From Pararhizobium sp. IMCC21322 (GTDB lineage Bacteria; Pseudomonadota; Alphaproteobacteria; Rhizobiales; GCA-2746425), in contig NZ_CP132335.1 in the NCBI RefSeq assembly GCF_030758295.1, forward strand, positions 4,316,412 to 4,380,411: DNA of 64,000 nt, written 5' to 3'. The position numbers and the translations under genes were made by a program. Under the pieces are notes generated by a model. That model saw nothing but the letters and a program-made list of their open reading frames with translations, searched no databases and was not told the DNA's origin. Positions 1 through 64,000 of the stretch are shown one piece after another; within the stretch, counting starts at the first letter, position 1, and each line of letters begins with the position of its first letter.

Positions 1-210
1 ACCACCGATACCAATGCCAAGTACGGTCAGAACAATACTGCCAACCGACGTGCCTGACAGAAACAGTGTGGTGATTATGGCAATTGCCATACCAATCATG
101 CCGAAACGGTTACCCTGTCGGGCTGTTTCAGGGTTGGAAAGACCACGCAGCGCCAGAATAAACAGAACGGCTGCGACGAGATAAAGAAGTGCGGAAAAAC
201 TTGCTGACAT
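1..210 (-). CDS. pntB: NAD(P) transhydrogenase subunit beta, 5' part only
   Basis: Only the first 70 codons lie in the window; the gene runs off the left edge. The start ATG is at 210-208. The visible protein is hydrophobic with at least two membrane segments and Gly-rich turns, as at the N terminus of PntB. PntB forms part of the membrane proton channel and carries the NADP(H)-binding domain III of proton-translocating transhydrogenase, which makes NADPH from NADH at the inner membrane. It lies 12 nt downstream of the alpha-2 gene on the same strand, so the three subunit genes form one operon. Identity rests on the context and the visible N terminus. Confidence 0.88.
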   Translation of the reverse strand, partial: MSASFSALLYLVAAVLFILALRGLSNPETARQGNRFGMIGMAIAIITTLFLSGTSVGSIVLTVLGIGIGG

Positions 211-222
211 GTGTTCGGGCCC

Positions 223-687
223 CTACCGCTGCTTCTTTTTGTACATCGCCAGCATGCGCTGGGTCACAAGAAAGCCGCCAAATATGTTAACGCTGGCCAA
301 AATCAGCCCGATGAATCCGAATGTCCGTGCGACACCGCCACTATCACCGGAGGTGAGATCCACCCCAACGGCCAACAATGCACCAACAACGATCACCGAT
401 GAAATCGCATTGGTGACCGACATCAGCGGCGTGTGCAAAGCCGGTGTCACCGACCAGACGACATAATAGCCTACGAAGATCGCAAGCACGAAGACCGCCA
501 GACGAAACACGAAGGGATCAACCGCCCCACCTGTTGCGCTATGGACGGCAGCACCGACCGCGTCACCAGCCTGTTCCAGCGCGGAAAGGGCTGCCTGCGC
601 GGCCCTGTCTGCTTCATTTGCAGCAGACCGTGCAGCTTCTGCTGCTGCCTTAGCCTGTTCTGCCAGTTGTTCAACATTCGTTGCCAT
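223..687 (-). CDS. pntAB: NAD(P) transhydrogenase subunit alpha part 2
   Basis: This 154-residue protein has an Ala-rich charged N-terminal stretch (about residues 5-50), then three or four hydrophobic segments from about residue 58 to 145 and a basic C terminus. It matches the small membrane part of the alpha subunit (domain II) of proton-translocating transhydrogenase, which many alphaproteobacteria encode as a separate gene instead of fused to the NAD-binding part. It sits 18 nt after pntAA and 12 nt before pntB, so translation is probably coupled. The Ala-rich N terminus is longer than the membrane core needs and may be a flexible linker to domain I (inference). Confidence 0.9.
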
Positions 688-705
688 ATCAGACCTCGCT
701 CAAGC

Positions 706-1842
706 TCAGGCTTTTTCAGAGAAATTTGGATGAACGACAGCGCCATCGCGTGTCAGTAGTGTGGCTGTCACCAGTTCGTCTTCCCAATCGACAGCAAGCT
801 CACCGCTTTCCTTGTCCATCATGGTTTCCAGAAACGACGCCAGATTTTTTGCGTAAAGCTCGGAGGCAGTTGCAGCGATGCGCCCGGGCACGTTTTTGTG
901 GCCGACAATTTTCTTGCCCCCAACATCTACCGTTGCACCGGCTTTGGAACCTTCAACATTACCGCCGCGCTCAACCGCCAAATCAACCAGAACCGAACCG
1001 GGCCGCATGGCCGAAATCATCGCTTTGGTAATGAGGCGGGGCGCAGGACGCCCTGGAATAAGGGCCGTTGTAATCACGATATCCTGTTTGGCCATATGTG
1101 CTGTCACAAGCTCGGCTTGCTGCTTTTTGTAATCGTCAGACATTTCCTTGGCATAACCGCCAGCAGTTTCAGCCTGCTTGAACTCGTCATTCTCGACCGC
1201 AACAAATTTGCCGCCGAGCGATTCAACCTGTTCTTTGGCAGCCGGGCGTACATCCGTTGCCGACACAACAGCCCCAAGCCGCCGCGCCGTCGCAATGGCC
1301 TGAAGGCCGGCAACCCCGGCACCCATGACAAACACACGCGCAGCTGGGATGGTTCCTGCCGCCGTCATCATCATGGGCAGGGCCCGATCAAATTCTGAGG
1401 CTGCATCAATGACAGCCTGATACCCTGCCAAATTTGCCTGAGATGACAATACATCCATCACCTGCGCCCGTGTGATACGGGGCATCAGCTCCATGGAGAA
1501 TGCTGAAACACCGGCTTTCGCCATGGCGTCCAGATCCGACTTGTCGCCATAAGGCTCAAGCATCCCAATCAGAAGCGCCCCCTTGGGTACGCTCTTTAGT
1601 TGCGTAGCATTGGGGCGGCGTACACACAGCACCACATCGCTGCCTTTCAGCGTCGCAGGCGCAGTCTTGCCGATAGTGGCACCAGCTTCAACGAATAAAG
1701 CATCGGGAACACGTGAACCTTCACCTGCTCCTGCTTGCACCATCACACTGGCACCGCGATCAACAAAGCGTTTTATCATGGCAGGAGAGACGGCAACACG
1801 GGCTTCATCAGCGCTGGCTTCGCTCAACACGGCAATTTTCAT
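706..1842 (-). CDS. pntAA: NAD(P) transhydrogenase subunit alpha part 1
   Basis: This 378-residue soluble protein is domain I of transhydrogenase, which binds NADH and passes hydride to NADP+ on PntB. It is homologous to alanine dehydrogenase. A Rossmann dinucleotide motif (GAGVAGLQAI) lies near residue 175, followed by the ATDVRP segment typical of this family. The RQD-type loop is not in canonical form, but ITRAQVMDVLSSQAN near residue 125 fits the family. The start ATG at 1842 is preceded by a purine-rich GAGGGGG ribosome site about 9 nt upstream. It is the first gene of the pntAA-pntAB-pntB operon. Length is normal for the split form. Confidence 0.95.
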   Translation of the reverse strand: MKIAVLSEASADEARVAVSPAMIKRFVDRGASVMVQAGAGEGSRVPDALFVEAGATIGKTAPATLKGSDVVLCVRRPNATQLKSVPKGALLIGMLEPYGDKSDLDAMAKAGVSAFSMELMPRITRAQVMDVLSSQANLAGYQAVIDAASEFDRALPMMMTAAGTIPAARVFVMGAGVAGLQAIATARRLGAVVSATDVRPAAKEQVESLGGKFVAVENDEFKQAETAGGYAKEMSDDYKKQQAELVTAHMAKQDIVITTALIPGRPAPRLITKAMISAMRPGSVLVDLAVERGGNVEGSKAGATVDVGGKKIVGHKNVPGRIAATASELYAKNLASFLETMMDKESGELAVDWEDELVTATLLTRDGAVVHPNFSEKA

Positions 1843-1929
1843 GGATTGTACCCCCTCATCGAAGCGTTTCCACTTCTCGTATCATTCGAAGCGCACTGGC
1901 TTCCGGTCCGGCTGGTTGCCACACCTTAA

Positions 1930-2064
1930 TTACAGCAGAAAAATAGCCATCAGGATCAGGATCACGCTAACCGCAATCGTGCCGTATTTGCTCATCGCAA
2001 GAAACAGCTCATACGTGCTTTCATGCTCTGGATAGTCCATGGCGTTTTCTGTTTCGTCGGACAT
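1930..2064 (-). CDS. aa3-type cytochrome c oxidase subunit IV (small)
   Basis: A 44-residue ORF starts MSDETENAMDYPEHESTYELF and ends in one hydrophobic helix (about residues 28-44). The acidic N terminus, the DYPEHE-type motif, the YELF and single C-terminal membrane segment match the alphaproteobacterial aa3 oxidase subunit IV family (the small bacterial COX IV). In that family the peptide packs against the oxidase core in the inner membrane. No oxidase core gene is visible here; the gene sits alone between pntAA and the oligopeptidase. It is a confident small gene despite its size because of the motif match. Confidence 0.8.
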   Translation of the reverse strand: MSDETENAMDYPEHESTYELFLAMSKYGTIAVSVILILMAIFLL

Positions 2065-2219
2065 TCAAAGCCCCCTGTTATTATTTGTGTGTTCGTCTGA
2101 AAGACACCTGACACTTCGGCAATGCAGGCAATTTTGTGACCAGTGTTACAACACGGCTTTCGCCACCGCAATGGCACCTTTCACCTGATTGGTGCTGCTA
2201 AGGCGTTTTATGCACTTGT

Positions 2220-4079
2220 TCAGCTATCAGCTTCAAGGTCTTCCAGTTCAATAATCAATCCTTCAATCACTGACACACCTTTTTGCCAGAAGGCGGGATC
2301 GCTGGCGTCCAAACCAAATGGTTTCAACAATTCGCTGTGATGCTTGGTGCCACCGGCACGCAACATATCAAAATACGTTTCCTGGAAACCGTCAGCGCCA
2401 TTCTGGTAAACCGCGTAAAGCGAATTCACCAGACAATCGCCAAAGGCATAGGCATATACATAAAATGGTGAATGGATGAAATGGGGGATGTAAGTCCAAT
2501 AGGTTTCATACCCTTCCCCAATCCGGATGGCAGGCCCAAGACTGTCTGCCTGAACACTCATCCAGATGTCGCATAATTGGTCAGATGTCAGTTCGCCATC
2601 CTTGCGCGCCAAATGCACTTTGCGCTCAAAGGAGTAAAATGCGATCTGCCGAACCACCGTGTTGAGCATGTCCTCAACTTTGCCGGCCAGCAGAATTTTG
2701 CGTTCCGATTTGGTTTCGGTCCGCTCCAGCAAAGACCGGAAAGTCAACATTTCACCAAACACACTGGCTGTTTCCGCCAACGTCAACGGCGTCGGAGCCA
2801 TCAGCGCCCCCTGCTCTGCCGCAAGCACTTGATGTACGCCGTGACCAAGCTCATGAGCCAATGTCATGACATCGCGGGTTTTACCCTGATAGTTCAACAA
2901 CACATAAGGATGCGCGCTTGGCACTGTGGGATGTGCAAAGGCACCGGGTGCCTTACCTGGACGGGTCGGCGCGTCAATCCAGTTTTTGTCAAAAAAGTCC
3001 TGAGCAATATCAGACATTTTCGGTGAAAACCCTGAATAGGCATCAAGCACAATCTTACGCGCATCCGCCCAGATGATCGGGTCCGCAGTACTGTCCGGCA
3101 GAGGTGCATTGCGGTCCCAGTGATCCAGCACATCGGTGCCAAACCATTTGGCTTTCAAAGCGTAATAGCGGTGAGACAGGCGTGGATATGCCGCCTGAAC
3201 AGTATCGACCAGCGCATCCACAACTTCGCGCTCAACCCTGTTCGCCAGATGCCGACTGTCGGCGACATCTTCAAACCCGCGCCACCGATCAGAAATTTCC
3301 TTGTCTTTGGCCAGCGTGTTGGTAATCAGCGTAAAGGTTCGGATGTTTTCCTTGAACGTTGCAGCCAGAGCTTCTGACGCTGCTTTTCGCACCGCGCCAT
3401 CACGATCCACTAGCTTGTTGAGGGTTGGCTCCAGTGGCAGGGAATCGCCTTCTACATCAAAACGCAGCCCTGCCATTGTCTCATCAAACAGTCGGTTCCA
3501 GGCGCCGCGTCCCGTGATGGATTTTTCGTGGAACAACTCTTCCACGCGGTCTTCAAGCTGATAGGGCTTGTCTTTACGCAAATCTTCCAGCCATGGCAGG
3601 TAATGAGCCACAGCGGGCGCAGCCAGCAGGGCTGCAAAGTCTGTCTCGTCAATCTTGTTCAGCTCAAGCCCGAAAAACAGCAATTGCGTGCTGGCATTGG
3701 TAATTTTTTCCTGGATGTCACCATAAAATTTGGCGCGCTTCGGGTCTGTGGTATCCCCGGCATAGATCAATCCGGCGAACGAGATGATCCGGCCCAACAG
3801 GTCTTCAATTTTCTCAAATTCAACAAGACAGGAAGCCAGTGCTTCAGGGTTTGATTTCGCAAGCTCTGCCAGTTTGCTTTTGTAGGTTTCTGAAAAGACC
3901 CGGCATATTGAGTCTGCTTTTTCAAGATCGGCCGCAAGGTCATCGCCTTCCATACCACTGTAAAGATCAAGGAGATTCCATTCAGGCAGATCACCGAGTG
4001 CCTCACCAGACCCGTGATCATTTTTTGCATCGAATAAAATGTGATGGGTTGGAGCCATAGCTGCGCAAATCCTGATCAT
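2220..4079 (-). CDS. pepF: Oligoendopeptidase F, M3 family
   Basis: This 619-residue protein is a cytoplasmic zinc metallopeptidase of the M3B (thimet-like) family that cuts short peptides. The zinc motif HELGH is in LAHELGHGVHQVL at about residues 408-420, with the downstream glutamate ligand in the segment LAETASVFGEML about 28 residues later. Length matches the family. Two starts are possible: the ATG at 4079, with AGGA about 8 nt upstream, or the in-frame Met at residue 8 (4058). I keep the first. It is transcribed away from the divergent regulator at 4228, with a 148-nt shared upstream region. No operon partner is apparent. Confidence 0.93.
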   Translation of the reverse strand: MIRICAAMAPTHHILFDAKNDHGSGEALGDLPEWNLLDLYSGMEGDDLAADLEKADSICRVFSETYKSKLAELAKSNPEALASCLVEFEKIEDLLGRIISFAGLIYAGDTTDPKRAKFYGDIQEKITNASTQLLFFGLELNKIDETDFAALLAAPAVAHYLPWLEDLRKDKPYQLEDRVEELFHEKSITGRGAWNRLFDETMAGLRFDVEGDSLPLEPTLNKLVDRDGAVRKAASEALAATFKENIRTFTLITNTLAKDKEISDRWRGFEDVADSRHLANRVEREVVDALVDTVQAAYPRLSHRYYALKAKWFGTDVLDHWDRNAPLPDSTADPIIWADARKIVLDAYSGFSPKMSDIAQDFFDKNWIDAPTRPGKAPGAFAHPTVPSAHPYVLLNYQGKTRDVMTLAHELGHGVHQVLAAEQGALMAPTPLTLAETASVFGEMLTFRSLLERTETKSERKILLAGKVEDMLNTVVRQIAFYSFERKVHLARKDGELTSDQLCDIWMSVQADSLGPAIRIGEGYETYWTYIPHFIHSPFYVYAYAFGDCLVNSLYAVYQNGADGFQETYFDMLRAGGTKHHSELLKPFGLDASDPAFWQKGVSVIEGLIIELEDLEADS

Positions 4080-4227
4080 TGGAAGTCCTGTCGAAGAGCT
4101 GAAAAACTACTGATAGAAGGCTTTCCCATTATCGATCAAGGTCTGTTTCAGAACCACCGCTGGTTTTTATAGCTAACACCTTGTTAACGCCTGCCAACAC
4201 AAAGTTGCAAAACATGGGGACCGGCGC

Positions 4228-5670
4228 GTGATTCGCGCACAAATTAGAAAGTTTCAGACCAGCGTGCTTGTTCTAGTTGTCGATAGTGATGCCGATACGC
4301 GGACCGGATTATCTCAATCCATTCGCAATCTGGGACATAATTGCCAGGCCGTTGCGTCAGCTGCGTCTGTTCGGTCCCACCTGCAAAGTAGTTTTCCAGA
4401 CCTCGTGTTGATGGATCTGCTGTTGCCCGACAGCGATGCGCGACAATTGATCCAATTAATCAGACAGGGCGCGCCACACGCCCGGATTGTTGTCATGGTT
4501 CGTCCCGGATCAGACGCATCAATTCGCGAAGCCCTCTCCTGGGGTGCCAGTGATTTCCTTGAAAAGCCGGTTCATGAATTGCGCTTGGCCTGCCTTCTCG
4601 GTCATCTGCAATCGGGCATGATCCAGACAGCAACCAACGCGCAGAACGCAGCTTGCCTGCCAAATGTGTTTTTCAACGATGACACCGCCGCGTATCAGAT
4701 CGCCAAAAGCCGCTTCCAAAAAGCATCGGATATGCACATACCGCTCTTGATTGAAGGCGGTCCGGGCACGGGGAAAACCACGCTCGCCCGTCATTTTTCA
4801 AGCATCAATGCCCCAGCCCGGACAGTGCTTCAATGGAATGCTGCAACAGACGATTTTGAAGCATTCCGGCAAAGCCTGGCGCTGCAACATGACGCTGGCC
4901 CTGGCAGGACACATATTCTTCTGTTCAAGCATGTAGAAGCCGCCAGCTTGATCACTCAAAGAATTGTGGCCGACTATATCAGATCCTCTGCCCATACCAT
5001 CATCGCAACCACGCGCGGTCGACTTTTGGATCATGCCAAGAACGGATTCGTCGATGCAACATTATATAATGTCCTGAGCCCTCTCCCCATTTGGCTTGCA
5101 CCCTTGCAGCAACGATCCAGGGCTTATGATGATCTGAGCCGGCAGTCTTTGGCACAGGCAAATGCGTGTTTCGGCTCCAGTATTCAAAAGCTTCAATACA
5201 CATCGATCCCGGATCACACGGCTCGATTCGCCGATAATATTTCCGGCCTGAAGCGCGCCGTTTTCAAAGCAGTCGCAGACCATACATCACCAATCTCTCC
5301 GGCCATCATACAAGCTCCCAATACTGATAATTATGGCATTTCAATCAAACTGGGCAAAGCTGAAACAGTCGACCAACAAGCAGACGGGCAGCAGAACTTT
5401 GCCATGGTTCCGCTATTGGACAACAAAGGGAAGTTGCGCACATTGAAAGCTTTGGAACAGGACGCTCTGTTGTTTGCTTACAAACATCAGAATGCGCGCG
5501 TTGGAAAAATTGCGAAAGCTTTGAAACTTGGGCGTACGACATTGTATCGAAAGTTACTGGAAATGGGCCTGGTCAATGGAACCGGCGCACAGAATCTGGA
5601 AGAAAACAAAATTATTATTCAACCGAATCAACTCCTTGAAGTTGAGAGCGCCGAGAAATATGCGGCATAA
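4228..5670 (+). CDS. NtrC-type response regulator with degenerate AAA+ domain
   Basis: This 480-residue protein has three parts. A receiver domain (about 12-125) has the acidic pair D19/D21, phospho-acceptor D63 and K113, but Val91 stands where the switch Thr/Ser usually is. An AAA+ region (about 150-300) has an intact Walker A (GGPGTGKTT, 177-185), but the Walker B position reads HILLFKHVE with no Asp-Glu, and I find no GAFTGA sigma-54 loop. A Fis-type helix-turn-helix (about 403-448) ends in LGRTTLYRKL. It is therefore unlikely to activate sigma-54 RNA polymerase in the usual way. The start is GTG, with GGGGA 8 nt upstream. No partner histidine kinase is adjacent. The target is unknown; the downstream cell-wall genes are candidates. 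Confidence 0.8.
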   Translation: MIRAQIRKFQTSVLVLVVDSDADTRTGLSQSIRNLGHNCQAVASAASVRSHLQSSFPDLVLMDLLLPDSDARQLIQLIRQGAPHARIVVMVRPGSDASIREALSWGASDFLEKPVHELRLACLLGHLQSGMIQTATNAQNAACLPNVFFNDDTAAYQIAKSRFQKASDMHIPLLIEGGPGTGKTTLARHFSSINAPARTVLQWNAATDDFEAFRQSLALQHDAGPGRTHILLFKHVEAASLITQRIVADYIRSSAHTIIATTRGRLLDHAKNGFVDATLYNVLSPLPIWLAPLQQRSRAYDDLSRQSLAQANACFGSSIQKLQYTSIPDHTARFADNISGLKRAVFKAVADHTSPISPAIIQAPNTDNYGISIKLGKAETVDQQADGQQNFAMVPLLDNKGKLRTLKALEQDALLFAYKHQNARVGKIAKALKLGRTTLYRKLLEMGLVNGTGAQNLEENKIIIQPNQLLEVESAEKYAA

Positions 5671-5765
5671 AATCGCGCTTAGCGGGATGAAAATGTCACA
5701 TCGTTCAAAAATGGAACCGTTTGCGGCAAGCATTCGTTGGATATTAACCGTTCCTCTGCTACATC

Positions 5766-7634
5766 ATGAGCATAGAAAATACAGTTAAGTTACGAGTAAT
5801 GTTGCAAAATCGGAGATCAATCCCCGTGAAATACGCTGAAAAATCAAATTGGTCCGACACCATCCGCAAACGATGCCTGCTGTCGGCAGTCGTGCTGCCT
5901 GCGCTGTTGGTGTCGTCTTTTGCCGTCGCACAAACGGCGTCTGAAGATGAAAAAGTCGAGTTGGCTTCCGTCGATGCATCTGTTGTGCCACAGACTGACG
6001 AAGCTGCGGCCGCAAGAGAGACTTCAGCACCGACCTTGGACGTGGCACCGCCAGTCATGGATGAGGCGACAAAAGCGCGTGCAGAAGCGGTTACGTCATT
6101 TGCGAAATCCTCCAGCGACAAGCTTGATGCAGCAGACCGTGCCGGCATCGCTGCGCTGTATGAAGATCGAGGTTACAAATCAATCTGGATGGTTGACGGT
6201 GCTTTGAAACCGACAGCAAAAGCGCTCATCGCCGAAATCAGCCAGGCTGATAAAATCGGTCTTGCTCCGGATGATTACACGCTGCCTGAGGCTGGCATCG
6301 GCGTAGATCTGGTACTTCCTGATGCGGATGTCTTCAACGCAGAACTTCAGATGAGCCTAGCCGCAGTGCGCTATGTCCGTCATCTTGCTTCAGGGCGTCT
6401 GGAACCACTCTCGGTCAGCGCATCCCTGGATATCAAGCCGGAACGCCCGGACCCCAAATCAGTCCTCGCGGATTTGAGCATTGCCGATGATCCGCTTGCC
6501 AAGGCGAACGATTATCATCCTAAGCATCCGGCCTATCGCGCATTGTTGAAAGAATTAGTGGCTTTGGACGGCAAAAAGGTTGAAAAACCAATTTTGATCG
6601 ACGCTGGCAAGATGCTGCGCCCTGGAACGCAGGACCCGCGCATACCTCAGTTGCGTGCGCGCCTGAAAGTTGATCTGCCGAAAGCAGAGCCTGTTGATAC
6701 CGACATCGCATCCGTTGAAACGCCTGCAGAAACTCCCGCAGAGATCGATGAGACGCTTTACGACGAAATTCTGGTTGCAGCTGTCAAAGAGTTTCAGAAA
6801 AACAACCGGCTGACGCAGGACGGTATTGTCGGACCATCGACGTTGAGGATGCTCAACGGGGATAGCAATATTGATCGCAAGTCCCAGTTGATCGTGAATC
6901 TGGAACGCTGGCGCTGGGCACCCAAAAATCTTGGTGACTTCCATATCATCGCTAACATCCCGGAATATCGGGTCTATGTGAAAAAAGATGGCGCAGTCAC
7001 GCACACCACGCGCGTTGTGGTCGGTAAGTCCAAACACAAAACGGTTGCATTCTCTGATGAGATGGAAACTTTTGTGGTCAACCCGTCCTGGGGCGTTCCA
7101 CAATCCATCATCAAGAACGAAATGTTACCGTCTGCACGGTCCAATCCGGGGTATTTCTCACGCAAAGGCTATCAGGTCTTCGCGAAAATCCGTGGACGCA
7201 CCCGCCAGGTTGATCCGAATCGGGTCAATTGGAGGCGTGTAAGTGCTTCGCAAATCTCGGTGCGCCAGCCGCCAGGGGCACAAAATGCACTTGGGCGGAT
7301 CAAGTTCCTGTTCCCGAACAAGCACGCGATCTACATGCACGACACGCCATCCAAAAGCCTGTTCCAGCGTGATGCACGAGCGTTCAGCCATGGGTGCGTA
7401 CGCATTCACAATCCAATGGAATTTGCGGACGCTATTCTGGAGCAGCAGAAAGACTGGAATTCAACCCGCATCAAAAAACTGGTCGGCGGTCGTGAAGCAA
7501 CCGTGAAGTTGGATAAGCATATCCCGGTTCACCTGGTTTACTTCACCTCGATTTTGAAGGAAGACGGCACAATCGGTTATGTATCAGATGTTTATGGCCA
7601 CGACAGCAAAATGGCTAAAATTCTGAAACTCTGA
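5766..7634 (+). CDS. L,D-transpeptidase, YcbB/LdtD type
   Basis: This is a periplasmic enzyme that makes 3-3 cross-links in peptidoglycan or links proteins to it. In this frame (622 residues) a hydrophobic export segment lies at about 36-57, a scaffold domain follows, a PG_binding_1 repeat lies at about 325-365 (VKEFQKNNRLTQDGIVGPST), and the YkuD catalytic motif SHGCVRIH is at 541-548 with C544 as nucleophile. The start is uncertain: the ATG at 5766, an ATG at 5799 or a GTG at 5826. The last would place the signal sequence nearer the N terminus and has GGAG 11 nt upstream. A rho-independent terminator follows. The insertion before the YkuD domain is normal for YcbB-like proteins. Confidence 0.93.
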   Translation: MSIENTVKLRVMLQNRRSIPVKYAEKSNWSDTIRKRCLLSAVVLPALLVSSFAVAQTASEDEKVELASVDASVVPQTDEAAAARETSAPTLDVAPPVMDEATKARAEAVTSFAKSSSDKLDAADRAGIAALYEDRGYKSIWMVDGALKPTAKALIAEISQADKIGLAPDDYTLPEAGIGVDLVLPDADVFNAELQMSLAAVRYVRHLASGRLEPLSVSASLDIKPERPDPKSVLADLSIADDPLAKANDYHPKHPAYRALLKELVALDGKKVEKPILIDAGKMLRPGTQDPRIPQLRARLKVDLPKAEPVDTDIASVETPAETPAEIDETLYDEILVAAVKEFQKNNRLTQDGIVGPSTLRMLNGDSNIDRKSQLIVNLERWRWAPKNLGDFHIIANIPEYRVYVKKDGAVTHTTRVVVGKSKHKTVAFSDEMETFVVNPSWGVPQSIIKNEMLPSARSNPGYFSRKGYQVFAKIRGRTRQVDPNRVNWRRVSASQISVRQPPGAQNALGRIKFLFPNKHAIYMHDTPSKSLFQRDARAFSHGCVRIHNPMEFADAILEQQKDWNSTRIKKLVGGREATVKLDKHIPVHLVYFTSILKEDGTIGYVSDVYGHDSKMAKILKL

Positions 7635-7659
7635 TCCGGTCATTTCTGGGTTTTTTTCG

Positions 7660-7696
7660 AAGCCGTCCCGCCACAAGCAGCGGGGCGGCTTTTTTG
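7660..7696 (+). terminator. Rho-independent terminator after L,D-transpeptidase gene
   Basis: The stem AAGCCGTCCCGC / GCGGGGCGGCTT (one G-T pair) with an 8-nt loop is followed by a run of six T. It starts about 25 nt after the stop codon at 7634. Confidence 0.88.
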
Positions 7697-7987
7697 CGAC
7701 ACAATTTGGCGACATCAATCTCCGAACGAAATTTTCAGATGGGATCAGATGAGATTCAAAAAAAATTAACCCATTTTCGCAAGATCATCTTAACCTAGAC
7801 TAGTTAAACTTTTAATCGTGACTGCTTGATCGCTCGGCCGGACTTCTCTAAAAGAGGTTGGGGTAACGGGCAAAGTGACGGGTACAGTGCGCTGACGCCA
7901 CAAAGTAAACCTTTTGTATTCAAATCGGGGGATGGCCCAACGCGGCCAGCTAGCTGGATAAGTGCGCGAGTTTTTCGGAAATTGAAA
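7697..7987 (+). other. Upstream region and probable leader of the DUF882 gene
   Basis: Non-coding stretch. 7740-7815 is AT-rich and a likely promoter zone. 7826-7987 is GC-richer and open in the frame of the downstream gene, but it lacks a plausible signal peptide. It contains a 12-nt perfect palindrome (CCAGCTAGCTGG, about 7947-7958) and a GGCC...GGCC hairpin just before it. I recognise no known riboswitch. Confidence 0.45.
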
Positions 7988-10033
7988 ATGAACTTAAATC
8001 CGCGCACATTGCCGCGGAAGGTTACAGCAATTCTGACAGCGTTCATGATGCTGCTCTCCATGGCGCTGCCAGCGCAGGCCGCTGAAGAGCGCCGCCTGAA
8101 GTTCTACTTTACCCACACCAAAGAGCGCATCGACATTGTCTACAAGCGCAATGGCCGCTACGTTCCGTCAGCACTCAAGAAAATCAATCGTTTCTTGCGC
8201 GACTGGCGTCAAAATAAATCAACCAAAATGGATCCGCGCCTTCTGGATCTGTTGTGGTCCGTCTATGTTCAGATGGATACCAGAGAACCCATCCATGTGG
8301 TTTCAGCCTACCGGAATCCTAAAACCAACACGATGTTGCGCAGCCGCAGTCGCGGTGTTGCCAAGAATAGCCAGCACACCCTAGGCAAAGCCATGGATTT
8401 CTTTATACCCGGTGTGAAGTTGGCCGAACTGCGCGCGGCAGGCCTGCGCATGGAAGTCGGCGGTGTGGGGTACTATCCACGGTCCGGCTCACCTTTTGTG
8501 CACATGGATACCGGCAATGTGCGCCATTGGCCGCGCATGACAGATTCACAATTGGCGAAGATTTTTCCGCGTGGTGACACAACGCAAATTCCAAGCAGCG
8601 GTAAAAAGCAGAAGCGGCATTCAGAAGCTTTGGCACGTCAAAAACGTATTGCAGCCGCAGAAATCTCTCCACCCAACAATCGTCGTGGCGGCATCTTTGC
8701 CCGGGTCTTTAACCGCAATAAGGAACCGGCAACCATCCCCACGACCGGACAGTCTTTGTCCAGCGGCGACAGCTCAACCACAGTTGCAAGCGCCCCTGTC
8801 CTCAATGTTGTTCCACGCGTGAAGCCAGGTGGTGTGCCCACTGAACTTTTGCCAGTTGCAGACAGCGCGATCCAACTCGCTCTTGCTGCAGCGCCAGCAC
8901 CGCGCGCCATGCCATCCGAATTGGTGGCACAGCGTGAACTTGCACAGAAGCAAGCCGAATTCACCGTTGCAGAATTGCGCAATAACACCAGCACACCAGC
9001 TGGCAATCAACGTTCTGTCGAGAACGCCTGGGCACAAGTTGGCGACAGTAAATCAACAGACGTATCCCAGATTGTGGCCGCCCGGACAACGAATGAGGCT
9101 GCGCAATCTGCTGGCGCGCCGGAAGTTGCGAGCGCAGTCATGGCCGCGCTTAGCACAACGAGGAGGCAGACAGGGCCCGCCCCAAGCGATACCAGTGCAT
9201 TGGATGGGCCGGAAGGAACATCTGCCGCTGCCAGCATAGCCGCCGCGATTCTGGCGCCGGAAGGCGGTATTCCCGGACGAAACCGGAACGATAGCTTTAA
9301 TGGTGGTGTGGTAACTGCCTATGCGCCATCTGCACCCACTCCAAATTCAAGGCCGGTCTTCAATGCCGCGCTTGGGTTTGGTAATGATCAGATAAATGAT
9401 CAGATCGACGAGCGCGTACTGAAGAGACCAACAGTGACAGCGGCAGAAGAGCTTCCACCGGCGCGGGCTTTGCTAAGTCCGGAGAATACTCAGAACGCTC
9501 TGAGTTCTGAGCAGGAACGCGCCCAGGCATTCTTGAAAATGACCGAGGAAGAGCAGTCATCTGACGCAACACCGGAACAGGCTCCGATTGAAGACAGAAT
9601 CGCGGAAGCGCTGAGCATACCGGGTATTCCGCCACGCATTCGGCCGGAGAACGAGCAATTGGCGGCCCTCACAGAGCGCACGACACCTGCAGACACAAAC
9701 CCGGCCAGATCAGCCAGTACAGCCAGAACAACCGGTCGGGCCTCGCTCAGTGGTCACGTTCCTGCCAGCGCAACCCAGCCATCAAATTCAGGACTTGAAT
9801 TTCATGGCGGAGAACCAGCAGTTCTTGCCAGCATGACCACGCCGGACACAACAAGATCAGAAACGTTCGTTCGCCTTTCCATGCCAAATCCATATGCCAT
9901 GCAAGGTGTCTTCCAGATGCCGCTCAGCGTTGTGGATAATGGGTTCTCATCCAGCAACACATCACTGAGAACCGACAAGTTCTCAGGCCGCGCCATCGTG
10001 GCTACAAAAGTAGCGCAACTGGCACAACGCTGA
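7988..10033 (+). CDS. DUF882 / M15-like exported protein with long C-terminal tail
   Basis: This is a 681-residue protein from the ATG at 7988. A signal peptide (about 1-32, ending in ALPAQA-A) is followed by a DUF882 domain of the peptidase M15 (YcbK-like) superfamily at about 35-190. Its zinc-type motifs are SQHTLGKAMD and HMDTG, typical of murein hydrolases. From about residue 200 to the end lies an Ala/Pro/Ser/Thr-rich, low-complexity tail of some 480 residues with no recognised domain. The frame is open back to 7826, but the earlier residues would put the signal peptide at about 55-85, so I choose 7988. It probably works with the L,D-transpeptidase upstream in wall remodelling (inference). 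DUF882 proteins in rhizobia are usually much shorter. Confidence 0.85.
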   Translation: MNLNPRTLPRKVTAILTAFMMLLSMALPAQAAEERRLKFYFTHTKERIDIVYKRNGRYVPSALKKINRFLRDWRQNKSTKMDPRLLDLLWSVYVQMDTREPIHVVSAYRNPKTNTMLRSRSRGVAKNSQHTLGKAMDFFIPGVKLAELRAAGLRMEVGGVGYYPRSGSPFVHMDTGNVRHWPRMTDSQLAKIFPRGDTTQIPSSGKKQKRHSEALARQKRIAAAEISPPNNRRGGIFARVFNRNKEPATIPTTGQSLSSGDSSTTVASAPVLNVVPRVKPGGVPTELLPVADSAIQLALAAAPAPRAMPSELVAQRELAQKQAEFTVAELRNNTSTPAGNQRSVENAWAQVGDSKSTDVSQIVAARTTNEAAQSAGAPEVASAVMAALSTTRRQTGPAPSDTSALDGPEGTSAAASIAAAILAPEGGIPGRNRNDSFNGGVVTAYAPSAPTPNSRPVFNAALGFGNDQINDQIDERVLKRPTVTAAEELPPARALLSPENTQNALSSEQERAQAFLKMTEEEQSSDATPEQAPIEDRIAEALSIPGIPPRIRPENEQLAALTERTTPADTNPARSASTARTTGRASLSGHVPASATQPSNSGLEFHGGEPAVLASMTTPDTTRSETFVRLSMPNPYAMQGVFQMPLSVVDNGFSSSNTSLRTDKFSGRAIVATKVAQLAQR

Positions 10034-10117
10034 GAACTGTCGGGCTGAGACCCGTCAGGGCTGAAAACCCATCAAATAAGTGTAAACTTTCAATCGGATT
10101 GAAGACGCAGTCTGAGA

Positions 10118-10396
10118 TCAGTCTGCTGTTGGCTCAATCGCCATACCAAGCGCATGCAGATACAAATCAAGCATGGCTTCCTGCTCGGCACGCTCTTCAC
10201 GGTCCTGCTTGCGCAACCGCACAACCTGCCGAAGTGTCTTGACATCAAATCCGTTGCCTTTGGCTTCGCCATAGACTTCCTTGATATCGTCGGCAATCGT
10301 CTTCTTTTCTTCCTCCAGCCGCTCAATGCGTTCGATAATCGAACGCAACTGATCTCTGGCAATGCTTGTGGTCGCGCTGGAAACGTCGTCGCTCAT
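10118..10396 (-). CDS. gapR: GapR-type chromosome-binding protein (DUF2312)
   Basis: This 92-residue protein is mostly charged coiled coil (about 12-75: [16 protein letters not shown]...) with the motif [27 protein letters not shown] typical of DUF2312. In Caulobacter GapR is an essential nucleoid-associated protein that encircles overtwisted AT-rich DNA and helps gyrase and topoisomerase IV during replication. Length and motif match the family. The gene is followed on the same strand by nothing close; upstream lies the DUF1244 gene 70 nt away. Identity is confident; the function here is taken from the family. Confidence 0.93.
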
Positions 10397-10466
10397 GAAG
10401 TGTCTTCCTAAAGAATGTTGAATGTTGGAGTTTGCAGTCTATTTGCTGCCAGATGCTGTCCGGTGA

Positions 10467-10793
10467 TCAATGATCAGGTTTGGAGGCGTCGAAGCTGGCT
10501 TTCTGTTCGGGGGTTGCCTCGGTCTGGTAGCGGGACCGCCACTCCTCATAAGGCATTCCATAAATTATTTCACGGCTTTGTTCCTTTGAAAGGGCAATTT
10601 CCTGCTCTTCAGCCGCGTCACGATACCAGTTGGACAGGCAATTGCGGCAAAAGCCGGACAAATTCATCATGTCGATGTTTTGAACATCAGTGCGGTTGCG
10701 AAGATGGGAAACCAGCCGACGAAACGCTGCGGCCTCAAGAGCTTCGCGCGTGTCTTCCGGCACCAGTTCATCCGCATTCGGTTTCGAATTCAT
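10467..10793 (-). CDS. DUF1244 family protein
   Basis: This 108-residue protein carries the signature FRRLVSHLRNRTDVQNIDMMNLSGFCRNCLSNWY, with two cysteines (FCRNC). It is a small all-helical family common in proteobacteria with no established function. I prefer the ATG at 10793: the in-frame ATG at 10805 overlaps the GGAGG ribosome site that sits 5 nt before 10793. The gene lies 18 nt downstream of the N-formylglutamate amidohydrolase gene, so the two are cotranscribed, and the CxxC pair suggests metal or redox chemistry (inference only). Confidence 0.88.
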   Translation of the reverse strand: MNSKPNADELVPEDTREALEAAAFRRLVSHLRNRTDVQNIDMMNLSGFCRNCLSNWYRDAAEEQEIALSKEQSREIIYGMPYEEWRSRYQTEATPEQKASFDASKPDH

Positions 10794-10811
10794 TCTATCC
10801 TCCATAGCTGA

Positions 10812-11636
10812 TCAGCGTTTGTGGGGTGGGAGCACATCGCAAATGCCCTCTTCGGTCAAAAGGCGTTCAAGGATCGGAGCCAACCGGGCCGCCCAGTGTT
10901 CAACGCCAGCGGGTTCAGTTACCAGATCCTGCCGCACTTCAAGGAGACCATGGCTGATGCCCCGACTGGTGCCATGACGATGCATTGTGTCTCCGGTCAA
11001 TCCAACGGTATAGGGTTCATTTTCTCCGACAATCAGATCACTATCTTCTTTGAGCGCTGCAATAAGCGGCTCGGCGACACGGTTGTCACGATCCCAGAGA
11101 ACACCAGCATGCCATGGTCGCACGAAGCCGCGCCAGACCGGTGTAAAACTGTGTAGCGAGATTAGCATGGGGGACTGCCCGCTTGCCATCATGTGCTCGA
11201 TCGAAGCTGAAATAGCGTTGTGATAAGGTCGATGATAACGGCTTAAACGGCGTTCCTTTTCCGCATGATCCGCATATCGGTTACCAGGCACGATTGCGCC
11301 ATCGGACAGTCGCATCAAAACCGTTGGGTCATCTTCTCCCCGATTGGGGTCAATCAGAAGCCGCGAGAAAGTCGACAGAATGGCTGGTACCCCCAGAATG
11401 CCAGCCAACTGGCGCGTCAACGCTTCCATGCCAATGTCATAAGCAATATGGCGCGCCAATTCCGAATCAGACAGTCCAAGATTGTCATAATGAGGTGGCA
11501 CGAAGTTTCTCGCGTGATCACAAAGCAGAAGGAGCCCACCGGTCCAATTGCCCTCGACAATGTCAAACGCCACCTGCTCTCCATCCGGCAAATCAGGAAC
11601 TCTCTGGAAATTTGTTGCAGCTTCTGAGGGGCTCAT
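10812..11636 (-). CDS. N-formylglutamate amidohydrolase family protein (copy 1)
   Basis: This 274-residue protein belongs to the FGase family, which hydrolyses N-formyl-L-glutamate to formate and glutamate at the end of one histidine degradation route, though many members have other or unknown substrates. Typical segments are LLLCDHARNFVP (about 37-48), HIAYDIGME, STFSRLLIDPNRG and ISLHSFTPVW (about 158-167), which hold the likely zinc ligands. It forms an operon with the DUF1244 gene. No other hut genes are visible in the window, so a histidine-degradation role is not supported by context. A second FGase-like gene lies at 17479-18468. Confidence 0.88.
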   Translation of the reverse strand: MSPSEAATNFQRVPDLPDGEQVAFDIVEGNWTGGLLLLCDHARNFVPPHYDNLGLSDSELARHIAYDIGMEALTRQLAGILGVPAILSTFSRLLIDPNRGEDDPTVLMRLSDGAIVPGNRYADHAEKERRLSRYHRPYHNAISASIEHMMASGQSPMLISLHSFTPVWRGFVRPWHAGVLWDRDNRVAEPLIAALKEDSDLIVGENEPYTVGLTGDTMHRHGTSRGISHGLLEVRQDLVTEPAGVEHWAARLAPILERLLTEEGICDVLPPHKR

Positions 11637-12044
11637 GAGTATCTTGGATGTCTCTGTCTGGGGATTTCAGCGAATGAAATGAAACATAGTGCGCTCGTGC
11701 CTACGATACCATAGCCATGTAATTGCAATTCGACATTCCCACACTCAGAAGAAAATGCCTTGCGTGGCTGTAACGGATCAATGTCTTACGGATGTCATAT
11801 GAACTCCTCCAACCAGGAATTGTAGAACGGTACAGCAAATTAACTGATTCGAATTTGAAACGTGCGGTCGCACTTCAAAAACACCCTGTTGATTTCTCTA
11901 GAAACACGTTTATAAGCCACTGTAGTTGCGCAAAAATAGTGCTATTTCAGAAGCGTTTGATTGACAAAACGCCCACGATTGCGCAAAACATTTATTAACG
12001 ATTTTTTTTCGGTTCGCCGATAAACTCGCGTACACTCAGGTTTG
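11637..12044. other. Gene-free spacer between divergent genes
   Basis: AT-rich 408-nt stretch between the FGase gene (minus) and the DUF1036-pyk pair (plus). It should hold both promoters. A TTGACA hexamer is at 11961-11966 but the matching -10 is poor. I see no convincing ORF or structured RNA here. Confidence 0.5.
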
Positions 12045-12665
12045 ATGCGTTCTTTCACCATGGGCAGAAAAAGCAAAACACAGACAATTCGACCTTCTGT
12101 CGCATCCACCGGCAGATCGTGTTCTAACGCAAGGCGCATCTTGGGTTTGTCATTTTTAACAAGACCACTTTCGACAATAAGCAGACCACTATGTGCGTTG
12201 AGCGCGGCTTCGGCAATTGCCTTGAAAGCTGCAGCCTTCGTTGCCACGACAGTCTCTCTCTATGGCGGCCTCAGCATGGTCAGTGGAGATCAGGCGCTTG
12301 CTGATCTGCGCATTTGCAACAAGAGTGAAAGCCGTGTGGGGATTTCCATTGGCTATCGCAGTGACCGCGGTTGGACTACAGAGGGCTGGTGGAATCTGGA
12401 ACCGACCTCCTGCGAAGTTATTTTGCCTGGTGATCTGAAGTCACAATACTACTATATGTTCGCGGTAGACTACGACGAAGGTGGTGAATGGGCAGGAAGT
12501 GCCTATATGTGCACTGCTGATAAAATCTACACTATTCATGGCATTAAAGATTGCTTGGCCCGTGGTTTTCAACGTACGGGCTTTTTTGAAATCGATACAG
12601 GCACACAGACCAGTTGGACTGTCCAATTGACTGAGCCGACACAACGAGGAACCGGTGGTAAATGA
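12045..12665 (+). CDS. DUF1036 family exported/membrane protein
   Basis: This protein of about 206 residues has a basic N terminus, a hydrophobic segment (about 55-80, ending ...SGDQALA) and a DUF1036 domain (about 86-200) starting ADLRICNKSESRVGISIGYRSD, with conserved cysteines. The domain has no known function. Two starts are possible, ATG at 12045 or 12060. Its stop overlaps the pyruvate kinase start (ATGA), so translation is coupled, an arrangement recurrent in alphaproteobacteria. The coupling says the two are co-expressed, not that they act together. Confidence 0.85.
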   Translation: MRSFTMGRKSKTQTIRPSVASTGRSCSNARRILGLSFLTRPLSTISRPLCALSAASAIALKAAAFVATTVSLYGGLSMVSGDQALADLRICNKSESRVGISIGYRSDRGWTTEGWWNLEPTSCEVILPGDLKSQYYYMFAVDYDEGGEWAGSAYMCTADKIYTIHGIKDCLARGFQRTGFFEIDTGTQTSWTVQLTEPTQRGTGGK

Positions 12666-14098
12666 GGCGTAATCGCAAAGTAAAAATTCTTGCCACCCTA
12701 GGTCCAGCCTCCTCCAACTCCGAAATGATCAAAAAGCTCCATACGGCTGGAGCTGATAGTTTTCGTATCAACATGAGCCATGCCCCGCATGATCACATGC
12801 GTGATTTGGTGAAGGCGATACGTGGAGTGGAAGCGGACGTCGGGCGACCCATTGCTATTCTGGTTGACCTGCAGGGGCCAAAATTGCGTGTCGGTACCTT
12901 TGAAAATGATGCTGTTACATTGACTGAAGGACAGAGCTTTACTCTGGACAGCGATCCGACACCTGGAAATGAAAACCGCGTTCAGCTGCCGCATCCCGAA
13001 ATTCTGGAAGCCCTTAAGCCCGGCCATGCAATTTTGCTGGATGACGGACGCTTGCGGCTGGAAACCATTTCGGTCGATGGCAAAAGCGCTGTAACCAAGG
13101 TCATCTCCGGAACAAAATTGTCGAACAAAAAGGGTGTCAGCCTGCCTGATACGCTGATTGCGTCCAGTGCTTTGACACCGAAAGACAGATTAGATCTGGA
13201 TGCCGCCCTCAAAGAAGATATTGACTGGATTGCCCTGTCCTTTGTTCAGCGTCCGGAAGATATTGCTGAAGTGCGCAAAATTGCACGCGGCAAGGTTGGC
13301 ATCATGGCCAAGATTGAAAAGCCGCAGGCACTGGAACACATCGCTGAAATCATTGAATTGTCTGACGCCATCATGGTGGCGCGCGGAGATCTGGGTGTTG
13401 AACTCCCAGTTCAGAAAGTGCCGGGCATTCAAAAGCAACTCATCCGTGCCGGTCGCCGCGCTGGCAAGCCAGTAGTCGTCGCAACGCAAATGCTGGAATC
13501 CATGATTACAGCGCCCGTTCCGACACGCGCAGAAGTCTCTGATGTAGCAACAGCCGTCTTTGAGGGTGCCGACGCCGTCATGCTGTCCGCAGAATCAGCT
13601 GCCGGTGATTATCCGGTCGAAGCTGTTGCCACCATGGACAGTATTGCTGAAGAAGTAGAGCGGGATCCGAACTACGCCAAGATATTATACGCCCAGCGTA
13701 CCGAGCCGCAGCCAACTGGTTCCGATGCCATTTCCGCCGCAGCGCGCCAGATTGCAGAAACTCTCGATCTCTCAGTCATTGTCTGTTTCACATCATCAGG
13801 TGCCACTGGCATCCGGGCATCAAGAGAACGGCCTGAGACACCCATTATAGCCTTGTCACCGATCAAGGAGACTGCGCGCAGGCTGGCGATCGTCTGGGGT
13901 CTTCATTGCGTCGTCAGCGATGATGTGAAGGATGAAGACAATATGGTCGACAGGGCCTGTCAGATTGCACATGAAGAAGGTTTTGCCAAGCCGGGTGAAC
14001 GGCTCATTATTTCCGCGGGCGTTCCTTTTGGAACTCCCGGCGCCACCAATTTATTGCGCATTGCCTTTGTTGGAAGCGATGGCGTGAGCGGCCTCTAA
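12662..14098 (+). CDS. pyk: Pyruvate kinase
   Basis: This 478-residue glycolytic enzyme converts phosphoenolpyruvate and ADP to pyruvate and ATP in the cytoplasm. The barrel starts at KVKILATLGPASS. The small beta-domain carries the LVDLQGPKLRVG segment, the catalytic and metal region is IMAKIEKPQALEHI, followed by IMVARGDLGVELP and VVATQMLESMI, and the C-terminal allosteric domain begins near residue 350. Length and domain order are normal. The ATG overlaps the stop of the DUF1036 gene by 4 nt. It converges with the hydrolase gene that ends at 14114. Confidence 0.97.
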   Translation: MRRNRKVKILATLGPASSNSEMIKKLHTAGADSFRINMSHAPHDHMRDLVKAIRGVEADVGRPIAILVDLQGPKLRVGTFENDAVTLTEGQSFTLDSDPTPGNENRVQLPHPEILEALKPGHAILLDDGRLRLETISVDGKSAVTKVISGTKLSNKKGVSLPDTLIASSALTPKDRLDLDAALKEDIDWIALSFVQRPEDIAEVRKIARGKVGIMAKIEKPQALEHIAEIIELSDAIMVARGDLGVELPVQKVPGIQKQLIRAGRRAGKPVVVATQMLESMITAPVPTRAEVSDVATAVFEGADAVMLSAESAAGDYPVEAVATMDSIAEEVERDPNYAKILYAQRTEPQPTGSDAISAAARQIAETLDLSVIVCFTSSGATGIRASRERPETPIIALSPIKETARRLAIVWGLHCVVSDDVKDEDNMVDRACQIAHEEGFAKPGERLIISAGVPFGTPGATNLLRIAFVGSDGVSGL

Positions 14099-14113
14099 GA
14101 CGCCTTCTATCTT

Positions 14114-15085
14114 TCATTCACTTGCCCCAGTTAGTCCGCCCGCAAAGGCCTGTATGGCCGCCACAGTCTCGCTGTTGCGACTGTGGTGCGGCATATGTCC
14201 GCAATTCTCAAATTCAATGAGTTTCGCATCCGGCAAATCCCGCATCAGGCCATGCGCATGCAAATGCGGCCACACCACATCATCCTGTGTACCAGTGATA
14301 ATGAGTGCTGATGCGGCAATGGCCGCATAATCCCTGGACATTGCCTGAACGTGTTGATGCAGGTCGACAATATCGGCAGCATTCGCCAGAAACTGATATG
14401 GTCGTAGAGACAATTCCGCCCCCACAGTTTCAGGATAATCCGGCGGCATCCTGTCTGGCGCAAAAACGGCTGCGGCAGCGCAATTTATCCGAGGCGGGCC
14501 CACAAAGGTTGCAACACACCATGCAAACACACGGCCAATAATCGGCAAATTCGCAGCTTTGTAATACCAAAGCACTCCGCCGGGCCAAGGATGGGTCGCC
14601 GGTGCCAAAAACACCAGCCCTTTTACCATTTCTCCATGCTGCAAACCCATCGCCGCCGCCACGGCACCACCCAATGAGTGCCCAACCACTATGGCATTGT
14701 CGACGTGCAGCCTCGACAACAGTTTCGCTATGAGATCCGCCTGTCTGCGCGGATCAGACTGCAGGGCCAAATGACGGGTGCTGTAACCATGTCCGGGACG
14801 GTCCACAAAAATCAGACGACGCGTGCCACCTAACGGTTTCTCAAATGCCAGAACCGCGTCTTGCAGATTGCTGCTGGCGCCATGAATGAACACCAATGGT
14901 GGTCTGTCTGCAGGAGCAGCGCGCTGCGTAGCTGCCGTGTCATAATAATGCAGCGTGACATCATCGACACCCATGAGATTGCCGATGGGCGGATGTCTCT
15001 GGCTGTAGATGTGCGCTTTATAGCGCGCTACTCCAAAGACTAGAACAAGCGCTAAGACACATAAAATCGTCAGCCAGAAAATCAT
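14114..15085 (-). CDS. Alpha/beta hydrolase with N-terminal membrane anchor
   Basis: This 323-residue protein begins with one hydrophobic segment (about 3-22) that probably anchors it to the membrane. The alpha/beta hydrolase fold follows: oxyanion strand PLVFIHGASSN (about 63-73), nucleophile elbow VVGHSLGGAVAAA (Ser in GHSLG, about 137), acid in IITGTQDDVVW and catalytic His in ENCGHMPHH near residue 297. The substrate is unknown. It stands alone, convergent with pyk and divergent from the small NTF2-like gene. Confidence 0.85.
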   Translation of the reverse strand: MIFWLTILCVLALVLVFGVARYKAHIYSQRHPPIGNLMGVDDVTLHYYDTAATQRAAPADRPPLVFIHGASSNLQDAVLAFEKPLGGTRRLIFVDRPGHGYSTRHLALQSDPRRQADLIAKLLSRLHVDNAIVVGHSLGGAVAAAMGLQHGEMVKGLVFLAPATHPWPGGVLWYYKAANLPIIGRVFAWCVATFVGPPRINCAAAAVFAPDRMPPDYPETVGAELSLRPYQFLANAADIVDLHQHVQAMSRDYAAIAASALIITGTQDDVVWPHLHAHGLMRDLPDAKLIEFENCGHMPHHSRNSETVAAIQAFAGGLTGASE

Positions 15086-15219
15086 GCTGACAGTATGCTG
15101 TCATTAGGAACGGGCATTGTTGCATCCTGGCTGAAGGCCACCTGATCAGAAGCTTAAGGCGCGGCTTCCGATTTTACCATGCTCAATGATGCCACACGGA
15201 CACACACTGGAGAAAACCT

Positions 15220-15594
15220 ATGTCTCGGGAAAAACTGAAAGAAATTGCGGACCAGCTGGTCGAAAACTGCCGCACCGGAAATGAAAAACAAGGCTTGTCG
15301 GACCTCTACGATCCAGATGCAATATCTGTTGAGGCTATTGTCGGCCCTGGCGCTTCAAGCCGCGAAACCGTCGGTGTGGAAGCCATTCAAGGCAAACATG
15401 ACTGGTGGGCCAATACATTCGAGGTCCATTCCGGCGATGCGGAAGGCCCGTTTTTCCATGGTGATGATCGGTTTTCTGTCATATTCAACTTCGAAGTCAC
15501 GAACCGGGAAACATCAGAACGCACCGCTATGAAAGAAGTAGCGATTTACACCGTTTCCAACGGCAAAATTATCCGCGAAGAATTTTACTACTAA
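15220..15594 (+). CDS. NTF2/SnoaL-like small protein
   Basis: This 124-residue protein has the cone-shaped NTF2 fold signature: an N-terminal helix pair (REKLKEIADQLVENC...), a YDPDAISVEA strand, GVEAIQGKHDWW and a final YTVSNGKIIREEFYY beta segment. Members are small enzymes or binding proteins of varied function, so no reaction can be named. The ATG at 15220 has GGAGAA 8 nt upstream. It is monocistronic. Confidence 0.75.
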   Translation: MSREKLKEIADQLVENCRTGNEKQGLSDLYDPDAISVEAIVGPGASSRETVGVEAIQGKHDWWANTFEVHSGDAEGPFFHGDDRFSVIFNFEVTNRETSERTAMKEVAIYTVSNGKIIREEFYY

Positions 15595-15663
15595 GCACCT
15601 GCAGAACGTCAGAAAAGAAGCCGTGTTTCGGCGATCAGATCTCAAATCTTCGTCGAGGCACGG

Positions 15664-16275
15664 TTAAATTGGCTGGCCCAGAGCGCTGCGTTCCAGCGAT
15701 TCAAGTTCCAACCGGACCTCTTCCTGAAATGGGTTCAGTTCCAGAGCGCGTTTCAAAGCCGCATAGGCGCGCTTGTCTTCGCCCAAATCTTCGAGCATCA
15801 GACCAAGACCGGTCAAGGCACCAAAATGCCTTGGTTCCAATGTCAGGGTAACGGCGATATCAGCCAAAGACGGCCCGTATTCATTCTTTAGAAAATACAC
15901 GGTTGCGCGGCGGTTCCAGGCTTCAGCAAAATCCGGCTCCAGCGCGATAAGTTGATCCAGAACATCCAGCGCCAATGGAAAATTTTCATCGGCAATCGCA
16001 TCATCGGCACGGGTCAACAGCAATCGGGCAGTCTCGCCACGCGCTCCGCGCCACAGATTGTCTATCTGAGCTGCAACACGTTTTGCTTCCATTTCACTTT
16101 CGGAAGACTGAAGTTCTGTGAATAACCGATCCAGTCGGTCGGACAGCGGAACTTCTTCTGCAAATGAAGAAGCACTGAATGCTAACAGCAGCGCACCAGA
16201 CATCAATACAACTAACATTGCAGCCACCATACCGGCAAGCCGAGCGCTACGTAGAATATTTCCAAAACACAACAT
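15664..16275 (-). CDS. TPR-repeat protein, exported or membrane-anchored
   Basis: This 203-residue protein has a hydrophobic N-terminal segment (about 11-40, ending SFAEE) and then tetratricopeptide repeats, seen in FPLALDVLDQLIALEPDFAEAW (broken here as two helices), YGPSLADIAVTLTLEP and KRAYAALKRALELNP. TPRs mediate protein-protein contacts. The partner is unknown. It ends 70 nt from the convergent NTF2-like gene. Confidence 0.82.
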   Translation of the reverse strand: MLCFGNILRSARLAGMVAAMLVVLMSGALLLAFSASSFAEEVPLSDRLDRLFTELQSSESEMEAKRVAAQIDNLWRGARGETARLLLTRADDAIADENFPLALDVLDQLIALEPDFAEAWNRRATVYFLKNEYGPSLADIAVTLTLEPRHFGALTGLGLMLEDLGEDKRAYAALKRALELNPFQEEVRLELESLERSALGQPI

Positions 16276-16335
16276 GAGGAAAGTCTAGCGCTGTAATCCG
16301 AAAATGCAAATGACAAAAGAATAATATATCAACAC

Positions 16336-16366
16336 AAAAAGGCCCGTGAATATCTTCACGTGCCTC
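16336..16366 (-). terminator. Rho-independent terminator after rpmJ
   Basis: On the minus strand the stem GGCACGTGAA / TTCACGGGCC with a GATA loop is followed by five T. It lies about 45 nt after the rpmJ stop. Confidence 0.85.
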
Positions 16367-16409
16367 AATCCGCATTCATAAGTGCCAAGCCGCTGCCAGG
16401 CACGTTGAA

Positions 16410-16535
16410 TCAGCCCTGACGAGCCTTAAAGCGGCGTTTAACCTTGTTGATCACATAAACCCGGCCCTTACGGCGCACGAGAACATTGTCGCGGTCGCGG
16501 GATTTAAGGGAACGCAGTGAATTCTTGATTTTCAT
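16410..16535 (-). CDS. rpmJ: 50S ribosomal protein L36
   Basis: This 41-residue basic protein begins [17 protein letters not shown] and ends RRFKARQG. It is the L36 form that lacks the zinc-binding cysteines, the usual version in alphaproteobacteria. L36 binds 23S rRNA in the large ribosomal subunit. It is a stand-alone gene with its own terminator and is too short for many gene callers. Confidence 0.97.
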
Positions 16536-16601
16536 CTGTTTACTCTAAGAGTTCGAAATTAAGTTCTGTTTCGCATCAAAATCCGGTCTACCGTGAAACA
16601 A

Positions 16602-16676
16602 TGGTGGGCACGACTGGGATTGAACCAGTGACCCCTACAATGTCAATGTAGTGCTCTACCGCTGAGCTACGCGCCC
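16602..16676 (-). tRNA. tRNA-Val, anticodon GAC
   Basis: On the minus strand a 75-nt cloverleaf reads GGGCGCG (acceptor), TA, GCTC...GAGC (D arm), CTACA TTGACAT TGTAG (anticodon arm, GAC), GGTTCAATCC (T arm) and CGTGCCC-ACCA. The acceptor pairs with one G-T. CCA is encoded. GAC reads valine GUC/GUU codons. Confidence 0.97.
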
Positions 16677-16783
16677 CGCTGTTTCACAATCGTCACAGAT
16701 CTGACGTGAGAAGATGAAGCGATATACAAAAGCCAGCCCTCGGGCGCAAGGCCTGATCGCAGGAAAAACGCACCATAAGCAGC

Positions 16784-17143
16784 TTATGCGGCCAAAAGGC
16801 GGTCCACTTCACCCACCAGATCGCGCAGATGAAACGGTTTGGACAAAACCTTGGCATTTTTAGGCGCATTGGAATCAGGATTAAGTGCAACGGCTGCAAA
16901 ACCGGTAATGAACATGACTTTCAGGTCCGGGTCGAGTTCTGTCGCCTTTCTGGCCAGTTCAATACCGTCCATTTCGGGCATGACAATATCTGTCAGAAGC
17001 ACGGTAAAGGGCTCCTCACGCATGCGCTCGTAAGCGCTTTTTCCATTGTCAAAATCAACAACGGTATGGCCGGCCGTCTGCAGTGCCTTTGTCAGGAAGC
17101 GGCGCATATCATCATCATCTTCAGCCAGCAAAATGTGGGCCAT
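16784..17143 (-). CDS. cpdR: Cell-cycle response regulator CpdR
   Basis: This 119-residue single-domain receiver begins MAHILLAEDDDDMRRFL, has the phospho-acceptor Asp in LLTDIVMPEMDG and the Lys in LSKPFHLRDL. The stretch FITGFAAVALNP is diagnostic of CpdR. In Caulobacter and rhizobia unphosphorylated CpdR acts as an adaptor that primes the ClpXP protease and controls turnover of cell-cycle proteins, under the CckA-ChpT phosphorelay. The frame extends upstream, but the Met at 17143 has AAGGAAG before it and matches family starts. It stands alone next to tRNA-Val. Confidence 0.95.
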   Translation of the reverse strand: MAHILLAEDDDDMRRFLTKALQTAGHTVVDFDNGKSAYERMREEPFTVLLTDIVMPEMDGIELARKATELDPDLKVMFITGFAAVALNPDSNAPKNAKVLSKPFHLRDLVGEVDRLLAA

Positions 17144-17478
17144 ATACTTGTCTTCCTTTTTGCCGGACTGCACCGGTCTTTGCTCATTACCAATCGTGTG
17201 ACCGATGCTCATCCAATGAAAGCGTGACGATCACCAGACAGCGCTCTGATGCCATATATCAGATGTAGCACAAGCTTACTGGGCCAAAAAACCTAGGATA
17301 TGGTAAATGTTTGAATCAAAATTTTTCCATCGTCTGAACAGAAAAGTGGCATAAATACGGATTTTTGGAACCCAAAAGCTGCCCCAACTGCCACTGTTTC
17401 CACGCAGAGACGTCATGGATCAGGCACTGGCAGCAGCCCAGAGGCTATGATTGGACGAAACAAAAAATTCCTGCCACC

Positions 17479-18468
17479 ATGGTAGCAATGACAGAGCAAG
17501 CAGACCCACAAACTGAACCCGGCGAAACAGAAAACGTGACTGTTTTGTCGGCGCACGATTCGTTCAATGATTTTGCGACCACGCCCTCATTCGAGGTTCT
17601 GGGTGAAGAAAACCAGACCAAACCGATAATCTTTAACTCCCCCCACAGTGGCGCGATATATCCAAAGCGTTTCCTTAACCTGTCGAGACTGGACCCGCAT
17701 ACCATACGAGCCTCCGAGGACATGGACGTCCACGAGCTTTTCAAGGCCGTGCCGGAGCTGGGTGCTGTCTTGCAGCAGGCAAATTTCCCCCGTGCCTATC
17801 TGGATGTCAATCGTGAGCCGTATGAGCTGGATGCGCGCATGTTCTTCGCGCCTTTGCCCCCTTATGCAAATACCGGGTCCATACGCGTCAGCGGCGGCCT
17901 GGGAACCATTGCGCGGATCGTTGCTGAGAACCGCGACATCTATATCAGTAAACTGGATCCGGGAGACGCTCTTGCCCGCATCGAGCTGATATACCGACCC
18001 TATCATGACAGTCTGCGACATTTGCTGGCGCGCTCCCACGCAAGGTTTGGCCACGCCCTTTTGATCGACTGCCACTCAATGCCCTCGCAACAGAACGGCA
18101 AAGTCGACGACGGTGACGCAGACAAGCGCCCTGACATGATTTTAGGGGATCGGTATGGGACAAGTTGTCGAGGCGACCTGATTGATTATGCGGTGGCATT
18201 GCTCAGGCAAGCTGGTTTCACTGTTGCCAAGAATCGCCCTTATGCAGGCGGATTTATCACCGAGCATTATGGCCGACCTCAGCGTGGTCTGAATGCGTTC
18301 CAGATAGAGATTAACCGCCGACTTTATATGGACGAAGTAACATTGCAGCGCCACACAGGCTTTAGCGATCTGCAAAAAGCCCTTGGCCTGTTTGCACAGA
18401 CATTGATGGAGCACCCCTGCTTTAAGTCCAGCGATGCCGGGCTTGCCAAACCACTGGCAGCAGAGTAA
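17479..18468 (+). CDS. N-formylglutamate amidohydrolase family protein (copy 2)
   Basis: About 329 residues from the ATG at 17479 (17488 is an alternative; the open frame extends back to a TTG at 17365). Family motifs are PIIFNSPHSGAIYP, FPRAYLDVNREPYELD and LLIDCHSMPS, which contain the expected metal ligands and the catalytic region. It has the longer HutG-like architecture than copy 1. In rhizobial genomes this subfamily commonly sits near a hisN-type phosphatase, as here. The substrate is unproven. Confidence 0.85.
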   Translation: MVAMTEQADPQTEPGETENVTVLSAHDSFNDFATTPSFEVLGEENQTKPIIFNSPHSGAIYPKRFLNLSRLDPHTIRASEDMDVHELFKAVPELGAVLQQANFPRAYLDVNREPYELDARMFFAPLPPYANTGSIRVSGGLGTIARIVAENRDIYISKLDPGDALARIELIYRPYHDSLRHLLARSHARFGHALLIDCHSMPSQQNGKVDDGDADKRPDMILGDRYGTSCRGDLIDYAVALLRQAGFTVAKNRPYAGGFITEHYGRPQRGLNAFQIEINRRLYMDEVTLQRHTGFSDLQKALGLFAQTLMEHPCFKSSDAGLAKPLAAE

Positions 18469-18498
18469 CCGCCAGTTTTTTGCCCCCAACAAAATCAC

Positions 18499-18596
18499 AA
18501 AAAAAAGCCGCAGCAAGAAGCTGCGGCCTTAAGTCTAGGGAGGAAACGCCCACGAGGGGCGGAAGCAACACTCGGGAGGAGTGAATGTTGCTATGC
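18499..18596 (-). ncRNA. Predicted sRNA with CCTCC-loop hairpins
   Basis: On the minus strand a promoter (18602-18630) is followed by about 98 nt: a first hairpin GCAAC...GTTGC / ACTC...GAGT whose loop exposes CTCC, a second hairpin CGCCC-CTCGT-GGGCG, a single-stranded TTTCCTCCCT, and a strong terminator hairpin GCCGCAGC / GCTGCGGC followed by eight T. CCTCC-type motifs are anti-Shine-Dalgarno sequences, and alphaproteobacterial sRNAs with such loops (AbcR and the alpha-r14/Cuckoo-like groups) repress many mRNAs through Hfq. The architecture fits, but I cannot assign it to one named family. The start and end are predicted from promoter and terminator only. Confidence 0.65.
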
Positions 18597-18601
18597 AGCG
18601 A

Positions 18602-18630
18602 AGATGTGGTTGCGACGCACAAAAGTCAAG
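18602..18630 (-). promoter_or_regulatory. Predicted sigma-70 promoter of the sRNA
   Basis: On the minus strand CTTGAC (18630-18625), the preferred alphaproteobacterial -35, is followed after exactly 17 nt by ACATCT (18607-18602). The predicted start is near 18596. Confidence 0.6.
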
Positions 18631-18817
18631 GTTGGAACGCAGATTTTTACATGACACACTCGTGTTTTATCGACAAAAATCATAGTTTGAGACGTTCAAG
18701 TGAAAGATCTGAATTTCAATCAGTAAAAATTAATGTTTTTTGTCAACAACTTAAGCGCGATGGCCAACAGCTACACGCACGATTTCACCAAGGATATGCA
18801 GGAGACGCATAACAGCC

Positions 18818-19657
18818 ATGCACAATGAGTTTTCCACACAGGATGGCGTTCCCCAAATCATTCGGGAAATGGCAGACGTCGCAGCAGCAGAAACACTGCC
18901 GCATTTTCGTCAACCACTAGAAGTCGAAAACAAGTTGGAGAATGCCTCGGAAGGCGATTCAGGCGCTTTTGATCCAGTTACAATTGCAGATAAAAATGCT
19001 GAAGCAGCGCTCAGAAGGCTGATCAATCAGCGATTTCCTGACCATGGAATTTTAGGCGAGGAATATGGCGCAGAGAACATTCAGGCGGAATTTGTCTGGG
19101 TCCTGGACCCGATTGATGGCACCAGACTATTCGTGTCAGGCCTCCCCCTTTGGGGCACGCTCATAGCTTTGTGCCATAATGGCGAGCCAATCCTTGGTGC
19201 CATGATACAACCGGTTTTGGGAGAAATTTTTGTCGGTGCAGGCGGTCATGCCTGGCTTGCAGACATGAAATCGAAAGCCGCGCCGAAAGTATTGGCCACC
19301 AGGCAACATAAAACACTGGGCCAAGCGACCTTGTTTACCACAGACCCAGCACTTTTGATCGGCACCGAACGCACTCGTTATGACCAACTGGAACAAAAAT
19401 GCCAATTATATCGCTATGGAGCCGACTGTTATGGCTATGCGATGGTCGCATCGGGGTTTGCTGATCTCGATGTAGAGGCCGGACTTCAAATCTACGATAT
19501 TGCAGCTCTCATTCCGATCATTGAAGCTGCAGGCGGCAAGGTCACGACTTGGCAGGGTAATCCTGTTCGGGGGCTGGAAAAACAGGAGCGGCTGCAGGTA
19601 CTGGCAACGGCGAATGAAGCGTTACACGCCCAAGCACTTGCGATACTCGACAGATAA
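18818..19657 (+). CDS. hisN: Histidinol-phosphatase, inositol-monophosphatase type
   Basis: This 279-residue protein belongs to the lithium-sensitive IMPase superfamily. The metal-site motifs are GILGEEYG (about 73-80), WVLDPIDGT (about 91-99, family motif DPIDGT) and DVEAGLQIYDIA near residue 220. DPVTIADKNAE near residue 52 is the usual HisN-like N-terminal motif. HisN-type members remove phosphate from L-histidinol phosphate in histidine synthesis; other members act on inositol phosphates, so the exact substrate is inferred. The Met at 18818 is chosen from family alignment by eye; its ribosome site (GGAGACGC) lies 12-15 nt upstream, slightly far. Confidence 0.82.
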   Translation: MHNEFSTQDGVPQIIREMADVAAAETLPHFRQPLEVENKLENASEGDSGAFDPVTIADKNAEAALRRLINQRFPDHGILGEEYGAENIQAEFVWVLDPIDGTRLFVSGLPLWGTLIALCHNGEPILGAMIQPVLGEIFVGAGGHAWLADMKSKAAPKVLATRQHKTLGQATLFTTDPALLIGTERTRYDQLEQKCQLYRYGADCYGYAMVASGFADLDVEAGLQIYDIAALIPIIEAAGGKVTTWQGNPVRGLEKQERLQVLATANEALHAQALAILDR

Positions 19658-19673
19658 CGAAAAGACGAAGTGT

Positions 19674-20684
19674 CTAAATCTCAGTTCCGGGAATAAAGGC
19701 GTCGAACGCTGCCCAGAACTGATCTCGAAACGAATCCCGTTCCTGCATGATTTCATGGCGCGCACCGGGCACGACAATATGCCAGATCGAACGCATGGAA
19801 TGCGCCAGTTTCTCAATGGCAGCCAAAGACACGACGTCATCATTTCCCGATGCAATCATCAGCACAGGCGTGCGGTTGTTAAACCCGAATTCAGGGTCCT
19901 GAAAGCCGTCCATGGCCTGACACGCTGAATGAACCCATCCAACTGTCGGCTCGCTGATTTTGAGATATGGCGCCTTGCGCAGTGTCCGGGTTGCATTCTG
20001 GAGTCGATCCGGATCGCTTGTCAGAATATTCTTGTCCATATTCATGGTTTCAAAGGGAGTTTGTCGGGAGAACGGCATTCGTCTCTCACCCAGCCCAAAC
20101 CCGTTTAAGAACCGGACAATCTTTGCCAGAGTTTTTTGCCGCGGCCGCTTGCGCGCCAGCCCTATCATGGGCGCTGTCAAAACGATTCGATCAAAAACCA
20201 ACCGCCCGTTTTCCAGACTGTGCAGCATAACGGCCCCACCCATGGAATGGGCAAGAGCGTAAAATGGAGCTGGACACTCAGGCAGAAGAACCTCGGACAT
20301 CACCGTTTCAAGATCAGCAACATAATCTGAGAAATGGTCCACATGGCCGCGTTCCTGCTGTTGCAACAGGCGGTCTGAGCCACCCTGCCCGCGAAAATCG
20401 AACGTCAGCACAGCAAATCCCCGACTGCGCAAATCAGAGATCACCTCATAATATTTTTCAATGTATTCGCTACGGCCCTGAACCAGGCAAACTGTTCCGC
20501 GCACCTGCCGAACAGAGGCAGGCCAACGCACACAGCGCAATTTGACCCCTCCACTATCCAGCCATTGCAGGATGCCACCTTCCGGAGCCGGATTGTCGGC
20601 AACAGAAACAAGTCCGGGACGCAAATCTTCTGCCTCGGCTTCTGTACTGGTTTCTGTTCCGTCCAAAACGAGTGCCTGGCTCAC
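19674..20684 (-). CDS. Lysophospholipase-like alpha/beta hydrolase (PldB type)
   Basis: This 336-residue alpha/beta hydrolase has the serine elbow YALAHSMGGAVML (about 163-175), the acid in VLMIASGNDDVVS and the catalytic His in IVVPGARHEIMQE near residue 307, with the conserved DFRGQGGSDRL segment seen in monoglyceride lipase/PldB-like enzymes. It has no signal peptide. It converges with hisN, leaving 16 nt between the stop codons. Confidence 0.83.
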   Translation of the reverse strand: MSQALVLDGTETSTEAEAEDLRPGLVSVADNPAPEGGILQWLDSGGVKLRCVRWPASVRQVRGTVCLVQGRSEYIEKYYEVISDLRSRGFAVLTFDFRGQGGSDRLLQQQERGHVDHFSDYVADLETVMSEVLLPECPAPFYALAHSMGGAVMLHSLENGRLVFDRIVLTAPMIGLARKRPRQKTLAKIVRFLNGFGLGERRMPFSRQTPFETMNMDKNILTSDPDRLQNATRTLRKAPYLKISEPTVGWVHSACQAMDGFQDPEFGFNNRTPVLMIASGNDDVVSLAAIEKLAHSMRSIWHIVVPGARHEIMQERDSFRDQFWAAFDAFIPGTEI

Positions 20685-20907
20685 ACGAATATCCTCATCA
20701 AGTTGGCAGAAGATACACTATCCTGAGCCCAGGACCCGTTTTTAAGCGCTCTTCAAGTTTCCATAAAAGCCTTCGCATGGAAGAAATCAACCTTCTTAGC
20801 GGCAACAGGTCCTACATTACGGTTGATTTCCACCTTTCAAACTCATTGGGCAAACTCATCGAGTAAAAAACGAAAGCGTATCTGTTCAGCGGTCGCGCAC
20901 CACAATT
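20685..20907. other. Upstream region of the PldB-like gene
   Basis: Non-coding except for a doubtful 29-codon ORF (20777-20866, plus) without a ribosome site. It holds a perfect 10-bp inverted repeat, GAAATCAACC (20783-20792) with GGTTGATTTC (20821-20830), 28 nt apart. The purpose is unknown. Confidence 0.4.
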
Positions 20908-20940
20908 AAAAAAACCGGCGACGCTAATGCGTCGCCGGCT
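20908..20940 (-). terminator. Rho-independent terminator of the small exported-protein gene
   Basis: On the minus strand GCCGGCGACGC / GCGTCGCCGG with a 4-nt loop is followed by seven T (the A run at 20908-20914 on the plus strand). It lies about 85 nt after the stop at 21025. Confidence 0.88.
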
Positions 20941-21024
20941 TTGCAGGGCTAGGTGTGGAAACTATTAACAGGTACCACAGCCATCGGGGGGTGCCGTTGA
21001 ACGACCCTGCAAACTTTATGGGCT

Positions 21025-21375
21025 TCAGCCGACGCGCTTGCGGCGCTCGATACGACCGGTATACGCGTTCACCCGGAGGCGAACCAACTGGCCTCTGCGT
21101 GCCTCGGCAACCACAATGTAGTCACCACCGCGACGTCTAATCTTGCGAAAATCGCGGAAGCCACGCTGACGCAAATGCCTGCGTATCTGATTCCGGGTCA
21201 TGGCGCGATGTACGGTACGTGGCTGCACATAGCGTGGTTTACGGTGATCACTGTGGATACCAAAACCACCACCATTGCCGTAAAATCCAAAATAGAAGCC
21301 ATCAGCCTTAGCCGGGGCAGTTGCAAGAGTGACCATTGTCAGGGCCGAAGCTGCGATCAGTGTTTTTTTCAACAT
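21025..21375 (-). CDS. Small exported basic protein, unknown function
   Basis: This 116-residue protein has a clear signal peptide (about 1-24, ending APAKA). A Gly/Phe/Tyr-rich stretch (FYFGFYGNGGG) follows, then a very basic region (about 55-100) and a PepSY-like end in LRVNAYTGRIERRKRVG. Similar short basic exported proteins occur in rhizobial genomes without known role. The ATG at 21375 has AAGGAGAAAC just upstream. The gene has its own terminator. The mature protein carries a high net positive charge and might bind nucleic acid, polysaccharide or wall polymer (inference). Confidence 0.8.
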   Translation of the reverse strand: MLKKTLIAASALTMVTLATAPAKADGFYFGFYGNGGGFGIHSDHRKPRYVQPRTVHRAMTRNQIRRHLRQRGFRDFRKIRRRGGDYIVVAEARRGQLVRLRVNAYTGRIERRKRVG

Positions 21376-21566
21376 CTTGTTTCTCCTTAACTGGTGCCCG
21401 GACTGAATATCATTTCAGATATAAATCTGGTGGACCGGACTTTGATGAAGCGAAGATGCCAAAATCATGCTGAACGAAACCGGAAAGCTCCGTTCAGTTT
21501 CAGTTCATGTTGGAGAATGACAGTTTTAACGCTGGTTTTCTGCCGTTTCAGGCCGATAAAAATTAT

Positions 21567-21594
21567 CTTGAAACGCAAAAAAGCACACCTATTT
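21567..21594 (+). promoter_or_regulatory. Predicted RpoH (heat-shock) promoter
   Basis: CTTGAA at 21567-21572 and CCTATTT at 21588-21594 are separated by 15 nt. This fits the alphaproteobacterial sigma-32 consensus (CTTGAA, about 12-17 nt, CCTAT-T). The predicted start, near 21600, gives a 125-nt leader for the hsp20 gene. Confidence 0.7.
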
Positions 21595-21599
21595 CTTAG

Positions 21600-21724
21600 A
21601 AGCAGGCGCCAATACAGGGTCTGCACAGCGGAACGAACGCCACAAGATAAACGACGTAAATGTCTGCATCAGGGTTCAATTTGCTGAAACATAAATCGTA
21701 ACTGTTGCTCAATGGAGAATAGAT
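21600..21724 (+). promoter_or_regulatory. ROSE-like RNA thermometer leader of hsp20
   Basis: The 3' end of the leader can fold as CTGTT-(G)-CTC (21702-21710), loop AATG, GAGAATAG (21715-21722): eight pairs with one bulged G, sequestering most of the GGAGA ribosome site 2 nt before the ATG. TTGCT opposite the ribosome site with a bulged G is the hallmark of ROSE elements, which melt on heating and release translation of rhizobial small heat-shock genes. The leader length suits ROSE. Upstream hairpins are not resolved by eye. Confidence 0.62.
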
Positions 21725-22189
21725 ATGCGTACATTCGACGTAAGCCCACTTTACCGATCCACTGTTGGTTTCGACCGCCTGTTCAAATTGCTGGACGGCA
21801 TGGCGACCGCTGACACGCCGGGATCATCCTATCCCCCTTATAATATTGAACGCACTGGCGAAAACGCCTATCGAATCAGCATGGCAGTTGCCGGGTTCAG
21901 CGATGGAGAACTCAGCATCGAGAGCCGTGAAAACGCTCTCACTGTAAAAGGCGATAAATCCGAAAATGACGATGACAAATCAGACGTTCTGTATCGCGGC
22001 ATTGCCGGCAGAAGTTTTGAGCGCCGTTTCCAACTGGCTGATTACGTGAACGTTGTCGGTGCCAAGATGGAAAACGGTCTGTTGCACATCGATCTTGTTC
22101 GTGAGCTTCCCGAAGCCATGAAGCCCCGCAAAATCGAAATCGCGAACAGCAATGCAGAGTCAAAACAGATCGAAGCAAACGCGGCCTGA
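21725..22189 (+). CDS. Small heat-shock protein, Hsp20 family
   Basis: This 154-residue protein has an alpha-crystallin domain (about 37-135): YPPYNIERTGENAYRISMAVAGF at the start (split here by loops), SFERRFQLADYVNV and ENGLLHIDLVRELPE. The family acts as an ATP-independent holdase in the cytoplasm and binds unfolding proteins in heat. The IbpA-like N terminus (MRTFDVSPLYRSTVGFDRLF) is usual for the rhizobial class A group. The predicted RpoH promoter and ROSE-like leader upstream agree with heat control at two levels. Confidence 0.95.
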   Translation: MRTFDVSPLYRSTVGFDRLFKLLDGMATADTPGSSYPPYNIERTGENAYRISMAVAGFSDGELSIESRENALTVKGDKSENDDDKSDVLYRGIAGRSFERRFQLADYVNVVGAKMENGLLHIDLVRELPEAMKPRKIEIANSNAESKQIEANAA

Positions 22190-22219
22190 AACGGCCAATT
22201 CTGACAATTAGATAATATG

Positions 22220-22244
22220 TCTGGCCACCTTTAAGGTGGCCAGA
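22220..22244. terminator. Hairpin between convergent hsp20 and kinase genes
   Basis: Perfect 10-bp stem TCTGGCCACC / GGTGGCCAGA with a 5-nt loop. There is no T run on either side, so it may act as a weak terminator or mRNA end stabiliser for both genes. Confidence 0.5.
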
Positions 22245-22247
22245 CTA

Positions 22248-23636
22248 TCACAGTGGAATAACCAGCTCTGCCCGTAACCCGCCACGCGGGCTGTCCTGCA
22301 GGCTGATGTCTCCGCCATGCGCCAAAGCAATATCCCGCGCTATAGACAGACCAAGGCCAGTTCCGCTTTCATCCTGATTACGCGCTTCATCCAGGCGGAA
22401 AAACGGCTTGAACACGTCCTCATGCGCCTCTTCGGGTATGCCCGGTCCATCATCATCCACCGTAATTGACAGCACATCATCTTTTCGAACAGCGCTGATC
22501 TCGACAGATGTGCCATATCTGCAGGCATTGCTGACCAGATTGCTCAGACATCGTTTGAAGGCATTTGGCCTGACGTCTATCAGCATCTCACCATCAATGA
22601 AGTGGCTGCAAGGCACGTTCTGAAGTTCAGCGTGTTCGCACAATGAACGCAGCATTTCTTCCAGATCCACAACAGCCGTCGGCTCCTGGGCGTTGTCGCT
22701 GGCAAAGGCCATATAGTCATTCAACATGCCTTCCATGTCATCGACGTCATCGCGAAGTGCACGGCTGTCCTCTGAAACTTCCATCATGGCCAATTGCAGT
22801 CGAAACCGTGTCAAAATCGTACGTAGATCATGGCTGACGCCAGCCAGCATGGTGGTGCGTTGCTCAACTTGCCGCTCAATCCGCTCGCTCATTTCCACCA
22901 GCGCGTGGGAAGCTTGCCGCACTTCCCGCGCACCTGAGTGACCAAGTTCAGCGATCGAGTGCCCCCGTCCAAACCGTTCGGCAGCTTCTGCCAAACGTTG
23001 AATCGGGCGTATCTGATTGCGTAGAAAAATCACCGCAATGAACAGCAGTACCAAGGACGTGCCCACCATCCAGACCAGAAAGATGTGAGAATTCGTCGCA
23101 TAGGCCTGGCTGCGCCGCGCAAATATGCGCACCACCTTGTCCTCCAGCAGTATACGCGCCTCAATGACAGTCGTATCGCCGACCGTATCGATCCAGAAAG
23201 GTTTGCCAACTGCCGAATTGATTTCACGCGCCAAAGTTCGGTCAAGCAAATTGAAAAACGGCTGGCTGGAGCGGGGAGGCAAAGTCGCTTCCGGCAAAAC
23301 TGACACACGCAATCCAAGTTGGCTTGATGCAATATCAATAATCGATTGAATTTCGGCATCCTGTGGGTGTGCCTCAAGCAACGCAACAACGGCGGCCATT
23401 TCCCGCGCCACTGCCTCTGACATGCGTTGTGTCACCAACTCCCAGTGCCGCTCCAGAAAGACAAAAGCCAAAACAGATTGCAGCAATACCATGGGTGCAA
23501 CCACAATAATCAGGGAGCGGCCGAACAGACTGGTCGGCAGGAGCCGTTTGATACGGCCAGATACGCGCGAGCGTTTCGACACCCCGACACCGGGGTGCGA
23601 CACGGTCAGGTCGCGTTTTATGGCTCTATCCGTCAA
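22248..23636 (-). CDS. Sensor histidine kinase, EnvZ-like
   Basis: This 462-residue membrane kinase has a basic N terminus, a first membrane helix (about 40-62), a periplasmic domain (about 65-180), a second helix (about 184-206), a HAMP region (about 207-260), the phosphoacceptor motif AGVSHDLRTILTRFRL with H269, N box NLVSNACRYG, G1 DDDGPGIPEE and G2 GTGLGLSIARD. In EnvZ-like kinases the H box is usually HDLRTPLTR; here Ile replaces Pro. It lies 41 nt downstream of the response regulator gene on the same strand and is probably its cognate kinase. The signal sensed is unknown. Confidence 0.92.
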   Translation of the reverse strand: MTDRAIKRDLTVSHPGVGVSKRSRVSGRIKRLLPTSLFGRSLIIVVAPMVLLQSVLAFVFLERHWELVTQRMSEAVAREMAAVVALLEAHPQDAEIQSIIDIASSQLGLRVSVLPEATLPPRSSQPFFNLLDRTLAREINSAVGKPFWIDTVGDTTVIEARILLEDKVVRIFARRSQAYATNSHIFLVWMVGTSLVLLFIAVIFLRNQIRPIQRLAEAAERFGRGHSIAELGHSGAREVRQASHALVEMSERIERQVEQRTTMLAGVSHDLRTILTRFRLQLAMMEVSEDSRALRDDVDDMEGMLNDYMAFASDNAQEPTAVVDLEEMLRSLCEHAELQNVPCSHFIDGEMLIDVRPNAFKRCLSNLVSNACRYGTSVEISAVRKDDVLSITVDDDGPGIPEEAHEDVFKPFFRLDEARNQDESGTGLGLSIARDIALAHGGDISLQDSPRGGLRAELVIPL

Positions 23637-23677
23637 TGCAGTTCAGATCCTGTTCCAGAACAGAAGTTGGTCGCACT

Positions 23678-24421
23678 CTATTCTGACATGAGCCGATAGC
23701 CAACACCACGAACTGTTTGCAGGAACAGGGGATTTGATGGGTCTGTCTCGATCTTGCGCCGCAGCCGGTTGATCTGAACATCAACGGTGCGCTCGCTGGC
23801 ATCGGCCTCTTCACCAAGAAGTTCATGACGCGGCACTGTCTGGCCGGCACGCTCGGAAAAGCTGCGCAGCATTTCTTTTTCACGATCAGTCAGTCTGATG
23901 ATCGTATCACCGCGCTTCAATTCCCCCCTTGCCAGGTGAAAAGTATAGGGTCCGAAGCAGACAAACTCGACCAAAGGTACAGCGGGAACAGAACTGCGCC
24001 GTAAAATGCTGTTCACGCGCAGAAGCAACTCGGTCGGATCAAACGGCTTTGCCAGATAGTCATCAACACCGGCGCTCAAACCTGAAATTCTATGATCTGT
24101 TTCCGCACGGGCCGTGAGCATCAAAATTGCTATATTGTTGTCTTCACGCAGGGATTCTGTCAGCTCAATGCCGCTCTCGCCGGGCATCATGACATCCAGA
24201 ATCATCAGATCGAAATGAAAGTTCTGGAGGTAGTTTCGTGCCGATTTAGCATTTTCGGCAAGGGTCACCCGAAACCCCTTATCCGTCAGGAAGCGCGACA
24301 ACAATGACCGTATGCGACTGTCATCATCGACGATTAGAAGGTGAGGCGCATCGTCTTCAAGCATGGCCCCACTGGCTGCGTTGCCTGCCTGGGGTGTTTG
24401 AACAGCTTCTGTAACACTCAT
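23678..24421 (-). CDS. petR: OmpR-family response regulator, PetR-like
   Basis: About 247 residues from the ATG at 24421 (the frame extends to a TTG at 24475). The receiver domain (about 25-145) has acidic residues in LLIVDDDSR, phospho-acceptor Asp in MILDVMMPG (residue 76), the switch Thr in LMLTA and Lys in YLAKPFDP. The winged-helix domain (about 155-245) ends in DPSNPLFLQTVRGVGYRL. Order MarR-regulator-kinase next to ilvE resembles petP-petR of Rhodobacter, where PetR is needed for cytochrome bc1 expression. The petR name is an inference from that synteny and family type. The petABC operon lies 34 kb away in this window. Confidence 0.75.
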   Translation of the reverse strand: MSVTEAVQTPQAGNAASGAMLEDDAPHLLIVDDDSRIRSLLSRFLTDKGFRVTLAENAKSARNYLQNFHFDLMILDVMMPGESGIELTESLREDNNIAILMLTARAETDHRISGLSAGVDDYLAKPFDPTELLLRVNSILRRSSVPAVPLVEFVCFGPYTFHLARGELKRGDTIIRLTDREKEMLRSFSERAGQTVPRHELLGEEADASERTVDVQINRLRRKIETDPSNPLFLQTVRGVGYRLMSE

Positions 24422-24505
24422 TGCGCTAATTCCAACCGGCTCCCGGCTGTCCCTTTTGATTTTCGTGGCCTTCAATTCGAAGGCAAATGCATCAAAGCCC
24501 TGGCC

Positions 24506-25024
24506 CTAACGATCAACTGCATTGGATAGGCGCAACGCCATAGAGCGTTCATCCTCGTTAATAAGATAGGATAAAAATCGCTCCGCCCCTGCGCGATCAC
24601 GGGCATCAAGTCCACTTAATGCATTTTTGATGCGGCGAGACTGTGGCTCTCGCAACTTATCGAACAGCGCCTCGCCCTTCTCGGTCGTAAACAACAGCCT
24701 TTGTCGCCGATCCTGCGCACCCTGTTGCTGCTGAACGAAACCCGTTTCCACCAATTGCTTCAACACCCGAGCCAGACTTTGCTTGGTGATCTGGAGTATA
24801 TCCAGCAATTCAGCCACCGAAATCCCCGGATTGCGCGCCACGAAGTGAACCACACGATGATGGGCACGCCCAAAACCATATTCCTGCAGCAATGCATCAG
24901 GATCACTCACAAAGTCGCGATAAGCGAAGAACAGCAATTCGATAAATACAGTTTCATCCGATGCTGAGTCAGCAAGGTCAGCGCCTCGCAATTCGTCAGC
25001 ATCACTTTTTGAAATTTCACTCAT
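24506..25024 (-). CDS. petP: MarR-family regulator, PetP-like
   Basis: This 172-residue protein has a winged-helix MarR fold: HHRVVHFVARNPGISVAELLDIL, the recognition segment ITKQSLARVLKQLVETGFV and the wing QGAQDRRQRLLFTTEKG, with dimerisation helices at both ends. It is the first gene of the petP-petR-kinase group on the minus strand and is divergent from ilvE. A palindrome (25029-25049) abuts its start codon and probably is its own operator. PetP naming follows the Rhodobacter petP-petR pair and is not proven here. Confidence 0.78.
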   Translation of the reverse strand: MSEISKSDADELRGADLADSASDETVFIELLFFAYRDFVSDPDALLQEYGFGRAHHRVVHFVARNPGISVAELLDILQITKQSLARVLKQLVETGFVQQQQGAQDRRQRLLFTTEKGEALFDKLREPQSRRIKNALSGLDARDRAGAERFLSYLINEDERSMALRLSNAVDR

Positions 25025-25028
25025 AGAT

Positions 25029-25049
25029 TATGTCAGCCTTGTTGACATA
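25029..25049. promoter_or_regulatory. Palindrome, likely MarR/PetP operator
   Basis: TATGTCA (25029-25035), a 7-nt spacer and TGACATA (25043-25049) form a perfect inverted repeat just upstream of the MarR start. The right arm overlaps TTGACA, which could be the -35 of ilvE transcription on the plus strand (weak -10 TACCCA 17 nt on). Confidence 0.55.
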
Positions 25050-25304
25050 TTTCTTTCCATTTGTTACCCAATTCGCGCATCACAGGACCGATTGATGCGT
25101 ATCATCCCGCGAAAACAAAACGATACTGCGAAATATCAGATCACAAAAGCCGGATCACAAAAGTCTGTGCGGTAGGACGAGCCTTTCGCAAATGCTTTAT
25201 ACGGCCTCTTTCAGGTGTTTCGCAAATGGTGGATCATTTTGTATAGGCGATGCATAGTAACGAGCCGGCAGAAAAAAACAGGCAGACCAAAAGAGGAAAA
25301 ATCG

Positions 25305-26204
25305 ATGGCTGGAGTTCCGTTTGACCAAATGAAAGGTGATATTTGGTACAATGGCAAATTTGTCCCCTGGGCAGATGCGCAACTGCATGTCCTGACCCAC
25401 GGTTTGCATTACGCAAGTTCAGTATTTGAGGGAGAGCGCGCCTATTCGGGGAAGATCTTCAAACTGGAAGAACACACCCAACGGCTACATAAATCCGCTG
25501 AGATCCTCGGATTTGAGATTCCCTTCAGCGCCGATGCGCTGAACGAAGCAACACTGGAACTACTGAAACGTCAGAACCTCGTAGACGCCTATATTCGCCC
25601 CATTGCATGGCGCGGCAGCGAAATGATGGGCGTCTCGGCACAACGCAATACCATTAATGTGGCCATTGCGGCCTGGGCATGGCCATCCTATTTCGACCCG
25701 GAAGAGCGTTTGAAGGGGATTCGTCTGGATATGGCGCAGTATCGCCGGCCAGACCCAAGAACAGCCCCCTGCAACTCAAAGGCCGCAGGGCTATACATGA
25801 TCTGCACCCTGTCCAAACACGCAGCAGAGAAAAACGGCTATGCCGATGCCTTGATGCTGGACTGGCGCGGTCAGGTTGCCGAAGCAACCGGGGCCAACAT
25901 TTTCTTCATTAAAGATGGTGTCATTCATACGCCAATTCCAGACTGTTTTCTGGACGGCATTACACGCCGCACTGCCATAGATCTGGCAAAACGCCGTGGA
26001 TTTGAAGTGATTGAAAGAGTTATTCTTCCAGAGGAAATGGCCGAATTCGAGCAATGTTTCCTCACCGGAACCGCAACTGAAGTAACACCAGTATCAGAGA
26101 TTGGGCCATACAGTTTCTCTGTTGGCGAGATGGTCCGCACTTTGATGCAGGACTATGACAGGCTCGTTAACGGCCAACTCGCTCAAACCGCAGCAGCCGA
26201 ATAG
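25305..26204 (+). CDS. ilvE: Branched-chain amino acid aminotransferase
   Basis: This 299-residue fold-type IV PLP enzyme swaps amino groups between glutamate and the keto acids of Val, Leu and Ile. The start at 25305 (MAGVPFDQMKGDIWYNGKF) has AAGAGG upstream; the frame continues back to 25215 without a plausible start. Motifs are HGLHYASSVFEGERAY (about 30-45), the PLP-lysine in CNSKAAGLYM (about 160) and GITRRTAIDLAKRRG (about 223). It is divergent from the MarR gene and ends facing the cold-shock gene. Confidence 0.93.
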   Translation: MAGVPFDQMKGDIWYNGKFVPWADAQLHVLTHGLHYASSVFEGERAYSGKIFKLEEHTQRLHKSAEILGFEIPFSADALNEATLELLKRQNLVDAYIRPIAWRGSEMMGVSAQRNTINVAIAAWAWPSYFDPEERLKGIRLDMAQYRRPDPRTAPCNSKAAGLYMICTLSKHAAEKNGYADALMLDWRGQVAEATGANIFFIKDGVIHTPIPDCFLDGITRRTAIDLAKRRGFEVIERVILPEEMAEFEQCFLTGTATEVTPVSEIGPYSFSVGEMVRTLMQDYDRLVNGQLAQTAAAE

Positions 26205-26250
26205 ATCGCACGAGCGACAGAAAGTCGCAGTACACTGGGGATTTCTGGAG

Positions 26251-26275
26251 GCCCGCCCCATTAGATGAGGCGGGC
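26251..26275. terminator. Hairpin between convergent ilvE and csp genes
   Basis: GCCCGCC / GGCGGGC 7-bp stem with CAT/ATG inner pairing. No T run is next to it on either strand, so termination is possible but weakly supported. Confidence 0.5.
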
Positions 26276-26291
26276 TGAAATGTTGAAGGGG

Positions 26292-26507
26292 TTAACCTTC
26301 CATTTGCAGGTCAACGGCCTTAGGGCCTTTGCCGCGTTTATCCGGTTCTGTTTCAAAAGACACACGCATATTGTCCTGCAATTCCGGCAGGCCTGACGCC
26401 TGCACTGCTGAAATATGGACAAAAACGTCGGTACTGCCATCATCTGGAGTGATGAAGCCGAACCCTTTGGAGCCGTTGAAAAACTTTACCGTGCCACTTT
26501 GGCGCAT
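26292..26507 (-). CDS. Cold-shock domain protein
   Basis: This 71-residue cold-shock (S1-like OB-fold) protein has the RNP1 motif KGFGFITPD and RNP2 motif DVFVHISAV, the aromatic patches that bind single-stranded RNA or DNA. Such proteins melt RNA secondary structure in the cytoplasm, some of them at low temperature. The AAGGA ribosome site lies in the loop of a short GGGA/TCCC hairpin right before the ATG. The long structured leader upstream suggests post-transcriptional control. Confidence 0.95.
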   Translation of the reverse strand: MRQSGTVKFFNGSKGFGFITPDDGSTDVFVHISAVQASGLPELQDNMRVSFETEPDKRGKGPKAVDLQMEG

Positions 26508-26790
26508 GGGAGAAATCCTTTTCCCTTAGTCTGACTTTGCGGGCACCAGTCAGGCACACGCGTTAACGCTCAATCAGCAGCATGAATACAAAGGGAACTG
26601 GATCATCTTATTATTGTTAAACGGCGAATTTACCAGGTTCTGCTCCACCCACAGAGTTCCTGGCACAAGTATAGATACCACGCCGTCCTGTATTATTATC
26701 CCGAGGCTATTTGCCTGGTCGTCTCTATTATCCCTCGGGCATAGCTGCCACCCGAGCTTCTTTACTATGGGTCCGGGAATTTCGAATCGC
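26508..26790 (-). promoter_or_regulatory. Structured leader upstream of the cold-shock gene
   Basis: This gene-free stretch shows several mutually compatible and rival stems on the minus strand. CTCGGG (26755-26760 region), CCCGAGG (about 26738-26744) and CCTCGGG (about 26705-26711) can pair 1-2 or 2-3 but not both. Further down CCAGG...CCTGG sits inside ACGGCG...CGCCGT. A CTGAC...GTCAG hairpin lies nearer the gene. A -35-like CTGACA is at about 26815. This looks like a long regulated 5' UTR, as known for other cold-shock mRNAs. I do not recognise a named family. Confidence 0.5.
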
Positions 26791-26824
26791 AAGTAAAACT
26801 TGGATTACCAATTTGTCAGAAAGC

Positions 26825-27304
26825 TCAGCTCGACAAATCTGCCGGAGAGAAAAGCACACCAAATTGCTCGCACCAGATCACAACTGAGAGATATTCGGAG
26901 ATGTCAGTTCCTTCAGGGATAATGTAGGTTTGATCGCCAATGTTACCCTTGAGCTGACCCAATGAGAGCCAATCGCTACCCTTCACATCCGCTGATGACT
27001 GTATATCGGAAGCCTTGACCAGCCAAACTTCCAGATCAGGCCCATTCGTCGTTTCAAAATCAGTCAGATGCAAAACATTTGAACCGGTCGCAATCTCAAA
27101 AATGGTCGCATTGCCTTTGCCCTTATGCGAGCTGTCAGCGTCGCGGAAGCTGCCCTGTGCCACCTGATTGGTCTGCAGCGCGGCCGGCAGCTCTTCGGAA
27201 ACAACATTGTCGATCCACAAGGGCGAGGCAAGATACCAGAAGGCATTCCCGGCAACAAAGCCGATGGCGCCAGCAACAAAAGCGGTTAGTAGAATTTTCT
27301 TCAT
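26825..27304 (-). CDS. DM13-domain membrane-anchored protein
   Basis: About 159 residues from the Met at 27304 (MKKILLTAFVAGAIGF...), with alternative start at 27313. One N-terminal membrane segment (about 4-24) is followed by a DM13 domain (about 50-157), recognised by the strings TNGPDLEVWLVKASD, DQTYIIPEGTDISEY and VVIWCEQFGVLFSPA with a conserved Cys. DM13 domains are thought to bind heme or take part in redox steps outside the cytoplasm. The substrate is unknown. It is upstream of the cold-shock leader on the same strand. Confidence 0.78.
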   Translation of the reverse strand: MKKILLTAFVAGAIGFVAGNAFWYLASPLWIDNVVSEELPAALQTNQVAQGSFRDADSSHKGKGNATIFEIATGSNVLHLTDFETTNGPDLEVWLVKASDIQSSADVKGSDWLSLGQLKGNIGDQTYIIPEGTDISEYLSVVIWCEQFGVLFSPADLSS

Positions 27305-27447
27305 GTCATGCATCCGGTTTTTCAACGATGGTTGGAGTATTGCGGCTGGGCGCATGACAAGCAAGAAACCATTGCGTGATGACATTCACATGTCGTGATC
27401 ACGAATGCGTTAGATAATCCAAAGCCTGCGAAATGCCAGTGTCAGTA

Positions 27448-28041
27448 TCAATCGCTAAGTGAAGCGGCGCTGCGGCTCTTGTTCAGATCCATTGCAATGA
27501 CAGGAATGGTCCGACCGCGTTCTGAGTCGGTTACAGAAATGATCACCCGCATCAGGTCATTTTTCTGCAGCAGCAAATCCATGCTGCCCTGCGTTGTTCC
27601 ACGGCTCAGGCGAAGCTTCAGGGCATTGCCCTGACGATCACCATAAATGTCCATACCATTTCCTTTGGCACCACCCATAAAGCGACCGATATATTTCTGA
27701 GCGCCAGCAGAATACTTGATGCTCGCCCCCATGCGCGCGGACAGGCGACCAATCGAGCACTTCCCATCCATGGAGATTTTCACACCAGTTCGGCTGGGTT
27801 TGCCGTTCAGAGCGCATTTAAAATCCGTGCCTTTATCAGGGCCGGCCAATACGCGCCCGGTGCCGCTCCACTTGCCTTTAAACTGGGCCAGAAAATCAGT
27901 TTCCGGATCAGCTGCATGACCCGAAGCAACGCTCATACCAAGCGCCACAATCAAGAATGCAAGACATTTTGTGCCTTTGGCCAAGCCTTCGAAAAGACCG
28001 TTAAAAAGACGGGACAGCAATGGAGTAAACACGCTCAACAC
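27448..28041 (-). CDS. Exported protein of unknown function
   Basis: This 197-residue protein has a signal peptide (about 18-44, ending ASGHAA). The mature part begins DPETDFLAQFKGKWSGTGRVLAGP, and the fold looks like a small beta-barrel (KGKWSGTG, GNALKLRLSRG, DLLLQKNDLMRVIISVT). It contains two cysteines (KCAL, KCSIG). I recognise no named family, although similar lipocalin-like exported proteins occur in rhizobia. It stands alone between the DM13 gene and motB. Confidence 0.72.
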   Translation of the reverse strand: MLSVFTPLLSRLFNGLFEGLAKGTKCLAFLIVALGMSVASGHAADPETDFLAQFKGKWSGTGRVLAGPDKGTDFKCALNGKPSRTGVKISMDGKCSIGRLSARMGASIKYSAGAQKYIGRFMGGAKGNGMDIYGDRQGNALKLRLSRGTTQGSMDLLLQKNDLMRVIISVTDSERGRTIPVIAMDLNKSRSAASLSD

Positions 28042-28242
28042 AACAAATTTCCTTCGTTTTGCTTAACAGCAACAGCGAGATTTTATCACACGGCATCTGG
28101 AATAGCCTAATGGTAACCATATGCAAACCAAGAATAGCAAGCAATCGTTAACCAAAACCAAACAGGGTCCAGGTTGGACCACATCTCTGGATACCTCACC
28201 CAAATAGTGTGGATGAAGCGGCAACCGGCAGCTGAACGAGCG

Positions 28243-29100
28243 CTAGGGCTTGAACCCAGGTGGCAAGGGAGGCTTCTCAGCCATCAACAGAATACTGACC
28301 CGCCGATTTGCGGCCAGAAACGGGTCATTCGGGAACAAGGGTTCCTGATCAGATTTGCCTGTCACCGAATGAAAACGGTCATTGCGGATGCCGTTTTCAC
28401 TGAGCAGACCACGCACCGCATTGGCGCGGTCAGCGGAAAGTTCCCAAGTCGTGTAGTAGGATGTCGCCAGGGAACTGGAGGCTGTCGTATGCCCGGTAAT
28501 GGAGACACGATTTGGCATGTCGCGAATCACGGGGGCCATTGCCTTGATGAGCTTTCGGGCCGTCTCTTCAGGAAACTTCGACCCTTCGGCAAACATCGCC
28601 TGACCATCCTGATCGACCAACTGAATGTTCAGCCCTTCTTCGGTTTCTGTCATGATGATGTTTTTTGACAATTCGGCAATCTCTGGCATTTCCTGCCAGG
28701 CCTGACGCAGAGATGCCGCTGCAGTGGCAAACTGGCGAGGCACTTCAATTTCAGCTTTTTCAATATCGTGTGTGTTGGCTTCGGGACCCTGATTGCGCTT
28801 CTCATCGTGGCGCACATCCGAGTAATCCGTATCTGTATCGCGCTCAACAGCAGCAACGCGCCGTGCATAATCCCGCACGGGCGTACCTTCAATTTCAATC
28901 ATCCCGGCCTTGCGAGAATCAGAGCGCACACCAAAGGCCTCACGCATGGACCCGGCAACAACCTGCAGCTTTTCCTTATCCTGAATGGAAAATGAGATAA
29001 TCAGAACGAAGAAACACACAAGCAAAGACATGAGATCGGCAAAGGTCACGAGCCAGTCCGGGGCACCGTTCCCGCCGCCACCGCGGGCCTTGCGAGGCAT
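28243..29100 (-). CDS. motB: MotB-like flagellar motor stator protein
   Basis: This 285-residue protein has a short basic N terminus, a single membrane helix (about 17-38) carrying the proton-binding Asp (TFADLMSLLVCFFVL, D22) and an OmpA/MotB peptidoglycan-binding domain (about 165-280) with ISITGHTTASSS and NRRVSILLMAEKP. It is the plug and anchor subunit of the stator. The start follows immediately after the motA stop. A lone motAB pair with no other flagellar genes nearby is noteworthy; the two may instead power another surface system. Confidence 0.9.
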   Translation of the reverse strand: MPRKARGGGGNGAPDWLVTFADLMSLLVCFFVLIISFSIQDKEKLQVVAGSMREAFGVRSDSRKAGMIEIEGTPVRDYARRVAAVERDTDTDYSDVRHDEKRNQGPEANTHDIEKAEIEVPRQFATAAASLRQAWQEMPEIAELSKNIIMTETEEGLNIQLVDQDGQAMFAEGSKFPEETARKLIKAMAPVIRDMPNRVSITGHTTASSSLATSYYTTWELSADRANAVRGLLSENGIRNDRFHSVTGKSDQEPLFPNDPFLAANRRVSILLMAEKPPLPPGFKP

Positions 29101-29874
29101 TTAAGCTGCCTCGCTCGCCTGAATTCCCGTCCTGGCGCTTTCTGGCAGGTATGAAATCAGGGCTTCCTTTACGGCATCCGGGCTTTTATTACCCCGAAGC
29201 TGCATCACGCCATCGATAATCAGGCTCTGGTTCAGTTCTTCAGTCTTGAATTTTGATCCCAACTTATCGGCAACCGGCATACAGATCACGTTTGCGATAA
29301 GAGCTCCGTAAAGTGTCGTCAGCAACGCGATCGCCATGGATGGGCCAATAGCGGATGGATCATCCATGTTGGCCAGCATCTGCACAAGACCAACCAGGGT
29401 CCCGATCATCCCAAAGGCCGGGGCAGAATCACCAAGCGCCTTGAAAACGCGCTGCCCTTCTTCAAGACGTTCCAGAAAAAGGTCCCGCTCCCGCTCCATC
29501 GCATCACGGATGAAAGCCGCTTCGTACCCATCGGTAACGTATTGAACGCCCTTTGCCAGGGTTGGGTCGCTTACCACAACTTCCTCAAGGCCCAATGGTC
29601 CGCTGCGTCGAACAACGTCCGCCAGCTCTGCAATTTTCTCGATCAGGCTGCGTGCATCTGACTTTTTATGCTTGAACGCCACTCTGCTGCCGGTTGCAAA
29701 AGCGCCCATCAGCCCCGACAGGGGAAATCGGATCAGTGTTGCGGCCAGACCGCCGCCGATCACAATAAGCATAGAGGGAACATCCACAAACTGTGAAAGA
29801 TTGCCGCCCAGAAAAATCGCTACAACGACAACAGAAAAACTGATGACTATGCCAAGAATGGAAGCCAGATCCAT
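29101..29874 (-). CDS. motA: MotA-like flagellar motor stator protein
   Basis: This 257-residue protein has four hydrophobic segments (about 4-22, 30-50, 150-172 and 180-200), with the large cytoplasmic loop between the second and third, as in MotA/PomA. The motif AFGMIGTLVGLVQMLANMDDPSAIGPSMAIALLTTLYG (split across helix 3-4) is diagnostic of the short PomA-like MotA type. It forms the proton channel with MotB. The stop codon is directly followed by the motB ATG (TTAAATG on the minus strand), so translation is coupled. Confidence 0.9.
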   Translation of the reverse strand: MDLASILGIVISFSVVVVAIFLGGNLSQFVDVPSMLIVIGGGLAATLIRFPLSGLMGAFATGSRVAFKHKKSDARSLIEKIAELADVVRRSGPLGLEEVVVSDPTLAKGVQYVTDGYEAAFIRDAMERERDLFLERLEEGQRVFKALGDSAPAFGMIGTLVGLVQMLANMDDPSAIGPSMAIALLTTLYGALIANVICMPVADKLGSKFKTEELNQSLIIDGVMQLRGNKSPDAVKEALISYLPESARTGIQASEAA

Positions 29875-29966
29875 ATGATTGCCGCCCCGGTCTAATGTTT
29901 ACACAAACTCAAAGACCTTGATTAGCGGAATGAAGCTAAAAAACTGATAATATATGAGGAAGAGCG

Positions 29967-30962
29967 TTACGCCGCACCAATGCGCAGCAAATCGTGAAGA
30001 TGCAGAATGCCGACAGCCTTGTCATCCTTGACGACAAACACCGCTGTGATCTGCGAGGAATGAAGCACCTCCAGTGCTTTTGCTGCCAGCATGTCCTCGG
30101 AAATTGATTTGGGATCCCGCGTCATCACGTCATCAACCGAGAGCGCCAACAGATCGCCCTCCAGATGCCGCCGCAAATCGCCATCAGTGATAATACCGAT
30201 CAAACGCTCTGCGCCATCAACAATGCCAAGTGCGCCAAAGCCTTTCGCCGTCATCAGGACAATAGCTTCCTTCATAGAAGTCTGACTGGAAACCAGCGGC
30301 AGAGATTCACCGCGATGCATGATGTCGCGCACATACCGCAACGTCGCGCCGAGTTTACCGCCCGGATGAAACACACCAAAATCATTGGCACTGAAGCCTC
30401 TTGCCTCCAGCAGGGCAACCGCCAATGCGTCACCCAAGGCCAGTTGCAACAGTGTCGACGTTGTCGGTGCAAGACCATGTGGGCAGGCTTCCTTGATCTT
30501 CGGCAAAGCCAGAACCACGTCTGACGCTCTTGCAAGGGCACTGTCTGCACCACACGTAATTGCGATCAACGGCACATTGTAGCGTCTGGAATATTGGATC
30601 AGATTGCTCAATTCCGGTGTCTCGCCAGACCAGGACAAGGCCAGAACCGCATCATGTTCTGTAATCATTCCCAGATCGCCATGGCTGGCTTCAGCGGGAT
30701 GGACAAAAAATGATGGTGTTCCAGTGGAGGCAAACGTTGCAGCAAGCTTTCCCGCGACATGACCACTTTTACCCATACCAGTCACAATCACCCGCCCCTT
30801 GATGCCGAGCATTATATCGATCGCATCAGCAATGGCCTGCGAGAGCGGTCCCTCCAGCGCCGAGAGCACAGCTTCCACGCCCAGAATTCCGGTCTGCAAA
30901 CTTGTGCGCACGGAAACAGTTGTGTCGGGCAGGTCAGAAGCAACAGAAGTCAGTCGGGTCAC
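29967..30962 (-). CDS. kdsD: Arabinose-5-phosphate isomerase, KpsF/GutQ type
   Basis: This protein of about 331 residues converts ribulose 5-phosphate to arabinose 5-phosphate, the first step toward Kdo of lipopolysaccharide. A SIS domain (about 30-175) has GRVIVTGMGKSGHVAGK and LSWSGETPEL, and two CBS domains follow (about 200-330), the first with LGIVDGAERLIGIITDGDLRRHL. I choose the GTG at 30962 for family length; the frame runs upstream to 31040, where an ATG at 31031 is a rival. It is divergent from the outer-membrane barrel gene. Confidence 0.88.
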   Translation of the reverse strand: MTRLTSVASDLPDTTVSVRTSLQTGILGVEAVLSALEGPLSQAIADAIDIMLGIKGRVIVTGMGKSGHVAGKLAATFASTGTPSFFVHPAEASHGDLGMITEHDAVLALSWSGETPELSNLIQYSRRYNVPLIAITCGADSALARASDVVLALPKIKEACPHGLAPTTSTLLQLALGDALAVALLEARGFSANDFGVFHPGGKLGATLRYVRDIMHRGESLPLVSSQTSMKEAIVLMTAKGFGALGIVDGAERLIGIITDGDLRRHLEGDLLALSVDDVMTRDPKSISEDMLAAKALEVLHSSQITAVFVVKDDKAVGILHLHDLLRIGAA

Positions 30963-31112
30963 GGCAAACTCGTCATAGCAAAGGATGATGAGCCGCTTGT
31001 AACATGTTTTCACAACCAGAAAAGTCCCCATTGAATCCACTCAAATGGCAGCTGGTAAGGGCTTATTAACCATAAAAACGCAAAACATATGTATCTGTGT
31101 AGGATTTGAAAC

Positions 31113-32339
31113 GTGGCGCGACAGCTGACCCGAGCGATCTTCAATGCAATCATGTTCAGTCTGTGTCTGGTGTCTTTGGCATCTGCGCAGGAGCAAGGGG
31201 TATTTGATGCGGACAATCTTGAGTTCAGGGACACAGAAGTGCAGCCGCAAGATACCGAGACCGGGCTGCGGCTGGGAAGCTTTCAGGTCAACTCTCAGGT
31301 CGAAGTAGGTCTTTCCCATCAACGAACCGAAACGACACAGGACAGCAACGAGACAACACAAACCTTCAGCGCGGAAACTCAGATCCAGTCCCAGTGGTCC
31401 CGACATGAGTTGCGCTTGGAAACCCGTTTGGAGGCTGCAAGCCGTCGCGGCCTCAGGGTTCAGGACTGGACTGTTGGGATCGTTGCAAGTGGCAGACGTG
31501 ACATCTCCGGCAGACTGTCCGCAAATGCTGAATTACGTCTGTCTCATGATGCCTCGGAAGACGATCAGAACCAAACCAATTACGGCGCAACCGCAGGACT
31601 GCGGATTGCCCCGGGTCCGCTTGAGATGAATCTACGTGGTTCTGTCGATTTACGCAGAGTTGGCGATCCGGTTGCAGGCTCCGAAAACGGAAATGATTTC
31701 CGGGATCTGGAAGCTGAAGTGCGGGTCGCCTACAATCGTGGTGCCATCCTCGCCCCGTTTGTGGAAACACGCGTAACGCATCGCCGCACTGGAATGATCG
31801 ACGGATTTGATGGTGACGCGACCCGGTGGGAATTGCGCACCGGTCTTCAGATCGACCGAGGAGAAAAGCTGACAGGTGAGGTGTCCGTCGGGATCGGCCA
31901 TATCAGACCAAAAGATTCTGGGCGTGACCAGCTCAATGCCCTGCTGTGGGCCGCATCACTGACCTGGTCACCGGTTCGCCTCACCACGGTAACGGCGACA
32001 GCATCCACTGGCCTGGAATTCAGTCAAACAACAGATCTGACCGCCAGCACTATGACAAGTGGCATCCGTTCCACCGACATCGCCCTGCGCGTTGAGCGCA
32101 GTTTCAACCATCGTCTCAATGGCTTCGCAGCCGCCGACTATAATTACAGCTCCTACAGCGATATCGACCGCAGCGATGAAACCATGCTGTTTTCGACCGG
32201 CCTGACATATACGCTCACACCAGACAGCAGTCTGTTTGCCAGCTTCACGCATGAACGCACCCAAAGCAGTGGCAGCGATCAGGCAGAAGACGATGAGATA
32301 AACAATGGCTTGGCGGTCAGGCTACAGATTCGGCACTAG
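31113..32339 (+). CDS. Outer-membrane beta-barrel protein (BBP2 type)
   Basis: This 408-residue protein has a signal peptide (about 1-25, ending SLASA-QE) and then a barrel-like pattern of alternating polar and hydrophobic residues, with many aromatic and Gly-rich turns and a terminal ...NNGLAVRLQIRH strand. It fits the outer-membrane beta-barrel family found next to polysaccharide genes. The start is GTG with AGGA 8 nt upstream. It sits between kdsD and galU, both of which supply surface-sugar precursors, so a role in cell-surface polysaccharide export or envelope structure is likely but unproven. Confidence 0.75.
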   Translation: MARQLTRAIFNAIMFSLCLVSLASAQEQGVFDADNLEFRDTEVQPQDTETGLRLGSFQVNSQVEVGLSHQRTETTQDSNETTQTFSAETQIQSQWSRHELRLETRLEAASRRGLRVQDWTVGIVASGRRDISGRLSANAELRLSHDASEDDQNQTNYGATAGLRIAPGPLEMNLRGSVDLRRVGDPVAGSENGNDFRDLEAEVRVAYNRGAILAPFVETRVTHRRTGMIDGFDGDATRWELRTGLQIDRGEKLTGEVSVGIGHIRPKDSGRDQLNALLWAASLTWSPVRLTTVTATASTGLEFSQTTDLTASTMTSGIRSTDIALRVERSFNHRLNGFAAADYNYSSYSDIDRSDETMLFSTGLTYTLTPDSSLFASFTHERTQSSGSDQAEDDEINNGLAVRLQIRH

Positions 32340-32349
32340 AGGCCGCAGC

Positions 32350-33237
32350 CTAAAGCCCCAGAATAACATCCAATTCAGCCCGGAAGCCACTTTCGATGTC
32401 TTCGCGGTCCAGAGCAAACGCAACATTAGCCGCCAAAAATCCGATTTTTGAGCCGCAATCAAATGTCTGCCCATGGAATTCCTGCCCGAAGAAAGACTGA
32501 TCCGACATCAATTCAACCATCGCATCGGTGATCTGAATCTCATTGCCCGCGCCCGCTTTCTGACGCGACAGGATGTCAAAGATTTCAGGCTGCAAAATGT
32601 AGCGTCCATTGATGAACAGATTGGACGGCGCTACGCTTGGATCTGGCTTTTCAACCATCTCTGAAATCTTGAAGGCACTGCCCGCGCCATCCGGCACATC
32701 ATCGCCGACGCCCACAATACCGTATCGGTGGGTCAATTCCGGCTCACATTGCTCCACCGACAGAATATTGCCGCCAGTGCGCTCGTATAAGCTGCACATA
32801 TTAGCCAGGCACGGTGTTTCCGCCTTCATGACCATATCCGGCAACAGCAAAGCGAATGGTTCATTTCCAACAAGTTCTCGTGCGCACCACACTGCATGGC
32901 CCAGCCCGAGCGGCGCTTGCTGGCGGGTAAAACTGGAAGAGCCCGCTGCAGGCAAATCCCTGCGCAACTCTGCCAAGGCCTCGGTTTTACCACGTTCTTC
33001 CAGGGTTGCTTCCAATTCGACCTGAACATCGAAATGGTCTTCAATAACGCCCTTGTTCCGGCCAGTGACAAAAATAAAATGCTCAATACCCGCAGCACGC
33101 GCTTCATCCACCGCATATTGAATCACTGGACGGTCCACGACCGTCAGCATTTCTTTTGGCATGGCTTTGGTGGCCGGGAGAAAACGGGTACCCAGGCCCG
33201 CCACAGGGAAAACTGCCTTACGTATGCGCTGCGACAT
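32350..33237 (-). CDS. galU: UTP-glucose-1-phosphate uridylyltransferase
   Basis: This 295-residue nucleotidyltransferase makes UDP-glucose from UTP and glucose 1-phosphate. The N-terminal signature [18 protein letters not shown] (about 14-31) includes the catalytic Lys region, and the sugar-binding part has [13 protein letters not shown]. Length is normal. It converges with the barrel gene, 10 nt away, and is divergent from the lytic transglycosylase gene. UDP-glucose feeds lipopolysaccharide, exopolysaccharide and periplasmic glucan synthesis. Confidence 0.95.
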
Positions 33238-33375
33238 TATATTGCCAAACTCCTATAGCACTTGATTCTTTGAGTATAATCGCATGATGATCGAACCTGC
33301 GTTAACGATTTATTGGTAACAAAGCATTAACTATATGATTCTGTTGATACAGTTTAATAACAACGGTTTTAGCTT

Positions 33376-34599
33376 ATGAAGAATTTTATGACGAAAGTTC
33401 ATCTGCGTTTCCTATCGGCGCTCTTCGCTGTCGCATTTCTTTTCCCTGCAAATGCTTATGCAGACGCGTTTGACAATTGGGTTCGCGATTTCTGGCCAAC
33501 CGCTCGCGCCGCAGGCGTCTCTGCAAACACTTATAATGCGGCTTTCGCCGGTGTTCGCCCTGACGAGACAATTCTGAAAAGTGCCAGCAATCAGGCCGAA
33601 TTTGTGCGCCCGATCTGGAGTTATCTTGACAGCGCCATTTCGGAAAAGAGACTGTCGAATGGCAAACAGAAACTGATTGAATATCGCTCAACTCTGGATG
33701 CCATTGAGGCGCGTTACGGCGTTGACCGACATATTGTTGTTGCCGTGTGGGGCATGGAATCTTCCTATGGGGCCGTGCTGGACAATCCAAAAATTGTCAA
33801 AAGCGTAATCCGCTCCCTTGCCACGCTTGCGTATGCAGATCGCAGGCGCAAAAAATTCGGACGCACGCAATTGGTAGCAGCGCTCAAGATTCTTGAACGC
33901 GGCGACATCGATCCCGCCGGCATGACCGGGTCCTGGGCAGGCGCCATGGGCCACACTCAGTTCATCCCGACAACGTATCAGGCCTATGCGGTTGATTTCG
34001 ATGGTGATGGCCGTCGAAACATCTGGACCTCCATTCCCGACGCATTGGGTTCTACGGCTGCCTATCTGAAGAAGATGGGCTGGCGCACTGGTGAAACATG
34101 GGGTTACGAAGTCGTCCTTCCCAGCAACTTCAATTATGAACTTGCTGATGAAAAGACGCAGCGAACCCTGGCAGAGTGGAACCGGCTTGGTGTTGGCCGC
34201 ACCGGCTCCAGAGCATTCCCAAGGCCGACCGACAAAGCCGGGCTTTTCATGCCAAGCGGTGCAAGAGGCCCTGCGTTTCTGCTGCTGAAAAACTTTCGGG
34301 TGATCAAGCGCTACAATAACGCCAATTCCTATGCTCTTGCTGTTGGCCATCTGGGAGACCGGTTGCGCGGCGGCGACACATTTGCAAAAAGCTGGCCCAG
34401 GGACGCCAAGCCCCTCACCCGTTCAGACAAAAAGGCATTGCAGCAATTGCTGCAGGCCAAAGGTCTCTATAATGGTGCAATCGACGGTAAGATCGGGGTC
34501 AGATCTCGCGCAGCCATTCGCCAGTACCAGAATAAAATAGGCCACATTCCGGACGGTTACGCTTCGACCGATATTCTCGGTAAGCTCAAGGGTAGCTAA
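33376..34599 (+). CDS. Lytic murein transglycosylase, MltB-like
   Basis: This 407-residue exported enzyme has a signal peptide (about 1-29, ending ANAYA-DA). The MltB catalytic domain (about 35-320) has the acid catalyst Glu in AVWGMESSYGAVLDN (near 130), GSWAGAMGHTQFIP and YAVDFDGDGRRN, and a C-terminal PG_binding_1 module (about 340-405) reads LLQAKGLYNGAIDGKIG. It cleaves peptidoglycan glycan strands to 1,6-anhydro ends in the periplasm. A terminator follows. Confidence 0.94.
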   Translation: MKNFMTKVHLRFLSALFAVAFLFPANAYADAFDNWVRDFWPTARAAGVSANTYNAAFAGVRPDETILKSASNQAEFVRPIWSYLDSAISEKRLSNGKQKLIEYRSTLDAIEARYGVDRHIVVAVWGMESSYGAVLDNPKIVKSVIRSLATLAYADRRRKKFGRTQLVAALKILERGDIDPAGMTGSWAGAMGHTQFIPTTYQAYAVDFDGDGRRNIWTSIPDALGSTAAYLKKMGWRTGETWGYEVVLPSNFNYELADEKTQRTLAEWNRLGVGRTGSRAFPRPTDKAGLFMPSGARGPAFLLLKNFRVIKRYNNANSYALAVGHLGDRLRGGDTFAKSWPRDAKPLTRSDKKALQQLLQAKGLYNGAIDGKIGVRSRAAIRQYQNKIGHIPDGYASTDILGKLKGS

Positions 34600-34625
34600 A
34601 CGCCCCACCACATAATTGAACATAT

Positions 34626-34663
34626 ACGAGCCGGATCTTTAACAAGGTCTGGCTCGTTTTTTT
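34626..34663 (+). terminator. Rho-independent terminator after the transglycosylase gene
   Basis: ACGAGCC / GGCTCGT with an inner GGATC / GGTCT continuation and loop, followed by seven T. It starts about 27 nt after the stop. Confidence 0.87.
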
Positions 34664-34762
34664 GACACGAGGATAAATCGTGGTCCGGGCCTTTTGGCTT
34701 GGGCAGGCAGGTGTTATAAAAACAAAATCAAATCCAGCCCATATATGAATGAGTGCCATATA

Positions 34763-35974
34763 ATGCGTAATCGGACCTGGAACTTCGGATCAAAGCAGCT
34801 GTCCCGCGTTGTCCTGATCGGCATCTGCCTGACAATTTTGAGTCTGGTAGCAGAGCCAGCCACCGCAGCGCCCGTGATCAAGCCATCCCTGCCCGCTTCG
34901 GCAGGTCTGCCAGTGATTCAGGTGCAGGAAGGTGGATTTCTGAAACGCCTTTTCCGCGGCAGACGCGCCAAGCGTGAGCCGCAAAGAGCGCAGCCAAAAG
35001 CGAACAGACCTCGGGTCAAACGTTCCCAGCCACGCCCGCCAGCCCAAGTCATACAAAGTGCGCCTGAGATTAAACAGGTCGACAAAAACCCCGATGCACG
35101 CCGGATTCTTGTGCTGGGGGATTTCTTTGGGGCCAGCCTTGCGCTGGGCCTTGCCGAGAGTTTTGCACAGGACAGAACTGTCGCCATTGATTCTTCAACA
35201 AACGGCACGTCCGGCTTTGTACGCTACGACACATTCAACTGGGACGCTCATCTGAGAACCGTTCTGAGCGATCCCGACTTGGGCGGCAAGGCTGATTTGA
35301 TTGTCGTCATGATGGGTGGCAATGACCGCCAGTTCTTCCGCTCTCCGCAGCGCATCAGCCTGGACACGAACGCGTGGCGCGAACAATATGAAGCCAATGT
35401 AGATGCCTTCGCTGAAAGACTTGAAGCGACCGAACTCCCCGTTATCTGGGTTGGTATGCCGCCGGTACGAGGGCCCAAAACCTCAGCGCATCTGGCCAAT
35501 CTGACAACCACTTTCAAATCGGAAGCAGAGGAAATCGGCGCGCGCTATGTCGATATCTGGGATGCCTTTGCCAATGAAGCAGGTGTCTATGATGACAATG
35601 GGCCCGACATCAATGGCCAGCAAGCACAGTTGCGGCGCAGCGATGGATTTGGTCTCAGTACAGCCGGACGTGAAAAGCTCACCTTCTTCGTCAAACGTCA
35701 GGTGGATCGATATCTCAGCGGCAGTGGTGCTGTTGCTGGCACACCAGGCGGGGTTGTCTTTACCGAAGATGGCCCGGTCATTCCGCTCTCCGGTTTTGCC
35801 CTGGAAGATGCCATTTCTTTGAAGGGTGGCGTACCGCTGGTCGGCCCGCCGATGGACCCGGGCAAGCCATGGGAAGAGGTTTCCAACGCGTATAACGTGC
35901 TGATCCGGGGCGTCGCTCTGAATGCGCCAACCACCCGCGCAGACAATTTCTCGTGGCCGCCGCAAATAGAATAA
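34763..35974 (+). CDS. SGNH/GDSL hydrolase family protein (DUF459)
   Basis: About 403 residues from the ATG at 34763 (34745 is an alternative). A signal-like hydrophobic segment (about 12-35, ending PATAAPV) is followed by a basic linker, then the DUF459 SGNH domain (about 100-300): RILVLGDFFGASLALGL in place of the classical GDS block, MMGGNDRQFF (block III, GGND) and LRRSDGFGLSTAGREKL (near the His/Asp block). The catalytic Ser must be checked since the block reads GDFFGAS. The protein is periplasmic. Substrates of this subfamily are not established; it lies near other wall genes, so acetylated glycan may be its target (inference). Confidence 0.78.
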   Translation: MRNRTWNFGSKQLSRVVLIGICLTILSLVAEPATAAPVIKPSLPASAGLPVIQVQEGGFLKRLFRGRRAKREPQRAQPKANRPRVKRSQPRPPAQVIQSAPEIKQVDKNPDARRILVLGDFFGASLALGLAESFAQDRTVAIDSSTNGTSGFVRYDTFNWDAHLRTVLSDPDLGGKADLIVVMMGGNDRQFFRSPQRISLDTNAWREQYEANVDAFAERLEATELPVIWVGMPPVRGPKTSAHLANLTTTFKSEAEEIGARYVDIWDAFANEAGVYDDNGPDINGQQAQLRRSDGFGLSTAGREKLTFFVKRQVDRYLSGSGAVAGTPGGVVFTEDGPVIPLSGFALEDAISLKGGVPLVGPPMDPGKPWEEVSNAYNVLIRGVALNAPTTRADNFSWPPQIE

Positions 35975-36013
35975 GCGGCGAACACGAGCATTGGGTTCAG
36001 GCCCTGAATATGA

Positions 36014-37444
36014 CTACCTGGGAAGAACGGTCTGGCCCATCAAATCCTTGTCAATGGAATGTGCAGCCTGTCGGCCTTCGCGAATAGCCCATACCACAAG
36101 GGACTGACCACGGCGGATATCACCAGCGGCATACACCTTGTCGATTGATGTTTTGTAGGATTTTTCATCTGCCAGAATGTTGGCGCGCCTGTCACGGTCA
36201 AGCGCATCACCAGCTTCAGCCAACAGGCCTTCTTCCTTCGGACCTGAAAATCCAATGGCGATGAAGGCAAGGTCCGCCCTGATGAAAAACTCTTCACCGG
36301 GAATCGGCTGACGCGCGTCATCCACCCGCACACATTTCACATGGGTCAGCACACCATCTTCTTCGACAAAGCCCAGTGTTGCCGCCTGAAATTCACGTTC
36401 CGCGCCTTCCGCCTGTGAGGAGGAAGTCCGGAACTTGGTCGGCCAGTAAGGCCAGACCAACATCTTGTCTTCTCTGATCGGCGGCACAACGCGAATATCA
36501 AGCTGAGTAACCGCAAGGGCTCCTTGCCGGAATGCTGTTCCAACGCAGTCAGACGCTGTATCACCGCCTCCCACGACAACGACATGCTTGCCGCCAGCCC
36601 AGATCTCCTCTTCGTCACCGAGGCTCTCACCACCAACACGCCGGTTCTGCTGCACCAGATATGGCATGGCATAGTGCACACCTTCCATATCAAGCCCTTC
36701 CAGACCCGGGTCTCTCGGGGTTTCGGCTCCGCCAGTCAACAGAACAGCATCAAATTCGGATTGCAGATCTGCAAATGGCTTGGTGCCACCAATATCGGTG
36801 TTGAAATGGAAAATCACACCTTCTGCTTCCATCTGTTCGACACGTCGATCGATGAAATGCTTTTCCATTTTGAAATCAGGAATGCCGTAGCGCAGCAAGC
36901 CGCCAGCATGGGCGTAACGTTCAAACAGATGGACATCATGTCCCACACGGGCCAATTGCTGAGCGGCAGCCATTCCAGCCGGGCCGGAGCCGACAACCGC
37001 GATTTTCTTGCCGGTTTTCTCTTCGCAGATTTCCGGTGCGATCATACCCAGATCATAGGCCTTGTCGGCAATGGCCTGCTCAATCGTCTTGATGCTGACA
37101 GGTGCATCTTCCAGATTGAGCGTACAGGCTTCCTCACAAGGTGCTGGGCAAATGCGTCCGGTAAACTCAGGAAAATTGTTGGTAGAATGCAGATTACGTG
37201 CGGCCTCTGCCCAATCGCCACTGTAGACCAGATCATTCCAGTCCGGGATCTGATTGTTGACGGGGCAACCGGTTGGCCCATGACAATAGGGCACACCGCA
37301 ATCCATGCACCGTGCAGCCTGACGTGCCACTTCCTGATCAGGCAGCGGAATGGTGAATTCCCCGAAATGCCTGATTCTGTCCGACGCAGGCTGAAACTTT
37401 GCCTGTTGCCGATCAATTTCCAGAAAGCCTGTTACTTTTCCCAT
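36014..37444 (-). CDS. gltD: Glutamate synthase (NADPH) small subunit
   Basis: This 476-residue flavoprotein carries electrons from NADPH to the large subunit. The N-terminal cysteine cluster CMDCGVPYCHGPTGCPVNNQIP (about 42-63, spread over two iron-sulfur sites) is followed by the FAD motif GSGPAGMAAAQQLARVG (about 152-168) and the NADPH motif VVVVGGGDTASDCVG (about 290-304). It lies 130 nt downstream of gltB, same strand; a GGA-containing site precedes the ATG. The pair makes two glutamates from glutamine and 2-oxoglutarate. Confidence 0.96.
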   Translation of the reverse strand: MGKVTGFLEIDRQQAKFQPASDRIRHFGEFTIPLPDQEVARQAARCMDCGVPYCHGPTGCPVNNQIPDWNDLVYSGDWAEAARNLHSTNNFPEFTGRICPAPCEEACTLNLEDAPVSIKTIEQAIADKAYDLGMIAPEICEEKTGKKIAVVGSGPAGMAAAQQLARVGHDVHLFERYAHAGGLLRYGIPDFKMEKHFIDRRVEQMEAEGVIFHFNTDIGGTKPFADLQSEFDAVLLTGGAETPRDPGLEGLDMEGVHYAMPYLVQQNRRVGGESLGDEEEIWAGGKHVVVVGGGDTASDCVGTAFRQGALAVTQLDIRVVPPIREDKMLVWPYWPTKFRTSSSQAEGAEREFQAATLGFVEEDGVLTHVKCVRVDDARQPIPGEEFFIRADLAFIAIGFSGPKEEGLLAEAGDALDRDRRANILADEKSYKTSIDKVYAAGDIRRGQSLVVWAIREGRQAAHSIDKDLMGQTVLPR

Positions 37445-37574
37445 TACGTCACCATTCCTAATTTCCGGCTTGTTATCCGGCTCCGGCGGACCAGTTGACG
37501 GTACCGCGCAGACTTATAGTGTTTCTTCACAAGACCGCAAAGCCAAGCAGTAATCTGCTCGCCTCACGCGCCCC

Positions 37575-40500
37575 CTAAACGGATGTGCGCGAAAGGCCGC
37601 TATTGCGTTTCTGTTCCATTTCCTGCAACGCGCGACGGTAATCAACCGGCATCACTTTAACGAATTTCGGCCGGAACTCATCCCACTTTGCCAGTATGTT
37701 CTGAGCAAGACTGGAATCCGTATAGTGCACGTGGCTCGATATCAGCGTGTATAGCCGTTCTTCATCGTGGCTTGTCATGTTTGAGGACACATCCACGCGG
37801 CCATGATGCTCGATATCACCGCCATGATGATGCAATTGCTCCATCAGATCGTCTTCTTCCGGTACCGGCTCCAGATCAACCATCGACAGATTGCACCGTT
37901 CGGCAAATGTACCGTCTTCATCCAGCACATAGGCAACACCGCCCGACATGCCGGCTGCAAAATTGCGCCCGGTTGGACCAAGCACCGCCACGACGCCACC
38001 GGTCATGTATTCGCAACCGTGATCGCCAACCCCTTCGACAACGGCAACGGCACCCGAGTTCCGAACGGCAAACCGCTCCCCGGCAACCCCCCGGAAATAG
38101 GCTTCCCCCTCGACAGCACCGTAAAGCACAGTGTTGCCAACAATCATCGAGTGTTCCGGCACGATCTTTGTGTCTGCTGGCGGGCGCACAACCAAGCGTC
38201 CCCCACACAGGCCCTTGCCAACATAGTCATTGGCATCACCCTGCAGATCGATCGATACACCACGTGTCACAAAGGCGCCGAAAGACTGACCCGCCGTTCC
38301 GGTCAACCGAATGGAAATCGTGTCGTCAGGCAAGCCTTTCATGCCATAGCGTTTGGCAACTTCACCACTCAGCATGGCACCGGCGGAGCGATTGCGATTC
38401 TGGATTTCCGAAACAATTGTCACCGGTGTTTTGTGTTCCAAAGCCGGCATTGCCTCAGCAATGAACTTGCGGTCCAGAACATCCTGAATCGGATGGTTCT
38501 GCAGCTGCGTATGACGGATTTCGTCAGGCCCGGCATCCGGTTTGAAGAACAGGCCAGAAAACTCAAGCCCCTCGCTTTTACCCTGGGCAATGACGCGGTC
38601 CTGCTGCAACAGCTGTGACTGGCCGACAAGATCTTCAAACTTCCGGATCCCCATGGTCGCCATGAGCTGACGCACTTCTTCTGCAACATAGAAGAAGTAA
38701 TTGACAACATGCTCTGGTGTCCCGTGGAAACGCTTGCGCAGAACTGGATCCTGCGTGGCAATTCCGACAGGGCAGGTATTCAGATGGCATTTGCGCATCA
38801 TCAGGCAGCCCGCCGCAATCAAAGGGGCAGTCGAAAACCCAAACTCGTCTGCGCCAAGCAATGCACCAATCACAACATCACGGCCCGTTTTCAGGCCGCC
38901 ATCCACTTGCAGGGCAATACGCGAGCGCAAGCCGTTCAGCACAAGTGTCTGATGTGTTTCAGCAAGACCCAGCTCCCAAGGGCTACCCGCATGTTTCAGG
39001 GATGTCAGCGGAGAGGCCCCGGTGCCGCCTTCAAAGCCGGAGATGGTAATGTGATCCGCCCGTGCCTTCGCAACACCTGCTGCAACCGTTCCAACACCAA
39101 CCTCGGACACCAGCTTTACCGATACATCCGCCGTTGGGTTGACGTTCTTCAGATCATAAATGAGCTGAGCCAAATCCTCGATGGAGTAGATATCATGATG
39201 CGGTGGCGGAGAAATCAGCCCGACACCCGGTGTGGAATGACGCACTTTAGCAATCACTGCATCCACCTTGTGACCAGGCAGTTGCCCGCCCTCGCCTGGC
39301 TTGGCACCCTGCGCCACCTTGATCTGCATCATGTCAGAATTGACCAGATATTCTGTGGTCACGCCAAAGCGACCAGACGCAATCTGTTTGATGGCGGAAC
39401 GTTTCGGGTTTGGTCGACCATCCGGCAGTGGCTGGAACCGTTCAGGCTGTTCGCCACCTTCCCCTGTATTGGACTTGCCGCCAATACGGTTCATCGCAAT
39501 CGCCAGGGTCGAATGCGCTTCCATGCTGATGGAGCCAAAAGACATGGCGCCGGTTGAAAAGCGCTTCACAATATCGGTGGCGGATTCCACCTCATCAATC
39601 GGGATGGCTTCATCTGCCAACTCAATGTCAAACAGGCCCCGCAGTGTCATCAACACTTCGGACTGATCGTTTATCGTCTCGGCATACTCCTGATAATCCG
39701 CCCAGCTTTCACCGCGCACAGCATGCTGCAGTTTGGCAACGGCATCCGGTGTCCAGGCATGGGCTTCGCCGCGCACGCGGTACATGTACTCGCCGCCTAC
39801 ATCCAACGCAGTGCGCAACACAGGATCATCGCCAAAAGCCCCGTCATGCCGGGTCAGCGTTTCTTCCGAAACTTCCTTCAGGCCGATGCCTTCAATTTGT
39901 GTCGCCGTTCCGAAAAAGAAGCGTTTTATAAAATCCGATTTCAGACCAACTGCATCAAAAATCTGCGCGCCGCAATAAGATTGATAAGTCGAGATGCCCA
40001 TTTTGGACATCACTTTCAAGATCCCCTTATCAATGGCTTTGATATAGCGCTGCACCACTTCCTGCGCATCCACAACATCCGGGAAATCGCCCCGCGTATG
40101 CATATCAGACAGGGTTTCAAATGCCAGATAAGGGTTTATCGCTTCCGCCCCATAGCCGGCCAGAACACAGAAGTGATGCACTTCACGTGCCTCACCTGTC
40201 TCTACCACAAGACCAACGGAGGTTCGAAGACCTTTACGGATCAAATGATGATGAACGGCAGCGGTTGCCAGCAAGGCCGGGATTGCAATTCTTTTCTTGC
40301 CGATCAGCCTGTCTGACAGAATGATGATGTTGTAGCCGCTCTGCACGGCGCGTTCTGAACGCTCACAAAGTCGGTCAAGAGCCGCCTCCATGCCAGCGGC
40401 ACCAGTGTCGGCACTGTAGGTAATATCCAGCGTTTGCGTCTGGAATTGATTGTCACCAATGTCGCTGATCAACCGGATTTTTTCCAGATCATCATTGCTT

Positions 40501-42317
40501 AGTATCGGTTGACGCACTTCAAGGCGCTTACGTTCTGACTGCCCTTCCAGATCGAACAGATTTGGCCTTGGGCCAATAAACGACACCAGGCTCATCACAA
40601 TCTCTTCGCGGATCGGATCAATCGGCGGATTCGTGACCTGGGCAAAATTCTGCTTGAAATAGGTATAGAGCAGCTTGGATTTTTGACTCAGCGCCGAAAT
40701 CGGCGTGTCCGTGCCCATCGAGCCCAGGGCTTCCTGACCCGTTGTCGCCATGGGTGCCATCAAGATTTTCAGATCTTCCTGACTGTAGCCGAAAGCCTGT
40801 TGCCGATCGAGCAGACTTGCACGGGAATGCGGCGCTCTTGCCCCAACAGGCGGCAGGTCCTCAAGTACGATCTGAGTTCGGGCCAACCATTCCTTATAGG
40901 GGTTCGCATTGGCAATCCGGGCCTTCAATTCATCATCAGCGATGATGCGGCCTTCTTCCAGATCAATCAGCAGCATTTTGCCTGGCTGCAGACGCCATTT
41001 TTTCACGATACGGGATTCGTCAATCGGCAACACGCCCACTTCGGATGCCATGATCACGCAGCCATCATCTGTCTGTATATAGCGCGCAGGACGCAGCCCA
41101 TTACGATCCAGCGTCGCCGCTATCTGGCGGCCATCGGTAAAGGCAATCGCGGCAGGACCGTCCCACGGCTCCATCATCGCCGCGTGATAAGCATAAAAGG
41201 CGCGACGATCTTCACCCATCAGCGGGTTTCCTGCCCAGGCTTCCGGCACGAGCATCATGGCTGCATGTGACAGCTCATATCCGCCCATTGTGAGGAATTC
41301 CAGAGCGTTGTCGAAGCAGGCTGTGTCTGATTGCCCTTCATAGGAAATTGGCCACAACTTTGGCATCGAATCACCGAACAAGGGAGATTTTACCGACGCC
41401 TGGCGCGCTGCCATCCAGTTGACATTGCCGCGAAGTGTATTGATTTCACCATTATGGGCCACCATCCGATAGGGATGAGCCAGTTTCCAGGACGGAAATG
41501 TATTGGTTGAAAAACGCTGATGCACAAGTGCCAGAGCAGATTTGAACAGGGGGTTTTTCAAATCTACATAATAAGGTCCGAGCTGATCGGCCAGGAACAT
41601 GCCTTTATAGACAATTGTGCGCGATGACAGAGACACAACATAAAAGTCTGTGTCTTCAGCGCCATTATTGGCATCATAAATCCGGTTGGAAATCATTTTG
41701 CGCAACAGGAACAGCTTGCGTTCAAACGCGTCCTGATCTTCGATCTCCGACCCACGGCCAATAAACACCTGCCGGGAATAAGGCTCGGCTGCCAAAACCA
41801 GCTTTGACAGGCCGGCATTGTTGACAGGCACGTCTCGCCAGCCGAGCACAACCTGATTGCAGCTGGTCACAACTTCTTCGACAATACGCTCAAAATCAGC
41901 ACGCGTGGCCGCATCCTGAGGCATGAACAGAAAACCGACAGCATAATGGCCAGGTTCCGGAAGGTCGAATTCGCAGACATCCTTGAACAGGCCGTGTGGC
42001 ATTTGGCTCAGCAGGCCAGCGCCATCGCCCATCAACGGGTCAGCACCAACAGCACCGCGATGCTCCAGGTTTTCAAGAATCTGGATACCGTCCTGAATGA
42101 TCTTGTGGGTCGCACCACTCTTCATATTGGCGATAAAACCAACACCGCAGGCATCATGTTCATTGGCTGGGTTATAAAGACCCTGTGCAGCCGGCGCACC
42201 ATTATGGTGTTGTGCACCCGGTTGACGCTCGGTGGGTTGGTGTTTGGGTGCAGGATTCCGCACGGTCATATCAGCCGGTCCAACTGTGTTGAGCAGAGAA
42301 ACTCTCTTTTGCGTCAT
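37575..42317 (-). CDS. gltB: Glutamate synthase (NADPH) large subunit
   Basis: This 1580-residue enzyme is chosen from the Met at 42317, which has GGAG 8 nt upstream and gives normal length (the frame extends to 42392). The catalytic N-terminal Cys is residue 57 in [10 protein letters not shown], so a 56-residue pro-sequence must be removed, longer than in Azospirillum or E. coli. The glutaminase domain (about 57-480), central domain, FMN-binding synthase domain with the 3Fe-4S motif [11 protein letters not shown] (near 1160) and GXGXG-rich C-terminal helix follow in order. It joins glutamine amide nitrogen to 2-oxoglutarate. The 677-nt region to bufA may hold regulatory elements. Confidence 0.95.
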
Positions 42318-42661
42318 TTCCAACACTCCAAACGTTTGGGCCACAAACATCTGTGCCCCGTCATTGTCATTCACTCCCGAATTTGGCGACACGCCTTCAT
42401 TCGGGTCGCGCTTTCCTGAATTTCAGGAACGCGGCTCGGGCGAGCGGGCCGGCAAATGCCGATGCTCATGTTTTGGGTCACACGGCCGTCATAGCCGCTT
42501 GTGGCATACGAGACCACCCGAGGGTGCTTTTTGCACCGACAGGCAAGGAATTCGCTACCGAACTCCGCATAGAGCACACGGAAGAACACTTGTGTCATTC
42601 CGTGTGCTCTATGCAGAAGTGCAGATGATATCGCTTTATGAAGGATATCACCAGTAATTTA
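42318..42661. other. gltB upstream region rich in inverted repeats
   Basis: No gene is supported here. It contains TCCTGA-ATT-TCAGGA (42414-42428), GGTGC-TTTTT-GCACC (about 42526-42540), the 17-bp inverted repeat 42567-42614 and TGATATC / GATATCA (42626-42650). I found no sigma-54 TGGCAC-N5-TTGC site. Confidence 0.5.
42567..42614. repeat. Perfect 17-bp inverted repeat
   Basis: GCATAGAGCACACGGAA (42567-42583) and its exact complement TTCCGTGTGCTCTATGC (42598-42614) flank a 14-nt loop that itself holds ACAC-TT-GTGT. There is no T run on either strand, so it is not a standard terminator. It lies about 250 nt before the gltB start. Confidence 0.85.
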
Positions 42662-42678
42662 GGACAGCATTGCTGTCC
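42662..42678. repeat. Short perfect hairpin beside a possible small ORF
   Basis: GGACAGC / GCTGTCC 7-bp stem with 3-nt loop, 2 nt past the stop of the small ORF at 42681. It may be a 3' end stabiliser for that transcript; no T run follows. Confidence 0.6.
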
Positions 42679-42680
42679 AA

Positions 42681-42797
42681 TTATGCGCTGAAAATGCCAG
42701 ATATGGCAGCAAAGAGCAAGCCCATAATCACATGCGAGATGCTTCCAAGCCCCGTTTCCCCTTGCGTTCTTGAAAGATAAGATCGTTTTTGCGGCAC
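42681..42797 (-). CDS. Possible 38-residue membrane peptide
   Basis: From a GTG at 42797 the frame reads V(M)PQKRSYLSRTQGETGLGSISH and then a hydrophobic C-terminal helix ending ...LLFAAISGIFSA before TAA. The composition (basic head, Gly-Ser turn, one membrane helix) looks protein-like, and the gene is on the gltB strand. Against it: no good ribosome site is seen before the GTG (nearest GGA is 15 nt up). I do not recognise a family. Confidence 0.35.
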   Translation of the reverse strand: MPQKRSYLSRTQGETGLGSISHVIMGLLFAAISGIFSA

Positions 42798-42993
42798 TTT
42801 TTTTATAAATATTCCAGCAATGCGCGGCTAAACGCCTCTCACAGCTCCGTGATGGAAAGGTGAGCCCTCGTCACATCTGTTTGATTTTCAATTGATTTCG
42901 AACTCGGTCATTGTTCCTCTTGTCAGACGCAACGGCGAAACAACCTGCGGTCTGGACACAACAATATGAACCGGTCAATACACGGAGAACTCA

Positions 42994-43299
42994 ATGTCCG
43001 CTTTCACTAAAACTACTCTTTCAGCCGTACTTGTTGCAGGCGCAATGGCAACAGCACTTTCTTCAGTTTCTATTTCCACAAATGCTGAAGCCGCAGGCGA
43101 CGAAAAATGCTTCGGCGTTGCTCTCGCTGGCAAGAACGATTGTGCAGCCGGCCCCGGCACAACATGTGCAGGCACCTCCAAAGTTGATTTTCAGGGCAAT
43201 GCATGGAAACTCGTCCCGGCTGGCTCTTGCGAAACCATGGAATTTGATGGTGATCGCAAAGGCTCATTGGCCGCTCTGGAACGTGACATCCCCGCATAA
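42994..43299 (+). CDS. bufA: DUF2282 precursor peptide, bufferin-type (BufA)
   Basis: This 101-residue peptide has a signal peptide (about 1-34, ending STNAEAA) and a core (35-101) with four cysteines at 39, 50, 58 and 79 in the contexts [20 protein letters not shown] and AGSCETM. This matches the DUF2282/BufA family of bufferins: ribosomal peptides whose cysteines an MNIO enzyme modifies, reported to bind copper and protect in copper stress. The leader is a true Sec signal, unusual for RiPPs and a hallmark of this group. GGAGA lies 5 nt before the ATG. A hairpin separates it from bufB. Confidence 0.88.
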
Positions 43300-43317
43300 T
43301 TTTTCGCATGCAACACT

Positions 43318-43353
43318 TTCGGCCCGGAACGTGATACAACGTATCGGGCCGAA
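43318..43353 (+). promoter_or_regulatory. Hairpin between bufA and bufB
   Basis: TTCGGCCCG (43318-43326) pairs perfectly with CGGGCCGAA (43345-43353) across an 18-nt loop that contains ACGT...ACGT. It lies 18 nt after the bufA stop with no T run, so it probably stabilises the bufA message or partly attenuates reading into bufB. Confidence 0.65.
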
Positions 43354-43386
43354 TACCCTTTAGTTCGTCAGACCCTGAGACCTGAT

Positions 43387-44283
43387 ATGTTCCAGACCAC
43401 GCCTCCCGCTTCCTCCGAAAAACGTGTCGATGCGCGTATTCCGGATCGGGCCGGTGTCGGGCTGAAAGCGGAACATTACTCAGACATACTTAATCTGAAA
43501 CCCGATCTTGGCTGGTTTGAGGTTCACCCCGAAAACTATATGGGCGCTGGTGGCCCGCCACATCATTTTCTTGAAAGCATCCGCGAGCATTATCCGCTTT
43601 CCTTGCATGGGGTGGGACTATCCATTGGCGGAGAAGGCGCTTTAAACCAGGAACATCTTGGTCGCCTTAAAGACCTCAACGAACGTTATCAGCCCGGATT
43701 GTTTTCCGAGCATCTGGCCTGGTCCAGCCATGAGACCCATTTTCTCAACGATCTGCTGCCTGTTCCTTATACTGAACAGACCCTTGCGCGCGTCATAGAT
43801 CATATCGACGAAGTACAGCAGTTCATTGGACGGCAAATGCTGCTGGAAAACCCCTCGCTCTATGTGGCTTTCGATCAGTCTTCCATGAGCGAAATAGAAT
43901 TTCTCACCCGCATCACCGATCAAACCGGCTGTGGGCTGCTGCTGGATGTGAACAACGTCTATGTAAGCGCCACGAATCAGCAATATGATCCACAAAAATA
44001 CATCGCCCAGTTCCCCTTACATATAGTCGGCGAAATTCATCTGGGCGGCCATGCCCCGGATAAGGATGAAACCGGTGCGCCATTGCTGATCGACGCTCAT
44101 GACCGAGCCGTTGATGAAGCCGTCTGGGCCTTGTATGAACGAACCATTGTTCTTGGTGGGCCACGCCCGACCTTGATTGAATGGGATAATGATGTGCCTG
44201 ATTTTGCGACACTTCTGGATCAGGCCAAACAGGCTGAGCTGATAATGGAGCGTAATCCGCTGCTTGGCCGGCGTCATGGCTAG
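43387..44283 (+). CDS. bufB: DUF692 MNIO-type modifying enzyme (BufB)
   Basis: This 298-residue protein belongs to the UPF0276/DUF692 family of TIM-barrel multinuclear non-heme iron enzymes. Candidate metal ligands are H74 (SLHGVGL), E154 (LLENPS), D187 (LLLDVNN), H218 (GEIHLGG), H222 and E265 (LIEWDND). In bufferins the enzyme, with its partner, turns cysteines of the BufA core into modified sulfur groups, reported as thiooxazoles. Length is normal and ligands look intact. The stop overlaps the bufC start by 8 nt. Confidence 0.88.
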   Translation: MFQTTPPASSEKRVDARIPDRAGVGLKAEHYSDILNLKPDLGWFEVHPENYMGAGGPPHHFLESIREHYPLSLHGVGLSIGGEGALNQEHLGRLKDLNERYQPGLFSEHLAWSSHETHFLNDLLPVPYTEQTLARVIDHIDEVQQFIGRQMLLENPSLYVAFDQSSMSEIEFLTRITDQTGCGLLLDVNNVYVSATNQQYDPQKYIAQFPLHIVGEIHLGGHAPDKDETGAPLLIDAHDRAVDEAVWALYERTIVLGGPRPTLIEWDNDVPDFATLLDQAKQAELIMERNPLLGRRHG

Positions 44284-45040
44284 CGAAAGCCTGCGCCCAT
44301 TTGCTGAAGCGCTTTTACAGCCTGGCAGCCCCGTGCCTGATGGCGTCACAAACCCCGATGGCGTTCCGGCAACAAAGCGGTTTGATGTCTATCGCAATAA
44401 TGTCATTGTCAGTCTCATTGATGCGCTTGCGAGCCGTTTTCCGGTGGTTCAAACCCTTGTAGGTGAAGAGTTTTTTCAGGCTGCAGCAAGAGAATTCGCA
44501 ATCAATCACCCGCCAGCATCTCCGGTCATGTTGCATTACGGGACCGGGTTTCCCGACTTTCTGGACGGGTTCCCACCCGCAGCCTCCGTGCCTTATCTGG
44601 GCGATGTGGCGCGGCTGGAAAGCGCGCGACGGGCTGCCTACCATGCAGAAAATGCGCAACCGCTGGACCCGGCTCAGCTTGAACAGATCGCACCTGACCA
44701 GTTTGAGGTTCTTACATTTCAAACACACCCATCCCTGTCTTTGATTGAGTCTGACTACGCCATTTTATCAATCTGGCAGGCTAACAGTCAGGGCAGCGCG
44801 TTGGATGTTCCAATCGCTACACCGCAATCAATTCTGATCTGTCGCCCCATGCTGGAGGTCGAAGTTCGCGGCCTGCCTCAAGGCGCATATGCTTTTCTAT
44901 CCGCCTTGCAACAAGGCGGTACACTTGGTGCAGCAGCCCAGGCAGGGCTTCTGTCCAATCCTGCCTTCGATCTGGCAAGCACATTAACCGGTGCCCTGTC
45001 AGCGGGCGTCTTCACTGATTTTAAAATAACAAAAATATAG
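44276..45040 (+). CDS. bufC: DUF2063 partner protein (BufC)
   Basis: This 254-residue protein has the DUF2063 N-terminal part (about 1-105: FDVYRNNVIVSLIDALASRFPVV, then REFAINHPPASPVMLHYG) and a C-terminal part that may recognise the precursor. The family works with DUF692 enzymes as the substrate-recognition partner in bufferin and related RiPP routes. Its ATG lies inside the bufB stop region (ATGGCTAG), so translation is coupled. The longer 44264 start in the same frame is a TTG and less likely. Confidence 0.87.
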   Translation: MASESLRPFAEALLQPGSPVPDGVTNPDGVPATKRFDVYRNNVIVSLIDALASRFPVVQTLVGEEFFQAAAREFAINHPPASPVMLHYGTGFPDFLDGFPPAASVPYLGDVARLESARRAAYHAENAQPLDPAQLEQIAPDQFEVLTFQTHPSLSLIESDYAILSIWQANSQGSALDVPIATPQSILICRPMLEVEVRGLPQGAYAFLSALQQGGTLGAAAQAGLLSNPAFDLASTLTGALSAGVFTDFKITKI

Positions 45041-45053
45041 TTTGGGGACTTCC

Positions 45054-45620
45054 ATGAACGGCATAATCGATTCACTCACATGGCTGCATGACCGGGTATT
45101 TGGCGCGCTGGAAATTGAGACACAGGACTGGTTCCTGGGCCTGGCTGCCAGATTTGTCTTTGCAGCAACTCTGCTGATCTATTTTTGGAAGTCAGCGGCA
45201 ACGAAACTCGGTGACGGAATTCTTGGTTTCATAACGCCATCCAGCGGAGCCTACATTCAGATTTTCCCCAAAGCCTTTGAAGCTGCCGGGTATGACAGTT
45301 CTGCCCTTGCTCTGCATTATCATCTGATTGTCATTCTTGGCACATGGGCCGAATTTATTTTGCCCGCCCTCATTGTCATTGGCTTGTTTACCCGTCTTGC
45401 GAGCCTGGCCTTCATTGGCTTTATTGCGGTGATGACCATTGTCGACATTACCGGTCATGGAGCTGATGCAACAACCATTGGTGCATGGTTCGATGGTGAT
45501 CCGGCATCTCTCATCATGGATCAACGGGCCTTCTGGATTTTTGTGCTTCTGGTGCTGGTCATTAAAGGCGGTGGCAAATTATCGGTGGATTTCCTTCTTG
45601 GGCGATCCAGAGGCTACTGA
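45054..45620 (+). CDS. bufD: DoxX-family membrane protein of the buf operon
   Basis: This 188-residue protein has four hydrophobic segments (about 30-48, 85-108, 115-135 and 160-182) with the DoxX-like pattern FVFAATLLIYFWKSAATKLGDG. DoxX proteins accompany DUF2282-DUF692-DUF2063 clusters; their role is unclear, perhaps electron supply or membrane handling of the product. The ATG has GGGGA 7 nt upstream and lies 13 nt after the bufC stop. The name bufD follows the gene order used for bufferin operons and should be checked. Confidence 0.75.
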   Translation: MNGIIDSLTWLHDRVFGALEIETQDWFLGLAARFVFAATLLIYFWKSAATKLGDGILGFITPSSGAYIQIFPKAFEAAGYDSSALALHYHLIVILGTWAEFILPALIVIGLFTRLASLAFIGFIAVMTIVDITGHGADATTIGAWFDGDPASLIMDQRAFWIFVLLVLVIKGGGKLSVDFLLGRSRGY

Positions 45621-45641
45621 TTAACACCTGTCTTGAAATGA

Positions 45642-45670
45642 ATGACGCAAGCCGTTACGGCTTGCGTCAT
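45642..45670 (+). promoter_or_regulatory. Perfect hairpin overlapping the ltaE start
   Basis: ATGACGCAAGCC (45642-45653) pairs exactly with GGCTTGCGTCAT (45659-45670) across GTTAC. It closes the buf operon and ends inside the start codon of the next gene, so it may both end buf messages and limit ltaE translation. No T run follows. Confidence 0.55.
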
Positions 45671-46718
45671 GATGTTTGCAAGTGACAATTGGGCCGGTGC
45701 CTGCCCGCAGGTTCAAAAAGCTTTGGCTGATCTCGGGCCGGATGTTGCACCCGCCTATGGTGGTGATGCGTTAAGTGCGTCGGTCAATGCCAGACTTTCC
45801 GAAATTTTTGAAGCGCCTGTTGAGAGCCTTATGGTGGCAACCGGCTCCGCCGCCAATGCATTGGCCCTGGCTCATTTTGCCAAACCCGGCGGCATTACCC
45901 TTGCCCATAAAAACGCTCATGTGATGGTCGATGAATATAACGGGCCGGAGCGTGTCAGCCCCGGCCTGAAAATTCTCGGCCTTTCAGGACACGCAGGCAA
46001 GCTCACCACTGATGGTCTCTGCGATGTGCTGCAACAGTTCCCTGATGGCGTATCACGTCAGGGACGTCTGACCTGCCTGTCGCTCACCCAGGCAACTGAA
46101 CTCGGCCAGTCTTACACGCCAACGGACATTTCCGCTCTCGCGAATCTGGCAAAGCAAATCGGTCTGGGCGTTCATATGGATGGAGCACGCTTTGCAAATG
46201 CCATCGCTCACCTGAATTGTTCGCCCGCTGATCTAACCTGGCGGGCCGGTGTCGATTGCCTGTCACTTGGTTTCACCAAAAACGGGGCCTGGGCCGCAGA
46301 TTTGCTGATCTTCTTTGACGGGCAGTCAAGCGTCGAAGCCGGTTACATACGAAAACAAATGGGCCAGAACTTTTCCAAGCCCCGTTTCATGGCCGCCCAG
46401 ATTCTTGCCATGCTGGAAAACGATACCTGGTTGAAAAATGCTGGACACGCCAACCAGCAAGCAACCAATCTAGCCAACGGCCTTGCTGCCAGCGACAAAT
46501 GTTCCGTGCCCTTGATGCCTCAATCCAATGAAGTCTTTGCCTATTTCGAAGCCCGAGACATTGAGAGATTGCAAACAGCAGGTGCCAGTTTCTATCCCTG
46601 GCCGGACGAAGACATCCCTGACGATCTGAAGCAAGCAGACAAAACCCTGATGCGTCTTGTCTGCAGCTTTGCCACCAGTTCAAAAGATGTCGAGGCTTTC
46701 CTGACCCAACTTGGCTAG
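45669..46718 (+). CDS. ltaE: Low-specificity threonine aldolase family
   Basis: About 349 residues from the ATG at 45669 (45672 equally possible); family members begin MFASDNWAGA, so the earlier in-frame ATG at 45642 in the hairpin is rejected. Motifs: VATGSAANALALAHFAKPG (PLP binding), VHMDGARFANAIAHL and the PLP-lysine in LSLGFTKNGAWAADLL. It splits threonine or allo-threonine to glycine and acetaldehyde. It follows the buf operon but is probably unrelated to it. Confidence 0.9.
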   Translation: MMFASDNWAGACPQVQKALADLGPDVAPAYGGDALSASVNARLSEIFEAPVESLMVATGSAANALALAHFAKPGGITLAHKNAHVMVDEYNGPERVSPGLKILGLSGHAGKLTTDGLCDVLQQFPDGVSRQGRLTCLSLTQATELGQSYTPTDISALANLAKQIGLGVHMDGARFANAIAHLNCSPADLTWRAGVDCLSLGFTKNGAWAADLLIFFDGQSSVEAGYIRKQMGQNFSKPRFMAAQILAMLENDTWLKNAGHANQQATNLANGLAASDKCSVPLMPQSNEVFAYFEARDIERLQTAGASFYPWPDEDIPDDLKQADKTLMRLVCSFATSSKDVEAFLTQLG

Positions 46719-46723
46719 AGCCC

Positions 46724-47071
46724 TCACATCAAAGGCTGGCCATTGGGAACGTCCTGATCAATGGCGGCCAGAACAACAGCCCCTGCCTCATCTTCAAAGC
46801 CCAATGTCAGAACTTCAGACATGAATTTGCCGATCTGGCGCGGCGGGAAATTGACCACCGCCATTACCTTACGCCCGACAAGCATTTCTGGTGTGTAGTG
46901 AACTGTAATCTGAGCCGATGATTTCTTGATGCCAATGGCATCACCAAAATCTATCTTCATCTTGATGGAAGGTTTGCGCGCCTCTGGGTAAGGCTCCGCT
47001 TCCAGAATAGTGCCGATGCGAATGTCGACTTTCAGGAAATCATCGAAAGTGATCTCATTTTTTCGCTGCAT
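46724..47071 (-). CDS. csaA: tRNA-binding domain protein, CsaA-like
   Basis: This 115-residue single-domain protein has an OB-fold tRNA-binding domain: FDDFLKVDIRIGTILEAE and KSSAQITVHYTPEMLVGRKVMAVVNFPPRQIG, with the final SEVLTLGFED. CsaA acts as an export-related chaperone in Bacillus; the alphaproteobacterial proteins are named by similarity only. It is followed on the same strand by proC, 44 nt upstream, likely one operon. Confidence 0.88.
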   Translation of the reverse strand: MQRKNEITFDDFLKVDIRIGTILEAEPYPEARKPSIKMKIDFGDAIGIKKSSAQITVHYTPEMLVGRKVMAVVNFPPRQIGKFMSEVLTLGFEDEAGAVVLAAIDQDVPNGQPLM

Positions 47072-47115
47072 TGTCTGTCGTCCGTTTTCGATGTGCGGTG
47101 AACTGAAAATCGGGT

Positions 47116-47964
47116 TCAGTCGATCACCTTGCCCAACTCAATTGCACGCTTATGCGCGGCCCGAACTGTTTTTTCTATCAATGGAGGCAGACCGTCTGAC
47201 GCCATCAACACTTCCAGTCCGGCAGCAGTGGTGCCGTTCGGCGACGTCACATTCACACGGAGCGTCTCGGCGGTATCGGGAGACTGATTGAGCAATTCGC
47301 CCGCCCCTGAAACAGTTTCGCGAGCCAGTATCATTGCCACATCTTCCGGTAAGCCCAGCGCCACGCCCGCCTGTGCCATGGCTTCCACCAGATGGAACAC
47401 ATAGGCAGGACCACTTCCCGATACGGCTGTCACAGCATTGATGGCTTCTTCGCTGTCGACCCACACGGCCTTGCCAATCGCTGCCAGCAATTCGGCGATG
47501 AATTCCTTCTGCGGTGGTGTCATCTCCTGGGATGGAAACAACCCCGTCACGCCACGTCCTACCAAAGCAGGTGTGTTCGGCATGGACCGGATAACCAGAG
47601 CCTCATCGCCGAATGTTTTGCTTAAAGTTGCAATCGTAATGCCTGCGACCACCGACAGTACAATCATGCCAGTCGCATCTGAGCGGTCAGAAAAACCTGC
47701 CAGGCCCGGCAGCACTTTTTCCATCATCTGGGGTTTGACTGCCAGTATCAGCAGACCCGGCGTCGGCACATCATCTGCACTGTCATGAACGACAACACCC
47801 TGAGCCTGCAACTCTGCCCGTTGGCTGTCGTTGAGGCCGGGGTCGATCACATGCACAGCGCCTTCGGCCAATCCCTTGGACAGCCAGCCCTGCAACATCG
47901 CACCGCCCATCTTGCCTGCGCCAACAAGCACGAGTGGTCGTTCTTTGTCTATGCCAACGCTCAT
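47116..47964 (-). CDS. proC: Pyrroline-5-carboxylate reductase
   Basis: This 282-residue enzyme makes proline from pyrroline-5-carboxylate with NAD(P)H. The N terminus LVLVGAGKMGGAMLQGWL is the dinucleotide fold, RSMPNTPALVGRGVTG follows, and the C-terminal signature VSGAGELL...PNGTTAAGLEVL is diagnostic. It overlaps no gene and lies between csaA and the YbjN-like gene in a tight same-strand cluster, with only 6 nt to the latter. Confidence 0.95.
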   Translation of the reverse strand: MSVGIDKERPLVLVGAGKMGGAMLQGWLSKGLAEGAVHVIDPGLNDSQRAELQAQGVVVHDSADDVPTPGLLILAVKPQMMEKVLPGLAGFSDRSDATGMIVLSVVAGITIATLSKTFGDEALVIRSMPNTPALVGRGVTGLFPSQEMTPPQKEFIAELLAAIGKAVWVDSEEAINAVTAVSGSGPAYVFHLVEAMAQAGVALGLPEDVAMILARETVSGAGELLNQSPDTAETLRVNVTSPNGTTAAGLEVLMASDGLPPLIEKTVRAAHKRAIELGKVID

Positions 47965-47970
47965 AGCGGA

Positions 47971-48471
47971 TCAGGCCTCGCCGATGGTTTCAAACAAGGT
48001 ACCAGCCAAGGCGTCCGGTGCTGATTTTCCGGCCCAGAGAATAAACTGAAACGCTTGGTAGTAACGTTCGCACGCTTCAACGGACCCGGACAAAAGCGCT
48101 TCCAGCTGCTGATGTGTTGGCTCCACACCGCCTGACAACAGCAGAGACTGACGAAACATCACCACGCCTTCTTCGGCCCATAAATCAAAATGGCCCATCC
48201 AGAGCTGCTCATTCACCAGAGCAAGCAGACGAATAATTTCTCCGCGATGTTTGTCAGTAACCTTGGCATCAAAGGCACAGGCCAGATGCAATGCCTCCAC
48301 CTCTTCCATCCATGAAAAAGAGACATGATAGTCGCACCAGCTGCCAACCACGGTAATGGTTATTTCGTCTTCACCCGAGCGCTCAAATACCCAATCATTC
48401 AGACCAGCTAATTGCTCTATGAAATCGACAGGGTTTGCATCACGCTCAAATTCGACGTCGAGCATACTCAT
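47971..48471 (-). CDS. YbjN-domain protein
   Basis: This 166-residue protein matches the YbjN family (FVERSGEDEITITVVGSWCDYHVSFSWMEEVEALHLACAFDAKV and EVIRLLALVNEQLWMGHFDLW in fragments). The family includes multicopy suppressors of temperature and stress defects; no molecular activity is known. It is the first gene of the ybjN-proC-csaA group. Two palindromes lie just upstream (48500-48536). Confidence 0.82.
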   Translation of the reverse strand: MSMLDVEFERDANPVDFIEQLAGLNDWVFERSGEDEITITVVGSWCDYHVSFSWMEEVEALHLACAFDAKVTDKHRGEIIRLLALVNEQLWMGHFDLWAEEGVVMFRQSLLLSGGVEPTHQQLEALLSGSVEACERYYQAFQFILWAGKSAPDALAGTLFETIGEA

Positions 48472-48499
48472 GGGAAACTCCCGCTGCTGCCTCGTTACG

Positions 48500-48536
48500 T
48501 AAGGGTTAGAATCAACCCTTAGCCCACTATATAGTG
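48500..48536. promoter_or_regulatory. Two palindromes upstream of the YbjN-like gene
   Basis: TAAGGGTT-AGAATC-AACCCTTA (48500-48521) is followed 3 nt later by the perfect 12-nt CACTATATAGTG (48525-48536). Both could be operator sites for the minus-strand operon starting at 48471. Confidence 0.5.
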
Positions 48537-48639
48537 TGGCAAGTATGTGACGATACTATTTATACGCTGGCAGAGCGTTTCCTGTGGACGAATCGGGATA
48601 ACACTCCGCCCGTTTTGCGGCTCGGGCAAAGGCCGTTTG

Positions 48640-48945
48640 TCAGGTTGGTTTTTTGGCCGCAGGTTTACGGCTGGTTGTGCGTTTGGCAGCTTTCAGACTG
48701 CCGATTTCGTCGCGCAATGCCTGCAAATCGGCCCGCAATGTATCATTTTCATCGCGTGCCATTGCAGCCATATCCCGTACGGCCTCAAACTCTTCCCGTT
48801 GCACCAGATCCATATCCGACAGCAATCGTTCCAACTGACTTTTCACCGCTGTTTCAGCTTCCCGGCGCACGCCCTGGGCAACACCAGCGGCATCAGTTGC
48901 CAGTTTTGCGATCTCATCGAGTAGACGACCTGAATTTCGTGCCAT
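48640..48945 (-). CDS. ubiK: UbiK accessory factor
   Basis: This 101-residue protein is a coiled coil (about 10-88) with the UbiK/BMFP signature RLLSDMDLVQREEFEAVRDMA and a basic Lys/Ala tail. UbiK is an accessory factor of ubiquinone synthesis under aerobic growth and forms a complex with UbiJ in E. coli; it also fuses membranes in vitro. It is divergent from lgt, a pairing common in alphaproteobacteria. Confidence 0.88.
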   Translation of the reverse strand: MARNSGRLLDEIAKLATDAAGVAQGVRREAETAVKSQLERLLSDMDLVQREEFEAVRDMAAMARDENDTLRADLQALRDEIGSLKAAKRTTSRKPAAKKPT

Positions 48946-49077
48946 AATAAAAATCCCTTGTTGTGCAGCTTATATGCGTCTTTCTGCGTCTAATCTCAAG
49001 GTTCAGCGACAAAACACCTGACAGGATGCAAACGTCAGATTAGAAGCAATGACATTCGCAATAGATTTGGTTGATTT

Positions 49078-49896
49078 GTGTCCACATTCGTTTTGCCCTT
49101 CCCGATGATAGATCCGGTGTTGATTGAGTTCGGCCCGCTTGCCATTCGCTGGTATGCCCTTGGCTATATTGCCGGCATCCTTATTGGCTGGTGGTACGCG
49201 CGCCGTCTGGTTTCAAACGAACATTTGTGGGCCCCGGCCCAGCCAGCCATGTCCCGCCAAGCCGTTGATGACTTCCTGCTTTGGATGACGCTTGGCGTCA
49301 TTCTGGGTGGTCGCATCGGCTATGTGCTATTTTATAATTTCGACGTCTATCTCAACAATCCATTGGAGGCGCTGAAACTGTGGCAGGGCGGAATGTCCTT
49401 CCATGGCGGCTTCATTGGCTCAATTCTGGCGATCATTCTGTTTGCGCGCAGTCGGGGTGTACGTCTTTGGTCCTTGCTTGATATTTGCGCCATCTGCACG
49501 CCATTTGGCCTGTTCTTTGGCCGTCTGGCAAATTTCATCAATGCGGAACTCTGGGGCCGTCCCTCATCTGCACCATGGGCGATGGTGTTCCCCAGTGCCG
49601 GCCCAGAACCACGCCACCCCAGCCAATTATATGAAGCCGCGTTGGAGGGGATAATCCTGTTTGCCGTGTTGTGGGGTCTGGCGCATCTGTTTGGTGCCTT
49701 CAAGAAGCCGGGTCTGATTGCTGGCACTTTTACGGCTGGCTATGGCCTGTCACGGTTCATCGTAGAGTTTTTTCGCGAGCCGGACGCGCATATCGGCTTT
49801 CTCAGCGGATGGCTCACCATGGGCATGCTGCTTTCCCTGCCAATGATCGCGCTCGGGCTTTGGGGCATCATTGGGTCCCGCAAGAGAACCCTTTAA
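49078..49896 (+). CDS. lgt: Phosphatidylglycerol:prolipoprotein diacylglyceryl transferase
   Basis: This 272-residue membrane enzyme adds diacylglyceryl to the lipobox Cys of prolipoproteins, the first step of lipoprotein maturation. About seven membrane segments are seen. Signatures are HGGFIGS (about 108-114) and [13 protein letters not shown] (about 148-160), with the catalytic-region residues in [10 protein letters not shown]. The start is GTG at 49078; an in-frame Met at residue 10 is an alternative. Confidence 0.95.
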
Positions 49897-49908
49897 ACCG
49901 GGGCCATA

Positions 49909-50988
49909 ATGGCTGATCTGAAGACCCGCATCCTGGAAGATATTGCACTGACCGGGCCCATGCCCCTGTCACGTTACATGAATCTGTGTCTGGGGGACCC
50001 CGTTTCCGGCTACTACATGACCCGCGATCCGTTCGGTCATGGGGGCGATTTCACCACGGCTCCGGAAGTCAGCCAGATGTTCGGCGAACTCGTTGGTGCC
50101 TGGCTTGTCGCCGCTTGGCAAGCTCTGGGCCGCCCATCGCGAACACGTTTGGCAGAGTTGGGGCCTGGGCGCGGCACCTTGATGGCCGATTGTCTGCGCA
50201 GCCTGGCTCTGGAACCTGATCTTATGCGTGGTCTGGAAATCGACATGGTGGACATGAGCCCCACACTTATAGCCGCCCAGCAAGAAAAACTGTCAAAGGT
50301 CCCCTGCCCGGTTCGTTGGCATGGCACCTTGCCCGACAGCGATCTTCCGACTTTGTTGATTGCCAATGAATTCTTTGACGCTCTGCCAGTTCATATTCTC
50401 GTAAAAACGGAAAAGGGCATCGCAGAACGCCACATTACTGCATCGCAGGAGGGCAAGCTTGGTTTCGCTGATCTTCCGACCAAACTGCAAATCAGCCAGG
50501 GCCAAATCGATGCAATCCCCACCGGGACCGTGTTTGAACTATCCCCGGAGCGCTGTGATGTTGCCAAGAATATCGCTGCCGGGATCAAAGCAAATGGCGG
50601 CGCCGCTCTCCTGATCGATTATGGCTATGTCCAGCCTAAAACCGGCGCAACCTTCCAGGCCCTTACAAATCACCAAATGGTGGACCCGCTGGATCAACCG
50701 GGGGAGGCCGACCTGACCGCCCTTGTTGATTTCACATCCTTGGAAAAATGCTTCAAATCAATGGATATCCACGTGTCCGAACCGGTCAGCCAGATGGACT
50801 TTTTGCTGAATCTGGGACTTCTGGAAAGGGCCGGGCAATTGGGCTCAGGTCAATCGCAGGAGATGCAAACCGGCCTTCAGCAGGCTGTGACCCGTCTCGT
50901 ATCCCCGGACGAAATGGGGACCCTCTTCAAGGTTCTGGCAGCGGCAAGTTTCGATGATCCGATGCCCGGCTTCCAGAAATCATCTTGA
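49909..50988 (+). CDS. MidA/NDUFAF7-like SAM methyltransferase (DUF185)
   Basis: This 359-residue protein has a SAM-binding glycine motif in LAELGPGRGTLMAD (about 80-93) and the family strings FTTAPEVSQMFGELVGAW (near 45-62) and LIANEFFDALPVHI (near 150). The mitochondrial homologue NDUFAF7/MidA methylates Arg of complex I subunit NDUFS2 and is needed for its assembly. The gene follows lgt with 12 nt between and overlaps the frame of pgeF, so lgt-midA-pgeF are cotranscribed. Confidence 0.87.
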   Translation: MADLKTRILEDIALTGPMPLSRYMNLCLGDPVSGYYMTRDPFGHGGDFTTAPEVSQMFGELVGAWLVAAWQALGRPSRTRLAELGPGRGTLMADCLRSLALEPDLMRGLEIDMVDMSPTLIAAQQEKLSKVPCPVRWHGTLPDSDLPTLLIANEFFDALPVHILVKTEKGIAERHITASQEGKLGFADLPTKLQISQGQIDAIPTGTVFELSPERCDVAKNIAAGIKANGGAALLIDYGYVQPKTGATFQALTNHQMVDPLDQPGEADLTALVDFTSLEKCFKSMDIHVSEPVSQMDFLLNLGLLERAGQLGSGQSQEMQTGLQQAVTRLVSPDEMGTLFKVLAAASFDDPMPGFQKSS

Positions 50989-51019
50989 TTTTACCCCATC
51001 AATCCGGTCACCTGTGCCA

Positions 51020-51808
51020 ATGATAAAAACCTTTGTCCCTGCCCCGTTCACGACTCACCCAGCCCTTGAAGGCGGTGGAATCCTGCACGGCTTCTTCGGC
51101 CGTCAGGGCGGCATCTCAAAAGGAATTTATGACAATCTGAACTGCGGCGTCGGGTCAGATGATCTGCAGGCCCATGTCCTGCACAATCGACAGGTGCTGA
51201 CACAAACGCTCGTTGGAGCAGACCGACCACTGATTACACCCTACCAGATTCACAGCCCCAAATGTCTGGTTGTCACAGGCCCTTGGCCAAATGGGGAATC
51301 AGAACAATGCGACGCCTTGGCAACGACAACGCCCGATATTGTTCTGGCGGTCGGCTCAGCAGATTGCGGTCCGGTCCTGTTTGCCGATGCGGACAACCGT
51401 GTCGTGGGAGCGGCTCATTCCGGCTGGAAAGGGGCCATTGGCGGCGTATTGGAAAGTACGATTGCACAAATGGAGGCTCTTGGTGCAAAGCGTGATCGCA
51501 TCAGTGCGGTTCTCGGGCCTACCATTTCGCAGAAGTCCTATGAGGTTGGCGCAGAATTCCGCGAGACATTCCTTCAGCATGACGCCAGGAATTCAGTCTA
51601 CTTCGCCGAAGGGGCCAAGGAAGGGCACTTTCAATTTGGTCTGCCGTCCTACATTGTTGACAGATTAAATGCCTGCGGACTTGCCAAGGCGGAATGGACC
51701 GGTCAATGTACCTACCTTGAGGAAACGGCGTTTTTCAGCTATCGCCGCACCACACACCGACAAGAGCCAGATTATGGCCGCCAACTAGCTGCAATTTCAA
51801 TCACCTGA
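51020..51808 (+). CDS. pgeF: Peptidoglycan editing factor, laccase-domain family (PgeF)
   Basis: About 262 residues from the ATG at 51020 (MIKTFVPAPF); the frame extends to 50954. Catalytic and metal features are YQIHSPKCLV, GSADCGPVLFADA and AAHSGWKGAIGGVLES, with YLEETAFFSYRR at the end. The family includes PgeF, which removes L-Ser wrongly placed in peptidoglycan stem peptides in E. coli. It is sometimes annotated polyphenol oxidase. It follows the MidA-like gene closely. Confidence 0.9.
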   Translation: MIKTFVPAPFTTHPALEGGGILHGFFGRQGGISKGIYDNLNCGVGSDDLQAHVLHNRQVLTQTLVGADRPLITPYQIHSPKCLVVTGPWPNGESEQCDALATTTPDIVLAVGSADCGPVLFADADNRVVGAAHSGWKGAIGGVLESTIAQMEALGAKRDRISAVLGPTISQKSYEVGAEFRETFLQHDARNSVYFAEGAKEGHFQFGLPSYIVDRLNACGLAKAEWTGQCTYLEETAFFSYRRTTHRQEPDYGRQLAAISIT

Positions 51809-51826
51809 TCAAATGCGAGAAAGCTC

Positions 51827-52984
51827 ATGACCCTGCATTTTTCCCGCGAGGAATATGATCATCGACGCGAGCGTTTGCTTGCCGTCATGGAAGAGAATAA
51901 TTTGGACGCAATGCTGCTGTTTTCTCAGGAAAGCATGTATTGGCTAACCGGATTTGACTCTTTCGGCTTCTGCTTTTTCCAATGCCTGATCGTTCGCTCC
52001 AATGGCGACATGTCTTTGCTGACCCGCATGCCGGATCTGCGCCAGGCCCGACACACATCCACCATTGAAGACATCCATGTCTGGATGGATTGGGGTGAAG
52101 CCGGGCCGGTCAATCAGCTGCGTGATCTGATGGACAATCTGGATATGCTTGGCGAAAACATCGGTGTGGAATACGACACTGCGGGACTGACCGCCTATTA
52201 TGGCCGTCAGGTGGACGACAAGCTGAAAAGCTTCGGCAATCTCAAAGATGCATCGACCCTCATTCCAGCCTTGCGTGTGCAGAAAAGCTTCGCCGAAATA
52301 GTCTATATCAGGGAAGCTGCGGAAATGGCTGACAATGCCTTTGACGCAGGCCTTGCGATCATCAAGCCCGGCGCCAATGACGCCGATATTCTAGCCGCCA
52401 TGCAAGGCTCGGTATTAGCAGCCGGCGGCAGTTATCCTGGCAATGGATTTATCGTGGGCTCCGGCAAGGATGCATTGCTGTGCCGGACCAAGTCGGGCCG
52501 CCGCACCTTGGAAGAACAGGATCAGGTAACACTTGAATTTGCAGGCGTATCAAAGAATTATCACAGCGCGCTGATGCGAACAGTGGTTGTGGGCGAGCCC
52601 ACGCCCCGACACGTTGAGCTGTTTGACGCGGCTGTAATCGCCTTGAAGGCCTGTGAAGAACAGATGGTGCCAGGCAAGACCTTTGGCGATGTGTTCGAAG
52701 CTCATGCCAGCGTTCTCGACGAACGAGGGCTGCATCCGCATCGCATAAACGCCTGTGGCTATTCACTGGGCGCGCGTTTCGCACCCTCCTGGATAGACAC
52801 GCCCATGTTCTATCGTAAAAATCCGTTTGTGATCCGCAAGAATATGAGTCTCTTCCTTCATATCATCATTATGGACAGCGAAACTGAGACTGCAATGACA
52901 CTGGGGCGCACGTATCTGACCACAGACACTGTGCCCGAACCATTGTCACGTTTGCCAATTGAACTTGTAGCGGTGAAGGGCTAG
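51827..52984 (+). CDS. M24-family metallopeptidase (Xaa-Pro peptidase type)
   Basis: This 385-residue protein has an N-terminal creatinase-like domain (about 10-140, FSQESMYWLTGFDSFGF) and a C-terminal pita-bread domain (about 150-380). Metal ligands usually include Asp, His and two Glu. Here VTLEFAGV stands in the expected Asp-containing segment and HIIIMDSETETAM in a late segment, and the usual EPGxY pattern is not clear, so activity needs checking. It may be a dipeptidase-like or inactive member. It follows pgeF by 18 nt. Confidence 0.8.
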   Translation: MTLHFSREEYDHRRERLLAVMEENNLDAMLLFSQESMYWLTGFDSFGFCFFQCLIVRSNGDMSLLTRMPDLRQARHTSTIEDIHVWMDWGEAGPVNQLRDLMDNLDMLGENIGVEYDTAGLTAYYGRQVDDKLKSFGNLKDASTLIPALRVQKSFAEIVYIREAAEMADNAFDAGLAIIKPGANDADILAAMQGSVLAAGGSYPGNGFIVGSGKDALLCRTKSGRRTLEEQDQVTLEFAGVSKNYHSALMRTVVVGEPTPRHVELFDAAVIALKACEEQMVPGKTFGDVFEAHASVLDERGLHPHRINACGYSLGARFAPSWIDTPMFYRKNPFVIRKNMSLFLHIIIMDSETETAMTLGRTYLTTDTVPEPLSRLPIELVAVKG

Positions 52985-52994
52985 AGCACATTCC

Positions 52995-53600
52995 ATGAAT
53001 GTATTGTTTGTGTCATGTCGCATCTGCCTGATTTTTATTATGTGCGTTTTCCTCAGCGCATGCCTTGGCACGATTGAGGAAAATCTACAGAAGGCGGAAA
53101 CAGAGGCACAGGGTGAGGTTTATGCGCCCACTGTCACCTCTGAAGAGATAGCGCCTATTGATGCGGCTCCAAAAATTCGCGCCTCCGGTCCGGCCTCTTT
53201 GGCACGGCTTGGTTTTGCGCCAATTGAGGGCATTCCAAATAATGTGGAAAACCGCCTGTCTGAATCACTGCGGCGCTCGGCGTTTCGGCGTAACATGTTT
53301 CTGGTACCCAATGGCGATGCCACGCAAAGCCATCTGGTGAGAGGCTATCTGTCTTTGGCTTCAAATTCCCTGGGAACCGTCATCGTCTACATCTGGGATA
53401 TAAACGCCAACAATGGCTCCTCCCCTCACCGCGTCAGTGGACAGATTCTGGCAACCAATGCCACCGCAAACTGGAACAGCATTGGTTCAGAATCGCTGGA
53501 TTTGCTGGCTGTGCAGTCAATGGAGGCGATCATCGCATGGCTCAATACAGAGCTGGGCGCGGCCAAAGTGGACAAGCGGGATATTGTTCCCTTCCAATAA
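52995..53600 (+). CDS. Lipoprotein of unknown function
   Basis: This 201-residue protein has a lipobox at FLSACLG (Cys about 23) after a hydrophobic segment, so it is processed by Lgt/Lsp and anchored in the outer or inner membrane. The mature part has two strings of conserved feel, RLSESLRRSAFRRNMFLVP and WDINANNGSSPHRVSGQIL. I do not recognise the family, though similar lipoproteins precede prs in rhizobial genomes. It follows the M24 gene by 10 nt. Confidence 0.78.
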   Translation: MNVLFVSCRICLIFIMCVFLSACLGTIEENLQKAETEAQGEVYAPTVTSEEIAPIDAAPKIRASGPASLARLGFAPIEGIPNNVENRLSESLRRSAFRRNMFLVPNGDATQSHLVRGYLSLASNSLGTVIVYIWDINANNGSSPHRVSGQILATNATANWNSIGSESLDLLAVQSMEAIIAWLNTELGAAKVDKRDIVPFQ

Positions 53601-53790
53601 CAGACCCAATTCTGAGCAAATTGACCCGGGTGAACCGGTAAGATCAAATGAAAGGCCGCTACACAGTGTGTTTTGTTGATCAAATGAATTTGCATGAACA
53701 AAACATGCTCTACCAGCTTTACACCAAGCGCCGCAGCTTGTTAGAAGCAGCACCATACGCGATCTTGGCCATGCCTCAGGACTGTTCCCA

Positions 53791-54723
53791 ATGAAACTTA
53801 TCGCCGGCAATTCAAATCCCGCCCTCGCAAAGTCGGTGGCGGAGTATTTGGACATTCCCCTTGCGCATTGCTCCGTACGACGCTTCGCCGATCAGGAAAT
53901 ATTCGTCGAGATACAGGAAAACATCAGGGGCGAGGACGTCTTCGTTCTGCAATCCACCAGTTATCCGGCTAATGATCATCTGATGGAATTGCTGATTCTG
54001 ATGGACGCGGCACGCCGATCCTCAGCCAAGCGCATCACTGCGGTCATCCCCTATTTTGGCTACGCCCGGCAGGATCGAAAACATGCCGCTCGCACGCCGA
54101 TTTCAGCGAAGCTGGTGTCCAATCTCATTACCGAGGCTGGCGCTGACCGGGTGCTGACCTTGGATTTGCATGCAGGCCAGATTCAGGGCTTCTTTGATAT
54201 TCCGACGGACAATCTGTTTTCAGCCCCCCTGTTTGCACGCGACATCAAATCCCGCATGCCTGACGGCAAAGTCATGGTGGTTTCCCCCGATGTGGGTGGC
54301 GTGGTCCGCGCCCGCGCAGTGGCCAAACGTATTGATGCACCCCTGTCCATCGTCGATAAACGTCGTGACAGCCCAGGTGAATCAGAAGTCATGAACATCA
54401 TTGGTGATGTTGAAGGCTATGACTGCATTCTGGTTGATGACATCGTGGATTCCGGTGGCACATTATGCAATGCCGCTGATGCTTTGCAGGAGCAGGGTGC
54501 CACGTCGGTTCGCGCCTACATTACCCATGGGGTCCTGTCCGGCGGGGCCGTTGCCAGAGTAACCGCATCCAAGCTTAAAGAGCTTGTCATCACGGACTCC
54601 ATACAGCCGACCGGCGCCGTGGAATCTGCCTCAAACATTCGGGCGATTCCCATTTCAACGCTGATCGGTGAAGCGATCTCCAGAACCAGCCTGGAAAAAT
54701 CCGTATCGAGCCTGTTTGACTGA
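53791..54723 (+). CDS. prs: Ribose-phosphate pyrophosphokinase
   Basis: This 310-residue enzyme makes PRPP from ribose 5-phosphate and ATP, feeding nucleotide, histidine and tryptophan synthesis. Motifs are [18 protein letters not shown] (about 86-103), [16 protein letters not shown] and the PRPP loop [17 protein letters not shown] (about 213-229). Length and order are normal. It is expressed from its own region after the lipoprotein gene (190-nt gap). Confidence 0.97.
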
Positions 54724-54806
54724 ACCAATCCTGCGATAGTCAACCACGTCAAATTCCCTATAAAACCCTTGCGTTTCGAAAGCCTCTCGCCTAAAAGCCT
54801 CTCCAC

Positions 54807-54831
54807 GCGGTCACACCCTTGGAGGGACCGC
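54807..54831 (+). other. Hairpin in the rplY leader
   Basis: GCGGTC / GACCGC stem with a 13-nt loop containing GGAGGG, 70 nt before the L25 ATG. This could be the prs terminator hairpin or a leader element; no T run follows. Confidence 0.4.
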
Positions 54832-54900
54832 ATAATCTGGGCAGTGGCTTGACGAAAAATCAGGGTTGCTGTCCTCACCAAACAAATCGGAGTGCTTCCT

Positions 54901-55554
54901 ATGAGTGATGAACTCAAAGCGGTGGCGCGGGAACGAGTTGGCAAGGGGGCTGCTCGAGCTACGCGTCGTGAAGGTCTTGTACCTGGCGTCATTTATGGCG
55001 ACAAAAAACCACCCCTTTCAATTGCCCTGCCTGCCAAAGAAACAGCTATTGCTGCAAACGACAGTAGCTTTATGGCTCGCGTGATCGACCTTGACGTTGA
55101 TGGTAAAACCCATTCGGTTATTGCCAAAGATGTGCAGCGTGATCCTGTCAAAGACTTTGTGACCCACATAGATTTTCTGCGCGTTGGCAAAGGCAGCACA
55201 TTGACCGTCAATGTTCCTGTGCACTTTATCAATGAAGAAGCGGCACCTGGTCTTGAACGCGGCGGCGTACTCAACATTGTCCGTCACGAAGTCGAATGCG
55301 AAGTGCCTGGCAATGCTGTACCGGAATCCCTTGAAGCGGATCTGACCGGCCTTGATATCGGCGATGGAATACACATTTCTGCTGTTAAGTTGCCGGAAGG
55401 CGTCGTTCCGACCATTTCGGATCGTGACTTCACCATTGCAACAATTGCCGCACCTGCCGCTCTCAAGAGTGAGGACGACGATGCGGATGCAGAAGATGCA
55501 ACTGATGAAGATGCAGAAGCTGAAGCTGAAGACGGCGAAAGCACCGAAGAGTAA
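54901..55554 (+). CDS. rplY: 50S ribosomal protein L25, Ctc type
   Basis: This 217-residue form has the N-terminal L25 domain (about 5-95, [25 protein letters not shown]) that binds 5S rRNA, plus the Ctc/TL5 domain (about 100-190) and an acidic Asp/Glu-rich tail (about 195-217). The start at 54901 follows GGAG 9 nt upstream; the frame extends to a TTG at 54892. It precedes pth in the usual rplY-pth-ychF order. Confidence 0.95.
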
Positions 55555-55580
55555 ACTGAACAAAGCCGAGCGGACGACCC

Positions 55581-56291
55581 ATGAAACTTCTCGTTGGACT
55601 GGGAAATCCTGGAGCACAATACTCCGGAAACCGTCACAATATTGGCTTTCATGCAGTGGACGAAATACACACCCGCCACGGTTTCACACCGTGGCGGGAT
55701 CGTTTTCAGGGCTCGATGGCAACGGGCACAGTCGACGGCGAAAAAGTCACCCTGCTCAAACCACAAACCTTTATGAACCTGTCCGGCCAATCTGTCGGTG
55801 AGGCCGTTCGCTACTTCAAGATTCCCGTGGAAGACATCATTGTCTTTTATGATGAACTCGACCTTGTACCGGGTAAAATCCGCGTCAAGACAGGCGGCGG
55901 TTCCGGCGGCCACAATGGTATTCGCTCGATGGATGCCCATGTGGGCAAAGACTATCAGCGGGTCCGCATCGGCATCGGCCACCCGGGCCATAAAGACCTT
56001 GTAAGCCGTTACGTATTATCTGATTTCGCCAAGGCCGATGGGGAGTGGCTGGAACCGCTGTTAAGCGATATGGCCAAAGCTGTCCCAACCCTGTTAAACG
56101 AGGGCGCTGCCAGCTTCATGAACAAATTTGCCCTGTTGCAGAACAGGGCTGGCAACGCACGCGATAACACTAAATCTGAAAAGCCAGCCCCCAGGCGGGA
56201 CAAGGCTGACACCAAAACACCACAAGAAAAATCAATTGGGCCAATGGCGGCTGCTTTAAAAGCGCTCCTGCCCAAAACCAAAAAGGACTGA
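55581..56291 (+). CDS. pth: Peptidyl-tRNA hydrolase
   Basis: This 236-residue enzyme frees stalled peptidyl-tRNAs for reuse. The start MKLLVGLGNPGAQYSGNRHNIG holds the catalytic His (H19) and Asn. FYDELDLVPGKIRVKTGGGSGGHNGIRS is another signature. The C-terminal 40 residues beyond the family core are Lys/Ala/Pro-rich, a variable tail. It overlaps nothing and lies 4 nt before ychF. Confidence 0.95.
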   Translation: MKLLVGLGNPGAQYSGNRHNIGFHAVDEIHTRHGFTPWRDRFQGSMATGTVDGEKVTLLKPQTFMNLSGQSVGEAVRYFKIPVEDIIVFYDELDLVPGKIRVKTGGGSGGHNGIRSMDAHVGKDYQRVRIGIGHPGHKDLVSRYVLSDFAKADGEWLEPLLSDMAKAVPTLLNEGAASFMNKFALLQNRAGNARDNTKSEKPAPRRDKADTKTPQEKSIGPMAAALKALLPKTKKD

Positions 56292-56295
56292 CCCG

Positions 56296-57393
56296 ATGGG
56301 TTTCAAATGCGGCATCGTTGGCCTGCCTAATGTTGGCAAATCCACACTGTTCAATGCGCTGACCAAAACAGCGGCAGCACAGGCTGCCAATTATCCATTT
56401 TGTACTATTGAACCGAACACCGGCGACGTCGCAGTTCCCGACCCAAGGCTCGCCAAGCTGGCTGCGGCTGGGAAGTCTGCCAACATAATCGCAACGCGTC
56501 TGACATTTGTGGATATTGCCGGTCTTGTGCGCGGCGCGTCCAAGGGTGAAGGCTTGGGCAACCAGTTTCTGGCAAACATTCGCGAAGTGGATGCAATCGC
56601 CCATGTTGTGCGTTGCTTCGAGGACGAAGACATCACTCATGTGGATGGACGCATCGACCCGGTCGCAGACGCGGAAACCGTTGAAACCGAGTTGATGCTG
56701 GCAGATCTGGAAAGTTTGGAAAAACGCGTGGTCAATCTGCGCAAACGCGCCACTGGCAACGACAAGGAAGCCAAACAATTATTGCCTCTCGTGGACGCAA
56801 CCATTGCTCTGCTGACCGACGGCAAACCAGCCAGAATTCTGGATGTCGACCATGAGGATGAAAAAGCCTTCAAAGGCCTGCAGCTTCTCACATCAAAGCC
56901 GGTTCTCTATGTTTGCAACGTAATGGAAGACGACGCCGACAAGGGCAATGCCTACTCGGATTCTGTCGCTGAAATGGCGCAGCGCGAGGGGGCTCAATCG
57001 GTGGTTATATCTGCCAATATCGAAGCAGAAATTGCTCAGTTGGATGCAGAAGAAGCTGCAGAATATCTGGAAAGCATGGGCCTTGAAGAGCCCGGTCTTG
57101 ATCGCCTCATCCGGGCCGGGTATCAACTGCTCGACCTCATTACCTTTTTCACGGTCGGCCCGAAAGAAACGCGTGCATGGACCATCACCAGAGGTACCAA
57201 GGCGCCACAGGCTGCAGGCGTTATCCATACGGATTTTGAGCGCGGCTTCATCCGGGCACAGACCATCGCCTATGATGATTATGTTGGACTTGGTGGGGAA
57301 AACCCTGCAAAGGAAGCTGGCAAAGCACGCGATGAAGGCAAGGAATATGTTGCCCATGATGGCGATGTAATGCTCTTCAAATTCAACACCTGA
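56296..57393 (+). CDS. ychF: Redox-responsive ATPase YchF
   Basis: This 365-residue Obg-family P-loop protein prefers ATP. G1 is GLPNVGKSTLFNALT, followed by VDIAGLVRGASKGEGLG, and the G4-like motif is CNVMEDD in place of NKxD, which accounts for ATP use. A coiled-coil insert (about 130-180) and the C-terminal TGS domain (from about 275, DLITFFTVGPKETRAWTI) follow. It takes part in translation and stress response. Order pth-ychF is standard. Confidence 0.96.
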   Translation: MGFKCGIVGLPNVGKSTLFNALTKTAAAQAANYPFCTIEPNTGDVAVPDPRLAKLAAAGKSANIIATRLTFVDIAGLVRGASKGEGLGNQFLANIREVDAIAHVVRCFEDEDITHVDGRIDPVADAETVETELMLADLESLEKRVVNLRKRATGNDKEAKQLLPLVDATIALLTDGKPARILDVDHEDEKAFKGLQLLTSKPVLYVCNVMEDDADKGNAYSDSVAEMAQREGAQSVVISANIEAEIAQLDAEEAAEYLESMGLEEPGLDRLIRAGYQLLDLITFFTVGPKETRAWTITRGTKAPQAAGVIHTDFERGFIRAQTIAYDDYVGLGGENPAKEAGKARDEGKEYVAHDGDVMLFKFNT

Positions 57394-57403
57394 GGCAACT
57401 GGA

Positions 57404-58039
57404 ATGACTGGGCATCGGTCAACCGAAGCAGAATTTGGCAAGAAAATTCTGTTTCTGATGGCAGCGCCTGCCGAATATGGTGAGGCCCTGAAAGCCCGCA
57501 TAGAACCAGTCTTTATCGGTGTTGGTCCTGTGGAAGCTGCCATCAACACCGCACGCGCCCTGGCAGGCCTGAAGGCTGACAAGGCACTGCCGGACCTTGT
57601 CATCTCGCTCGGCTCCGCTGGCTCAGCCAGCTTGGAGCAAACAGAAATCTATCAGGTCAGTTCCGTCTCTTACCGGGACATGGATGCGTCCCCACTTGGG
57701 TTTAAAAAGGGCGTCACGCCATTCGTCGATCATGAAGTCGACATAGCATTGCACCCACGGATTCAGGGTGTGCCCGAGGCACGCTTGTCGACCGGCGCCA
57801 GCGTCATCTCCGGTGCAGCTTATGACCCCATTGATGCAGATATGGTGGATATGGAAACGTTTGCCGTGCTGCGAGCTTGCCAGATGTTTGGCATTCCTCT
57901 GCTCGGCCTGCGCGGCATTTCAGACGGGCGCGAAGATCTGCATCACTATGATGACTGGACACGCTATCTGCAGGATGTGGACAGAAAACTGGCCGTTGTT
58001 CTCGACACATTGAAAGAGAATTTGGTGATGAATTCCTGA
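57404..58039 (+). CDS. 5'-methylthioadenosine/SAH nucleosidase-like phosphorylase
   Basis: This 211-residue member of the purine nucleoside phosphorylase family has LVISLGSAGS and VGPVEAAINTARAL near the N terminus, DMDASPLGFKKG in the middle and DADMVDMETFAVLRAC near residue 145. Members cleave methylthioadenosine or S-adenosylhomocysteine, recycling the methionine cycle. The exact substrate is not certain. It follows ychF by 10 nt and converges with apt. Confidence 0.82.
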   Translation: MTGHRSTEAEFGKKILFLMAAPAEYGEALKARIEPVFIGVGPVEAAINTARALAGLKADKALPDLVISLGSAGSASLEQTEIYQVSSVSYRDMDASPLGFKKGVTPFVDHEVDIALHPRIQGVPEARLSTGASVISGAAYDPIDADMVDMETFAVLRACQMFGIPLLGLRGISDGREDLHHYDDWTRYLQDVDRKLAVVLDTLKENLVMNS

Positions 58040-58045
58040 AAGGCT

Positions 58046-58597
58046 CTAGTGCCCCGGATAGGACACCAGAACCTGAACGGGAACACCGAGGTCCCGAATT
58101 TTGTCAGCACCGCCAAGGTCCGGCAAATCGACAATGAAACAGGCAGAAACCACATTGGCCCCTAGTCCCTGCAGCAGCTTGATGGCCCCTTCCGCAGTAC
58201 CGCCCGTGGCGATCAGATCATCAACAAGGACGACCTTCTCACCGGCCTTTACGGCATCCTTGTGAATTTCCATTTCATCAATGCCGTATTCCAGCGAATA
58301 GGCAATGCTGGCCGTGGCATGAGGGAGCTTGCCCTTTTTGCGGATCGGCACGAAGCCGGAGGACAATTGATGCGCAACTGCGCCGCCCAGAATGAAGCCG
58401 CGCGCTTCAATACCAGCCACCTGCTCTATTTTTTCCCCGGCAAAGGGCTGTACCAGTTCATCGATGGCCTTCCGGAACGCGCGCGCATTTGACAACAATG
58501 TTGTGATGTCGCGAAACAGAATCCCCGGTTTCGGATAATCGGGAATGGTCCGGATAGCGGCCAGCAATTCAGGATGACCCGTTGCAGTATCAGACAT
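58046..58597 (-). CDS. apt: Adenine phosphoribosyltransferase
   Basis: This 183-residue enzyme salvages adenine with PRPP to AMP. The PRPP loop [19 protein letters not shown] (about 120-138) and the start [20 protein letters not shown] are typical. It complements the upstream nucleosidase, which would release adenine, and prs, which makes PRPP, though the genes are on different strands. Confidence 0.95.
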
Positions 58598-58642
58598 GGT
58601 AACTAGCGCCCCCAGAGTGCCGGTAAACAGGAACCGGAAATG

Positions 58643-58668
58643 AAAAGAGCCCCGGGAGGGACTCTTTT
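58643..58668. terminator. Two-way terminator between petC and apt
   Basis: AAAAGAG(C/T)CC pairs with GG(G/A)CTCTTTT, 10 bp with one G-T and a 6-nt loop, with terminal A/T runs on both sides. It can end petABC on the minus strand, starting 24 nt after the petC stop. Confidence 0.8.
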
Positions 58669-58691
58669 ATATTGCGTCGTGTAATCAGAGC

Positions 58692-59534
58692 CTAATGCCT
58701 GACGCTGGCGAAAACCTTGCGTTTCGTCAGGTAAAGCAATCCGGCAAAAATCAGCAAGAAAATCAGAACCCGGAAGCCCATCGCTTTTCGATCCATCAAA
58801 TGCGGCTCCGCCGCCCACATCATGAACGCGGTAACATCACGCGCATACTGGTCCAAAGTCTGTGGCGATCCGTCAGAATACTCATGCTGATCATCACTCA
58901 ACGGTGCAGCCATCGCAATCTGAACACCTGACAGGAAGTTCGTATTGTAATGCAGGCCGTCCAGCATCTGGACATCATCAGGTACATCTTCACTGTAGCC
59001 GGTCAGCAGACCATAGATATAATCCGGCCCGGATTCTTGATACTGCGTGAAGATATCAAACACGAAAGTCGGGAATCCACGTGTCGCTGCACGCGCCTTT
59101 GCCAGCAACGAAAAGTCTGGTGGATAAGCACCATTATTGGAGGCCCGCGCTTGTTCTTCATTGGCCCAAGGCGATGGAAAGCGATCCGACAGCCTGCCGG
59201 GACGGTCAAACAGTTCACCGTCTCCATCCGGGCCATCCAGTACAGAGACATCCGCCGCAATGGCGCGAACTTCAGCTTCAGAGAAACCTGGCCCACCAGG
59301 CTCCATCAGATTGCGAAACGAGACAAGGCTCAGACTGTGGCAAGCTGAACAGTTTTCCGTGTAAATCTGAAATCCACGCTGTAATTGTGCCTGATCAAAC
59401 TTGCCGAAGGGTCCGGAAAAGCTCCAGTCCTGTTCCTCAACATGCACTTTTTCGGCAGCTATTGCCGCGCCCGAAAATGCCATCCCGAAGATGAGTGTGG
59501 CAGTGGCGACGGTTTTAGTAAGGAAAGTCGTCAT
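58692..59534 (-). CDS. petC: Cytochrome c1
   Basis: About 280 residues from the ATG at 59534, which has AAGGA 8 nt upstream (rival starts at 59555 and farther upstream give poor signal peptides). A signal peptide (about 1-27, ending AIAA) is followed by the heme motif ENCSACHSLS (C62, C65, H66), the axial-Met region and a C-terminal membrane anchor (about 252-272). It passes electrons from the Rieske protein to cytochrome c in the periplasm. Third gene of petABC. Confidence 0.95.
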   Translation of the reverse strand: MTTFLTKTVATATLIFGMAFSGAAIAAEKVHVEEQDWSFSGPFGKFDQAQLQRGFQIYTENCSACHSLSLVSFRNLMEPGGPGFSEAEVRAIAADVSVLDGPDGDGELFDRPGRLSDRFPSPWANEEQARASNNGAYPPDFSLLAKARAATRGFPTFVFDIFTQYQESGPDYIYGLLTGYSEDVPDDVQMLDGLHYNTNFLSGVQIAMAAPLSDDQHEYSDGSPQTLDQYARDVTAFMMWAAEPHLMDRKAMGFRVLIFLLIFAGLLYLTKRKVFASVRH

Positions 59535-59568
59535 TGTGTTGTCCTTGAACCTCATTACCTGACCCCAA

Positions 59569-60855
59569 TCAACCCTTGGTCTCGGGAGATGCAGCAGCGC
59601 CTGACGGCATGGCAGAGCCACCTTTGCTGTCGCTGTCACCCAGCACAGACTCTGTGATGGAGTTTGGCAGCGGTTTCGTTTTCTCAAAGATGCCCAATAG
59701 CGGTAGCAGAATGAGGAAATGTGCAAAGTAGTATGCAGTGAAAATACGTGATGCAATCACATAGCCGCCTTCGGCAGGCTTTGATCCAAGCCAGCCCAAG
59801 ATAATGGCAACCACCACGAAGACCCAGAAAAACACGCGGTAGGTTGGACGGAACGAAGCCGACCGCACTTTTGATGTGTCCAGCCATGGCAGCACAAACA
59901 GCACCGCAATGGAGCCAAACATCAGCACAACGCCGCCCAGCTTATCAGGCACCGCGCGCAGGATGGCGTAGAACGGCAGGAAGTACCATTCAGGCACTAT
60001 GTGTGCAGGCGTAACCAGCGGATTGGCAGGAATATAATTGTCGGCATGGCCCAGATAGTTCGGCAGATAAAACACGAACCAGGCGTAGACAACGAAAAAC
60101 ACAACCAGCGCAAACGCATCTTTGATGGTCGCATACGGCGTGAAAGGCAGTGTGTCGCTCTTCTGTTTGACTTCAACGCCTGTCGGGTTCGTCTGGCCCG
60201 TCACGTGGAGTGCCCAGACGTGGAGAATGACAACGCCGGCAATCATGAAGGGAAGCAGGTAATGCAGCGAGAAGAAGCGGTTCAACGTCGGTTGGTCGAC
60301 TGAAAAGCCACCCCACAGCCAGGTCACAATGCTCTCACCGAACAATGGAATGGCAGAGAACAGATTGGTGATAACAGTTGCACCCCAGAAGGACATTTGT
60401 CCCCATGGCAGCACATAGCCCATAAAGGCTGTGGCCATCATCAACAGGAAAATAACAACGCCGAGAATCCACAGGACCTCACGTGGCTCCTTATAGGAAC
60501 CATAATAAAGGCCGCGGAAAATATGCACATACACCGCAATGAAGAACATCGAAGCGCCATTTGTGTGAACGTAGCGCAGCAGCCAGCCATAATTCACATC
60601 ACGCATGATGTGCTCAACCGAGTTGAAGGCAACATCGGCGCTGGCAACGTAATGCATGGCCAGAACAACACCGGTGATAATCTGAATAACCAGCATGATC
60701 GACAGCATACCGCCGAATGTGTAGGCGTAGTTCAGATTACGTGGCACCGGATAAGACACGAAGGAATCGTGCATCAGACGCGGAAGCGGCAGACGTTTGT
60801 CAAGCCACTTCATCGCACCGTTCTGGGGATCGTAGGAGGAGGAATGTCCACTCAT
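59569..60855 (-). CDS. petB: Cytochrome b subunit of bc1 complex
   Basis: This 428-residue protein has eight or nine membrane helices. The heme-ligand helices read ...[17 protein letters not shown] and [17 protein letters not shown], and PEWYF (Qo-site region) is in [14 protein letters not shown]. It forms the quinol oxidation and quinone reduction sites. Length is normal with a small extra C-terminal tail. The start has GAGGTCTC-type purine sequence upstream; spacing 39 nt from petA. Confidence 0.97.
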
Positions 60856-60894
60856 TGCGAGGTCTCCGAGTTTCTCAAAAGCCGATGAAAGCGC

Positions 60895-61464
60895 TTAGCC
60901 AATGCGGAGCTTCGTTTCGGACATGAATTCATAAGGCGGGATAACAAGGTTCAGCGGTGCCGGACCTCTGCGAATGCGGCCAGACGTGTCGTAGTGCGAG
61001 CCATGGCAAGGGCAGAACCAACCACCAAAATCACCGGCATCACCAAGCGGAACACAGCCCAGATGCGTGCAGATACCAACCATAATAAGAAGATTCTCAC
61101 GGCCTTCGACAGCGCGTTCCACATCCTCTTGAGGATCGATCAGCTCATCCATAGGAACGGATTTGGCGGCCTCAACCTCAGCATCTGTACGATTGCGAAT
61201 GAAAACGGGTTTTCCGCGCCACTTGATTGTGATGCTTTGACCAGATTCAACAGCGCTGATGTCCACTTCCGTGGAGGCCAGCGCCAATGCTGATGCATCC
61301 GGGTTCATCTGGTCAACAAGCGGCCAAACTATGCCGGCAACGCCGACAACAGCGAATGCGCCCGTTGTTACATAAAGAAAATCCCGCCGGGTTCCATTTT
61401 CCCCGGAAGCCGAAGTTCCATTTTCAAGAGCCGTATCCGACAAGGCTGTATCCTTTTGCAGCAA
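60895..61464 (-). CDS. petA: Rieske iron-sulfur subunit of bc1 complex
   Basis: This 189-residue protein has a twin-Arg N-terminal signal anchor (GTRRDFLYVTTGAFAVVG, about 24-41) and a C-terminal Rieske domain with ligands C132, H134 (ICTHLGC) and C151, H154 (CPCHGSHYD), plus the disulfide C137-C153. It is the mobile electron carrier between quinol and cytochrome c1. First gene of petABC; the 271 nt upstream hold its promoter and a WW-containing mini-ORF. Confidence 0.96.
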   Translation of the reverse strand: MLQKDTALSDTALENGTSASGENGTRRDFLYVTTGAFAVVGVAGIVWPLVDQMNPDASALALASTEVDISAVESGQSITIKWRGKPVFIRNRTDAEVEAAKSVPMDELIDPQEDVERAVEGRENLLIMVGICTHLGCVPLGDAGDFGGWFCPCHGSHYDTSGRIRRGPAPLNLVIPPYEFMSETKLRIG

Positions 61465-61628
61465 AGCCGCCCCATTGCGTTTGCCTTGGCATCAGCGGTG
61501 GAGCGTCGATTCACATCTTTATAAGCGATTTGCATTTCGTTTGAAACAACAGCACGCAAGAGCACCTATTGAGTGGTTATATCCCGCAGCCGCGCCAAAA
61601 CGTCAACGCCCGAGACCAGGAGATTCGA

Positions 61629-61664
61629 CTAATTGCGACGATTCACCCACCAAAACTCGTTCAT
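61629..61664 (-). CDS. Possible 11-codon leader peptide upstream of petA
   Basis: MNEFWWVNRRN and a stop follow GAAGG with a 7-nt gap, a good ribosome site. Two adjacent Trp codons recall Trp-responsive leaders, but the downstream gene is petA, not trp. It may equally be a chance ORF. GCCCGA / TCGGGC segments around it could pair. Confidence 0.25.
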   Translation of the reverse strand: MNEFWWVNRRN

Positions 61665-61735
61665 GATGCCACCTTCGGGCCGCAAAGCAACATTTTAACA
61701 GAAATCAAAACGCAGAATTTAGTTTTGAAAGAATG

Positions 61736-63316
61736 CTAGTAACCAATTGCCAGACCATCTTTTCGCGGATCTGAACCGCCGATGAGCAACCCGCGTTCCT
61801 GGTCGATGGCAATAATTTGTCCGCCTCCAATTGCCTTCCCGGACCGCACCACATTGTGGCCCTTCTGAAGCAGAATCTCATCAATCTGAGGAGACCAGCC
61901 ATCTTCCAGTTCCAAATTGCCTGCTTCGTCCCAGAAAGCGCGCGGAAAATCGAGCGCCGCTTGCGGGTCAAAGCCATAGACCAGCATATTCTGTAAAACA
62001 TGGGCGTGGCCGCAGGCCTGATACTGACCGCCCATGACGCCGAAACTGATGGACGGTTTGCCGTCTTTCAGAACCATGCCCGGAATAATCGTGTGAAGAG
62101 GCAGTTTTGACGGGCCAACCGCATTGGGGTGCCCTTCCTCCAACGAGAAGCATCGCCCGCGACTTTGCAGCATGATACCCGTTTTCTCAGTCAGAATACC
62201 GGTTCCAAAGCCATCAAACAGGGAATTGATAAACGAACAGGCCATCCCGTCCCTGTCCACAACACTCAGATACACCGTGTCTGCATTGGGCACATGTGGC
62301 GCAGGCTTGTCCAAAACGCTGGTCGTGTTGATTCGCTCAGACAATTTTTGGCCATAGGCAGGATCAATCAGATCAGACATGGAAACGGACATCGCAACCG
62401 GATCAGAAATAAAAGCATCGCGCACGCCGTAGCCAAGCTTGGCAGCCTCAATCTGCTTATGCAGCCGTTCGGCCGACATGGGGTCAGCAATACGTCGTTG
62501 TGCCGTGAGAATATTCAGGATCACCAAAGCAGCAATGCCCTGCCCGTTTGGCGGCAGCTCAAAAATGTCGTGTCCCTGATAGGAGGTTGAAACCGGATCG
62601 GTGAAAAAGCCCCGATGAGCCGCCAGATCAGCTTCACCAAGAACGCCGCCAAGCGCTTGAATTGATGCCGAAATATCAGCTGCAATTTCGCCTTCATAAA
62701 AGGCGCGCGCACCTTTGGCAGCAATAGCCTCAAGCGTTTCTGCCAAAGCTGGAGACAGAATGCGATCACCCAAAGCATAAGCAGCACCGGACTTCAGATA
62801 GACCGCCGCTGCCGCTTCGTTTTGCTGCAATTTACCGGTAAGGGCTGCTATGTCGTGAGCAACACGCGGCGCCACAAAAAACCCGTTACGTGCATAGTTG
62901 ATCGCCTGAAACAGGGCTGCATCCAGTCCCTTTCGTCCGGACCGTGACAAAAGCTGTTCCCAGGCATCAATGGCTCCAGGAACTGTTATGGCATGGGGAG
63001 AGGTTTCCGGGATCTCAGTCCACCCCTGCCCCCGGTATCGGTCCAACTCAGCACCGGCGGCACTGCGCCCAGAACCGTTGAAGCCGTGCAGCGTTCCATC
63101 TGGCTCACTAACAATTGCGAAACAGTCGCCGCCAATCCCGGTCATATGCGGTTCGACCACTGCAAGCACGGCAGAGGCACAGACAGCGGCATCAACAGCA
63201 TTTCCGCCGGATTTCAGCATATCCAGGGCGGCGGCACTGGCCAGTGGATGGGATGTGGCAACCATGCCATTTTCCGCATAGACCGGAGAGCGCCCCGGCT
63301 GACTGAAGTTGCGCAT
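61736..63316 (-). CDS. ggt: Gamma-glutamyltransferase family protein
   Basis: About 526 residues from the Met at 63316 (MRNFSQPGRSPVYAENGMVATSHPLAS); the frame continues upstream to 63388. It belongs to the N-terminal nucleophile family that self-cleaves before a Thr, here likely the T in NADTVYLSVVD (about 365); the small-subunit motif GSDPRKDG follows at the C terminus. No clear signal peptide is seen, so it may act in the cytoplasm on glutathione or gamma-glutamyl amides, or on acyl-side substrates as in the cephalosporin-acylase-like branch. Confidence 0.87.
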   Translation of the reverse strand: MRNFSQPGRSPVYAENGMVATSHPLASAAALDMLKSGGNAVDAAVCASAVLAVVEPHMTGIGGDCFAIVSEPDGTLHGFNGSGRSAAGAELDRYRGQGWTEIPETSPHAITVPGAIDAWEQLLSRSGRKGLDAALFQAINYARNGFFVAPRVAHDIAALTGKLQQNEAAAAVYLKSGAAYALGDRILSPALAETLEAIAAKGARAFYEGEIAADISASIQALGGVLGEADLAAHRGFFTDPVSTSYQGHDIFELPPNGQGIAALVILNILTAQRRIADPMSAERLHKQIEAAKLGYGVRDAFISDPVAMSVSMSDLIDPAYGQKLSERINTTSVLDKPAPHVPNADTVYLSVVDRDGMACSFINSLFDGFGTGILTEKTGIMLQSRGRCFSLEEGHPNAVGPSKLPLHTIIPGMVLKDGKPSISFGVMGGQYQACGHAHVLQNMLVYGFDPQAALDFPRAFWDEAGNLELEDGWSPQIDEILLQKGHNVVRSGKAIGGGQIIAIDQERGLLIGGSDPRKDGLAIGY

Positions 63317-63442
63317 AAGTGAGAAACCTTCAGAAAATTTGAGTGGCAAATTTGATGCCCTGTGTTGACAGAACCGGCCCTTTGGCACAAGTCCCGAAAC
63401 ATGAGTTCAGTCGGATGATCCGGAAAACCTACAGGAGACTTT

Positions 63443-63874
63443 ATGACAAAGATCACGATGCAACAGGCCAGCACAATCATCGATGCCGCCTTTGCCAAAG
63501 GCGCAGAACTTGGCCTGAAGCCTCTTGGTGTATCTGTTCTGGATGCAGGCGGCCACTTGCGGGCGTATCTGGCACAGGATGGCACGTCGATGCTGCGTCC
63601 TCAGATTTCCGCAGGCAAAGCCTATGGCGCGCTGGCGGTAGGAGCCGGATCAAGATGGCTCAACGCACAGGCGGCAGAGCGCCCGCATTTCCTGGAGGGT
63701 CTGAATGGCGTGGCAGGCGGACGCATAGTTCCTGTACCCGGCGGCGTTCTGGTGCGCGATGGTGACGGCGATATCATTGGCGCTGTCGGAATTTCCGGCG
63801 ACACATCAGACAATGATGAAGCATGCGCGATTGCTGGCATTGAAGCTGCCGGTTTTGCAGCTGATCCCGGCTAA
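63443..63874 (+). CDS. GlcG/HbpS family heme-binding-like protein
   Basis: This 143-residue protein of the DUF336 family reads ASTIIDAAFAKGAELGLKPLGVSVLDAGGHL and GGVLVRDGDGDIIGAVGISGDTSDNDEACA in parts. Members bind heme or corrinoid ligands (HbpS) or occur in glycolate loci (GlcG); no function is proven. ACAGGAG lies before the ATG. It is divergent from ggt. Confidence 0.85.
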   Translation: MTKITMQQASTIIDAAFAKGAELGLKPLGVSVLDAGGHLRAYLAQDGTSMLRPQISAGKAYGALAVGAGSRWLNAQAAERPHFLEGLNGVAGGRIVPVPGGVLVRDGDGDIIGAVGISGDTSDNDEACAIAGIEAAGFAADPG

Positions 63875-63959
63875 CTCATACAAATCAGGAAAACTGGCGG
63901 CGCTGCGGATTACTGGTGAAAAGCCAAAATACAGCGCTGCCTTTTAAAAAAGCAGAGTT

Positions 63960-64000
63960 TTAATAGCCGCCAACGGCCACATCCCGCGTTGCTGACCGGA
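63960..64000 (-). CDS. 3' end of an unidentified gene, runs off window
   Basis: In one minus frame the last codons read RSATRDVAVGGY then TAA. Such a C terminus is reminiscent of gamma-glutamyltransferases, but thirteen codons are too few to tell. Other frames also stay open. Confidence 0.2.
   Translation of the reverse strand, partial: RSATRDVAVGGY

Follow-up and report, generated by a model that had tools for sequence, protein, structure and literature searches.

The four open reading frames between positions 42994 and 45620 (+) of the DNA analysed here, a 64,000-nt stretch of the Pararhizobium sp. IMCC21322 genome ("the window"), raise two related questions: do they make up a complete bufferin operon, as an earlier note had proposed, and if so, how might such an operon be regulated? 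All four are present, in the order canonical for Buf1: bufA (42994..43299, +), encoding a Buf1 (DUF2282) precursor of 101 aa (Pfam DUF2282, 2.2e-24); bufB (43387..44283, +), encoding an MNIO (DUF692) enzyme of 298 aa (Pfam MbnB_TglH_ChrH, 8.2e-105); bufC (44264..45040, +), encoding a DUF2063 partner (Pfam DUF2063, 2.5e-26); and a gene for a DoxX-like membrane protein of 188 aa (45054..45620, +; Pfam DoxX, 2.7e-4). The profile comparison that the note had called for thus places the DUF2282, DUF692 and DUF2063 proteins in their families by Pfam match, and the DoxX-like protein with a weak match under the curated cut-off. Buf1 loci run in the order bufABC, often followed by doxX, as here; the presence of these genes and of their conserved residues is shown directly, and we regard it as very probable that the locus is a standard Buf1 bufferin operon.

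The precursor is as the note had described it, a 101-residue frame with cysteines at positions 39, 50, 58 and 79. It scores 85.6 bits against Pfam DUF2282 (PF10048; cut-off 22.4), with no match in NCBIfam, and all 81 aligned sequences (the window and the best 80 of 571 relatives ranked by BufB) retain the four cysteines. Judged by eye, the N-terminus has the classic n-, h- and c-regions of a putative Sec-type signal (MSAFTK, a hydrophobic stretch, then NAEAA); the core, which includes PAGSC, is typical, and its PGTTC spacing is common to many relatives. In published Buf1 it is the central pair of cysteines that is modified, the outer pair being joined in a disulphide (PMC12452194, legend of Fig. 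3), so that modification of all four BufA cysteines is not expected. Two related loci, L006 and L013, have two DUF2282-like open frames 5' of bufB.

BufB scores 386.9 bits against the NCBIfam model MNIO_BufB ("MNIO family bufferin maturase"; curated cut-off 310). Loss of metal ligands from the DUF692 protein had been named as a finding that would speak against the operon; the conserved positions are intact, both in the 81-sequence alignment and by comparison with the solved MNIO structure 3BWW. In the alignment, 28 His, Glu, Asp, Asn or Cys positions are conserved in 78 or more of the 81 sequences, 25 of them in all 81, with E108 and N121 kept in 80 and D227 in 78. BufB aligns with 3BWW at 8.5e-43 and is identical to it at H74, H109, E154, D187, N189, N190, H218, D236, H238 and E265, the C-terminal part of the alignment (D236, H238, E265) being weak when taken alone (i-Evalue 0.17); these ten residues common to both proteins are invariant across the 81 sequences. 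Residues of this kind are presumed, from what is known of other MNIO enzymes, to hold the irons.

The overlap of the DUF2063 gene with bufB is also as claimed, and amounts to 20 nt if translation starts at TTG 44264 (258 aa) or 8 nt if it starts at the in-frame ATG 44276, 12 nt inside (254 aa). Domain and length suggest that BufC is a DUF2063 partner of PME-type 1, a group of about 250-260 residues, and the bufC frame is intact and conserved (14 relatives, 37-89% identical). Neither the single BufC sequence nor a 15-sequence profile matched a solved structure, so that its RRE half is putative, although 3DEE is named as a typical relative (PMC12452194). The DoxX-like protein reaches 21.9 bits, slightly under the Pfam curated cut-off of 23.6, and a DoxX match is found in 11 of 11 members of its alignment (the window and 10 relatives, 51-94% identical), the best at 2.6e-8. 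The same alignment supports ATG 45054 as a better candidate start for doxX than TTG 45042. Directly 3' of doxX lies a perfect 13-bp inverted repeat (45642..45670, +), read from the sequence and absent from the list of the terminator scan, which is a possible end of the operon. The repeat overlaps the mechanical start codon of the following threonine-aldolase-like ORF, whose true start is probably ATG 45669 or 45672.

How unusual is such an operon? It is an ordinary one, of a well-described kind found in thousands of bacterial genomes; DUF2282 genes are reported from 4072 fully assembled genomes (PMC12452194). The IMCC21322 genome (5.25 Mb, single contig) has one DUF2282 match and one match to the MNIO family, and a search for a second gene of either family elsewhere in it gave none at E <= 0.001. 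A bufA homologue is present in all of the best 80 (of 571) BufB relatives, adjacent to bufB except in L015, so that the operon is not a chance feature; the two genes are neighbours in 103 of the 104 loci of the spacer survey described below. bufA is carried by each of the five genomes searched in the genus, always with bufB beside it, by 38 of the 61 genomes in that search, some of them fragmented, and by 26 of 120 genomes drawn across the phylum. The nearest named relative among those compared is Rhizobiales bacterium IMCC20636 (L003; order Hyphomicrobiales), with BufB 92% identical, and the MAG L004 has a BufB 99% identical. Matches to BufB are also found on 352 of 72,556 plasmid records, among them records from Escherichia (73), Klebsiella (18) and Salmonella (8).

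Apart from the operon's own products, the scan of the surroundings took in GltB, a GltD-like protein, a DUF459 lipase-like protein, a lytic transglycosylase, a nucleotidyl transferase, a Beta_elim_lyase protein (which we take to be the threonine-aldolase-like one), a tRNA-binding-domain protein, YbjN ("putative sensory transduction regulator"), Lgt, a methyltransferase, a Cu-oxidase_4 protein and an M24 peptidase. The gene for the Cu-oxidase_4 (laccase-type) protein, at 50954-51808, is about 5 kb downstream of the operon, beside the methyltransferase gene and lgt.

With regard to regulation, the earlier note had seen no sigma/anti-sigma pair or copper regulator nearby, and there is none among the 16 proteins in and around the operon. 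Its suggestion that control may differ from that in Caulobacter is strengthened by the genome, which has no match to NrsF (the Caulobacter positive control was detected), and by the region 5' of bufA, in which no SigF-type promoter is found; the locus thus has neither of the two marks, NrsF gene and SigF-type promoter, of the SigF-NrsF-controlled Buf1 subtype. The promoter was ruled out by pattern searches: the exact site GTAACC-N15-18-CGAA does not occur in the 64-kb window, and GTAACC-N16-CGAA with up to two mismatches has 33 matches in the window against 37.8 expected, none of them between gltB and bufA. Two substitutions were likewise allowed in the SigF-site search of the source paper (PMC3511200). 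As to a sigma-70-type promoter, the five promoter-like sites in 42300-46000 (2.9 expected) include none 5' of bufA on the plus strand. The lack of NrsF is itself ordinary, because 30 of 50 related genomes, hand-picked from 80 loci, are also without a match, the other 20 having one. An NrsF-like gene lies in the compared flanks of roughly 16 of 80 related loci, an approximate count in that the profile frame (stop-to-stop) takes in a stretch that is out of frame and some of the loci are truncated. A clean single-copy Buf1 operon in an NrsF-less Hyphomicrobiales genome offers a simple place to seek an alternative regulator.

A second level of control may lie within the operon. The bufA-bufB spacer is predicted to form an RNA hairpin (43318..43353, +) with a 10-bp outer stem (UUCGGCCCGG/UCGGGCCGAA) and an inner 4 bp, without a clear U-tract; its folding energy is -29.6 kcal/mol (z -4.59), and none of 200 shuffles is as stable. 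It is not listed by the terminator scan, and the search for an Rfam family in 42300-46000 gave only two matches, both below threshold and to a single miRNA family, one on each strand. The same hairpin is found in the spacers of IMCC20636 and L004. Covariation within the genus (four sequences) is weak, with two-sided changes in 2 of 21 predicted pairs, one in the hairpin and one in a downstream helix. As aligned, one sequence, L086, breaks 4 of the 14 hairpin pairs, although its spacer by itself forms a strong hairpin (z -5.06).

Is such a hairpin a wider feature of these spacers? The survey scored 104 of 135 sequences (the window and L003-L136, with L001 and L002 omitted as copies of the window); 31 loci dropped out because only plus-strand ORFs were scanned and many loci are in the opposite orientation, or because one of the genes was truncated or could not be located. 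By a simple start-codon rule, on which the spacer lengths rest, 17 of the 104 loci have a bufA-bufB spacer shorter than 25 nt, too short to carry such a hairpin, and in one the genes are non-adjacent. The spacer has z <= -2 in 55 of the remaining 86 loci, which are not fully independent (L019 and L045 share one spacer, as do L056 and L104), against 4 of 86 and 3 of 86 for same-length stretches inside bufB. As a further control, co-directional intergenic gaps of 40-180 nt were taken from the 81 aligned sequences with a crude ORF caller; z <= -2 is reached by 42 of 64 spacers of that size and by 10 of 48 of these gaps. A run of at least five T in the next 8 nt follows the hairpin in only 4 of 54 spacers with z <= -1.5, so most of these hairpins are not textbook terminators. 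We infer that the hairpin probably gives bufA mRNA an excess over bufBC mRNA, either by stabilising it or by terminating part of the transcripts; its enrichment provides a testable idea of how such operons might make more precursor than enzyme. A limited literature search on hairpins in RiPP operons gave nothing on bufferins, and the available portion of the main landscape paper has no mention of a terminator, hairpin, stem-loop, attenuation, promoter or glutamate synthase.

The position of the operon is a further point to consider. It sits between the divergent gltB, the gene for the glutamate synthase large subunit (37575..42392, -; Pfam GATase_2, Glu_syn_central, Glu_synthase and GXGXG), and the threonine-aldolase-like gene, within a neighbourhood spanning 37575-46718. 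The same divergent pair, on one contig and with 652-1856 nt between the matches, is found in 19 of the 38 bufA-bearing genomes, from 15 families, a survey in which adjacency may be missed in fragmented genomes; in three of them (G004, G012 and G015) the gltB-adjacent copy matches DUF2282 more weakly (62, 50 and 50 bits). Among the best 80 (of 571) loci by BufB, 13 have gltB in the compared flank. Seen from the side of gltB, the best 30 loci divide into 13 with bufA divergent, 6 with a threonine-aldolase-like gene instead and 11 with neither in the compared stretch, and in 4 of these 6 (G014, G027, G032 and G047) bufA was not found genome-wide. Because the threonine-aldolase-like gene is there without bufA, the operon sits in a wider gene neighbourhood, gltB-(buf)-threonine aldolase.

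Between gltB and bufA lies the palindrome GGACAGCATTGCTGTCC (42662..42678; 0 mismatches), which recurs as GGACAGN5CTGTCC. With up to three mismatches it has 2 matches in the window against 0.32 expected, a number that 5 of 100 shuffles reach. Exact copies occur at 24 sites in 17 of 41 genomes, hardly above chance, since the pattern written backward, as a control, occurs at 16 sites in 13 genomes. The placing is more regular: 13 of the 17 genomes have a site 280-433 nt upstream of their gltB match, 6 of them with bufA beside gltB and 7 without. As this position persists where bufA is missing, the palindrome is assigned to gltB and is most likely a gltB operator; as an operator of bufA it was rejected, the site following gltB rather than bufA.

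By analogy with the Caulobacter Buf1 system, the peptide would be modified, exported and able to bind copper. BufA would be made with its Sec signal; a BufB-BufC complex would convert the central cysteines (by position, Cys50 and Cys58) to thiooxazoles in the cytoplasm; Sec would export the modified peptide, in which Cys39 and Cys79 would form a disulphide; and exported BufA would chelate excess copper in the periplasm, with DoxX as an accessory membrane protein. For thiooxazoles a loss of mass and an absorbance at ~305 nm are reported. Copper chelation by Buf1 is reported (PMC12452194), and the SigF-controlled Caulobacter homologues are induced by copper, disruption of the sigma factor impairing growth in copper (PMC8224329). 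Both reports argue against the idea that this intact bufferin set has a main role other than copper, for instance in gold, chromate, cadmium or general envelope or sulphur stress. Homologous Caulobacter operons respond to chromium and cadmium (PMC3511200), and the absence of NrsF here would fit such a role, as would the gold response of the homologous Legionella operon; the Legionella promoter, however, responds to copper too, at 37 C (PMC5413113). We consider a main role other than copper possible but rather unlikely. Still harder to defend is the idea that BufB or BufC lacks activity and the precursor is exported unmodified, binding metal through its free cysteines: the conserved BufB positions are intact, the bufC frame is intact and conserved, and in the five genomes of the genus bufB accompanies bufA throughout, which together make this reading most improbable.

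A further reading is shared control of the divergent bufA and gltB, with copper stress, which would inactivate the Fe-S enzyme glutamate synthase, adjusting both from one intergenic region. Inactivation of this enzyme (GOGAT) by copper in E. coli is described in a review (PMC10903455) and makes a gltB-buf coupling conceivable, and recurrence of the divergent pair within 0.65-1.9 kb across 15 families is in its favour. The other 19 bufA-bearing genomes, some of them fragmented, are without the arrangement, however; to judge from the 13/6/11 split of the gltB loci, the linkage can be put down to a wider conserved neighbourhood; some 600 nt lie between the two genes; and the one conserved palindrome there tracks gltB. 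Shared control is accordingly very unlikely. The more general proposal, that the Hyphomicrobiales bufferin operon is anchored beside and coupled to glutamate synthase and that the hairpin is a general device setting the precursor:enzyme ratio in Buf1, also seems to us improbable.

A standard Buf1 operon thus remains the preferred reading, and the comparison with known systems bears on its details. The Buf1 operon of Caulobacter vibrioides (CC3254-3257 / CCNA_03363-03366) has the same four families in the same order (PMC3511200, PMC8224329), but is SigF-NrsF-controlled, whereas the IMCC21322 genome has no NrsF match and, within two mismatches, no SigF site upstream of bufA. The GIG (gold-induced gene) operons of Cupriavidus metallidurans and Legionella pneumophila, of which the Legionella one shares the four gene families (PMC5413113), were characterised through induction by gold and copper. 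Bufferins are united with related peptides in the captophorins (PMC13097082), and the oxazolin/EGKCG systems (HvfABC) and other captophorins (fontiphorin, gonophorin) similarly combine a related MNIO and DUF2063 partner with a Sec-signal precursor (PMC12452194, PMC13097082). Oxazolin precursors are made of EGKCG repeats, whereas the precursor here is a DUF2282 protein, and membership in the oxazolin (HvfABCX) group was rejected on NCBIfam scores under the cut-offs: 235.7 of 360 bits for HvfB, 45.7 of 142 for HvfC (with BufC) and 26.4 of 80 for HvfX. Closest of all are the operons of IMCC20636 and the MAG L004, which have the same neighbours, namely gltB, the threonine-aldolase-like gene, the tRNA-binding-domain gene and a gene that is presumably proC, and which, as far as compared, differ from the IMCC21322 operon in sequence only.
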